DNA of 36,120 nucleotides from Ruminiclostridium sp. (GTDB taxonomy: Bacteria; Bacillota; Clostridia; Oscillospirales; Ruminococcaceae): positions 1-36,120 of the forward strand of contig JAGAWN010000065.1 of NCBI GenBank assembly GCA_017941355.1, in the 5' to 3' direction. The first letter of the stretch is position 1. Each line of letters starts with the position of its first letter. The position numbers and the translations under genes were made by a program. Positions 1 through 36,120 of this stretch are shown in pieces. The notes beneath the pieces were generated by a model, which saw only the letters and a list, made by a program, of their open reading frames with translations, was not told the DNA's origin and did not search any database.

Positions 1-726
1 CCGGAAGAACTGCGGTTCCTCGGAAGGCGGCATACGGTACGGCAAGCTGAGAGCGCTCTGCAAAACGCAAGGAAAGCGGGATTCACGAATATCAGCGCAG
101 ACATGATGATCGGTCTTGCGGAACAGGACGAGGACAGCATTTCCGGGACTGCCGGGCGGCTCGCGGAGCTTGGCGCAGACCACATTTCCGCCTACATTCT
201 GAAAGTCGAGGACGGTACACCGTTCGCGGAACGTGAACTGCACCTGCCGGACGAGGACAGAACAGCGGAACTGTATCTGCACACTGTCGGAGAACTTGAA
301 CGGCTTGGATTCGGGCAGTATGAGATAAGCAACTTCACGCGCCCCGGCTTTGAGAGCCGACACAATCTGAAATACTGGCGCTGTGAGGAATACCTCGGCA
401 TAGGCGCGGCTGCGCACTCGTACATTGACGGAAAGCGGTTCCGGACAGATCCGGACATTGACGGGTTCGTAAGTTCGCCGGTGCAGACGGTCACGATCAC
501 CGACGAGAACGCGGGAGGCTGGGAGGAATACGCGATGCTGAGACTGCGGCTCGCGGAGGGACTTGCCTATGCGGAAGCGGCGGGTTTCGGCAGAGAAGCG
601 CAGCTGCGGACAAACGCCGCAAAGCTCCCGAAAAGCCTTGTGCAGTGTACGGAAAGCGGTGTACGGCTGACTGCGGAGGGGTTCCTCGTATCCAACGCGG
701 TGATAGGGAAGATAGTATTTGGCTGA
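1..726 (+). CDS. hemW: Radical SAM coproporphyrinogen III oxidase-like protein HemW, 3' part
   Basis: The reading frame is open from base 1, so the gene enters from the left and lacks its start and its radical-SAM CxxxCxxC segment. The visible part begins PEELRFLGRRHTV, the typical HemW 'LGRxHt' region, and continues with SADMMIGL, HISAYILKVEDGTPF and a segment matching YEISNFtrPGFESRHNLKYW, all familiar from the HemN/HemW family. HemW is a radical SAM protein related to the anaerobic coproporphyrinogen oxidase HemN and is thought to act as a haem chaperone rather than as the oxidase. The C-terminal end is intact, stopping with TGA at 724-726. It is followed without a gap by dus, which suggests co-transcription. 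Confidence 0.9.
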   Translation, partial: PEELRFLGRRHTVRQAESALQNARKAGFTNISADMMIGLAEQDEDSISGTAGRLAELGADHISAYILKVEDGTPFAERELHLPDEDRTAELYLHTVGELERLGFGQYEISNFTRPGFESRHNLKYWRCEEYLGIGAAAHSYIDGKRFRTDPDIDGFVSSPVQTVTITDENAGGWEEYAMLRLRLAEGLAYAEAAGFGREAQLRTNAAKLPKSLVQCTESGVRLTAEGFLVSNAVIGKIVFG

Positions 727-1702
727 CATGGAATATATAAAGATCGGAAACGTAGAAATAAAAAAGACAGCCGCTCTCGCGCCAATGGCGGGTGTCGCGG
801 ATACCGCGTTCCGGACGGCGGCAAAGCGGTTCGGCGCGGCATACACGGTAAGCGAAATGGCGAGTATCAAGGGGCTTGTATATAGTGACCGCAAGACTGC
901 CGAGCTGCTCACGCTCACCGATGCCGAGCGCCCCGCAGCGATACAGCTTTTCGGCTGTGAGCCGGAATTTGTCGCTAAAGCCGTGGAGATAGCGGAAAGC
1001 TTTTCGCCGGATATCATCGACCTCAACGCGGGCTGTCCGGTGCCGAAGGTCGCGGGCAACGGCGCCGGGAGCGCTCTGATGAAAGACCCGGTGCTGTTCG
1101 GGAAAATGGTGACGGCGCTGGTGAAAGCCGCACACGTCCCGGTGACGGTAAAGATACGCGCCGGCTGGGATCCGGAGCACATCAACGCCTGTGAGATCGC
1201 GCGTATAGCCGAGGAATGCGGGGCTTCCGCCGTGGCAGTCCACGGGCGCACGAAAACTCAGATGTACAGCGGGAAAGCCGACCGGGAGATCATCGCGGCG
1301 GTGAAGCGGACGGTGCATATCCCGGTCATAGGGAACGGTGATGTTGACAGCGTGGAAAGCTGCGAAGCGATGTACCGCGAAACGGGCTGTGATCTGGTGA
1401 TGATAGCCCGGGGAGCTTATGGAAACCCGTGGCTTTTCCGGGATATCGACGACTTTTATGAGGGCAGGGAGAGAAAGCCTGCGCCGACGCTCGAAGAGCG
1501 TCTTGACGTAATGCGGGAGCAGATAGAAATGCTCGTAAAGTGCAAAGGCGAATTCATCGGCATGAAAGAAGCCCGCGCACAGGCTGCGTTCTATCTGAAA
1601 GGCATGGCGAATGCCGCAAAGTACCGGGGAATGTGCGGGAAACTCTCGGAGATCGGTGACCTGTATGAGCTGATAAAGCTGATAAAGAGCGAAAATGCGT
1701 AA
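719..1702 (+). CDS. dus: tRNA-dihydrouridine synthase (DusB/NifR3 type)
   Basis: Flavin-dependent enzyme that reduces uridine to dihydrouridine in the D-loop of tRNA. The protein (about 327 aa, family-typical) has the FMN-binding start ALAPMAGVADTAFR, the catalytic-cysteine motif LNAGCPVPKV, VTVKIRAGWD, VHGRTKTQMYSGKAD, VIGNGDV and MIARGAYGNPWLF in the order of the Dus TIM barrel and helical tail. Two starts are possible: TTG at 719, with AGGGAAG seven bases upstream and an 8-base overlap with hemW, or ATG at 728, just after the hemW stop but with poor Shine-Dalgarno spacing. I favour 719, but homologues often start like the ATG form. The arrangement implies translational coupling with hemW. 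Dus next to hemW has no clear functional link that I know of. Confidence 0.93.
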   Translation: MADMEYIKIGNVEIKKTAALAPMAGVADTAFRTAAKRFGAAYTVSEMASIKGLVYSDRKTAELLTLTDAERPAAIQLFGCEPEFVAKAVEIAESFSPDIIDLNAGCPVPKVAGNGAGSALMKDPVLFGKMVTALVKAAHVPVTVKIRAGWDPEHINACEIARIAEECGASAVAVHGRTKTQMYSGKADREIIAAVKRTVHIPVIGNGDVDSVESCEAMYRETGCDLVMIARGAYGNPWLFRDIDDFYEGRERKPAPTLEERLDVMREQIEMLVKCKGEFIGMKEARAQAAFYLKGMANAAKYRGMCGKLSEIGDLYELIKLIKSENA

Positions 1703-1748
1703 AACAGCGGCAATGCCGCATTATAATAACTATCGGGAGGATCATATC

Positions 1749-2516
1749 ATGTATGAGTACAAGGTAGATATCTACAAACTCAAATACGCGGCGGAGGCAA
1801 TGAACGCCTACGCGAAAGAGGGCTGGCGGGTCATTGCGGTTTCGCCTGACAAACAGGACGGATTTGTCGATGTTTTCTTCGAGCGTGTGCCGGTTGTGGA
1901 GGAAAAAATCGACAAGGCTGCCGAGGAGCTCGAAGCTGCCGTGGATATGATAGACACAGTGCCGGACGAGATACCGGAAAACGACATCCCGGCTGCACCC
2001 GAAGCCGTTCCGGAGGAGACACCCGATTCCGTACCCGCGGCAGTTCCGGAGGCTGTACACGACGAACCGGCAGTTATCGCAGAGGTGCCGGCGGCTGAAC
2101 CCGCTGCTGCCGTTGAGGTGCCGGAGGCTCCCGAAAGTACGGATAAACTTGCGTTGGAGGTTCTGCCTTACGCGCTTACTGTCAGCAAGGTGAACCACAT
2201 CGAGAACATTGACCCCTCCAACGATTTCTTCTTTATCGCAAGGACGGATAACGAAGTCTCACTTGTCTGCGAGACAGAAAAAACTCCGTTCTCCACGGCG
2301 GCGCGCGAGGACGGCTGGAAGGCTCTGCGGGTAAAGGGCGTGCTGGACTTCTCGCTGACGGGCATACTCTCGAAGATAGCGGGAATACTTGCGGAGAACG
2401 GAATTGCGATATTCGCGGTATCTACCTACGACACCGACTACATTCTTGTAAAGGACGACAAACTTGACAAGGCGCTGAATGTGCTGGGTGAAGGAGGGTA
2501 TGATATATGCAGATAA
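1749..2516 (+). CDS. DUF4177-like / ACT (CASTOR-type) domain fusion protein
   Basis: I start this gene at ATG 1749 because GGGAGG sits at 1735-1740 with 8 bases spacing; an upstream in-frame ATG at 1695 overlaps dus and has no such site. The 255-aa product has three parts. Residues 1-40 (YEYKVDIYKLKYAAEAMNAY, then EGWRVIAVS) look like a DUF4177-type small domain. Residues about 45-135 are an acidic Pro/Ala/Glu/Val-rich linker. Residues about 135-255 resemble a stand-alone ACT-domain protein (LEVLPYALTVSKV, DPSNDFFFIARTDNEVSLV, DFSLTGILSKIAGILAENGI, IFAVSTYDTDYILVK), the class that binds amino acids or other small ligands. No catalytic domain is present, so a ligand-sensing role is an inference. 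It overlaps the next gene by 10 bases. Confidence 0.85.
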   Translation: MYEYKVDIYKLKYAAEAMNAYAKEGWRVIAVSPDKQDGFVDVFFERVPVVEEKIDKAAEELEAAVDMIDTVPDEIPENDIPAAPEAVPEETPDSVPAAVPEAVHDEPAVIAEVPAAEPAAAVEVPEAPESTDKLALEVLPYALTVSKVNHIENIDPSNDFFFIARTDNEVSLVCETEKTPFSTAAREDGWKALRVKGVLDFSLTGILSKIAGILAENGIAIFAVSTYDTDYILVKDDKLDKALNVLGEGGYDICR

Positions 2517-2938
2517 AGCTGATACCGGGAACCGGCGCGGAGATCGATGGCAAGCGGCTGCTTCTTGGCTGCAGCCGAGGTGAAGCAGAAGTTCTGGTCG
2601 GCAAGCCGGAGAGCGAATACGGGGTGTGCTACTATCATTCGGGCAGTCTCGTGCTTGATTACGGCAAGGACGATACGCTGTGCTATATCGAGTGCCGCGA
2701 CGGATCGAACGCTGAACTGTACGGCGTGAACGTTTTCAGAACTGACGAGGATAAGCTGTACGAGATACTCGCGGCGGAGAACGGCGATGATATCTCCGAT
2801 GACGAGGACGGGTATTCATACCGTTTCAACGGGATAGGGGTATCAATATGGCGCGAGTCACTGCCCGACAGTGAGAACACGGACGAATACGAACACTGGG
2901 ACACGGTGGGCGTTTTTGCGCCCGGTTACTACGGATAA
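2507..2938 (+). CDS. Hypothetical protein, 143 aa
   Basis: I do not recognise a family. The start is ATG 2507 with AAGGAGGG at 2491-2498; the gene overlaps the end of the ACT protein by 10 bases, so it is a coupled member of the same operon. The product is acidic and soluble, without signal peptide or membrane segment. It looks like one small alpha/beta domain: an N-terminal part with LLLGCSRGEAEVLVGKPES, then alternating hydrophobic strands (SLVLDYGKDDTLCYIECRD, AELYGVNVF), and a C-terminal GVSIWRESLPDSENTDEYEHW segment. The latter resembles small bacterial proteins of unknown or immunity-like function, but that is too weak to name a function. Confidence 0.75.
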   Translation: MQIKLIPGTGAEIDGKRLLLGCSRGEAEVLVGKPESEYGVCYYHSGSLVLDYGKDDTLCYIECRDGSNAELYGVNVFRTDEDKLYEILAAENGDDISDDEDGYSYRFNGIGVSIWRESLPDSENTDEYEHWDTVGVFAPGYYG

Positions 2939-2953
2939 AAGAAAGGAAACACT

Positions 2954-3844
2954 ATGATAGCATTGATAACAGGAGCAAGCTCCGGACTCGGACGTTCTTT
3001 CGCCAAGATACTTGCACGGCGCGGATTCAACCTCGTGATCGTCGCAAGGCGCAGACAGCGGCTCATGGAGCTTAAACAGGAGCTTGTGCAGAAATACGGA
3101 GTCAAGGTCAAGATACTCTGTCATGATCTTGCCGATCCGGAGGAGTGCAAACGGCTGTTTGAGGAAGTTGAACACGCAAACATCGACATTCTCATAAACA
3201 ACGCGGGCTTCGGCGTATTCGGGAAGTTCACCGAGACCGACCTTGACAGTGAGCTGAACATGATAGATGTGAACATCAAGGCTGTGCATATACTCACGAA
3301 GCTGTTTTTGCAGAAGTTCGTGAAGCGCGATCACGGCTACATTCTCAATGTCGCGTCGCTTGCGGGATTTATGGCGGGACCGTTCTTCTCGTCCTACTAC
3401 GCTTCCAAGAACTATGTATTGCAGCTCACCAAGGCGCTGTATGAGGAGCTTCGCGCGGATCGCTCAAACGTGTATGTCGGTGCGTTCTGTCCGGGACCCG
3501 TAAAGACGGAGTTCAACGATGTCGCCGGTGCGGAGTTCGCGGTGGAGGGACTTGACGAGATGACTGCCGCCGAATACGCGATAGAGAAGATGTTTGACGG
3601 GCAGCTGATAATCGTCCCGTCGCTGTACGCGAAACTCACGGCTGCGGCAGTGAAGGTGGCTCCCACAAAGGTAGCTCTCGCCGTGACCGGCAAGGTGCAG
3701 CGCTCCCGTACGGTGAAAGACCCGGAGATGCCTGTGCCGGTGAACACGGGCGCGGACATGAAGCTTCGGCTCTCCGAGGAGGAGCTTGAACAGGCGATAT
3801 CCGGCATTTATGACGATATCAAGGATATAAACGAACTGAACTGA
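2954..3844 (+). CDS. Short-chain dehydrogenase/reductase (SDR), DltE/YqjQ-like
   Basis: Classical NAD(P)-dependent SDR of 296 aa. Seen: the dinucleotide motif TGASSGLG at residues 6-13; a basic stretch after the second strand (VARRRQR, about 30-36) that suggests NADP(H); NNAG at 82-85; a catalytic Ser near 135 (NVASLAGF); and the YxxxK pair Tyr148/Lys152 in SSYYASK. The proline-glycine motif CPGPVKTEF follows. The C-terminal extension of about 60 residues past the Rossmann fold is seen in DltE-like members, whose substrates are mostly unknown. The start has AAAGGAAA a few bases upstream, and only 15 bases separate it from the previous gene, so it probably belongs to the same transcript. The substrate cannot be told from sequence. 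Confidence 0.93.
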   Translation: MIALITGASSGLGRSFAKILARRGFNLVIVARRRQRLMELKQELVQKYGVKVKILCHDLADPEECKRLFEEVEHANIDILINNAGFGVFGKFTETDLDSELNMIDVNIKAVHILTKLFLQKFVKRDHGYILNVASLAGFMAGPFFSSYYASKNYVLQLTKALYEELRADRSNVYVGAFCPGPVKTEFNDVAGAEFAVEGLDEMTAAEYAIEKMFDGQLIIVPSLYAKLTAAAVKVAPTKVALAVTGKVQRSRTVKDPEMPVPVNTGADMKLRLSEEELEQAISGIYDDIKDINELN

Positions 3845-3861
3845 GAAAAGGAGAAGAAGAA

Positions 3862-4683
3862 ATGAGCGAATGTACACACAACTGTGAGACCTGCGGGGCG
3901 GATTGTTCCTCCCGCACTGCGGAGAGCCTGCTGGCACCGCAGAACGAACTTTCCGACGTAAAGAAAGTCATTGCGGTAGTATCGGGCAAGGGCGGTGTCG
4001 GCAAGTCACTTGTCACCGCGCTTATGGCGAATTCCGCAAGACGTAAGGAACTGAACACGGCGATACTCGACGCTGATGTTACGGGTCCGTCGATACCGAA
4101 GCTTTTCGGACTGAAAGAGCGCGCTATGGGCAACGAGACATCTCTGTTCCCGTCGCAGTCGAAGAACGGCGTGCGCATCATGTCGGTGAACCTGCTGCTC
4201 GAAAACGACACCGATCCGGTCGTATGGCGCGGCCCCGTCATTGCCGGAGTCATCAAGCAATTCTGGTCAGACGTTATCTGGGACAAGGTAGATTATATGT
4301 TCGTGGATATGCCTCCCGGAACCGGTGATGTGCCGCTTACGGTGTTCCAGTCGCTGCCGGTTGACGGCATAATCGTTGTCACCAGCCCGCAGGAGCTTGT
4401 GGGAATGATCGTAGAGAAAGCCGTGAAAATGGCGGGTATGATGAATGTCCCGGTACTCGGTATTGTTGAGAACATGAGCTACTTCGAGTGTGACGAATGT
4501 CACAAGAAGCACTACATCTTCGGTGAGAGCCGTGTTGACAGCATCGCGGCGCAGTACGGCATAAAGAATGTGGCAAAGCTGCCGATAAATCCCGCGTTCG
4601 CACAGCTTGGGGACTGCGGCAATATTGACAGCGCGCCGGATATTCTCGCTGACTTTGCGGGTAAGATATTCGCGGGTGAGTGA
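3862..4683 (+). CDS. mrp: Mrp/NBP35 family iron-sulfur carrier ATPase
   Basis: P-loop ATPase of the Mrp/ApbC/NBP35 family, which carries and delivers 4Fe-4S clusters to apoproteins. The 273-aa protein has an N-terminal cysteine cluster (Cys4, 8, 11, 15), the deviant Walker A GKGGVGKS at 42-49 with its signature lysine, the switch motif ILDADVTGPSIPKLFG at about 68-83, FVDMPPGTGD (Walker B region, about 147-156) and the conserved dimer-bridging CxxC at Cys210/Cys213 (ECDECHKKHYIFG). The N-terminal cysteine cluster is the NBP35-like form rather than the DUF59-Mrp fusion. RBS AAAAGGAGAAG lies just before the ATG. It is the last gene of the first operon, with a strong terminator 20 bases downstream. 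Confidence 0.95.
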   Translation: MSECTHNCETCGADCSSRTAESLLAPQNELSDVKKVIAVVSGKGGVGKSLVTALMANSARRKELNTAILDADVTGPSIPKLFGLKERAMGNETSLFPSQSKNGVRIMSVNLLLENDTDPVVWRGPVIAGVIKQFWSDVIWDKVDYMFVDMPPGTGDVPLTVFQSLPVDGIIVVTSPQELVGMIVEKAVKMAGMMNVPVLGIVENMSYFECDECHKKHYIFGESRVDSIAAQYGIKNVAKLPINPAFAQLGDCGNIDSAPDILADFAGKIFAGE

Positions 4684-4702
4684 TTTTCCGGAATATGCAG
4701 AT

Positions 4703-4734
4703 CGGGAGGGGTCAGAACCCCTCCCGGTTTTTTT
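4703..4734 (+). terminator. Rho-independent terminator after mrp
   Basis: A perfect 9-bp GC-rich stem (4703-4711 with 4718-4726, loop TCAGAA) is followed by seven T residues. It closes the first operon and lies between two convergent genes; it lacks an A-tract on the other side, so it should work mainly on the plus strand. Confidence 0.93.
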
Positions 4735-4737
4735 CGG

Positions 4738-4944
4738 TCATTGTTTTTTGAAACCCATGTTCCGCTGTACGTCCGCTCCGTACTTGTGCAGACTGTTTGA
4801 GGCTTCGTATTCCTCGGCGCTGTCAACGCTGCCGGCGGGTATCATGCCGGTGCAGTCCGTTGAACTCACCGAGCCGGTAAGGCACATATCGTCCTCGATC
4901 GGGAACTCGCAGTGTGAACCGCGAGCCTTTTTCTTATCACTCAT
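4738..4944 (-). CDS. Small hypothetical protein, 68 aa
   Basis: A short gene on the minus strand, downstream of the ABC exporter operon. I use the ATG at 4944 (MSDKKKARGSHCEFP), because a GGAG element lies 8 bases upstream; a GTG three codons earlier falls within that spacing. The protein is hydrophilic with two central cysteines in a segment containing DDMCLTG and TDCTGMIPAG, and has no signal peptide or membrane span. That central segment looks constrained rather than random, which together with the ribosome site makes a real gene likely. I do not know a function. It may be transcribed from the ABC operon (70-base gap) or by itself. Confidence 0.6.
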   Translation of the reverse strand: MSDKKKARGSHCEFPIEDDMCLTGSVSSTDCTGMIPAGSVDSAEEYEASNSLHKYGADVQRNMGFKKQ

Positions 4945-5014
4945 TTTTATCACTCCGTTTCGCAGTTATTATGTGCATACGGAGCGAAAAAATACGTTTG
5001 TTCTGAAAACCGGA

Positions 5015-6778
5015 CTAAACTGCCTGCGCGGTGTAAAGCCTGTAATAATCCCCGCGCTTTGCGATCAGCTCATCATGTGTGCCTGCTTCGGTTATGCCCT
5101 TGTTTGAGACATACATTATCTTGTCGCAGCTGCGGACAGTCGAGAGCCGGTGAGCGATTATGAACGACGTTCTGCCTTTCATCAGGTGGTTGAGTCCGTT
5201 CTGGAGATTCCTCTCGGTCTTTGCGTCTATCGACGACGTTGCTTCGTCAAGCACAAGTATCTTCGGATCCGAAAGAATTGTGCGGGCAAGCGCGATAAGC
5301 TGTTTCTGACCCTGCGAAAGCCCGGCTCCGCGCTCACTCACTACGGTATCGTAGCCGTCTTTCAGCGAGACAATATAATCATGTATTCCGACTATCCGGC
5401 AGGCTTCTACAGCTTCCTTGTCGGTTGCGTCAAGTCTGCCGTATTTCAGGTTATCCATTATCGTACCGCTGAAAATAAAGCTGTCCTGCAGCATTATCCC
5501 CATCTGACTGCGCAGAGAGCGGAGCGTAACGTCCGAAATGTCGGTGTCGTCTATCAGCACCGATCCGCCTGTCAGGTCATAAAAGCGGGATATAAGGCTT
5601 ACTATCGTGGTTTTGCCGGCTCCTGTGGGTCCTACCAGCGCTATGCTCTGTCCAGCCTTAACGTCAAAGTTAAGATGTTCCAGTACGTTCGTACCGTCCT
5701 CGTAGGAGAACGTAACGTCGCGGAAATGCACATCGCCCCTGATCTCCGGCATTTCTTTCGCGCCGACCTTGTCCTTTACGGTAACCGGTTCGTCGAGCAT
5801 CTCGAAAATGCGCTCAAGGTAAGCGACAGCGTTTATGAACGTGTTCATAAGGTTGGAGAGGTTCATCATCGGCTGCCAGAAACGCGCGGAGTAGTCTCCC
5901 ATTGCAAGTATCGTTCCGAGGGACAGCCCCGGCATATACAGGAGTCCCACAAGGTATATCGCCGCGCGGGTGAGCGTAGAAACGATGTCGGTGGACGGCC
6001 ACACAAGGTTGGAATAACCTACCGCTTTCATCCATGCCTTGCGATAGCTTTTAGCAAGCTTGTCGTTGATCTCGGCGTTGACTTTCTCACGGGTGAATAC
6101 CTGGGATATCTGTACTCCCACAATACTCTCGTGCAGATACGCGGACAGGTTGGAGCTTTTGTTCGATGTTGCCTGCCAAGCCTTTCGCTGGTGGTTCTTG
6201 ATGAAAAGTATCACCGCGGCGTACACAGGGAGTCCGCAGAGTACCACGAGCGCAAGCTGCCAGCATACAAAGAACATGAAAACCACGATGAACAGCAGGT
6301 TCATCATTTCGAGAACGAAGTTGATAATGCCGTTGGTCATCAGATCGGAAACGCTGTTGACGTAGTTTATCACGCGCACCAGTATCTTGCCGTGCGGACG
6401 GCTGTCGTAGTATTCAAACGGGAGTTCCTGCATATGACGGAACAAGTCGCGGCGGATATCATAGATGATATCCTGTCCCACACGGGTCATCATCTTGGCG
6501 CGGGTGCGGGATAGGAACACGCTTGTCACGATGCACAGCAGCAGTCCTGCCGCGCATACGGCAAGCAGAGGTATCGTGTCCGGCTTCATGCAGTTATCCA
6601 CAGCATACTGCACTATCAGCGGCGACAGCAAAGAGACTCCCGCCGCGAGGATACTTATGAAAAGCGAGAGAAAGATAGTTTTCCTGTATTTACCCGCATA
6701 AACAAGGGCGCGTTTCAGATGCCGTATGTCGAACGGTGTTTCAAGTGTTTCGTCTATATCAAATTTGTTTCTTGCCAT
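5015..6778 (-). CDS. ABC exporter half-transporter, consensus ATPase subunit
   Basis: Type IV (MsbA/LmrA-like) ABC exporter subunit of 587 aa: six membrane helices in residues about 30-320, then a nucleotide-binding domain. NBD motifs: Walker A GPTGAGKT at 383-390, Q-loop near 431, signature LSQGQ at 487-491 (one change from LSGGQ), Walker B ILVLDE at 507-512 with catalytic Glu512, and switch His543. It is the downstream gene of a two-gene operon, 12 bases after its partner, with AGGGGGTG as ribosome site. Family knowledge: such pairs form heterodimers of the BmrCD, LmrCD and TM287/288 type that export drugs, lipids or peptides. The cargo cannot be inferred; no peptidase domain or adjacent peptide gene is evident. 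Confidence 0.94.
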   Translation of the reverse strand: MARNKFDIDETLETPFDIRHLKRALVYAGKYRKTIFLSLFISILAAGVSLLSPLIVQYAVDNCMKPDTIPLLAVCAAGLLLCIVTSVFLSRTRAKMMTRVGQDIIYDIRRDLFRHMQELPFEYYDSRPHGKILVRVINYVNSVSDLMTNGIINFVLEMMNLLFIVVFMFFVCWQLALVVLCGLPVYAAVILFIKNHQRKAWQATSNKSSNLSAYLHESIVGVQISQVFTREKVNAEINDKLAKSYRKAWMKAVGYSNLVWPSTDIVSTLTRAAIYLVGLLYMPGLSLGTILAMGDYSARFWQPMMNLSNLMNTFINAVAYLERIFEMLDEPVTVKDKVGAKEMPEIRGDVHFRDVTFSYEDGTNVLEHLNFDVKAGQSIALVGPTGAGKTTIVSLISRFYDLTGGSVLIDDTDISDVTLRSLRSQMGIMLQDSFIFSGTIMDNLKYGRLDATDKEAVEACRIVGIHDYIVSLKDGYDTVVSERGAGLSQGQKQLIALARTILSDPKILVLDEATSSIDAKTERNLQNGLNHLMKGRTSFIIAHRLSTVRSCDKIMYVSNKGITEAGTHDELIAKRGDYYRLYTAQAV

Positions 6779-6790
6779 ACCGACACCCCC

Positions 6791-8530
6791 TTATTTCTGC
6801 AATTCATATACTTCGCGGTAGTATCCGTCACGCTGTATCAGTTCTTCATGTGTACCGAACTCCGCGACCTCGCCGTCTTTCAGCACTATTATCTTATCCG
6901 CGGTGCGTGCAGTCGATATTCTCTGCGCTATCATTATCTTTGTGCAGGGAAAGTCGAGCTGCGCCAGAGCGTCCTGTATATGCTTCTCGGTCTCAAGATC
7001 CACTGCCGAAGTGGTGTCGTCGAGGATCAGTATCGACGGCTTCACCGCAAGGGCGCGGGCAAGCGAGATCCTCTGCTTCTGACCGCCGGATAGTCCGACT
7101 CCGCGCTCGCCGATTATGGTGTCGTAGCCGTCGGAGGTCTTTTCGATGAACCCGTGAGCGTCGGCTGCTTTTGCGTACTTAACGACTTCCTCCTCCGGCA
7201 GGTCGATATTGCCGAAGCAGATGTTGCCCTCGATAGTGTCGGAGTACAGCAGCACGTCCTGTGTAGCAATGCCTATCGCGCCGCGGAGCTGCTCCAGCTT
7301 CATCATACGCACGTCATGTCCGTCAACCAGCACCGATCCGCCTGTTACATCGTAGATACGCGGGATAAGGTCTACGAGCGTGGTCTTGCCGGAACCGGTA
7401 GCGCCCATTATCGCCACGGTTTCTCCCGCCTTTGCGGTAAAGCTGATGTTTTTCAGCACTTCGGTGTTACCGTATGAGAACGATACGTTTCTGAATTCCA
7501 CATCACCTCTGAGCCTTCCGGGAACGTCCTCGGCATCTTCGCGTTCCACAATGAACGGCTTGCCGTAGTACAGCTCGATGATCTTGTTCGCGGAAGCGGT
7601 GAAGCGCTGGTAGTCGTTGACGATGTTGCCGAGGGTACGCATGGGGTTGGAGAGAGTCCATACAAGTCCCGCAAACGCTGCGTACTCACCGAATGTGAGC
7701 CGCCCGAGAGCTACGAACAATCCTCCGAAGAAGAGACACACCACACTGAGACTCTGTGCGGTTATTTCAAGTCCGGGAAAGAATTTAAGCCATGTGAACG
7801 CGGCTTTCTTGTTCGCATCGTTGTAGTCCTTGTTGCATTTGTCGAAGCGTTCGATCTCGGTATCCTCGCGGGCAAATGCCTTTACAACGCGGTTTCCGGA
7901 AATGTTTTCCTCGGCGCGTGTGTTCATGCCGGAAAGCTTTTCGCGAAGTTCAACATAGTAAGGTCCCACAACGTTTTTGAAGCCCTTTGTTATCAGCAGT
8001 ATCACAGGTGTAAGAGCTATCATGCACAGCGCCATGAGCCAGTCTATGGTGAAGAAGTACACCATTGTGGCGGTGAACAGCACCACACATTCAAGAGTTG
8101 TTTTGATGATCCACGCTATTGAGTGGCGCACCATTTCGAGATCGCCGGTTATGACCGTCATTATGTCGCCGGTACGGTGGCGGTCATAGTACGCGGCATC
8201 CTGCTTTTCGATGTTGTCGAACAGCACCTTGCGCACGCGGTAGATGATACCCTGGGAGGCGTGTTCGTAGCACATATTCGAGCCGTACTGTATCACGCAG
8301 CGCAGAACGGTGAATCCCACCATTGCCGCAAGCATGAATATCAGCCTGTCGGCACCCTGCCGCAGATTTTCGGCTGCTTCCTCACCGACGAGAAAAGTAT
8401 CTATTATCTGCTGTGTCAGATACGGCGAGATTATGTACATCGACTGACATACAACCGTCATACACAGCGCGAAGCAGTATATGGCTCTGTCGCCTTTCAT
8501 GTTCTTCCACAGCCACCGAAGCATAAACAT
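6791..8530 (-). CDS. ABC exporter half-transporter, degenerate ATPase subunit
   Basis: Partner of the next exporter gene; 579 aa with the start I choose. An ATG at 8599 would add 23 residues but has no ribosome site, whereas the ATG at 8530 (MFMLRWLWKN) has AGAGG 8-9 bases upstream. Six membrane helices precede an NBD with Walker A GATGSGKT at 376-383 and signature LSGGQ at 480-484. Two catalytic positions are altered: Walker B reads LILDD, with Asp505 where the catalytic Glu belongs, and the switch histidine is Gln536 (MIAQRIS). This is the pattern of the degenerate subunit of asymmetric heterodimeric exporters. A promoter is seen at 8625-8653. Confidence 0.94.
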   Translation of the reverse strand: MFMLRWLWKNMKGDRAIYCFALCMTVVCQSMYIISPYLTQQIIDTFLVGEEAAENLRQGADRLIFMLAAMVGFTVLRCVIQYGSNMCYEHASQGIIYRVRKVLFDNIEKQDAAYYDRHRTGDIMTVITGDLEMVRHSIAWIIKTTLECVVLFTATMVYFFTIDWLMALCMIALTPVILLITKGFKNVVGPYYVELREKLSGMNTRAEENISGNRVVKAFAREDTEIERFDKCNKDYNDANKKAAFTWLKFFPGLEITAQSLSVVCLFFGGLFVALGRLTFGEYAAFAGLVWTLSNPMRTLGNIVNDYQRFTASANKIIELYYGKPFIVEREDAEDVPGRLRGDVEFRNVSFSYGNTEVLKNISFTAKAGETVAIMGATGSGKTTLVDLIPRIYDVTGGSVLVDGHDVRMMKLEQLRGAIGIATQDVLLYSDTIEGNICFGNIDLPEEEVVKYAKAADAHGFIEKTSDGYDTIIGERGVGLSGGQKQRISLARALAVKPSILILDDTTSAVDLETEKHIQDALAQLDFPCTKIMIAQRISTARTADKIIVLKDGEVAEFGTHEELIQRDGYYREVYELQK

Positions 8531-8624
8531 AGCTGTCACCTCTTTTTCTGTACCCGCAGTAACGGGAACGGAAATTTCTTCATACTTTACAGAAGTCATG
8601 TAATCGTTTTAAAAAGTTTCGATT

Positions 8625-8653
8625 ATCATAACATAATTTCAATAAATATTCAA
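8625..8653 (-). promoter_or_regulatory. Promoter of the ABC exporter operon
   Basis: Minus-strand TTGAAT (8648-8653), 17-base spacer, TATGAT (8625-8630). It would give a 5' leader of about 90 bases before the ATG at 8530, which also argues against the ATG at 8599. Confidence 0.6.
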
Positions 8654-8743
8654 CTCTTTTTAAAAATTTCACGGAATCAACACATTGAGAGGGGAATGAT
8701 TACGGATAAGAAAAAGTACCTATTTCGACAGATGTCCTACGCG

Positions 8744-8759
8744 GCAGGGAGGACCCTGC
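8744..8759. repeat. Short GC-rich hairpin upstream of repeat copy 1
   Basis: GCAGGG-AGGA-CCCTGC forms a 6-bp stem with a 4-base loop. There is no T-tract. Function unknown. Confidence 0.4.
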
Positions 8760-8767
8760 ACCCATGC

Positions 8768-8829
8768 CGTTTCACGGAGATTAGTAACTCTGCAAACAGA
8801 ACACCCGATACAGCTTTATTGACAGACAG
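8768..8829. repeat. 62-bp intergenic repeat, copy 1
   Basis: This stretch matches 18758-18819 at 57 of 62 positions by eye, in the same orientation, with no gaps. It holds no open frame worth calling. Each copy ends with a TTGACA hexamer (8819-8824 here), but no matching -10 box follows. Probably a dispersed intergenic element; what it does is unknown. Confidence 0.75.
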
Positions 8830-8902
8830 AGTTCCCTTGACGAATGGGATTGGACTGTAAGAATGTCTGTGGAATCAGTGCTATGTATTCCGGAAAACTC
8901 CG

Positions 8903-8969
8903 GGCTGCGGGGCAGAAAAAACCGCCCGTTACTGAAAAGTAATGGGCGGCAAAACGGACGAAGTCCGTG
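8903..8969 (-). terminator. Second copy of the tRNA-Leu terminator region
   Basis: Near-identical to 9053-9119 (offset exactly 150 bases). On the minus strand it has a small hairpin (ACGGAC/GTCCGT, 8953-8967) and a large one (8922-8949, 12-bp stem with one G-U pair, loop from GAAA) followed by a run of T. It stands 150 bases downstream of the genuine tRNA terminator and probably arose by tandem duplication. Confidence 0.75.
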
Positions 8970-9052
8970 TCTCTGACGAATGGTTTAGATGTTTTATTTG
9001 CTATTTGCTCAAACAAGCTGACGAGAACTGCTGTAAATCTGATGAAAATAAC

Positions 9053-9117
9053 GGCTGCGGGGCAGGAAAAACCGCCCGTTACTGAAAAGTAACGAGCGGT
9101 AAAACGGACGGAGTCCG
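9053..9117 (-). terminator. Terminator of tRNA-Leu
   Basis: Immediately after the CCA end, the minus strand carries a short hairpin and then CCGCTCGTTACT...AGTAACGGGCGG (9072-9099), followed by five T. A rho-independent terminator in the right place for the tRNA gene. One pair in the stem is a mismatch compared with copy 1. Confidence 0.85.
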
Positions 9118-9204
9118 TGGTGCGGATGACGGGACTTGAACCCACACGACATTGCTGCCACTGGCACCTGAAGCCAGCGCGTCTGCCAATTCCGCCACAT
9201 CCGC
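9118..9204 (-). tRNA. tRNA-Leu (anticodon CAG)
   Basis: Minus strand. Acceptor stem GCGGATG/CATCCGC, discriminator A and an encoded CCA (9118-9120). The anticodon arm is CTGGC-TTCAGGT-GCCAG, giving anticodon CAG for the CUG codon. A long variable arm and GGGTTCAAGTCCC T-arm are present, as expected for an 87-nt type II leucine tRNA. Confidence 0.97.
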
Positions 9205-9228
9205 ATATTCATTAAAACTGTAAGAACA

Positions 9229-9257
9229 ATTATATCACACATTTTTCAAAAAATCAA
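9229..9257 (-). promoter_or_regulatory. Promoter of tRNA-Leu
   Basis: Minus strand TTGATT (9252-9257), 17-base spacer, TATAAT (9229-9234) preceded by TGA as an extended -10. It lies about 25 bases before the tRNA 5' end. Confidence 0.8.
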
Positions 9258-9353
9258 GTGTTTTTTGAAATTGTTTTAAAAATTTTTCTTGTTTTGCTTA
9301 ATAAACGTTATGAAAAGCGGGAAAATTAGTGTATGATAAAATCCCGAAAGCAC

Positions 9354-9382
9354 TTGACAAATGACAATCAATGTATTATAAT
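9354..9382 (+). promoter_or_regulatory. Consensus promoter of the T-box/ileS transcript
   Basis: TTGACA (9354-9359), exactly 17 bases, TATAAT (9377-9382): a perfect vegetative promoter. Transcription should begin near 9389, about 435 bases before the first start codon. Confidence 0.92.
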
Positions 9383-9388
9383 AGAAAC

Positions 9389-9715
9389 AATTCAGTATGA
9401 TAATTCACATTTTTTGGTGCTTTTTCGGAGTTCACGGCTTATCTGATGACCGGTGGGCTGCGGGGAAGTGATACAAAGGCTATGACGGAAACAGTAGTTC
9501 TTTCGTGAAAGTTTCAGCGAGCCGCAGACGGTGTAAGTGCGGTATGAGTAGCGTCAGAATGAATATCATTCCCGAGCCGCGGCGCCCAAATCCGGACGAG
9601 AGTAAGTGCCGACGCAGCTCCGGCGTTATGTGGAGAATGGGTGTTTGCCCATACGAAACGGGTGGTATAGCAGCATTTAAGTCTGTCCCTTTTCGGGGCG
9701 GATTTTTGTTTTGCG
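9389..9715 (+). promoter_or_regulatory. T-box riboswitch leader, isoleucine type
   Basis: A tRNA-sensing leader that allows read-through when uncharged tRNA is bound. Seen in order: a Stem I region with AGTA (9547-9550), a distal GTGTAAGTG-like loop, and the specifier segment GAATATCATT with ATC (Ile) at 9565-9567 followed by A; the T-box core GGGTGGTA at 9660-9667, whose TGGT bulge pairs with an ACCA tRNA end, as for tRNA-Ile; and a competing terminator (9681-9689 with 9695-9703) followed by T residues to about 9713. The specifier assignment fits ileS downstream. Unusually, the first gene after the leader is a flavodoxin gene rather than ileS. Confidence 0.88.
9681..9713 (+). terminator. T-box-controlled terminator
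   Basis: Nine-base stem GTCTGTCCC/GGGGCGGAT (with G-U pairs), loop TTTTC, then a T-rich tail. Its 5' arm directly follows the T-box core, as expected for the antiterminator/terminator switch. Confidence 0.85.
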
Positions 9716-9825
9716 CGGGTATCGTCCGCAAGTATTCCGTCTGTAACTCTGTGAAGCGGACAAGCCGCTGCCTCGCAGCCGTTATTTTACGCTGATATAA
9801 ATCGGAATAGGAGTGAGTATAAAAT

Positions 9826-10350
9826 ATGAATGGTATTATTCTTTATCAATCCAAATACGGCGCAACAAAGAAATACGCTGACTGGATATCAGAAGAAACC
9901 GGTTTTAAATGTGTTGAAACTAAAAGCACAAATATAAAAGAAGTTGAGAAGTATAACAACATCATATTAGGCGGCGGTATATATGCAATGGGTATAGCCG
10001 GACTTTCTTTTCTGAAAAAGAACATTGAAAAATTATCTGAGAAGAATATAATTGTTTATTTCTGCTGCGCTTCCCCATACGATGAAGAGGCTATTAAACA
10101 AATCAGGACTCATAATATGACGGACAAATTGTCCGGTATTCCAGTTTTTTATTGTCGCGGTGCATGGGATATGGATTCAATGTCTTTTAAGGATAGGACT
10201 CTCTGTAAAATGTTAAGAAAAGCTGTTGCCAAAAAGAATCCAGCCGATTATGAAATATGGGAGAAAGCAATAATGGAAGCGGGAGAAAATAAGTGTGATT
10301 GGACTGATAAAAAATATGTCGAACCAATTTTAAAATGTATAAAACAATAA
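9826..10350 (+). CDS. Flavodoxin-domain protein
   Basis: 174-aa protein of the flavodoxin_5/HemG-like class. It begins MNGIILYQSKYGATKKYADWI: a beta strand followed by the FMN-phosphate loop (S/T-x-T/Y-G-x-T). Later parts fit the flavodoxin fold: NNIILGGGIYAMGIAG (about 44-59), NIIVYFCCASP and IPVFYCRGAWDM. Such proteins carry electrons or, as in HemG, oxidise protoporphyrinogen; the exact role is not determined here. RBS AGGAGTGA lies ahead of ATG 9826. The gene is clearly more AT-rich, with A/T-ending codons, than hemW, ileS or asnB around it, which suggests recent acquisition. It sits between the T-box leader and ileS with no terminator seen after it, so it should be T-box controlled. Confidence 0.88.
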   Translation: MNGIILYQSKYGATKKYADWISEETGFKCVETKSTNIKEVEKYNNIILGGGIYAMGIAGLSFLKKNIEKLSEKNIIVYFCCASPYDEEAIKQIRTHNMTDKLSGIPVFYCRGAWDMDSMSFKDRTLCKMLRKAVAKKNPADYEIWEKAIMEAGENKCDWTDKKYVEPILKCIKQ

Positions 10351-10403
10351 ATTCAGATTTATATGTGTAAACAAACAACATTAAATATAATGGAGGAAGA
10401 AAG

Positions 10404-13400
10404 ATGTACAAGAAAGTTGAAAGCGATCTGAATTTCGTCCAGCGCGAAAAGCAGACAAAACAGTTCTGGAAAGATCACCATATCTTCGAGAAGAGCATAG
10501 ATATGCGCTCGAAGGCGGAAAGCTATGTGTTCTACGACGGACCCCCGACTGCAAACGGCAAGCCCCATATCGGTCATGTCCTCACCCGTACTATCAAGGA
10601 TATGATACCGCGCTACCGCACCATGAAGGGCTATATGGTTCCCCGCAAGGCAGGCTGGGACACCCACGGACTGCCTGTTGAGCTGGAAGTCGAGAAGATG
10701 CTCGGTATCGACGGCAAGGATCAGATCGAGAAATACGGTCTCGAACCTTTCATCAACAAGTGCAAAGAAAGCGTATGGAAATACAAGGGTATGTGGGAGG
10801 ACTTCTCCGAGACGGTCGGTTTCTGGGCTGACATGGAGAACCCCTATGTAACTTACCACAACGACTTCATAGAGTCCGAATGGTGGGCTCTCAAAGAGAT
10901 ATACAACAAGGGACTGCTCTACAAGGGCTTCAAGATCGTGCCGTACTGCCCGCGCTGCGGAACACCGCTGTCCTCTCACGAAGTCGCGCAGGGATATAAG
11001 ACCGTCAAGGAGCGTTCCGCTATCGTGCGTTTCAAGATCAAGGACAGGGACAACGAATACTTCCTCGCGTGGACAACTACCCCGTGGACACTGCCCTCAA
11101 ACGTGGCGCTGTGCGTGAACCCGGACGACAAATACTGCAAGGTAAAGGCGGCTGACGGCTACACCTACACAATGGCTGAAGCTCTGCTTGACACCGTTCT
11201 CGGTAAGCTCGGTGAAGAGGGCAAGCCCGCTTATGAGATACTTGAAAGCTATGTCGGCAAAGATCTCGAACGCATCGAGTATGAACCTCTCATGCAGTGT
11301 ACAGCCGATGCTGCCGCAAAGACCGGCAAGAAAGGTCACTACATCGTATGCGACAGCTATGTTACCATGTCTGACGGTACCGGTATCGTTCATATCGCGC
11401 CCGCTTTCGGCGAGGACGATAACCGCGTCGGCAGGAACTATGACCTGCCTTTTGTGCAGCTCGTTGACGCCAAGGGTCACATGACCGACGACACGCCCTA
11501 TGCGGGACTGTTCGTGAAAGACGCTGATCCGAAAGTGCTGGTGGATCTCGACAAGGACGGAAAGCTGTTTGATGCGCCGAAGTTCGAGCATGAGTATCCG
11601 CACTGCTGGAGATGCAGTTCGCCGCTGATCTACTACGCACGCGAGACGTGGTTCATCAAGATGACCGAGATGCGCGACAAGCTCATCGCCAACAATGACA
11701 AGGTAAACTGGATCCCCGAAAGCATAGGCAAGGGACGCTTCGGAGACTGGCTGAAAAACATTCAGGACTGGGGTATCTCCCGCAACCGTTACTGGGGAAC
11801 TCCGCTCAATATCTGGGAGTGCGAGTGCGGCTGCCGCCACAGCATCGGCTCTATCGCGGAACTGAAAGAGATGTCGGACAACTGCCCCGACGATATCGAA
11901 CTGCACAGACCTTACATTGATGATGTAACTATCAGATGCCCCGAGTGCGGCAAGCAGATGAAGCGCGTTCCGGAGGTCATCGACTGCTGGTTCGACAGCG
12001 GTTCCATGCCTTTTGCGCAGCACCACTATCCCTTCGAGAACAAGGAACTGTTCGAGCAGCAGTTCCCTGCCGACTTCATCTCAGAGGCTGTCGATCAGAC
12101 ACGCGGCTGGTTCTACTCGCTGCTGGCGATATCCACGCTGCTGTTCGACCGCGAGCCGTTCAGGAACGTCATAGTTCTCGGTCTTGTGCAGGACGAGAAC
12201 GGTCAGAAGATGTCCAAATCCAAGGGCAACGCCGTTGACCCGTTCGACGCGCTTGAAAAGCTGGGTGCGGACGCTATTCGCTGGTACTTCTACACCAACT
12301 CCCAGCCGTGGCTCCCCAATAAGTTCCACGACAAGGTAGTTATCGAGGGTCAGCGCAAATTCATGGGAACGCTCTGGAACACTTATGCGTTCTACATCAT
12401 GTATGCGGACATCATCGGCTTTGACCCGACAAAATACACTCTTGACGTTAGCAAGCTGCCGGTAATGGACAAATGGCTGCTGTCCCGCATGAATACCATG
12501 ATAAAGGGTGTTGACGAGAACCTTGAAAACTACCGCATACCCGAAGCGGCAAAATGTATGCAGGACTTCGTTGACGAGCTTTCCAACTGGTATGTCCGCA
12601 GAAGCCGCGAGCGTTTCTGGTCGCCGGAACTCACCGAGGACTCTGTGAACGCGTACATGACACTGTACACCGCGATAGTGAACCTGTGCAAGTGCGCGGC
12701 TCCTATGGTTCCGTTCATCACAGAGGAGATATATCAGAACATCGTTCTCAGCGTGGACAAGAACGCTCCCGAGAGCATACATCTGTGCGACTTCCCGAAG
12801 TACGACGAAGCGCTGATAGATGCCGACCTCGAAAAGAAAATGGGCGAGGTGCTTGACATCGTTGTACTGGGACGTTCCGCGAGAAACGCTTCCAACCGCA
12901 AGAACCGTCAGCCGCTCAGCACTATGTATGTCAAGGCGAATCAGCAGCTTGACGTATATTTCACCGACATCATCAAGGACGAGCTGAACATCAAGAACGT
13001 GGTGTTCACCGACGATATGGCAGGCTTTGCGTCCTACAACTTCAAACCGCAGCTCAAGACCCTCGGTCCGAAGTACGGCAAGAACTTAGGCGAGATAAAG
13101 AACGCTCTTGCCGATATCTCCGCTAACCGCAGCGGTGAGGCAATGGCTGAACTGAACACAAACGGCGTACTGAAACTTAACATCTCCATAGGCGAGATCG
13201 AACTTACAAAGGACGACCTGCTGATCGAGGCGCAGCAGAAGGAGGACTTCTGCACAGTATTCGACGGCGGTGTGACAGTTGCGCTCGATACCGCGCTCAA
13301 TGACGAACTGATCGAAGAGGGCTTTGTACGCGAGATCGTGAGCAAGATACAGAATATGCGCAAGGACAGCGGCTTTGAGGTAATGGACCACATCAATGTC

Positions 13401-13562
13401 AAGCTTTCCGGCAACGATAAACTTGCCGCGATCATCAAGAAGAACGAGGCTTCCATAAAGAGCGATGTTCTTGCCGAGGATATCAGCGAGGGTGAGACCG
13501 CGAACAGCAAGCTTTGGAACATCAACGGCGAAGATATAAAGATCGGCGTTGAAAAGCTTTGA
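10404..13562 (+). CDS. ileS: Isoleucyl-tRNA synthetase, type 2
   Basis: Class I aminoacyl-tRNA synthetase, cytoplasmic, 1052 aa. Motifs: HIGH at residues 55-58 (PHIGHVLTR) and KMSKS at 602-606 (GQKMSKSKGN). Between them lie the CP1 editing domain (about 190-400, with WTTTPWTLPSN) and WFDSGSMPFAQHHYP. A helical anticodon-binding domain and a long C-terminal extension follow. The length and the segment RKAGWDTHGLPVELEVEK match the eukaryote-like type 2 IleRS (IleS2), which by family knowledge is often less sensitive to mupirocin than the ~930-aa type 1 enzyme. GGAGGAAG precedes the ATG. The promoter and T-box lie more than 700 bases upstream, across the flavodoxin gene. Confidence 0.97.
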   Translation: MYKKVESDLNFVQREKQTKQFWKDHHIFEKSIDMRSKAESYVFYDGPPTANGKPHIGHVLTRTIKDMIPRYRTMKGYMVPRKAGWDTHGLPVELEVEKMLGIDGKDQIEKYGLEPFINKCKESVWKYKGMWEDFSETVGFWADMENPYVTYHNDFIESEWWALKEIYNKGLLYKGFKIVPYCPRCGTPLSSHEVAQGYKTVKERSAIVRFKIKDRDNEYFLAWTTTPWTLPSNVALCVNPDDKYCKVKAADGYTYTMAEALLDTVLGKLGEEGKPAYEILESYVGKDLERIEYEPLMQCTADAAAKTGKKGHYIVCDSYVTMSDGTGIVHIAPAFGEDDNRVGRNYDLPFVQLVDAKGHMTDDTPYAGLFVKDADPKVLVDLDKDGKLFDAPKFEHEYPHCWRCSSPLIYYARETWFIKMTEMRDKLIANNDKVNWIPESIGKGRFGDWLKNIQDWGISRNRYWGTPLNIWECECGCRHSIGSIAELKEMSDNCPDDIELHRPYIDDVTIRCPECGKQMKRVPEVIDCWFDSGSMPFAQHHYPFENKELFEQQFPADFISEAVDQTRGWFYSLLAISTLLFDREPFRNVIVLGLVQDENGQKMSKSKGNAVDPFDALEKLGADAIRWYFYTNSQPWLPNKFHDKVVIEGQRKFMGTLWNTYAFYIMYADIIGFDPTKYTLDVSKLPVMDKWLLSRMNTMIKGVDENLENYRIPEAAKCMQDFVDELSNWYVRRSRERFWSPELTEDSVNAYMTLYTAIVNLCKCAAPMVPFITEEIYQNIVLSVDKNAPESIHLCDFPKYDEALIDADLEKKMGEVLDIVVLGRSARNASNRKNRQPLSTMYVKANQQLDVYFTDIIKDELNIKNVVFTDDMAGFASYNFKPQLKTLGPKYGKNLGEIKNALADISANRSGEAMAELNTNGVLKLNISIGEIELTKDDLLIEAQQKEDFCTVFDGGVTVALDTALNDELIEEGFVREIVSKIQNMRKDSGFEVMDHINVKLSGNDKLAAIIKKNEASIKSDVLAEDISEGETANSKLWNINGEDIKIGVEKL

Positions 13563-13613
13563 TCCTCTTTGCAGCGCTCTATGAACTGTGCTGCGGTATC
13601 CGGACATAAAAAC

Positions 13614-13646
13614 AAACAGCAGACTCAACGGCGAGTCTGCTGTTTT
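13614..13646. terminator. Bidirectional terminator between ileS and the phosphatase gene
   Basis: AAACAGCAGACTC (13614-13626) pairs perfectly with GAGTCTGCTGTTT (13633-13645). The A- and T-rich ends allow it to work on both strands between two convergent genes. The same stem core recurs after asnB. Confidence 0.9.
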
Positions 13647-13654
13647 CGTTTGTT

Positions 13655-15343
13655 TTAAGATTTCTTTGTATATTTCATGCACATCATGGTAACATCGTCG
13701 AAAGGATCCATTTCGCCGGTGAATTTATCTATCTCGTTTTTCATATCCGTGAGCATTTCCACGATATTGGCGTGCTTTCCGGAATTGAGGATCTCAAGCA
13801 TTCTGTCGGTTCCGAAACGGGCAGCTTCCGCGTTTTTGGCTTCCGGAACACCGTCGGTGTACAGGAAGATGATGTCACCGTATTCAAGCTTTATGTACTC
13901 CTCCTCAAACTGCAGATCTTCCATTGTGGCAAGAGGCGGACAGTTGTCGGTCACCAGCAGTTCGTAATTTCCGCCGGAACGCCGCAGCGCAGGGTATTCG
14001 TGACCGGCATTGGTGTACCTCAGCTCACCGGTGGAGATAGTCAGTATTCCGAGCCATGTCGTTACGAAGAAGCCGGAGCGGTTGTTTTCACAGAGTACAT
14101 TGTTTGCAACACCGAGAATGTGAGATGTGACACCGTCACTGGATCTGCCGGAGTTTCTCTCTACCATACAGATATTGCGCAGAACAGACTTTGCGATCAC
14201 CATAAAAAGGGCGGCGGGCATACCCTTTCCCGAAACGTCCGCCATTATCATTGCAAGGCTGTCATCGTCGATAAAGAAGAAATCGTAGAAATCTCCGCCT
14301 ACCTCCTTGGCGGGAGTCATTGTGGCATACAGTTCGATATCGTCACGCTCCGGGAAGTTGTAGGGCATCATGTCGGACTGTATCTTTGTCGCAACATTCA
14401 GTTCGGCAGTGATCCGTTCCTTGTCCGCCGTCATTCCGCGAAGCTGATTGAACAGTGCAATTATCGAAGCAAGCAGCAGCAGGAACGATACCGCGACTGA
14501 CAATACGACTTTGAGCAGTGACATCGCGATCCGGGAGCTTGTGTCCGATATTACCGACTGCGGCAGTATGGTCACGAAGTTCCAGTCATGCACGCCGACA
14601 GGAGTCATTACCGCCAGCATATCCGTATTGCCGCTGCGGAAGTAGATCAGGCTGTCGTTTCCTGAAACGTCTGCGGTATTGAAAACCTCGTTTATGTTCA
14701 GCACGCTGTCTTCTATGTAGCTTGAATCTGCCGAACGCGCAAGAATCGTGCCGTCTGCGTCGACAAGCAGGTTTGAACCGCTTTCCGCAAAGCTTACGGT
14801 ATCTATGAGCGAGTTCAGTATATCTTTTGTGAAAGTGCCGAAGACCAGTCCTATAGGTATATCATTCTGTATAATAGGCACTGCGAGTACAAGAACTTCA
14901 TCTCCGTCCTCGTCTGTGTAGGTGATCTCGGAGATAGCGTTCTGTCCGGACATTGCATGATTGAAGTAGTCGGTAAGCATGATGTTGCCGGAGGATTTGC
15001 CGTTGTAATTGATCGTGGCTCCTGTTGAGTTTGCCACACCTATAGTCTTGAACGCGCCGATACCTTTCGTTGCGAGGATCGTGTCTTTCATGACGTTGTA
15101 ATTCGTAATATCTATATCCCGGAAATATCGCACCTGAGACTCCAGCATTACAAGCTGATCGTCCATTTTGGTGTAGAATATTGCCGCCACAGCGCGGGCA
15201 TTTTCGGTAAGGTACATTGAAGTATTGTCCTGGATCAGGGCAGAAGTGCTTCTGCTGAACAGGAAGAATGCGGATATAAGAATTACTGCAGTAAGAATGA
15301 CAGAACCAAGTACGAGATAATGCGCTTTTAAGGTCTTTTTCAT
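13655..15343 (-). CDS. Membrane-bound SpoIIE/RsbU-type serine phosphatase with extracellular sensor
   Basis: 562 aa. An N-terminal membrane helix (about 10-30) and a second one (about 276-298) enclose an outside region of about 245 residues that looks like a dCache/PAS-type sensor (IGVANSTGATINYNG, AVPIIQNDIPIGLVFGTFT). A short linker leads to a PP2C-like SpoIIE phosphatase domain with metal-binding motifs EVGGDFYD (347-354), ADVSGKGMPAALFM (368-381), NAGHEYPALRR and C-terminal DDVTMMCMKY. Family knowledge: such enzymes dephosphorylate a STAS-domain anti-anti-sigma protein. The STAS protein and its likely kinase are encoded directly upstream on the same strand. CGGAGC is a modest ribosome site before ATG 15343. 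Confidence 0.93.
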   Translation of the reverse strand: MKKTLKAHYLVLGSVILTAVILISAFFLFSRSTSALIQDNTSMYLTENARAVAAIFYTKMDDQLVMLESQVRYFRDIDITNYNVMKDTILATKGIGAFKTIGVANSTGATINYNGKSSGNIMLTDYFNHAMSGQNAISEITYTDEDGDEVLVLAVPIIQNDIPIGLVFGTFTKDILNSLIDTVSFAESGSNLLVDADGTILARSADSSYIEDSVLNINEVFNTADVSGNDSLIYFRSGNTDMLAVMTPVGVHDWNFVTILPQSVISDTSSRIAMSLLKVVLSVAVSFLLLLASIIALFNQLRGMTADKERITAELNVATKIQSDMMPYNFPERDDIELYATMTPAKEVGGDFYDFFFIDDDSLAMIMADVSGKGMPAALFMVIAKSVLRNICMVERNSGRSSDGVTSHILGVANNVLCENNRSGFFVTTWLGILTISTGELRYTNAGHEYPALRRSGGNYELLVTDNCPPLATMEDLQFEEEYIKLEYGDIIFLYTDGVPEAKNAEAARFGTDRMLEILNSGKHANIVEMLTDMKNEIDKFTGEMDPFDDVTMMCMKYTKKS

Positions 15344-15460
15344 ATTATGCTCCGTAGGGAATTGAACCGCAGTGTCCGGATAGTTTTACGGGGTGTATAT
15401 TCCCGGAAACAGGGAAATCCGTATAAAACCACCTGTATGCCGGCTTTATACGGATGTGCG

Positions 15461-15757
15461 TTATACAAGATTGAGAAGTCTTACGAAGCCGGTCACTTTA
15501 AAGATCTCCATGACCTCTTCGTTCGTGTTCCGGATAACCATAGAGCCCTGTGATTTCATTGTTTTCTGCATCGTGAGCAGCACACGAAGTCCCGCGGAGG
15601 ATATATACTCCAGAGATTTGAGATCAAATATCAACTCTGTGACGCCGTCGATCTCCTTGATTAGCTTTTCCTCCAACTCGGGGGTGTTCATTGAGTCAAC
15701 CTCGCCTATAAGTTCTACAGTAAGCGTGCTTCCACCGTTTGTTTTTTCAAAATTCAT
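15461..15757 (-). CDS. STAS-domain anti-anti-sigma factor-like protein
   Basis: 98-aa single-domain STAS protein. ATG 15757 is chosen because AGAAGGAG lies upstream; an in-frame start at 15808 would overlap the kinase gene. Seen: LTVELIGEVDSMNTPELEEKL (beta-strand and helix 1), ELIFDLKSLEYISSAGLRVLL with the phosphoacceptor serine at 53/54, and a final IFKVTGFVRLLNL, all as in SpoIIAA/RsbV. By family knowledge it is phosphorylated by the neighbouring RsbW-like kinase and dephosphorylated by the SpoIIE-type phosphatase. 117 bases separate it from the phosphatase gene. Confidence 0.93.
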   Translation of the reverse strand: MNFEKTNGGSTLTVELIGEVDSMNTPELEEKLIKEIDGVTELIFDLKSLEYISSAGLRVLLTMQKTMKSQGSMVIRNTNEEVMEIFKVTGFVRLLNLV

Positions 15758-15788
15758 AATATCTGAACTCCTTCTGTCTATATGATAT

Positions 15789-16217
15789 TCACTTATTATC
15801 AGGTGCAATGTCCTTTTCGATCGTCAGTACATTCTGACCGTTTTTATGCTCGTAGGCTACACTGTCCATAGTGGTTTTTACGAGATAGATCCCAAGACCG
15901 CCTATGGGTCTTGCGTCAAGATCGGCTTCTGTGTCGGGATCCTGTCTTGACAGCGGATCGTACGGTTTGCCCTCGTCGGCAAAGGAGATTACCACTCTTG
16001 CGGGCTGATCTCCGTTCAGAACATCTATTCCTATTCTGGCGGGACCGGTCCGGGGATTGTACGCGTAATGCGTGATATTCATATAGATCTCTTCCACGCA
16101 AAGTTTGATCTGTCGTTTGACCTTCGGCGGTACATCGCAGTTTTCCAGCGATTCCTGCAAAAACATAAATACTTTGGCGAGGTTTTCGATCGTAGCCTCA
16201 ACTTTCAGTTCTTTCAT
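15789..16217 (-). CDS. RsbW/SpoIIAB-like serine kinase (anti-sigma factor family)
   Basis: 142-aa GHKL ATPase. N box VEEIYMNITHYAYNP (about 41-55, with Glu and Asn for Mg-ATP), G1 box FADEGKPYDP, G2 box GGLGIYLVKTTMD. A stand-alone HATPase of this size next to a STAS protein is the partner-switching kinase. In the known systems it binds either a sigma factor or another target; no sigma gene is present in this cluster, so the target is unknown. It is 23 bases after the GGDEF gene and 31 before STAS, with AGGAACC-like spacing upstream of ATG 16217. Confidence 0.92.
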   Translation of the reverse strand: MKELKVEATIENLAKVFMFLQESLENCDVPPKVKRQIKLCVEEIYMNITHYAYNPRTGPARIGIDVLNGDQPARVVISFADEGKPYDPLSRQDPDTEADLDARPIGGLGIYLVKTTMDSVAYEHKNGQNVLTIEKDIAPDNK

Positions 16218-16240
16218 TGCGGTTCCTCCGTTAAGCGGCG

Positions 16241-17461
16241 TCAGATCGCGGATGCACGTTTGATAAGCTCTTCCTTGAGCCTTCGTTTTTCTCTGTACAT
16301 ACTGACATCGGCCTGTTCGAGAAGTCTGTCGGTATCATATTCTCCGCTGCCGAATGCCATTCCGCAGGAGATGTTGCATATGTACCTGTCGTCTTCGGTG
16401 TTGAGGGCTTCCAGCTGTTCTTTCCATTTCAGGATAAGTTCCGCGGCACTGTCTTGGTCAAGACCGCACGCGATCACGGCAAATTTGTCTCCGCCTGTCC
16501 TGTAACCCTGAATATTGTCCGTGAGGAAAGGACGAATACTGTCGGCGGCACGCTTTATCATCATATCGCCTGCCGCGTTTCCGTAGTGATCGTTCATATA
16601 TTCGAGATCGCCTACGCTTACTATGTAAACCGCCAGTGAATCGGGATCCCCGAAGCTGTCGGCGGCGTTTTTCGCAAATTTTGAGGAATTAAAGAAACCT
16701 GTGAGCTGGTCATGCTCTCCCTCGAATATTATCTTTTCACGGAGTATCCCGTTTTCCACAAAAAGGCGTATTGTGTTATAAACCGAAATATCGCGGAAAT
16801 ACTGTTCGCTGAATCTGTCGGAGTCTCTGAGCAGGACTGCGCAGCGTCTTTCCGCAACCGGTTCGCACATCAGGCATCTGTAGCCGCCGAAAGTCTCAAA
16901 ACGCTCCAACGCGAACAACTCGTCGAAGTCTGTGTTTCCGTTAAGCGGATATGAAGTTTTGGTGACTTTGCCGTTACTGTATGATGTGACCGCAATTCTT
17001 CTGCTCCACAGGAACTCGGTGCGGATTACCGCTTCTTCGGTCCCGCACAGTTCGGCAAGCGCGGGAAGGAATGAATCGTAGGACATGGATATCATTCCCA
17101 TTATTTTGGTCTGGAAATCCGAAAGATCCGACAACCCGCGGGAATACTCGGAGATCCCTTTTGAGAGATCCGCAAGCTCACTGACATCGGAGATGCAATG
17201 CACTCTGCATAAACCGCCGTCATACAGCTTCGCAGCAGAGGTTATGCTGTAATACTTACCGCCGTCGGATTCTGTAAGCTCCCACTTTTTCCTGTCTCCG
17301 TCCTTATCCAGCCGGGGCAGGCGGTTGAGAAAGCGTTTGAGAGTATGCGGCGAAAGCTTCATGTTACTGTCGGAGTACAGTATGTTTCCGGATTCTCCGG
17401 TCACGATAATGCCGCCGATCTCACGCTTTATAAATTCGTTTACTACCTGTTCGATACCCAT
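16241..17461 (-). CDS. GGDEF-domain protein with degenerate GGDKF motif
   Basis: 406 aa from ATG 17461, which has GGAGG nine bases upstream; a TTG at 17479 overlaps that site. Residues 1-120 look PAS-like (GIIVTGESGNILYSDSNMKL). Residues about 125-240 resemble a poorly conserved sensory domain. Residues about 245-406 form a GGDEF domain: DQLTGFFNSSKF, VGDLEYMNDHYGNAAGD with Asp285/Asp291, then RTGGDKF at 321-327 in place of GG(D/E)EF, and a late LLEQADVSMYREKR. Loss of the Glu makes diguanylate cyclase activity doubtful; a c-di-GMP or GTP-binding or scaffold role is possible. It is the first gene of the partner-switching operon. Confidence 0.9.
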   Translation of the reverse strand: MGIEQVVNEFIKREIGGIIVTGESGNILYSDSNMKLSPHTLKRFLNRLPRLDKDGDRKKWELTESDGGKYYSITSAAKLYDGGLCRVHCISDVSELADLSKGISEYSRGLSDLSDFQTKIMGMISMSYDSFLPALAELCGTEEAVIRTEFLWSRRIAVTSYSNGKVTKTSYPLNGNTDFDELFALERFETFGGYRCLMCEPVAERRCAVLLRDSDRFSEQYFRDISVYNTIRLFVENGILREKIIFEGEHDQLTGFFNSSKFAKNAADSFGDPDSLAVYIVSVGDLEYMNDHYGNAAGDMMIKRAADSIRPFLTDNIQGYRTGGDKFAVIACGLDQDSAAELILKWKEQLEALNTEDDRYICNISCGMAFGSGEYDTDRLLEQADVSMYREKRRLKEELIKRASAI

Positions 17462-17502
17462 AACCAGATACCTCCGCAATAATAAGCCAACTACACATTT
17501 AT

Positions 17503-17531
17503 ATTATAACACAGTCAATGAATTAAATCAA
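17503..17531 (-). promoter_or_regulatory. Promoter of the partner-switching operon
   Basis: Minus strand TTGATT (17526-17531), 17-base spacer, TATAAT (17503-17508), about 42 bases ahead of ATG 17461. Confidence 0.8.
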
Positions 17532-17646
17532 GTCTTTTTTTCATTAATTTGCATAACCCGGTATCAACAGGAAAATCTGTTCCCCGAAAGCGTGGAGCGG
17601 GGAAAGGCAGGGCGCAAACAATAGTATTGAAAATTAGCAAAAACAC

Positions 17647-17674
17647 TTGCAATTCTGTCAGAAAGTGGTATAAT
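17647..17674 (+). promoter_or_regulatory. Promoter of pta
   Basis: TTGCAA (17647-17652), 16-base spacer, TATAAT (17669-17674), about 36 bases before the gene. This supports a start at 17711 and rules out longer frames that begin near 17549. Confidence 0.78.
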
Positions 17675-17710
17675 GATATATATAAAATCACAACGGAGGT
17701 TTTTCAACTT

Positions 17711-18727
17711 ATGGCAATGTTTGACAAGCTGCTTGCGAATCTTAAAGCAAGCAAGAAAACTATCGTATTCACAGAGGGTACTGACGCGCGTATTCTTTCC
17801 GCGGCGGACAGGCTCCTCAAAGAAGATCTCATGGGAGTTATCCTGTGCGGCGCGCCTGATGATGTCAGGAAAGCTGCCGCTGACGGCGGATTCAACGTTG
17901 ATAAGGCAGAGATAATCGATCCTCTCGCATACGACGGTTCTGAGGAAATGGTAAAGACCATGGCTGAACTGCGCAAGGGCAAGATGACCGAGGATGAGTG
18001 CCGTGATCTGCTGAAGAAGTCCAACTACTTCGGTACGATGCTGGTAAAAATGGGCAAGGCTGACGCTCTGCTCGGCGGAGCTACTTACTCCACAGCTGAC
18101 ACGGTTCGTCCCGCGCTCCAGATAGTAAAGACAAAGAAAGGCTCCAGCCTTGTAAGCTCCTCGTTCATTCTGTTCAGAGAGAAAGACGGCAAGGAGGAGA
18201 CGATCGCAATGGGCGACTGCGCGATAAACCTCAGCTACAGCGACAAGCTTGACAAAGAGGGCAATGTGGTTCAGACCGCCGCTCAGCAGCTTGGCGAGGT
18301 GGCAGTCGAGACAGCCCGCACTGCGGCATTCTTCGGCATTGACCCCAAGGTCGCTGTTCTCAGCTTCTCCACATACGGCTCCGGCAAGGGCGGCACTGTT
18401 CAGCTCAGCCATGACGCGGTCATTGAAGCACGCAAGATCGATCCCGAACTGGTAATTGACGGTGAGTTCCAGTTCGACGCAGCGGTTTCCGCAGAAGTCG
18501 CAAAGACAAAATGCCCGGATTCAAAGGTCGCGGGTCAGGCGAACACATTCATCTTCCCGCTCATCGAAGCCGGCAACATCGGTTACAAGATAGCTCAGCG
18601 CCTCGGCGGATACGAAGCTTACGGTCCTATTCTCCAGGGACTCAACGCTCCGATCAACGATCTTTCCCGCGGCTGCAACGCCGATGAGGTTTACAAAATG
18701 GCGATCATCACAGCCGGTATGGCGTAA
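17711..18727 (+). CDS. pta: Phosphate acetyltransferase
   Basis: Interconverts acetyl-CoA and acetyl phosphate, the first step of acetate and ATP formation in fermenters. 338 aa from ATG 17711 (MAMFDKLLANL), with GGAGG at 17695-17699; an ATG two codons later is also possible. Family motifs: IVFTEGTDARILSAAD near the N-terminus, KADALLGGATYSTADTVRPALQ, SSSFILF, GDCAIN, VAVLSFSTYGSGKG, VDGEFQFDAA-like (IDGEFQFDAA), VAGQANTFIFPLIEAGNIGYK and YGPILQGLNAPINDLSRGC at the end. Single-domain short Pta. Acetate kinase (ackA), its usual partner, is not next to it. A terminator follows about 90 bases downstream. Confidence 0.96.
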   Translation: MAMFDKLLANLKASKKTIVFTEGTDARILSAADRLLKEDLMGVILCGAPDDVRKAAADGGFNVDKAEIIDPLAYDGSEEMVKTMAELRKGKMTEDECRDLLKKSNYFGTMLVKMGKADALLGGATYSTADTVRPALQIVKTKKGSSLVSSSFILFREKDGKEETIAMGDCAINLSYSDKLDKEGNVVQTAAQQLGEVAVETARTAAFFGIDPKVAVLSFSTYGSGKGGTVQLSHDAVIEARKIDPELVIDGEFQFDAAVSAEVAKTKCPDSKVAGQANTFIFPLIEAGNIGYKIAQRLGGYEAYGPILQGLNAPINDLSRGCNADEVYKMAIITAGMA

Positions 18728-18757
18728 GCTGTACGCTGCCTGCGGAGAGCGGTGTGA

Positions 18758-18819
18758 CGTTTCACGGAGATTTGTGACTCTGCAAACAGAATACCCGATA
18801 CAGCTTTATTGACAAACAA
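18758..18819. repeat. 62-bp intergenic repeat, copy 2
   Basis: Matches 8768-8829 at 57 of 62 positions, same orientation. Begins 30 bases after the pta stop codon and runs into the first bases of the pta terminator stem. It includes TTGACA at 18809-18814, directly upstream of the terminator. Confidence 0.75.
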
Positions 18820-18848
18820 AAAGACCTGCCGATTTGACAGGTCTTTTT
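18818..18848. terminator. Bidirectional terminator between pta and the G5/3D protein gene
   Basis: AAAAAGACCTG (18818-18828) pairs perfectly with CAGGTCTTTTT (18838-18848), loop of 9. The A-tract and T-tract allow use in both directions. Confidence 0.9.
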
Positions 18849-18900
18849 ATTTATGCTTATAATGCGCCGTCCGGAAGTGAGCAGCTTGCACCGCCCGGTG

Positions 18901-20145
18901 TTATTTCCACGATACGCTGTTATCACCGACAGAGAGGACATAGACGCTGCAGAACTGAGCCTGCCACCAGAGTGCATCTTCGTATTCTGTACCCATGTAC
19001 GCGTCGCAGAGTACGCCGGAACCTTTGATGTCGCCGGTATCAGATGCTATCGCGTATCCGTAAACATGGGAACCGTCATCCGAGACTATATACAGCTCGG
19101 AACCGAACGGGATAACGTCCGGGTCAACTCCCACCGAGCCTATTACCAGCGGACGGCCGCTGTATGTTCCGCTGCCAAGCGGGGCGGTGTAGGCTGTTAC
19201 CTTGCCTTCAAGCTTGTATTCATATTCCGTGGGGATTCCGTTTTTTAGCGTGTTATTTCCGCTGCGCCTGCTGTACGGCGTATTCAGCGCTGTTCCGCGG
19301 GCAATGACCCTGTTCACCGGATCGGTGATCCTGCTGTCTGTTACTTCGCCGGATACCAGCACTCCGTTTACATACTTGTCAGTGATCGTGATCGTTATCT
19401 GACCGTCGGATCCCTCATTCAGCGTTTCGGTCTCGCCGATCTTTATCAGCGGGGAGTCGGTGTATTCCGTTTCAAACGGGAGAGTTTCGGTTTTGGTGCG
19501 TTCGCGGAACTGTACCCGGTTTACAGTGACCGTCATTCCTTCGCGCACCGTTTCGTCTGCGGAGCAGTTAAGTTCATCGTTCGCTCTGAGAGAGATACCC
19601 TCGCGGAAGAGCAGCTCGCCCACTGTGATACCGGCAGCAAGAGTCTTTACCTCTCTGCCGTCAGCAAGTATTGTCACAGGGAATGCACGGGTAACGGAAA
19701 CCTCGGTGCTGCTGTCAATCACGCTTTCTGCCGGGGGACAGACATGATCCAGCACGCCGATCTCTATGTTCTCTCTTGAAAGCATATCGGAAACCGTTTC
19801 ACCTTTTAACGCGCGGACGTTTTTTACGGAATCGCCGTCGGTGATCGTCACCTCAGGTGCGCGCTCGACGATGATCTCGAACTCGCCGTTATCGTTGCTG
19901 CCTGCGTATGTGATGATATCAAAGGGGTGGAGCTTAGCACTCTGCTCGGCAATATAATCCTCGATGCAGTCTGCACGCGTTGTGATGTGACAGACCTCGC
20001 CGTCGTCGATCAGAACGGCGGGATTCGCGGGAGCGGTAAGCTTACTGCCGCAAAGAGCCGCGATCGCCGCAGTCACCGTGACAGCGGCGATCATAACAGA
20101 ACCGACACCGGTAACAGCGCCGCTGTTATCTAATCTCTTTTTCAT
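18901..20145 (-). CDS. YabE-like secreted cell-wall protein (DUF348, G5 and 3D domains)
   Basis: 414 aa from ATG 20145 (MKKRLDNSG), which has AGGAGGAG nine bases upstream; an in-frame start 19 codons earlier has none. A single N-terminal hydrophobic segment (about 10-32, VGSVMIAAVTVTAAIAALCG) is a signal or anchor. Then: two DUF348-like repeats (EVTITDGDSVKNVRALKGET; FPVTILADGREVKTLAAGIT), a G5 domain (about 215-295), and a C-terminal 3D domain (about 325-414) with SVGVDPDVIPFGSELYI and ASDTGDIKG-x-x-x-x-DAYM, whose aspartates define the fold. Related YabE/Rpf-type proteins are lytic transglycosylases that remodel peptidoglycan. It has its own promoter. Confidence 0.93.
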   Translation of the reverse strand: MKKRLDNSGAVTGVGSVMIAAVTVTAAIAALCGSKLTAPANPAVLIDDGEVCHITTRADCIEDYIAEQSAKLHPFDIITYAGSNDNGEFEIIVERAPEVTITDGDSVKNVRALKGETVSDMLSRENIEIGVLDHVCPPAESVIDSSTEVSVTRAFPVTILADGREVKTLAAGITVGELLFREGISLRANDELNCSADETVREGMTVTVNRVQFRERTKTETLPFETEYTDSPLIKIGETETLNEGSDGQITITITDKYVNGVLVSGEVTDSRITDPVNRVIARGTALNTPYSRRSGNNTLKNGIPTEYEYKLEGKVTAYTAPLGSGTYSGRPLVIGSVGVDPDVIPFGSELYIVSDDGSHVYGYAIASDTGDIKGSGVLCDAYMGTEYEDALWWQAQFCSVYVLSVGDNSVSWK

Positions 20146-20227
20146 ATTGAGTCTCCTCCTTTCGTAAGTCCGAAGCGGACTTTCTGAAGGTGTGTCCTTC
20201 AATAATCATTATTGGCTGATCGTGTAA

Positions 20228-20256
20228 ATTATACCGTTTGTATCCCGTTAAGTCAA
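20228..20256 (-). promoter_or_regulatory. Promoter of the G5/3D protein gene
   Basis: Minus strand TTGACT (20251-20256), 17-base spacer, TATAAT (20228-20233). The leader of about 75 bases holds two small hairpins: AGTCCG-aag-CGGACT (20167-20181) and GAAGG-tgtgt-CCTTC (20186-20200). No known riboswitch fold was recognised. Confidence 0.85.
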
Positions 20257-20284
20257 ATAAAACCGACTGTGGAAAATTGTCACA

Positions 20285-20306
20285 TTTTCACAAACTTTTG
20301 TGAAAA
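20285..20306. repeat. 10-bp perfect inverted repeat upstream of the G5/3D promoter
   Basis: TTTTCACAAA-ct-TTTGTGAAAA, about 30 bases upstream of the -35 box; a further TGTGAAA lies at 20311-20317. It could be a regulator site. The rest of 20310-20445 is AT-rich with nothing recognised. Confidence 0.5.
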
Positions 20307-20447
20307 TTCTGTGAAATCAAAATTATACCCTCAACATTAATGCTGCTTAATAGCGTCGATATATATATTTGGTCTAATACGCATTTGTTAAGAATTGCCA
20401 AATAGTTATAGAAACGACAAAATATCAGTTTTTTCGCTTTGAAAGCC

Positions 20448-20478
20448 AAAAACGGGCGAGAAGCGCGGCTTCTCACCC
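20448..20478 (-). terminator. Terminator of the radical SAM/DUF512 gene
   Basis: Minus strand GGGTGAGAAG-ccgcg-CTTCTCGCCC followed by GTTTTT. The stem overlaps the stop codon (20473-20475). Confidence 0.85.
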
Positions 20479-21759
20479 GAGTATTGCGTCTATCAGTTCA
20501 TAAGGCTCCTCGCCCACGGGGATCACAGGTACTTTCAGCTTTTCCCGCACCTGCTCCAGAGTCATATCGTCGAGGAAAACGTCCTCGTCGGCCTTGAGCA
20601 TTGCTCTGGGTATCAGCACCCGTTCGCCGAGATTCTGACCGGAGAGCTGCTCCGTCAGATCTCCGCCGGTTGTGAGTCCGGCAACGGTGACAGTCTCGCC
20701 GAAAAAACGGTTTTTAATTGCGGTTACCCGTATCACGGTACCGGGAAACCTGTCCCGGAAACGTTCCGCGAGATGTTTCAGAAGCGGTGCGGCGAGGATC
20801 CCGGTTGCAATGGTAAGCTCGCGGGGAGTGCTGTCCGGCTCACGTTCCTCCAGCTCCTCCTCGAATCCGTCGCGCAGGTATGACCACATTCCCACGCCGT
20901 TTTCGTACTGGTCAAAGCTTTCGTAGTATTCACTCGGCGGCAGTTCCCGCTCCGCCGTGATAAACAGCTCGTCCGCGGGGTAAACCACGCGTTCTCCGTG
21001 TTCGGCAAGCATCTTCTCACCGAAGCTTTCGATGATATCTACCGCTTCTCCCGCTGACTGCTTATCATGCAGCGCGATCGTGGGCAGCCCCTCGCGGTAT
21101 CTTGTTGCTCCGAACGGGACTACGGCGATGCTCTGAACGGCGGGATACAGCGCTGTAAGGTCGGCAAGGGTGCGTTTAAGCTGCTCTCCGTCGTTCCAGC
21201 CGCGGCACAGTACGATCTGGCAGTTCATGGTTATGCCGCCCTCCGCCATTTGCCCGATATACCGCAGAACATCGCCCGCAAAGCGGTTGCACAGCATTTT
21301 CCGCCGCAGCTCCGGATCGGTGGTATGCACGGAAACGTTCACGTTCAGCTTCATTTTTATGATACGCTCGATATCGCTGTCGGTCATGTTGGTGAGGGTG
21401 ATGTAACTGCCCTGGAGGAAGCTCAGCCGGCTGTCGTCGTCCTTGAAATACAGTGTTTCGCGCATACCGGGCGGAAGCTGGTCGATGAAGCAGAAGATGC
21501 ACTTGTTGCGGCAGGAGTGCTTCTTGTCCATCAGGTATGTTTCGAAGTTCAGCCCGATGTCGTCGTAGTCGTCGCGCTTGCGGACTTTTACGGTACGGTT
21601 CCCGAGATCAAGCCGGAGGGTGCGTTCATAGCAGTAGAAGCCGTAGTCAAGTGCGTCGTTTATTGGGTGTCCGTTGATCGCGGACAATGTCTCTCCTGCC
21701 TTAACTCCGGCTTTCTCGGCGGGGGAGCCGGGGGTCACAGAAGTAATGACTGCTGCCAC
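20473..21759 (-). CDS. PDZ-radical SAM-DUF512 protein
   Basis: 428 aa with GTG start at 21759, preceded by AAGGAGGTGTAAAT (an out-of-frame ATG overlaps the start). Residues 1-65 form a small PDZ-like domain (SVTPGSPAEKAGVKAGE). A radical-SAM-type cysteine motif follows at Cys83, Cys87 and Cys90 (HSCRNKCIFCF), then FKDDDSRLSFLQGSYITLTN and VSVHTTDPELRRKML. The C-terminal half has the DUF512 features (SIAVVPFGATRYREGLP, PADELFITAERELPPSEYYE, TGILAAP). Family knowledge: widely conserved in Clostridia, often near der/engA, with no established function. Its neighbour here is rpmF. A [4Fe-4S] and SAM-dependent reaction is likely; the substrate is unknown. Confidence 0.93.
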   Translation of the reverse strand: MAAVITSVTPGSPAEKAGVKAGETLSAINGHPINDALDYGFYCYERTLRLDLGNRTVKVRKRDDYDDIGLNFETYLMDKKHSCRNKCIFCFIDQLPPGMRETLYFKDDDSRLSFLQGSYITLTNMTDSDIERIIKMKLNVNVSVHTTDPELRRKMLCNRFAGDVLRYIGQMAEGGITMNCQIVLCRGWNDGEQLKRTLADLTALYPAVQSIAVVPFGATRYREGLPTIALHDKQSAGEAVDIIESFGEKMLAEHGERVVYPADELFITAERELPPSEYYESFDQYENGVGMWSYLRDGFEEELEEREPDSTPRELTIATGILAAPLLKHLAERFRDRFPGTVIRVTAIKNRFFGETVTVAGLTTGGDLTEQLSGQNLGERVLIPRAMLKADEDVFLDDMTLEQVREKLKVPVIPVGEEPYELIDAILG

Positions 21760-21780
21760 ATTTACACCTCCTTAAAGCAA

Positions 21781-21806
21781 AACAGCGACACCGTAACGGC
21801 ATCGCT
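21781..21806 (-). terminator. Terminator after rpmF
   Basis: Minus strand ACAGCGATGCCG-tta-CGGTGTCGCTGT followed by TTTT. Two G-U pairs close the stem only when read on the minus strand, which shows the direction. Confidence 0.75.
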
Positions 21807-21830
21807 GTCTGATTGCATGAAACTTCGGGA

Positions 21831-22016
21831 TTAGTCAGCCTTCTGAGCGACGACTTCCTTACCCTTGTAATAACCGCAGTTGCCGCAAACTCTATGTGCA
21901 AGCTTGAGCTCGCCGCAGTTGTCACAGCGTGAAAAAGCAGGTGCAGATAACTTCCAAACCTGTGAACGTCTCTTATCACGTCTTGCCTTTGATACTTTCC
22001 TCTTCGGAACTGCCAT
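21831..22016 (-). CDS. rpmF: 50S ribosomal protein L32
   Basis: 61 aa, [19 protein letters not shown], with a zinc-ribbon CxxC pair set: Cys31, Cys34, Cys44, Cys47. This is the zinc-binding (C+) form of L32; zinc-free paralogues lack these cysteines. ATG 22016 has GGGAGGTG upstream; three extra codons upstream begin in that site. It has its own promoter at 22105-22133. In many Firmicutes rpmF follows a YceD/DUF177 gene; here the upstream gene is a P-loop protein instead. Confidence 0.98.
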
Positions 22017-22104
22017 TATTCGCACCTCCCTTAATAAAACGATATTTATGACTTAATGCACTCTTTCGTATCCGCGAAAGGTACACCAAAATCGGCACGA
22101 TTGA

Positions 22105-22133
22105 TATTATACCATAAATATCCGGATTTGTCA
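22105..22133 (-). promoter_or_regulatory. Promoter of rpmF
   Basis: Minus strand TTGACA (22128-22133), 17-base spacer, TATAAT (22105-22110): full consensus, placed directly after the stop codon of the P-loop gene. Confidence 0.92.
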
Positions 22134-22140
22134 ATAGTAA

Positions 22141-22542
22141 TCAGAGATATTTTTTCAGACTCTCGGAGAACTCTTCTGCTTCTGCTGAAATAGTAAATGT
22201 AACAGTAACGTTCTCGGTAATGAGCGCGATCCTGTCAAGCATATTGCCTACCTGTTCAAGGTCACGGCCGACTATTCTGAGCGTACCGTCGATGAATATG
22301 TGGGTGATGTCGTAGTTGGAAGCGAGCATACCCGCGATAAAGCCGTACATATCGTCGTAATCCTTGATCTTGTAGTCCTCGATATTGATAAGACGGATCT
22401 TGTGGTAAATGTCAACATTGAGGGAAGAACCGTACTGGATCGCTACAACGTTGCCCTTGCTCTCCTTTTCGGCGGTATGGATCGCTTCGATGAGAAGCTT
22501 TGTTTTTCCTGCTCCTTTTTTACCTGCGATTAATTTTACCAT
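22141..22542 (-). CDS. Small P-loop NTPase of unknown function
   Basis: 133 aa. N-terminal strand and Walker A: MVKLIAGKKGAGKTKLLIEA, with GKKGAGKT at residues 7-14. A Walker B-like strand ITHIFIDGTLRI follows (about 80-90). No other domain, signal or membrane span. It has the size and layout of a minimal nucleotide-binding fold, but the cofactor and target cannot be told. Start ATG 22542 with GGAGG eight bases or so upstream. It is 52 bases downstream of pgi on the same strand with only a weak hairpin between, so read-through from pgi is likely. Confidence 0.85.
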   Translation of the reverse strand: MVKLIAGKKGAGKTKLLIEAIHTAEKESKGNVVAIQYGSSLNVDIYHKIRLINIEDYKIKDYDDMYGFIAGMLASNYDITHIFIDGTLRIVGRDLEQVGNMLDRIALITENVTVTFTISAEAEEFSESLKKYL

Positions 22543-22594
22543 AATGTTTGTCCTCCGTTTGTTTGTTTGTTGTATATTCTTATAAGCCTGCGGC

Positions 22595-23932
22595 TTATTT
22601 TAACCTTGCTTCAAGCTCGGCTTTTCTGTCCTCATAGCCCGGCTTGCCGAGAAGTGCGAACATATTCTTCTTGTAACTCTCAACACCCGGCTGATCGAAC
22701 GGGTTCACGCCAAGCATATATCCGGAGATCGCACAAGCCTTCTCAAAGAAGTAGATCATGTAGCCGATCTCATACTCGTTCAGTTCAGGCATTTCAAGCA
22801 CGATATTGGGAGTTCTTCCCTCAGTGTGAGCGAGGACTGTACCCTCGAATGCCTTGCGGTTGACCACGGACATATTCTGACCGGCAAGGAAGTTGAGTCC
22901 GTCGCCGTTGTCTGCGTCTTTCTCTATAAAGAAGTCTTTCTGTGACTTTTCAAACTGGACCACTGTCTCGAACAGAATATTGGAACCGTCCTGAATGTAC
23001 TGACCGAGGGAGTGAAGATCGGTGGAGAATACTGCGCTTGCGGGGAACAGACCCTTTCCGTCCTTGCCCTCGCTCTCGCCGTAGAGCTGCTTGAACCACT
23101 CGTTCATCATAGCGAACGACGGCTCGTATGCTACCAGCATTTCCACGGATCTGCCCTTGCGGTAGAGTATATTGCGGAGTGCAGCGTATTTATAGCACTC
23201 GTTCTTTGTGATGTCGGGATCGCAGAAGCTGTCCATTGCGTCCTTTGCGCCGTTCATAACAGCGTCTATGTCGCAGCCGGCAACTGCTATCGGGAGCAGT
23301 CCCACAGCGGTAAGAACGGAGAATCTTCCGCCTACGTTGTCCGGGATCACGAAAGTCTCATAGCCTTTCGCATCGGAGAGTTCCTTGAGAGTTCCTCTGC
23401 GTGCATCTGTGGTAGCGTAGATACGCTCCTTTGCACCCTGTTCGCCGTATCTCTTTTCAAGCAGATCACGGAATACTCTGAATGCGAGCGCAGGCTCGGT
23501 AGTGGTGCCGGACTTCGAGATGATGTTTACCGAGAAGTCTTTGTCCTCAACGAGGGAAAGAACGTCGTTGAGGTATGTAGGGCTTATTGTGTTGCCGATG
23601 AAGTAGATCTCCGGCGTATCCTTTTTAACGGAATTGTAGAGACTTGATCTCAGCGCTTCTATGACCGCTCTTGCGCCGAGGTAAGAACCGCCTATACCGA
23701 TGACGATCAGAACCTTGCTGTCTTTCTTTATCTTTTCGGCAGCAGCCTTGATCCGTGCGAACTCCTCCTTGTCGTAGTCTGCGGGGAGCGTCATCCAACC
23801 GAGAAAATCGCTGCCGAGACCGGTCTTTGCGGTAAGTGTTTCATGCGCAGCGGTGACCGCGGGCTGTATTCCTTTATACTCATGGTCACGGATAAAAGGC
23901 GCAAGATAATTGTCATTTACTCTTAAACTCAT
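22595..23932 (-). CDS. pgi: Glucose-6-phosphate isomerase
   Basis: Interconverts glucose-6-phosphate and fructose-6-phosphate. 445 aa from ATG 23932 ([10 protein letters not shown]), with AAGGAGA upstream; the longer frame that begins at 23998 has no such site. Motifs: [18 protein letters not shown] (phosphate loop), [15 protein letters not shown] (signature 1), [14 protein letters not shown], and the C-terminal catalytic-lysine region [19 protein letters not shown]. The compact bacterial/Bacillus-type PGI length fits. Own promoter at 24001-24029. Downstream lies the P-loop gene. Confidence 0.97.
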
Positions 23933-24000
23933 TTTAACTGTCTCCTTTTTTATCGTCCGATGTTTTGTCTTTGACCGGACAACTTTCCTTTGCAACAACT

Positions 24001-24029
24001 ATTATACCTTAATTTTGGTTTTTTTGCAA
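24001..24029 (-). promoter_or_regulatory. Promoter of pgi
   Basis: Minus strand TTGCAA (24024-24029), 17-base spacer, TATAAT (24001-24006). Confidence 0.8.
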
Positions 24030-24118
24030 GGGGTTTTGAATTATGTCGATATCTTTGTAGAAAACTTACAATTACCATGTTAAATTTTGTGCAGTTTGTT
24101 GAAACTGCGCGAATCATC

Positions 24119-24147
24119 TTGACCTTTCGATAAAGTTATGGTAATAT
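24119..24147 (+). promoter_or_regulatory. Promoter of the MFS transporter
   Basis: TTGACC (24119-24124), 17-base spacer, TAATAT (24142-24147), about 30 bases ahead of the gene. Divergent from the pgi promoter. Confidence 0.6.
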
Positions 24148-24177
24148 CCATTTGAATTATACACGGAGCAAAGACCA

Positions 24178-25359
24178 ATGTCCATAAGAACCAATTACCG
24201 CCATACCGCCGCGGCGTGCTATACCGGCTATATAACACAGGCGGTCATCAACATTTTCCCGCCCCTGCTGTTTGTAAGGTTCGGCTCGGAGTACGGGATC
24301 GGCCTTGCACGGATATCGCTGCTTATCGCGGTGAATTTCGGGACTCAGCTCATTGTTGACCTGATATCTGCCCGGATAGCGGATAAGGCGGGGGTAAGAC
24401 CTCTCGTTGTCGCAGCCCATATATTCGCGGCTGCCGGCATCGCGGGGTACGGGGTGCTGCCGGAACTTCTGCCGGATCCTTACACCGGGCTTATCGTGTC
24501 GGCTGTCGTCTGCGCAGTGGGAGGCGGGCTTACCGAAGTGCTGATAAGCCCGATAATAGAAGCCTGCCCCTTTGAAGGAAAAAGCACCGCTATGAGCCTG
24601 CTGCATTCCTTTTACTGCTGGGGCAGCGTCGCCGTTACCGCATTGTCGACGCTGTGTTTTCTCCTTAACGGTCTTGAAAGCTGGCATGTTCTGGCGCTGC
24701 TATGGGCGCTGATACCTTTGTTCAACACGTTTTACTTTGCCGCTGTGCCAATAGCACCGATAACGCCGGAGGGCGAAAGTATGAGCCTGCGGGAACTGAT
24801 CCGCTCACAGACCTTTCTTCTGCTGGCGCTTCTGATGCTGTGTGCGGGAGCATCGGAGCTTGCTATGAGCCAATGGGCTTCCGCGTTGGCGGAGACAGGT
24901 CTCGGGGTGAGCAAGACCGTCGGAGACCTGCTCGGACCCTGTGCCTTTGCCGTACTCATGGGGACGGCGCGGGTGATACACTCCCGTGTCGCGGAAAAGA
25001 CAGATCTTACCCGATACATGACCGTCTGCGCGCTGCTTTGCATCGTCGGGTACTGCATCACCGCGTTCTCCCCCATTCCGCAGCTCGGGACAGCAGGCTG
25101 TGCGGTATGCGGGTTTGCGGTGGGAGTAATGTGGCCGGGTACATTCAGCCGCGCTGCCGGTCTGCTTCCCCGCGGCGGTGCGGCAATGTTCGCGCTGCTG
25201 GCTCTCGCGGGGGATCTCGGCTGTATGTCGGGACCCATGCTCACGGGTATTATCTCCCACGCGGCGGGAGACGATCTGCGGTTCGGTCTCGCCTTTGCGA
25301 CAGTATTCCCGGCACTGATGATAGCCGGACTGAAGCTGCTCGGCGGCAGAACACGGTGA
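24178..25359 (+). CDS. Major facilitator superfamily transporter
   Basis: 393 aa with about twelve hydrophobic helices spread over the whole length and a polar break near residues 195-210 (PITPEGESMSLRELIRSQ), dividing two six-helix halves. Loop 2-3 carries DLISARIADKAGVRP, the MFS motif A region (usual form GxxxDRxGRR). Helix 4-5 has GGGLTEVLISPIIEACP. It resembles the FucP/sugar-type MFS members common in Clostridia, but the substrate is not readable. ATG 24178 with GGAG about ten bases upstream. No terminator is seen before asnB; 56 bases separate them. Confidence 0.9.
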   Translation: MSIRTNYRHTAAACYTGYITQAVINIFPPLLFVRFGSEYGIGLARISLLIAVNFGTQLIVDLISARIADKAGVRPLVVAAHIFAAAGIAGYGVLPELLPDPYTGLIVSAVVCAVGGGLTEVLISPIIEACPFEGKSTAMSLLHSFYCWGSVAVTALSTLCFLLNGLESWHVLALLWALIPLFNTFYFAAVPIAPITPEGESMSLRELIRSQTFLLLALLMLCAGASELAMSQWASALAETGLGVSKTVGDLLGPCAFAVLMGTARVIHSRVAEKTDLTRYMTVCALLCIVGYCITAFSPIPQLGTAGCAVCGFAVGVMWPGTFSRAAGLLPRGGAAMFALLALAGDLGCMSGPMLTGIISHAAGDDLRFGLAFATVFPALMIAGLKLLGGRTR

Positions 25360-25362
25360 ACC

Positions 25363-25412
25363 AATACCTCCGATACTGCATATAATGGGAAAAACGCAAT
25401 ATCGGAGGTATT
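25363..25412 (+). promoter_or_regulatory. Inverted repeat that hides the asnB ribosome site
   Basis: AATACCTCCGATA (25363-25375) is perfectly complementary to TATCGGAGGTATT (25400-25412), a 13-bp stem with a 24-base loop. The 3' arm contains the asnB Shine-Dalgarno sequence CGGAGGT and ends three bases before the ATG. No T-tract follows, so it is not a terminator. The loop contains TATAAT (25381-25386), a possible -10 box, though no -35 box was found. Confidence 0.75.
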
Positions 25413-25415
25413 ATT

Positions 25416-27248
25416 ATGTGCGGAATTGCAGGCTGGACGGACTTCAGGGACGATCTTGAACAATATGAGAACGTGATAGCGGAGATGAGCAGGAGGATCG
25501 CACACCGCGGTCCCGACGCAAAGGGGGAGTTCTATGACCGCGGGTGCAGGCTTGCACACAGGCGGCTGAGCGTGATAGACCCCGCAAACGGCGCGCAGCC
25601 CATGAGCTTCGGCGGCTTCACGATCGTGTATAACGGCGAGCTGTACAATACGGCGGAACTGCGGACAAAACTCAAAAACCTCGGTCACACGTTCGATGCG
25701 TCGAGCGATACGGAAGTGCTGCTGAAAGCGTTTGCGGAGTGGGGAGAAGGCTGCCTTGACCGGCTGAACGGCATCTATGCCTTTGCGGTGTGGAACAGAC
25801 AGACGCGGAGACTGTTCCTTGCGCGGGACAGGGCGGGTGTAAAACCGCTGTTCTACAGCTGCTACGGCTGCGGTATAGTATTTGCGTCGGAGATTAAGGC
25901 GCTATTCGCGTGTCCGCGGGTAAAACCGGAGCTGGACGAGGAGGGCGCGGCCGCGCTTATGCTGCTGGGCCCCGCGAGAAAGGGAGGAGCCGGAGTGTTC
26001 CGCGGTATCCGGGAACTGCGTCCGGGAGAGTGCGCGTACTTTGACGAGAACGGGCTGCACAAACGGGTTTACTGGCAGCTTACCGCAATGCCGCACACCG
26101 AGGATCTTGCTGAGACCGCCGAACATCTCGGTTTTCTTATCAGAGACAGCATAGAGCGGCAGCTTGTCAGCGATGTTCCGCTCTGTACTTTCCTTTCCGG
26201 CGGTCTGGATTCAAGTCTTATCAGCGCGGTTGCGGCACGCAGGTACGCGGAAAACGGCAGGAAGCTTTCTACCTATTCGATAGACTACAAGGACAACCGC
26301 GAGAACTTTGTGGCTTCGGAATTCCAGCCGGACGAGGACGCGCCGTGGATAGTGAAGATGAGCGAGTATATCGGCTCCGAACATACGAATGTGGTGATCG
26401 ACTCGCCGGCGCTGGCTGAGGCTCTCGATCCGTCAATGACTGCCCGTGATCTGCCGGGAATGGCGGATGTTGACAGCTCCCTGTACCTGTTCTGCGGGGA
26501 GGTGAGAAAGCGTTTTACGGTCGCGGTCAGCGGTGAGTGCGCCGACGAACTGTTGGGCGGATATCCGTGGTATCACAAGCCGGAACTGCTGTATGCGGAG
26601 GGATTCCCGTGGGCGCGTTCGACAGAGAAGCGCGCGGGGCTGCTTCGTCCGGAACTTGCACGGAGGATATCACCGCTTGAATATGTGCGGAACGCGGCGG
26701 ACGAGACTGTGCGCGGAATGTCATGTCTCGACGGTGAAAGCCGCGAGGATACCGCAAGGCGCAGAATGTTCCTGCTGAACTTCTACTGGTTCATGCAGAC
26801 GCTTCTTGACAGGAAAGACCGCTGTTCTATGGCGCACGGGCTTGAAGTGAGGGTGCCGTTCTGCGATCACCGCATTGCCGAGTATGCCTACAATATCCCG
26901 TGGGAGATGAAATCCCTCGGCGGGCGCGAAAAGGGACTTGTGCGCCGCATATCCGAGAAGTATCTGCCAAATGACGTTGCATGGCGCAAAAAGTCGCCTT
27001 ACCCGAAAACTCATAATCCGAGCTATGCGAAACTGGTCTTTGACAGGTTCGTGAAGCTGATGTCGGAGCCGGACAGACGGCTTACGATCCTGCTTGACCG
27101 CTCGGCGATAGACGAACTGACAGCCACCGAGGGACGCAGCTTCTCGGAAAACTGGTACGGTCAGCTTATGACCACGCCGCAGATGTTTGCTTATCTTATA
27201 CAGCTTGAAATGTGGCTGAGGACTTATGATCCGAAGATCCTGTTCTGA
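25416..27248 (+). CDS. asnB: Asparagine synthetase, glutamine-hydrolysing
   Basis: 610 aa. N-terminal glutaminase: catalytic Cys2 (MCGIAGW), RGPDAKGEF, RLSVIDPANGAQPM, NGELYN and ASSDTEVLLKAF, as in class II amidotransferases. C-terminal synthetase: PP-loop SGGLDSS at 261-267, VAVSGECADELLGGYPWY, and MAHGLEVRVPFCDHR. It makes asparagine from aspartate, ATP and glutamine, or a related product. The ribosome site is in a hairpin (see 25363-25412). It follows the MFS gene by 56 bases, and a terminator is found after it. Confidence 0.95.
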   Translation: MCGIAGWTDFRDDLEQYENVIAEMSRRIAHRGPDAKGEFYDRGCRLAHRRLSVIDPANGAQPMSFGGFTIVYNGELYNTAELRTKLKNLGHTFDASSDTEVLLKAFAEWGEGCLDRLNGIYAFAVWNRQTRRLFLARDRAGVKPLFYSCYGCGIVFASEIKALFACPRVKPELDEEGAAALMLLGPARKGGAGVFRGIRELRPGECAYFDENGLHKRVYWQLTAMPHTEDLAETAEHLGFLIRDSIERQLVSDVPLCTFLSGGLDSSLISAVAARRYAENGRKLSTYSIDYKDNRENFVASEFQPDEDAPWIVKMSEYIGSEHTNVVIDSPALAEALDPSMTARDLPGMADVDSSLYLFCGEVRKRFTVAVSGECADELLGGYPWYHKPELLYAEGFPWARSTEKRAGLLRPELARRISPLEYVRNAADETVRGMSCLDGESREDTARRRMFLLNFYWFMQTLLDRKDRCSMAHGLEVRVPFCDHRIAEYAYNIPWEMKSLGGREKGLVRRISEKYLPNDVAWRKKSPYPKTHNPSYAKLVFDRFVKLMSEPDRRLTILLDRSAIDELTATEGRSFSENWYGQLMTTPQMFAYLIQLEMWLRTYDPKILF

Positions 27249-27292
27249 CAGATGAACAGTTGATCCTGATTTTGCGCAAACTTCTGAAAAAA

Positions 27293-27329
27293 GAAAACAG
27301 CAGACTCATTTATAACGAGCCTGCTGTTT
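27293..27329. terminator. Bidirectional terminator after asnB
   Basis: AAAACAGCAGACTC (27293-27306) pairs with GAGCCTGCTGTTTT (27316-27329) with one mismatch; A- and T-runs at the ends. Lies between asnB and the convergent GH9 gene. The stem core is the same as that after ileS. Confidence 0.88.
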
Positions 27330-27366
27330 TGCTGTGTTGTATGCGGTTCCGTAAATGAACGCCGCG

Positions 27367-29049
27367 TCAGTTCTTTTTCCGGCTTTCGAGAGCGGCGAGG
27401 AGAAGGACGGCGGGGGAGTTCCAGTAGATCGTGGTTTCGTTGAGTGAGAAGCACCGCTCGTCATCGACGTAGCAGCGCATAGGCGGGGTCCCTGCGGGAA
27501 TGAGCGTCTTTGCGTAGGAGTCGCTGAGATCGCGGTTCGGTCCTCCGATAACAAGTCCGGGAACGCTTTCCTCAATACCGTCGGCTGCGGAGGGGCGGTA
27601 ATGCGGGCAGCGGGAGGCATATTCGCCGTGTCCGGTGACATAGCTTATGCCGAGGGGATTGCGTCCGAGAAGAACGTGAAGCTGCTCTTCGGCGCAGGTG
27701 TAAAACTCGTTGTCATTGGTAAGCATAGCCGCAAGCACGAACTTTATCCCGTGGTGCAGCAGTACCATGTTGCTTCCCCAATAGTATTCCCAGTCTTCGA
27801 GAGCAGCACCGTAGCCGCTCTTTTTATACTTGTCCGCAAGCCAGTAGGCTTCCGTTGCGAACAGATCGGCGAGCTGACGGCTGATCCCGCTGTTTTTGTC
27901 CTCGTTCCTGCACATGATATATGCCAGCGAACCTAGCCCGCCTATGTTCATATAGCCAAGAGATGTCTTGAGGTAGCTTCTGCCCTCAAAGAACGGGGAA
28001 CCGTAGATCGCAAGAAACAGATCGTGATAGCGTTTTTCGCCTGTGAGACTGTACAGCTCGGCAGCTGCCCAATATCTGTTGTCAAAGTCGAATTCTTCGC
28101 TGTAAACGCCGGTGTTGCAGCCGGGCGGATTGAAGAATATCACCGGTTCCGGATGCTCCTCGAGCCAGTTGAACGCGCGCACCGACGCTCTTTTCAGACG
28201 CTTGGAGAAATCCTCGTCATAATCTTTGTAGATCCCGGCAGCAAGTGCGCATAACGCACAGAAATCGGCTGTTGCCGAGGAACTTACGTTGAATACATAA
28301 AGCTTGTCCGTGTCGCGCTCCGGCATTATAAAAGGTGCGTGGTTCATGGTTGTGACCTTGTGGTAAACCGCGCCGTCATCCCTCTGCATACGGAGCATCC
28401 ATTCCAGTTCGTACCGGCATTCGCTGAGGATATCGGGTACGCCGGAACCGCTTTCCGGAATGTTCAGATTCATCTTTCCGAAAAGTTCCGGGAACAGTTT
28501 ATATGAGTACAGGAGCTGTGCGCAGGCGCAGGCACCGGCGGTCACATATCTGCCGTAATCTCCGGCATCATGCCAGCCGCCGCGCACGTTCACCTCCCCG
28601 CCCTCGGCGAGGATCTCCGCAAATCCGCAGTGGCAGCGGGGGTGAGAATACACGCCGGCAAAGCGCTTGTCGAGATCGCAGCCGCATCTGAAATAATAGA
28701 ATGCTTTCGTAACATCGAAGAACAGTTCCTTGTAAACGCCGTCGCTTATTCTGAAAAGCGCGGAGCTTTTGCCTTCGGCGGTCACGCGGTAGCTGCCCGG
28801 ACGTCTGAACGCAGAGAAATCCGCAATGTAAACGTCGTCGCCGGAACATTCGTCCTGTCCGAAGTGAGTGACTTCTCCCTCGAAATGCTTGTCGCCGTTC
28901 TCGTCGGTTATTGCGAAAACCTTTGTTTCAAACGGGATCACGGCAGTCTTGCGGCTGTCCGGGAGATATCCCGCCTGATCGACGTATATCCGGAACGGGG
29001 AGTTGCTGCCGAACTCCGGCTCTTTCTTTTTTCCGTATATTGTCAGCAT
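27367..29049 (-). CDS. Glycoside hydrolase family 9 enzyme without signal peptide
   Basis: 560 aa. Residues about 15-100 form an N-terminal Ig-like (CelD_N) domain (FRIYVDQAGYLP, KVFAITDENGDKHFEGEV, ADFSAFRRPGSYRV). The GH9 (alpha/alpha)6 domain follows: GGWHDAGDYGRYVT with Asp161 and Asp164 (base and nucleophile region), ASRCPHYRPS as the His/Arg motif, and SLNETTIYWN with the proton donor Glu538. The family hydrolyses beta-1,4-glucans or cello-oligosaccharides. The N-terminus (MLTIYGKKKEPEF) has no hydrophobic stretch, and no dockerin or CBM is seen, so it is probably cytoplasmic. Start uncertain because the ribosome site (CAGGTG) is weak. Confidence 0.92.
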   Translation of the reverse strand: MLTIYGKKKEPEFGSNSPFRIYVDQAGYLPDSRKTAVIPFETKVFAITDENGDKHFEGEVTHFGQDECSGDDVYIADFSAFRRPGSYRVTAEGKSSALFRISDGVYKELFFDVTKAFYYFRCGCDLDKRFAGVYSHPRCHCGFAEILAEGGEVNVRGGWHDAGDYGRYVTAGACACAQLLYSYKLFPELFGKMNLNIPESGSGVPDILSECRYELEWMLRMQRDDGAVYHKVTTMNHAPFIMPERDTDKLYVFNVSSSATADFCALCALAAGIYKDYDEDFSKRLKRASVRAFNWLEEHPEPVIFFNPPGCNTGVYSEEFDFDNRYWAAAELYSLTGEKRYHDLFLAIYGSPFFEGRSYLKTSLGYMNIGGLGSLAYIMCRNEDKNSGISRQLADLFATEAYWLADKYKKSGYGAALEDWEYYWGSNMVLLHHGIKFVLAAMLTNDNEFYTCAEEQLHVLLGRNPLGISYVTGHGEYASRCPHYRPSAADGIEESVPGLVIGGPNRDLSDSYAKTLIPAGTPPMRCYVDDERCFSLNETTIYWNSPAVLLLAALESRKKN

Positions 29050-29091
29050 AGCTGCACCTGCTCTCTGTATAGGTTTTGTATAATTAAATCC

Positions 29092-29120
29092 ATTATATCA
29101 CTTTTGATATATTAAGTCAA
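29092..29120 (-). promoter_or_regulatory. Promoter of the GH9 gene
   Basis: Minus strand TTGACT (29115-29120), 17-base spacer, TATAAT (29092-29097) with an extended TGA before it. Confidence 0.88.
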
Positions 29121-29203
29121 TAGTTATAATTACTATAAGTAAAGCTTATCAATTGCATAAAGTGACGGGCTTACTCCGGATTTAATGTATATTATGCAAC
29201 TAA

Positions 29204-29302
29204 GGAACCACTGATTAAATCGCTATTACCCAAAAACCGGCACCGCGAAAGGCATATAATATCAACATTGAGATCTCTGATGTCGATTTAATCAGCGGTT
29301 CC
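29204..29302. mobile_element. MITE-like element, 99 bp with 19-bp terminal inverted repeats
   Basis: Left end GGAACCACTGATTAAATCG (29204-29222), right end CGATTTAATCAGCGGTTCC (29284-29302), complementary at 18 of 19 positions. The ends resemble those of transposons of the IS5-like or related families (GGAACC... with TGATTAA), by memory. The interior (29223-29283) has no open frame. No clear target duplication was found: the flanking bases are TAA on the left and CTG on the right. Confidence 0.65.
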
Positions 29303-29413
29303 CTGAACGGCCTTGCTGCGGTGAGTGTCTTGTGCAGATAATGTGAGACTGCACGACATATTGTTTTCACGAAACTTACATTTTCACTTTAAGTAGGTTT
29401 TAAGTTCGCGCGC

Positions 29414-29460
29414 TATAATAAAGCCATAGAAACAGAACAACACCTCCGGAATACCGGAGT
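29414..29460 (+). promoter_or_regulatory. -10 box and hairpin before the VTC gene
   Basis: TATAAT at 29414-29419 with no good -35 box. In the leader a hairpin CTCCGG-aata-CCGGAG (29445-29460) precedes the ribosome site AAAGGAG (about 29466-29472). Confidence 0.5.
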
Positions 29461-29477
29461 ACATAAAGGAGCAGATC

Positions 29478-30209
29478 ATGACAGACATTACAGTATTCGA
29501 GAGACGTGAAATAAAGTACCTCGTGTCCGCGGAGCAGAGAGCGGCGATCGAAAAAGCGTTTGCGGATCACATGATACCCGATGCGCACGGCGAAAGCACT
29601 ATATGCAACGTTTACTGCGATACCCCGGATTACAGACTGATCCGCACATCGCTCGACAAGCCGGTTTATAAGGAAAAGTTCCGTATCAGGAGCTACGGCA
29701 GGGCAGGTGAGGACGACAAGGTTTTCATGGAACTCAAAAAGAAGTACAAGGGCGTTGTTTACAAACGCCGCATATCCGTTTCCCAGTCGGAAGCTATGGA
29801 CTTTATTGCGGGCAGAGCTTCTCTTCCCGATGACGGACAGATCGAACGGGAGATAGAATATTTCGTGAAGTTCTACGGCGGGCTTGTCCCCGCAATGTAC
29901 CTCTGCTACGACAGGAGAGCGTTCTTTGACGGCGACGATCCGAGACTTCGCATAACCTTTGACAAGAACATTCTCTGGAGAACGGACAGGGTACGTCTTA
30001 CCTCGCACCCGAGCGGACGGCAGCTTCTGAGCCCCGGTCAGTCGCTGATGGAGATAAAGTGCGGAGACGCAATGCCGATGTGGCTGGTCAATATCCTCGA
30101 TGAACTTGAGATCAGGCGCGTGTCCTTTTCAAAGTACGGGACCGCATATACAACAATGATATCCGAAAAGCTTGCAGCAGAAATTGAAAGGAGTGTTTAC
30201 TGTGCTTGA
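29478..30209 (+). CDS. VTC-domain polyphosphate polymerase-like protein
   Basis: 243 aa consisting of one VTC (CYTH-like tunnel) domain. The charged strands that line the tunnel of the yeast Vtc4 polymerase are present: RREIKYLV (Lys13), YCDTPDY (46-52), KFRIRSYG with Arg69 and Arg71, MELKKKYKGVVYKRR (Lys87, Lys97), CYDRRAFF (Arg146/147), LRITFD (Arg158), MEIKCGD with Glu192, and SFSKYG with Ser218-Lys219. All key basic residues and the acidic metal ligand appear to be kept, so catalysis is plausible. By family knowledge VTC polymerises phosphate from ATP at a membrane. It has no membrane part itself; the overlapping next gene supplies one. Confidence 0.92.
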   Translation: MTDITVFERREIKYLVSAEQRAAIEKAFADHMIPDAHGESTICNVYCDTPDYRLIRTSLDKPVYKEKFRIRSYGRAGEDDKVFMELKKKYKGVVYKRRISVSQSEAMDFIAGRASLPDDGQIEREIEYFVKFYGGLVPAMYLCYDRRAFFDGDDPRLRITFDKNILWRTDRVRLTSHPSGRQLLSPGQSLMEIKCGDAMPMWLVNILDELEIRRVSFSKYGTAYTTMISEKLAAEIERSVYCA

Positions 30210-30900
30210 CACATTATTTACTAACATATTCAGCGCCGAAACGGCGCAGACTCTCGAAACAGGGAGCTTCCTCATATCTATAGGCTCGGCGTTGATCCTC
30301 GGACTTATTTCGGCACTGTTCTACACCTACAAGTCCACCTACAGCAAGGGATTTGTGATAACCCTCGCAACGCTTCCCGCGATCGTGGCGGCAATAATAA
30401 TGATGGTCAGCGGCAGTCTCGGCGCGAGCGTCGCGGTGGCGGGTACATTCTCACTGGTTCGTTTCCGCTCGGCTCCCGGTTCCGCGAAAGAGATAAGCGC
30501 TGTATTCCTCGCAATGGCGACAGGTCTTGCCTGCGGAATGGGCTATCCCGCATACGGAGCGATATTCACGGTGGTCATGTGCCTGGTGAATTTGATCTAC
30601 TCCGCTTTGAAGCTTGGCGAGAGAAAGAGCATTGAGCTTCGCAGAACGGTCGATATCACTGTTCCCGAAAGTCTAAGCTACGGAGACGCATTCGATGAGA
30701 TCTTCGATAAATACACCTCGGAATGGACTCTTAAAAAAGTAAAGACCACCAATCTCGGCAGTCTCAACAAGCTTACCTACGATGTCCTGTTCAGAGAAAA
30801 CGGCTCGGAGAAGCCGATGATAGACGAACTCCGCACAAGAAACGGCAACCTTGAGATCTCGGTTGCAAGACAGTCGGCGGATCCGCTGAACGAGCTGTGA
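30202..30900 (+). CDS. DUF4956 membrane protein
   Basis: 232 aa from GTG 30202, with AAAGGAG at 30187-30193 eight bases upstream; it overlaps the VTC gene by 8 bases, so the two are translationally coupled. Three or four membrane helices lie in residues about 20-145 (SFLISIGSALILGLISALFY; ITLATLPAIVAAIIMMV), with the typical DUF4956 segment GTFSLVRFRSAPGSAKEI. A soluble C-terminal part of about 85 residues (ITVPESLSYGDAFDEIFDKY) is probably cytoplasmic. Function unknown. Family knowledge: DUF4956 genes recur beside VTC-domain and CotH-like genes, so it may channel or anchor the polymer product (inference). Confidence 0.92.
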   Translation: MLDTLFTNIFSAETAQTLETGSFLISIGSALILGLISALFYTYKSTYSKGFVITLATLPAIVAAIIMMVSGSLGASVAVAGTFSLVRFRSAPGSAKEISAVFLAMATGLACGMGYPAYGAIFTVVMCLVNLIYSALKLGERKSIELRRTVDITVPESLSYGDAFDEIFDKYTSEWTLKKVKTTNLGSLNKLTYDVLFRENGSEKPMIDELRTRNGNLEISVARQSADPLNEL

Positions 30901-30940
30901 TCCGGTGAACGGCGGAACGCGGAAGAAATGGAGAAGTAAT

Positions 30941-33460
30941 ATGAAAAAGATCAATTGTTTATCTATACTCGCGGCTATGTGTTTAGCGCTCACAGCCTGC
31001 GCGAATGGCGGGAATGCGGCTGATGCCGGAAGCGGCTCCTCTGTGCAGCCGGAAAGCTCCGGAAACGGCACTTCCGCAAACGGCAGCGTTTCCGACGTAC
31101 AGGAAACATCATCTGAGAACGGTTCCGCGTCTGCGGAAGAAACTCAGAGCGCGGAACAGACAGCGGAAACACTGTACACGGTGGAGAAAAGCAGTCTCAG
31201 CCTTGACAGCGGCAATATGTTCACAACACGGGATTATGAGATCGGATATTCGGATTGCACTGTGATCGAACTTTCCGACGGCGGGATAAACGTTTCCGGC
31301 AGAGGCGCTTCCGTAAGCGGCGACACGGTGGCGATCACGGAAGCCGGTTCCTACCTTATAAAAGGTACACTTTCGGACGGGCAGATCGTGGTTGACGCGG
31401 ACGGCGAGAAAGTTCAGATCGTTCTCGAAAACGCGTCGGTGACAAGCAAGGGAAGCGCGGCTCTGTATGTTAAGAATGCGGACAAGGTTTTTGTTACCAC
31501 AGCGGATTCCACAGTCAATATGCTCGCTTCAGCCGGTGAATATGTGAATACAGACGAAAACAATGTTGACGGTGCGGTGTTCTCGAAGTCGGACATTACG
31601 CTCAACGGCTCCGGAAAGCTTACGGTAACGTCTGAAACTGCACACGGCATTGTGTGCAAGGACGATCTTAAGATCACGGGAGGAGAATATGTTATAGATT
31701 CCGCGAAGAAAGGCATTGACTGCAACGAGAGCGTGCGTATCGCAAACGGTGATATCAGGATCACCGGCGGCACGGACGGTATTCACGCGGAGAATGATGA
31801 TGAAGCGGAGAAAGCTTTCGTGTATATCGGAGGCGGTACGATCTCGATCACGAGCGGCGGTGATGCTATAGACGCCTCCGGTGATATAGCCGCTGCGGAC
31901 GGTACCGTGAACATCGTTTCGGACGGCGGCGCGGCAAACGCTCCCGCACACAGCGGTGATCTCGGCGGAATGCGCTGGGATCGTGATCTTAACAGTGCGG
32001 CTGCAAGCGGAACTTCGGACAGCACTTCCTCCGATTCCGCAAAGGGCATCAAATCGGACGGCATAATCACGATCGGCGGCGGCACTTTCGTGATAGACTC
32101 CTCGGACGACGCTCTGCACGCGGCGGGTGCGGTCAATATCACAGGCGGCATTGTCACGGCAAGTTCGGGTGACGACGGGATACACTCCGACACCGGCGTT
32201 CAGATCTCCGGCGGCAGCGTGAAGATCATGCAGAGCTATGAGGGAATCGAGGGCGAGGTCATCGAGATAAGCGGAGGTGCGGTTTATGTCAGAGCTTCCG
32301 ACGACGGTATGAACGCGTCGGGCGGTCAGACTTCAAATTCCGGCTGGGGTATGGAGACCGATGCAAACGCATATCTCATAATCTCCGGAGGCGATGTCAA
32401 CGTGAATGCGGACGGTGACGGACTCGATTCCAACGGCTATCTGCTGGTAAAGGGCGGAACGACTTATGTGAGCGGTCCCACTAATTCCGGCAACGGCGCT
32501 CTCGACTACGGTATATCCGGTACAATTACCGGCGGCACGGTCATTGCGGCAGGAGCTTCCGGAATGGCTGAGAACTTCGGCAATGACTCCACACAGGGTT
32601 CGATCCTTTACACATTTGACGGTATTCAGGCTGCCGGGACGGAGGTCTCGGTCTCTGACAGCAGCGGCAACGTTCTTGCAAGCTTCGCTCCCGAAAAGCA
32701 GTATCAGTGTGCGCTGATCAGCGCTCCCGGTATAACTGCCGGCGGAACATACACGGTCAGTGCCGGGGAGAGCAGCCGGAAAGTTGAAATGACCTCCAAT
32801 ATCTACGGTGCCGGCAGCGGAATGGGCAGCTTCGGCGGACGCGGAGGCATGGGAGAAAAAGAAAACGGCGGTTTCGGCGGCAAAGACGGCGGTGCGTTCG
32901 GCGGCCGCGGCGGCAGAAACAATACCGACAGTATAGCGGCAGACAGCAGCACTCAGTCGGGTCAGACGCAGTCCGATCAGTCTCAGTCCGGTCAGACCCC
33001 GTCGGATAATACACCGTCCGTGCAGTCGCAGACAGATCAGACACGATCCGATCAGGATCAGACTCCCAAAACCCCCGACAGCACCGGCAGTGAGCAGAAT
33101 AATGACGGTAAGCGGAACGGCGGTGAAAACTCCGGTAACGGCAATGAGAACAATGCTCCGGAGGTAACGGATCGGGCTGCTGACGGCGAAAGACCGGAGA
33201 TGCAGAACGGCGAAAGACCGGAATTCCCGCAGGACGGACAGATGCCGGAATTCCCGCAGGACGGACAGATGCCGGGATTCCCGCAGGACGGACAGATGCC
33301 GGGATTCCCGCAGGACGGACAGATGCCGGAGTTCCCGCAGGACGGACAGATGCCGGAATTCCCGCAGGACGGACAGATGCCGGGATTCCCGCAGAACGGC
33401 GGGTTCGGTGATTTCGGCGGACAGAACGGAGCAATGGCACCGCAGGGTACACAGGCATAA
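30941..33460 (+). CDS. Secreted lipoprotein with carbohydrate-binding beta-helix (DUF4353/Cthe_2159-like)
   Basis: 839 aa from ATG 30941, with GGAG eight bases upstream. Signal peptide MKKINCLSILAAMCLALTAC: the lipobox LTAC places the lipidated Cys at residue 20. Then a Ser/Gly/Glu-rich spacer to about 95. Residues about 100-570 are many short repeated strands (SGKLTVTSETAHGIVCKDDL, GGTISITSGGDAIDASG, GGDVNVNADGDGLDSNG), typical of the right-handed parallel beta-helix of this carbohydrate-binding family. Then a Gly-rich stretch, a QSGQTQSDQSQ-like low-complexity region, and about seven 9-residue P(E/G)FPQDGQM repeats. Surface display, perhaps binding plant polysaccharide, is inferred. Confidence 0.9.
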   Translation: MKKINCLSILAAMCLALTACANGGNAADAGSGSSVQPESSGNGTSANGSVSDVQETSSENGSASAEETQSAEQTAETLYTVEKSSLSLDSGNMFTTRDYEIGYSDCTVIELSDGGINVSGRGASVSGDTVAITEAGSYLIKGTLSDGQIVVDADGEKVQIVLENASVTSKGSAALYVKNADKVFVTTADSTVNMLASAGEYVNTDENNVDGAVFSKSDITLNGSGKLTVTSETAHGIVCKDDLKITGGEYVIDSAKKGIDCNESVRIANGDIRITGGTDGIHAENDDEAEKAFVYIGGGTISITSGGDAIDASGDIAAADGTVNIVSDGGAANAPAHSGDLGGMRWDRDLNSAAASGTSDSTSSDSAKGIKSDGIITIGGGTFVIDSSDDALHAAGAVNITGGIVTASSGDDGIHSDTGVQISGGSVKIMQSYEGIEGEVIEISGGAVYVRASDDGMNASGGQTSNSGWGMETDANAYLIISGGDVNVNADGDGLDSNGYLLVKGGTTYVSGPTNSGNGALDYGISGTITGGTVIAAGASGMAENFGNDSTQGSILYTFDGIQAAGTEVSVSDSSGNVLASFAPEKQYQCALISAPGITAGGTYTVSAGESSRKVEMTSNIYGAGSGMGSFGGRGGMGEKENGGFGGKDGGAFGGRGGRNNTDSIAADSSTQSGQTQSDQSQSGQTPSDNTPSVQSQTDQTRSDQDQTPKTPDSTGSEQNNDGKRNGGENSGNGNENNAPEVTDRAADGERPEMQNGERPEFPQDGQMPEFPQDGQMPGFPQDGQMPGFPQDGQMPEFPQDGQMPEFPQDGQMPGFPQNGGFGDFGGQNGAMAPQGTQA
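33218..33400 (+). repeat. 27-bp tandem repeat within the lipoprotein gene
   Basis: About 6.8 units of CCG(G)(A/G)TTCCCGCAGGACGG... (27 bp per unit, from 33218), coding for P(E/G)FPQDGQM. Units alternate between GAA/GAG and GGA at the second codon. In-frame expansion or contraction by 27 bp is possible. Confidence 0.92.
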
Positions 33461-33464
33461 TAAT

Positions 33465-33497
33465 GACCCGGTATGTGATAAGCATACCGGGTCTTTT
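33465..33497 (+). terminator. Terminator after the lipoprotein gene
   Basis: GACCCGGTATG (33465-33475) pairs perfectly with CATACCGGGTC (33483-33493), then TTTT. Confidence 0.9.
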
Positions 33498-33503
33498 GCG
33501 GTT

Positions 33504-34292
33504 TTATTCGGCAAGCTCCGGCAGCAGGCGTTCAAACTCGACACCGTTGCGGGCCGGCTGTCCGTTTCCTATGGTTGCTTCAACAGCCTTGCGGACAAAC
33601 TCCGAAGCTCTTCTGACGGCTTCCACAAACGTGTCGCCGAGCATCATTCTGCCGGTCATTACCGACGCGAATATGTCTCCTGTACCGGGATAAGACGCCG
33701 GGAGCGGCTCCCAGCGCACTGCCGTATATGTGCCGGTTTCGCTGTCCATGCAGATGTTGGCATGTTCGCCTGTCGTAAGCTTCACTCCGGTTATCACCAC
33801 GTCCTTTGACATAGTACATAACAATTCAAGCATATCTCTTGCGCGTGCTTCGGTGAGACGCTCCGAATAGGGCATATCAAGCAGCAGCGCGGCTTCTGTG
33901 AGATTCGGGGTTATAACGTCCGCGTGGCGTACCAGATCTTTCATGCGCTCCACCAGTTTCGGCGTGTAAGTCTGATAACACGATCCGTCGTCGCCCATTA
34001 CCGGATCGACTATGCGCTTCGCTTCCGGAAAAGCTTCAAAAAACTCGATGCAGCTGTCAACCTGCGCGTCGGAACCCAGAAATCCGCTGTATATCGTGTC
34101 AAACTCTATGCCGAGCCGCTTGTAGTGACCGCAGCAGGGTGAGATGAAGTCCGTCATGTCGCGGAATACGAAATCGTCAAATCCGCCGGTGTGGGTAGAT
34201 AGTATGGCTGTCGGAACCGGAACACACTGTATCCCCATTGCCGAAATGATAGGTGTTATCACGGCGAGCGAGCATCGTCCGAATCCGGACAT
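33504..34292 (-). CDS. Pyridoxamine/pyridoxal kinase
   Basis: Ribokinase-like PfkB/PdxK family. Seen: GFGRCSLAVITPIISAMGIQ, PTAILSTHTGGF (substrate loop), SGFLGSDAQVD, IVDPVMGDDG, VITPNLTEAALLLD, and near the C-terminus SYPGTGDIFAS with the catalytic Asp. It phosphorylates B6 vitamers. The ATG at 34292 is the first canonical start, but homologues as I remember them begin about eight to ten residues earlier, with a strand like VAAIHDMSGFGRCS. Those residues (CAAIHD) are encoded upstream in frame, yet no ATG, GTG or TTG precedes them before an upstream TGA; the ribosome site AGAGGGA (34334-34340) is in front of an in-frame ACG at 34328. True start is therefore probably upstream of 34292. Confidence 0.9.
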   Translation of the reverse strand: MSGFGRCSLAVITPIISAMGIQCVPVPTAILSTHTGGFDDFVFRDMTDFISPCCGHYKRLGIEFDTIYSGFLGSDAQVDSCIEFFEAFPEAKRIVDPVMGDDGSCYQTYTPKLVERMKDLVRHADVITPNLTEAALLLDMPYSERLTEARARDMLELLCTMSKDVVITGVKLTTGEHANICMDSETGTYTAVRWEPLPASYPGTGDIFASVMTGRMMLGDTFVEAVRRASEFVRKAVEATIGNGQPARNGVEFERLLPELAE

Positions 34293-34363
34293 ATCGTGTA
34301 TCGCGGCGCAGATTGGCTGTTTTTCCGTAAGTATCCCTCTTTTGCAGTAGAATCATCTGCGTT

Positions 34364-34392
34364 ATTATAGCACGTTTTATCGGTCAAGTCAA
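34364..34392 (-). promoter_or_regulatory. Promoter of the pyridoxamine kinase gene
   Basis: Minus strand TTGACT (34387-34392), 17-base spacer, TATAAT (34364-34369). Transcription should begin near 34357, only about 30 bases before the putative ACG start. Confidence 0.88.
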
Positions 34393-34403
34393 TAGCGCCG
34401 GTA

Positions 34404-34432
34404 TTGCAATTTGCGGCAGAATGTGATATAAT
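34404..34432 (+). promoter_or_regulatory. Promoter of the 240-aa protein gene
   Basis: TTGCAA (34404-34409), 17-base spacer, extended -10 TGATATAAT (TATAAT 34427-34432), about 34 bases before the ATG. It is divergent from the kinase promoter. Confidence 0.85.
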
Positions 34433-34465
34433 GCTCTCAGCAGTTTATTTCAAGGAGTTGTCAAA

Positions 34466-35188
34466 ATGGTAAAGATAGATGATTTCTATAAGCTTTCGGC
34501 ACTGCATAAGGCGATACTTGCCGCAAAGTTCGCAACGTTCCCGGATCCGCAGTACGCCGCGATAACAGAAGATCCCATTCTCGCGGGCATCTCCAACGAG
34601 ATCTACGATGAAATGTGCAGACTGCAGGAAAAACAGATGAAAGGGGCAGGGAAGGACTGGCAGGATTGGCGCAGGGTAAAGACTTCCCGCGGGTACAACG
34701 GTTCATGGCGCATTGCGGTAATGGCTGCAAGAAACGACAGAATGTTCATGGAGCAGAGCAGGGAGGATAAGATAAAGATCGCTAAGTGCTGCCTCAGCCC
34801 CTTTACCTGCACCGAGACGGAACTGAACGAGTTCGTTGACGAGGTCGAGCGTAAAAACGGTGCGCAGAGTATCGAGACTCTGTTCAAAGAAAATGACCTT
34901 GACGGTGCGCAGCTCTATGACCTTTCCCATAACTACCTCGTTACCGGCGGTGAAGCGCGTCTCGTTATCGGCAGCAAGAGGATCCCCGCCTGCGACGTTT
35001 TCTTCTCCGGTGTGCAGACCTTTCGCGTTTCAAAAGAGGGAAGCGCAGGAATCGAGGACAGTATCCCCGCACTGAAAAAATATACCGTCTCCTCCGGCAG
35101 TCTGCAGAAGTTCGATGGTTCCTTCGCAAATGAAAAGTGCAAACTGCGTGTTGTTATCGAGGCTGAACAGGTCGATTATTGGCTTTAA
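34466..35188 (+). CDS. Hypothetical protein, 240 aa
   Basis: I do not recognise a family. ATG 34466 with AAGGAG about ten bases upstream. A soluble protein: an alpha-helical first half (FYKLSALHKAILAAKFATFP, NEIYDEMCRLQEKQMKGAG, SREDKIKIAKCCLS) and a second half with more beta strands (GEARLVIGSKRIPACDVFFSG, KYTVSSGSLQKF). No signal peptide, membrane helix or nucleotide motif. It is a single-gene transcript between a consensus promoter and the tRNA cluster. The stop codon is followed by an AT-rich stretch (35190-35240) with no clear hairpin; TTTTTTT runs there may end transcription. Confidence 0.8.
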   Translation: MVKIDDFYKLSALHKAILAAKFATFPDPQYAAITEDPILAGISNEIYDEMCRLQEKQMKGAGKDWQDWRRVKTSRGYNGSWRIAVMAARNDRMFMEQSREDKIKIAKCCLSPFTCTETELNEFVDEVERKNGAQSIETLFKENDLDGAQLYDLSHNYLVTGGEARLVIGSKRIPACDVFFSGVQTFRVSKEGSAGIEDSIPALKKYTVSSGSLQKFDGSFANEKCKLRVVIEAEQVDYWL

Positions 35189-35241
35189 AATGGGATTTTC
35201 CGCTTTTTTTAAAATTTTTTCAAAAATTTTTGAAAAAACTA

Positions 35242-35270
35242 TTGACAAACTCAGTTTATCGTGATATAAT
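35242..35270 (+). promoter_or_regulatory. Promoter of the tRNA cluster
   Basis: TTGACA (35242-35247), 17-base spacer, TATAAT (35265-35270) with extended TGA. It lies 30 bases before tRNA-Thr. Confidence 0.92.
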
Positions 35271-35299
35271 AATCAAGCAGTTTACGAAAAACTGCTTTC

Positions 35300-35375
35300 G
35301 CTGGTGTAGCTCAGCTGGTAGAGCAGCTGATTTGTAATCAGCAGGTCGGGGGTTCGAATCCGTCCACCAGCTCCA
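35300..35375 (+). tRNA. tRNA-Thr (anticodon TGT)
   Basis: Acceptor GCTGGTG/CACCAGC, discriminator T, encoded CCA. The anticodon arm GCTGA-TTTGTAA-TCAGC gives TGT. D-arm (AGCTCAGCTGGTAGAGC) and T-arm (GGGGGTTCGAATCCG-like) are standard. Confidence 0.97.
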
Positions 35376-35377
35376 AT

Positions 35378-35482
35378 TTATGTCGGTTTTCGCCGGCATA
35401 AAAAATTATATCAATATGCGTTCACGCATTTGATGTACATTGTTCTGCCGGTAATGGCAGGCGCGTTTCCGGTAACGGAAAC
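35378..35482 (+). other. Hairpins in the spacer between tRNA-Thr and tRNA-Tyr
   Basis: Three inverted repeats: TTATGTCGG/CCGGCATAA (about 35377-35402), CTGCC/GGCAG (35444-35459) and GTTTCCG/CGGAAAC (35465-35482). Only the first is followed by an A/T stretch. They may be processing signals or partial terminators. Confidence 0.5.
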
Positions 35483-35489
35483 TTTATGA

Positions 35490-35575
35490 GGAAGCGTTCC
35501 CGAGTGGCCAAAGGGGGCAGACTGTAAATCTGTTGCATCTTTGCTTCGGTGGTCCGAATCCACCCGCTTCCACCA
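35490..35575 (+). tRNA. tRNA-Tyr (anticodon GTA)
   Basis: 86 nt type II tRNA with long variable arm. Acceptor GGAAGCG/CGCTTCC, discriminator A, encoded CCA. The anticodon arm AGACTGTAAATCT gives GTA. Confidence 0.97.
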
Positions 35576-35588
35576 GCAGTTCTTGTGT

Positions 35589-35612
35589 GAGCAGGCGCTT
35601 TAACGCCTGCTC
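35589..35612 (+). other. Hairpin between tRNA-Tyr and tRNA-Pro
   Basis: GAGCAGGCG-ctttaa-CGCCTGCTC, a perfect 9-bp stem without a T-tract directly after it. Possibly a processing site. Confidence 0.5.
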
Positions 35613-35638
35613 GTCGCACATTAACAGTCTTTTGTTTT

Positions 35639-35715
35639 CGAGGTGTGGCTCAGTTTGGTAGAGCGCTGCGTTCGGGACGCAGAGGCCGTGGGTTCAAGTC
35701 CCGTCACCTCGACCA
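35639..35715 (+). tRNA. tRNA-Pro (anticodon CGG)
   Basis: Acceptor CGAGGTG/CACCTCG, discriminator A, encoded CCA. The anticodon arm CTGCG-TTCGGGA-CGCAG gives CGG. A Pro isoacceptor for CCG codons. Confidence 0.97.
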
Positions 35716-35718
35716 CAA

Positions 35719-35765
35719 AAAAATACCCCTCAACCCGCATAAATAAAGGGTTGAGGGGTATTTTT
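35719..35765 (+). terminator. Terminator of the tRNA cluster
   Basis: A perfect 18-base inverted repeat (35719-35736 with 35748-35765), GC-rich core ACCCCTCAACCC, ending in a T-run. A- and T-ends make it bidirectional. Confidence 0.95.
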
Positions 35766-35994
35766 GTTTTACTTTTGTATTTGCAAATTGTAGGAGATTT
35801 TAGGCACATTTTGTCAATGTATGTGGGTCAGTATGTGGGTCAAAAAATTCAGCTAAAAAGATAGGTATGTCTGCCTTCATCTCGGAACGGACATACCGTT
35901 TTCGTTATTTTCTAACGCCTTTTGTGATATTCTAACAAATGACTGACAAGAATGAAAAATTCTGTTAGAATATAACGAAAGGAGCGTTATTGCT
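35766..35994. other. Interval between tRNA-Pro and the Xre-type gene, possible element junction
   Basis: No gene called. It holds two direct copies of TATGTGGGTCA (35819-35829 and 35832-35842), a stem GGTATGTCTG/CGGACATACC (35864-35873 with 35888-35897), and three TTCTAAC-type sites. The minus strand reads a short frame ending FFDPHTDPHTLTKCA, which may be only chance. The abrupt change after a tRNA gene suggests an integration boundary, but no att duplication can be shown. Confidence 0.45.
35927..35973 (+). promoter_or_regulatory. Operator-like inverted repeat with promoter, before the Xre gene
   Basis: ATATTCTAACA (35927-35937) and TGTTAGAATAT (35963-35973) are perfect inverted copies. Between and over them is a promoter: CTGACA (35943-35948), 17-base spacer, TAGAAT (35966-35971). 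One arm lies just upstream of -35 and the other covers -10, as in an autorepressed gene. A partial third copy (TTTCTAACG) is at 35909-35917. Confidence 0.8.
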
Positions 35995-36120
35995 ATGGTA
36001 AAGATTACTTTGTCAACGAAGCTTGGCGAGCTCCGTATGACGCAGGCAGAATTGTCCCGCAAGACCGGCATCAGACCTTCGACGATCAGCGAATGGTACA
36101 ACGGCTTTGCGGAACGGATC
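35995..36120 (+). CDS. Xre/Cro-type helix-turn-helix regulator, 5' part
   Basis: The frame runs off the right end of the window; 42 codons are visible. They encode MVKITLSTKLGELRMTQAEL then SRKTGIRPSTISEWYNGFAERI, a classic HTH_3 (Cro/CI-type) domain: a helix, then TQAELSRKTGIRPSTISEWYNG with the turn at TGI and the recognition helix PSTISEW. Start ATG 35995 with AAAGGAG about ten bases upstream. The operator-like palindrome over its promoter suggests autoregulation. Whether a phage repressor, an antitoxin or a free-standing regulator follows cannot be told. Confidence 0.9.
   Translation, partial: MVKITLSTKLGELRMTQAELSRKTGIRPSTISEWYNGFAERI

Follow-up and report, generated by a model that had tools for sequence, protein, structure and literature searches.

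In the window (the whole stretch of DNA analyzed, 36,120 nucleotides), which comes from a gut-type Clostridia genome, three genes on the plus strand encode a conserved cassette whose probable role is to produce a phosphate polymer at the membrane and to put a protein on display at the surface. The relatives of the cassette share a conserved unit of a VTC-domain polymerase and a DUF4956 membrane protein. They fall into two clans, take either a Cthe_2159-type or a CotH-type protein as the exported third member (the head) in a nearly exclusive manner, and seem to exchange these heads. This choice between two surface proteins suggests a plug-in system. The window carries the Cthe_2159 version, of which our literature searches found no published description.

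The three genes form an operon-like run at positions 29478-33460 (+), which ends in a terminator-like hairpin with TTTT after it (33465-33493, +; a palindrome that the scan lists on the minus strand). The gene for the VTC-domain (triphosphate tunnel) polymerase (29478-30209, +) comes first and overlaps by 8 bases the gene for the DUF4956 membrane protein (30202-30900, +), given the probable start of the latter at GTG 30202, which is preceded by GAAAGGAG. A gap of 40 bases follows, and then the gene for the Cthe_2159-type beta-helix lipoprotein (ATG 30941, end 33460, +). Coordinates and Pfam domains agree with the first-pass annotation, which had described three adjacent genes on one strand with this overlap and this gap. 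A GH9 gene (Pfam) lies upstream on the opposite strand, and the upstream palindrome has no other copy in the window by pattern search. The genome also holds a second VTC-DUF4956 pair, whose contig has only another 494 bases to offer and no third partner in them. The absence of CotH near the cassette, also claimed earlier, holds, as the sole CotH found in the genome lies on another contig (C165); CotH is missing from the window because Cthe_2159 takes its place in one of the two clans.

The polymerase is a soluble protein of 243 aa, and PF09359 (residues 9-227, E 7e-43) is its sole Pfam match; neither an SPX domain nor a VTC membrane domain was found on it. A profile built from 36 relatives matches yeast Vtc4 (3g3q, E 4e-12). 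In the alignment, the window protein has all six basic Vtc4 tunnel positions: R69, R71, K87, K96, R146 and R158 align with R264, R266 and what we take to be K281, K294, R361 and R373, respectively. The numbering of R264 and R266 follows PMC9911596 (chain offset +3), where the yeast complex is described as inactive when both are mutated together with E426. These six window residues, as well as E192, K194 and K219, reach ≥99% conservation in each clan (75 rows for one, 57 for the other), which bears out the earlier observation that the tunnel residues are kept (99-100% for the six positions aligned with Vtc4). Two further arginines are clan specific, with R98 found in 75 of 75 rows and R168 in 72 of 75 rows of one clan versus none of the 57 rows of the other. 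The family and the kept tunnel suggest that the window enzyme makes polyphosphate from ATP. We found neither an activity assay of any bacterial VTC protein nor a tested function for the VTC-DUF4956 pair in the literature.

The DUF4956 protein (232 aa; PF16316, E 3e-16) is hydrophobic over its N-terminal two thirds and has a polar C-terminal domain, as judged by hydropathy. No credible PDB match was found for it (best E 0.03). Its membrane part matches the MgtC profile weakly but co-linearly over 113 columns (hhalign, E 4e-4, probability 35%), and Pfam MgtC reaches only E 0.15 on the window protein, under the cut-off. The match is no more than suggestive of membership in the MgtC family. To our knowledge, no role as a polymer channel has been established for MgtC; transport by DUF4956 is proposed from its pairing with VTC and by analogy.

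The third protein (839 aa) has the N-terminus MKKINCLSILAAMCLALTAC with the lipobox LTAC and is acidic (mature pI ~4.05). PF14262 matches it in two stretches (E 1e-85) and is the only Pfam family found, with no dockerin or cohesin, and the solved Cthe_2159 structure 4peu matches at E 4e-35. A 27-base tandem array (33218-33399, +; 6.7 copies, TRF score 329, 96% matches) encodes an acidic, proline-rich tail with the unit PEFPQDGQM.

The linkage between the genes is strong. In the window's family, surveyed in 119 genomes, DUF4956 adjoins VTC at 102 of the 106 VTC places, and in the phylum outside this family it does so at 70 of 75, so the neighborhood comparison proposed in the first-pass annotation yields consistent co-occurrence. 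Bacterial VTC and DUF4956 were present in 84 of the 119 family genomes sampled. Within 6 kb, 47 family places have Cthe_2159 and 41 have CotH, one of these having both; the corresponding phylum numbers are 23 and 40, again one with both. The two partners are almost mutually exclusive (Fisher p 2e-13 for the family and 5e-9 for the phylum, computed on loci that are not independent). Neither partner occurs within 6 kb of 16/106 family pairs and 9/75 phylum pairs, and a contig end accounts for at least three of the 16. Among the 100 family Cthe_2159 places listed, 45 are within 4 kb of VTC or DUF4956 on the same strand, versus roughly fewer than one expected, a contrast to which, given shared ancestry, we attach no exact probability. 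The remaining 55 are not within 4 kb of a VTC-DUF4956 pair on the same strand, and the domain thus also works without it.

For these counts, G049:C104 and G027:C68 each lost a second VTC fragment, the two VTC fragments of G426:C2 were merged, and one G503 VTC row was counted though under the curated cut-off. The rows of G000 and G063 were excluded from the phylum set as they are already in the family set. Because secondary Cthe_2159 stretches were dropped and split CotH matches merged, only approximate totals can be given for Cthe_2159 and CotH places; family Cthe_2159 counts are those among the matches listed. Forty of the 75 phylum VTC places were fetched (all 22 Cthe_2159-only, 13 of 38 CotH-only and 5 others). 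Viral contigs, scanned once, contained no relative of the cassette. A VTC-DUF4956 pair stands on one faecal phage record, unverified.

In the VTC tree as in the DUF4956 tree, a Cthe_2159 clan separates from a CotH clan with SH-aLRT 100. The trees hold 138 of 146 VTC and 138 of 142 DUF4956 proteins, the rest being outside the length limits. One clan contains 63 of the 65 Cthe_2159-linked VTC proteins and the other 46 of the 49 CotH-linked ones, and clan assignment agrees for all 131 VTC-DUF4956 pairs present in both trees. Both window proteins fall in the Cthe_2159 clan. A profile of the CotH-type N-terminal anchor, seeded with 13 CotH partners, detected the anchor on all three Cthe_2159 proteins in CotH-clan loci but on none of the 64 in Cthe_2159-clan loci, nor in any of 1250 shuffles; only 18 of 47 CotH-clan CotH partners carry it at E <1e-4. 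Judged by this pattern (3/3 versus 0/64), heads seem to have been exchanged behind an anchor that each clan retains. By a home-made rule, 68 of 70 Cthe_2159 and 53 of 55 CotH partners look exported.

Two-component genes lie upstream in 28 of 64 Cthe_2159-type and 7 of 47 CotH-type survey loci (p 0.002; response regulators recognized by length). Where such a system is directly 5' of the cassette, as in many Cthe_2159-type loci, expression is probably controlled by a signal. The window cassette has no two-component system upstream.

The reading that we prefer, with a probability of about 50%, is a phosphate-polymer cassette at the membrane surface, in which cytosolic polyphosphate synthesis is coupled to DUF4956 and serves the exported head. 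The VTC enzyme would turn ATP into inorganic polyphosphate in the cytosol. DUF4956 would be a dedicated membrane partner that most likely docks VTC and passes the chain outward, much as the membrane part of yeast Vtc1/Vtc3/Vtc4 does. The third gene would provide an exported head that acts outside the membrane, either on the polymer or together with it. In the window, the lipid-anchored acidic beta-helix may hold polyphosphate together with cell-wall or pectic polyanions, perhaps via calcium; in the sister clan the head would be a membrane-anchored CotH kinase. Synthesis of an anionic polymer at the membrane, as the first-pass annotation had suggested, is the most natural reading; the identity of the polymer, its transport and the ligand of the head are what we infer.

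We regard it as unlikely that the cassette serves plain adhesion to plant fibre, in which Cthe_2159 would simply bind cellulose or pectin and VTC-DUF4956 would only store or sense phosphate beside it. In favour of this, binding of cellulose and polygalacturonic acid is reported for Cthe_2159 (PMC6712302), Ruminococcus has dockerin-Cthe_2159 proteins (PMC7480376), the GH9 gene is nearby, and the titles of many of the best 80 of 595 relatives name rumen or gut samples (as the best 80 of 595, these named loci lean to the window's clan). Adhesion alone, however, leaves unexplained that Cthe_2159 tracks a distinct VTC-DUF4956 clan phylum-wide and can trade places with CotH on one anchor. The attachment to plant fibre proposed earlier is possible but not specifically supported, because it relies on what the solved relative binds (in the available portion of PMC6712302, this binding is recorded for the type member only) and because the cassette also occurs in bacteria outside the rumen (record titles) and Pfam shows neither dockerin nor cohesin on the window protein. 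In one comparison of fungi, the domains restricted to rumen fungi include both Cthe_2159 and CotH (PMC6712302).

A unit for phosphate or magnesium homeostasis, with DUF4956 as an MgtC-like regulator (ATP, phosphate), VTC as an internal buffer and the exported protein as sensor or sink, strikes us as quite unlikely. The MgtC profile match and the upstream two-component genes of many loci would fit it, as would the MgtC domain assigned to Streptococcus intermedius SIR_1592 (PMC12345266), which the order of the genes would make the DUF4956 protein. Yet the hhalign probability is low, the two-component proteins do not reach the NCBIfam cut-offs of PhoB/PhoR or of any other listed system with a name, and the exchangeable surface heads are left unexplained. 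That VTC makes another product, for instance a phosphate-rich modification of wall or exopolysaccharide, with clans differing in product to suit their heads, is very unlikely: R98 and R168 set the clans apart in otherwise conserved proteins and CotH-type cassettes accompany Pel genes in streptococci and clostridia (PMC7112168), but every alignable Vtc4 tunnel position is kept in both clans. Linkage of three unrelated genes by chance or hitch-hiking, which the first-pass annotation had named as one outcome that would undo its proposal, is scarcely credible. The third gene is missing at some loci, but phylum-wide recurrence, clans common to both genes, head exclusion and the 45 of 100 listed Cthe_2159 places contradict it, and we reject it on both surveys together with the 131/131 tree agreement.

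We also weighed a polyphosphate-exporting bacterial VTC, in which DUF4956 threads the chain and an exchangeable head is plugged on outside by its N-terminal anchor, and hold this to be unlikely. In the CotH clan, exported polyphosphate could supply phosphate to an extracellular kinase that would otherwise have no donor; in the Cthe_2159 clan, it could be a calcium-bridged polyanion held at the surface by the beta-helix. The phosphate donor of secreted CotH kinases is a long-standing question, which would be given a place if this were true; it would also bear on why Cthe_2159 and CotH recur in like settings. With two clans and exchanged heads, a gene pair that lacked an explanation can now be tested as a hypothetical anionic-polymer export machine with interchangeable surface tools.

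Compared with known systems, the cassette resembles the eukaryotic VTC complex (Vtc1/Vtc3/Vtc4) in its tunnel polymerase domain, matching catalytic positions and membrane partner. Unlike that complex, the window polymerase is one VTC domain end to end, without SPX or a VTC-type membrane segment, and DUF4956 belongs to a different membrane family. The co-linear match to the MgtC/SapB family is too weak to file DUF4956 there. The lipoprotein shares the beta-helix family of Cthe_2159 (4peu, 4phb), but the solved chain has 313 residues, whereas the window protein is much longer, lipid-anchored, has a long acidic repeat tail and is encoded with VTC and DUF4956. NELoc-2 of Clostridium perfringens, compared here by its published description, encodes two VTC proteins with a membrane protein after each of them, and then CotH and a HEAT protein (PMC2879425, PMC11677781); the membrane protein after VTC has a DUF4956-like size and is labelled tubulin/FtsZ there, and the locus differs from the window in being of CotH type. 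A Planococcus plasmid has the gene order VTC, DUF4956, CotH, hypothetical, HEAT.

The closest published arrangement concerns Pel. Accessory genes of Gram-positive Pel clusters are described as cotH, poly-phosphate polymerase, DUF4956 and DUF4832 (PMC7112168), corresponding in S. intermedius to SIR_1591-1594 (PMC12345266). Deletion of SIR_1592 or SIR_1594 is reported to lower aggregation and alter the Pel level, and the authors state that the three-gene order was not found outside Pel loci (PMC12345266). CotH-type cassettes were widespread in our surveys, which covered VTC, DUF4956, Cthe_2159 and CotH places. In the window, pelDEADAFG is absent among the 23 proteins scanned with Pfam, and the third gene is Cthe_2159 rather than CotH, in the opposite clan. 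Like the Pel accessory cluster, the window has polymerase and DUF4956 side by side with an exported third protein adjoining, and the CotH version of the cassette is already in print as Pel-cluster accessory genes.

The cassette lies on the forward strand and consists of a VTC-domain protein of 243 residues (29478-30209), a DUF4956 membrane protein starting at GTG (30202-30900) and a Cthe_2159 beta-helix lipoprotein of 839 residues starting at ATG (30941-33460), exactly where the first-pass annotation had placed a VTC-DUF4956-lipoprotein cassette. The first two genes overlap by 8 bases, 40 bases separate the second from the third, and a terminator-like hairpin follows the lipoprotein gene. The acidic lipoprotein, a match to the solved structure of Cthe_2159, has PEFPQDGQM repeats at its end, coded by a 27-base tandem array. 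Near the cassette are a GH9 gene with a CelD_N domain on the reverse strand (27367-29049), three clustered tRNA genes (35300-35712) and, between the GH9 and VTC genes, a MITE-like palindrome with 19-base arms (29204-29302), which has a second copy on another contig of the genome (C103, L014 17713-17819; 88% identity over 107 bases). Because the GH9 protein has no obvious signal peptide, it is perhaps an intracellular cello-oligosaccharide enzyme.

Among 119 genomes of the window's family, VTC occurs in 84, DUF4956 in 84 and both in 83. DUF4956 lies within 1.5 kb of VTC on the same strand at 102 of 106 VTC places, and downstream in 101 of these. We counted as third gene, or head, any Cthe_2159 or CotH gene within 6 kb of VTC on either strand. 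Cthe_2159 accompanies the pair at 46 places, CotH at 39 and both at one; DUF4956 is alone at 16, at least three of which are truncated by a contig end, and one of the four places lacking DUF4956 has CotH. VTC was also found in 64 of 398 genomes sampled from the phylum, and counts were taken from the 62 outside the family. Here DUF4956 is present at 70 of 75 VTC places, with Cthe_2159 at 22, CotH at 38, both at one and neither at nine; one of the five places without DUF4956 has CotH. The co-occurrence of VTC and DUF4956, which the first-pass annotation had proposed to check across Clostridia, held in both surveys. We consider VTC, DUF4956 and the third gene to be a conserved functional unit (probability about 0.97).

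Cthe_2159 and CotH are almost mutually exclusive as heads (Fisher p 2e-13 in the family and 5e-9 in the phylum, which are not exact probabilities because the loci share ancestry). Only two loci carry both, and one of these (in genome G079) has N in its sequence and could be an artefact of assembly joining. Both cassette types occur at separate loci in 6 of 84 family and 5 of 62 phylum genomes with VTC. Among the best 80 of 595 named loci, our own profiles detected DUF4956 in 77, Cthe_2159 in 58 and CotH in none. Carriers among these 80 include Roseburia inulinivorans DSM 16841, Mobilisporobacter senegalensis, Candidatus Galacturonibacter soehngenii and Chakrabartyella piscis. The gene order is VTC, DUF4956, Cthe_2159 in Paenibacillus cellulosilyticus; VTC, DUF4956, CotH, hypothetical, HEAT on a Planococcus maritimus plasmid; and CotH, VTC, DUF4956 in Pseudobutyrivibrio xylanivorans. 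An unverified faecal phage record (L292, MT835527.1) also contains the pair, likely as misbinned bacterial DNA.

We built quick IQ-TREE trees for VTC and for DUF4956 (138 proteins each). In both, a single branch (SH-aLRT 100) divides the Cthe_2159 type from the CotH type; many inner branches are weak. Cthe_2159-linked proteins fall on one side in 63 of 65 cases for VTC and 66 of 68 for DUF4956, and CotH-linked proteins on the other in 46 of 49 for each; a previous tree of 100 VTC proteins gave the same division with support of 99. Clan placement agrees between VTC and DUF4956 at all 131 loci common to both trees. The same five exceptions recur in both: Cthe_2159 stands with CotH-clan proteins at L172 and L173, and CotH near Cthe_2159-clan pairs at L094, L144 and L177.

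The window's genome (4.52 Mb in 300 contigs) holds two VTC and two DUF4956 genes, all paired, Cthe_2159 matches on four contigs and one detected CotH. The second pair (contig C57, L013 9995-11405) belongs to the CotH clan, and no third gene is present in the 494 bases remaining to the contig end. It lies directly 3' of a shikimate-kinase-like gene and a lipoprotein gene, and two stretches downstream of it look tRNA-like by eye. The CotH protein, which also has Fn3-associated and lamin-tail domains, is encoded away from VTC (contig C165, L015 2616-4985). On the same contig a second Cthe_2159 protein adjoins a multi-cohesin protein (L016 7280-13891), so the domain is also used near scaffoldin-like genes, away from VTC.

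A profile of 36 VTC relatives matched yeast Vtc4 (E 4e-12). R69 and R71 align with Vtc4 R264 and R266, and K87, K96, R146 and R158 with positions that we take to be Vtc4 K281, K294, R361 and R373 (chain offset 3 throughout). R264, R266 and E426 are among the residues named in PMC9911596; E192, assigned by motif beyond the end of the alignment, is likely the E426 equivalent. All these residues, with K194, S218 and K219, are 99-100% conserved in both clans (75 and 57 rows), in line with the first-pass annotation, which had described the tunnel residues as kept. R98 (75/75 vs 0/57) and R168 (72/75 vs 0/57) are clan-specific, as are further residues including Q121, W202 and Y224. Four CotH-clan VTC frames (L096, L109, L114, L128) extend upstream into long Thr/Pro-rich low-complexity sequence, starting in L114 as a lipoprotein-like frame; these could be either real fusions or frames kept open by the repeats. 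In ethanol-adapted strains of C. thermocellum there were signs that a VTC-domain gene, Clo1313_1989, had mutated convergently (PMC10503014).

DUF4956 is hydrophobic to about residue 140 and polar thereafter. Both clans (79 and 51 rows) conserve its residues G81, R87, F88, R89 and G108, and it has a clan-specific residue set of its own; two invariant arginines next to the membrane segments would fit a route for a polyanion. A profile of 69 DUF4956 relatives aligned weakly but co-linearly with 13 MgtC-family proteins over 113 columns (hhalign probability 35%, E 4e-4), and the window protein scored E 0.15 against Pfam MgtC, below the cut-off. SIR_1592 of S. intermedius, which has been assigned an MgtC and an ACT domain (PMC12345266), should be a DUF4956 protein, judging from gene order.

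By a home-made rule, 68 of 70 Cthe_2159 and 53 of 55 CotH partners have exported N-termini; a stricter lipobox rule retained 49 and 5, respectively. In part of the CotH clan, CotH partners start with a short signal-anchor (approximately M-x-x-x-K-x-I-D-x-I-C, a hydrophobic stretch, then G-x-x-L-G-I). A profile of 13 such anchors matched 18 of 47 CotH partners in CotH-clan loci and all four whose VTC is outside the tree and which DUF4956 places in that clan, matches that are partly circular because the seed consists of CotH partners. Free of this circularity, it also matched all three Cthe_2159 partners in CotH-clan loci (E 3e-17, 3e-17 and 4e-10). It matched none of four CotH and 64 Cthe_2159 partners in Cthe_2159-clan loci, three unassigned Cthe_2159 partners or 1250 shuffled N-termini. 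Our reading of these three loci, one of which (L118) has N in the adjacent gene, is that the head was exchanged while the anchor remained that of the VTC and DUF4956 clan.

Among survey loci with enough upstream sequence, genes for a response regulator and a histidine kinase were found in the preceding 4.5 kb at 28 of 64 of the Cthe_2159 type, 7 of 47 of the CotH type and 2 of 21 of the remainder. They are also present at 25 of 49 Cthe_2159-type loci among the best 80 of 595 named ones. They are nearly always arranged RR-HK-VTC or divergent from VTC, and their nearest NCBIfam models, RppA/RppB, score under the cut-off. The two-component pair recurs with Cthe_2159-type cassettes; it is absent from the window and present at the loci of the two nearest VTC relatives. 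Genes for RsgI-like anti-sigma, HEAT and glycosyltransferase proteins are recurrent neighbours of CotH-type cassettes (such as L071 and L113), in clusters of 5 loci each.

In the simplest model, VTC would synthesize polyphosphate inside the cell, the polymer would pass through or dock at DUF4956, and the head would use it outside; to this broad scheme we give even odds. Its parts differ: the tunnel residues make polyphosphate synthesis by VTC probable, outward passage through DUF4956, argued by analogy, is conceivable at slightly less than even odds, and action of the exported head on that polyphosphate is a tentative proposal. The CotH version is known: CotH and the pair have been described among the accessory genes that accompany Pel clusters in Gram-positive bacteria (PMC7112168), deletion effects have been published for such genes in S. 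intermedius (PMC12345266), and the set is also found in C. perfringens NELoc-2 (PMC2879425, PMC11677781). Within the open-licence literature, where we found no description of them, the Cthe_2159 version and the two-clan pattern are apparently new. Placed at the mouth of a membrane channel, the yeast Vtc4 tunnel couples synthesis to translocation (PMC9911596). The bacterial pair shares with yeast VTC a tunnel enzyme and a membrane partner, a dedicated one in bacteria, and the bacterial cassette adds an exported head.
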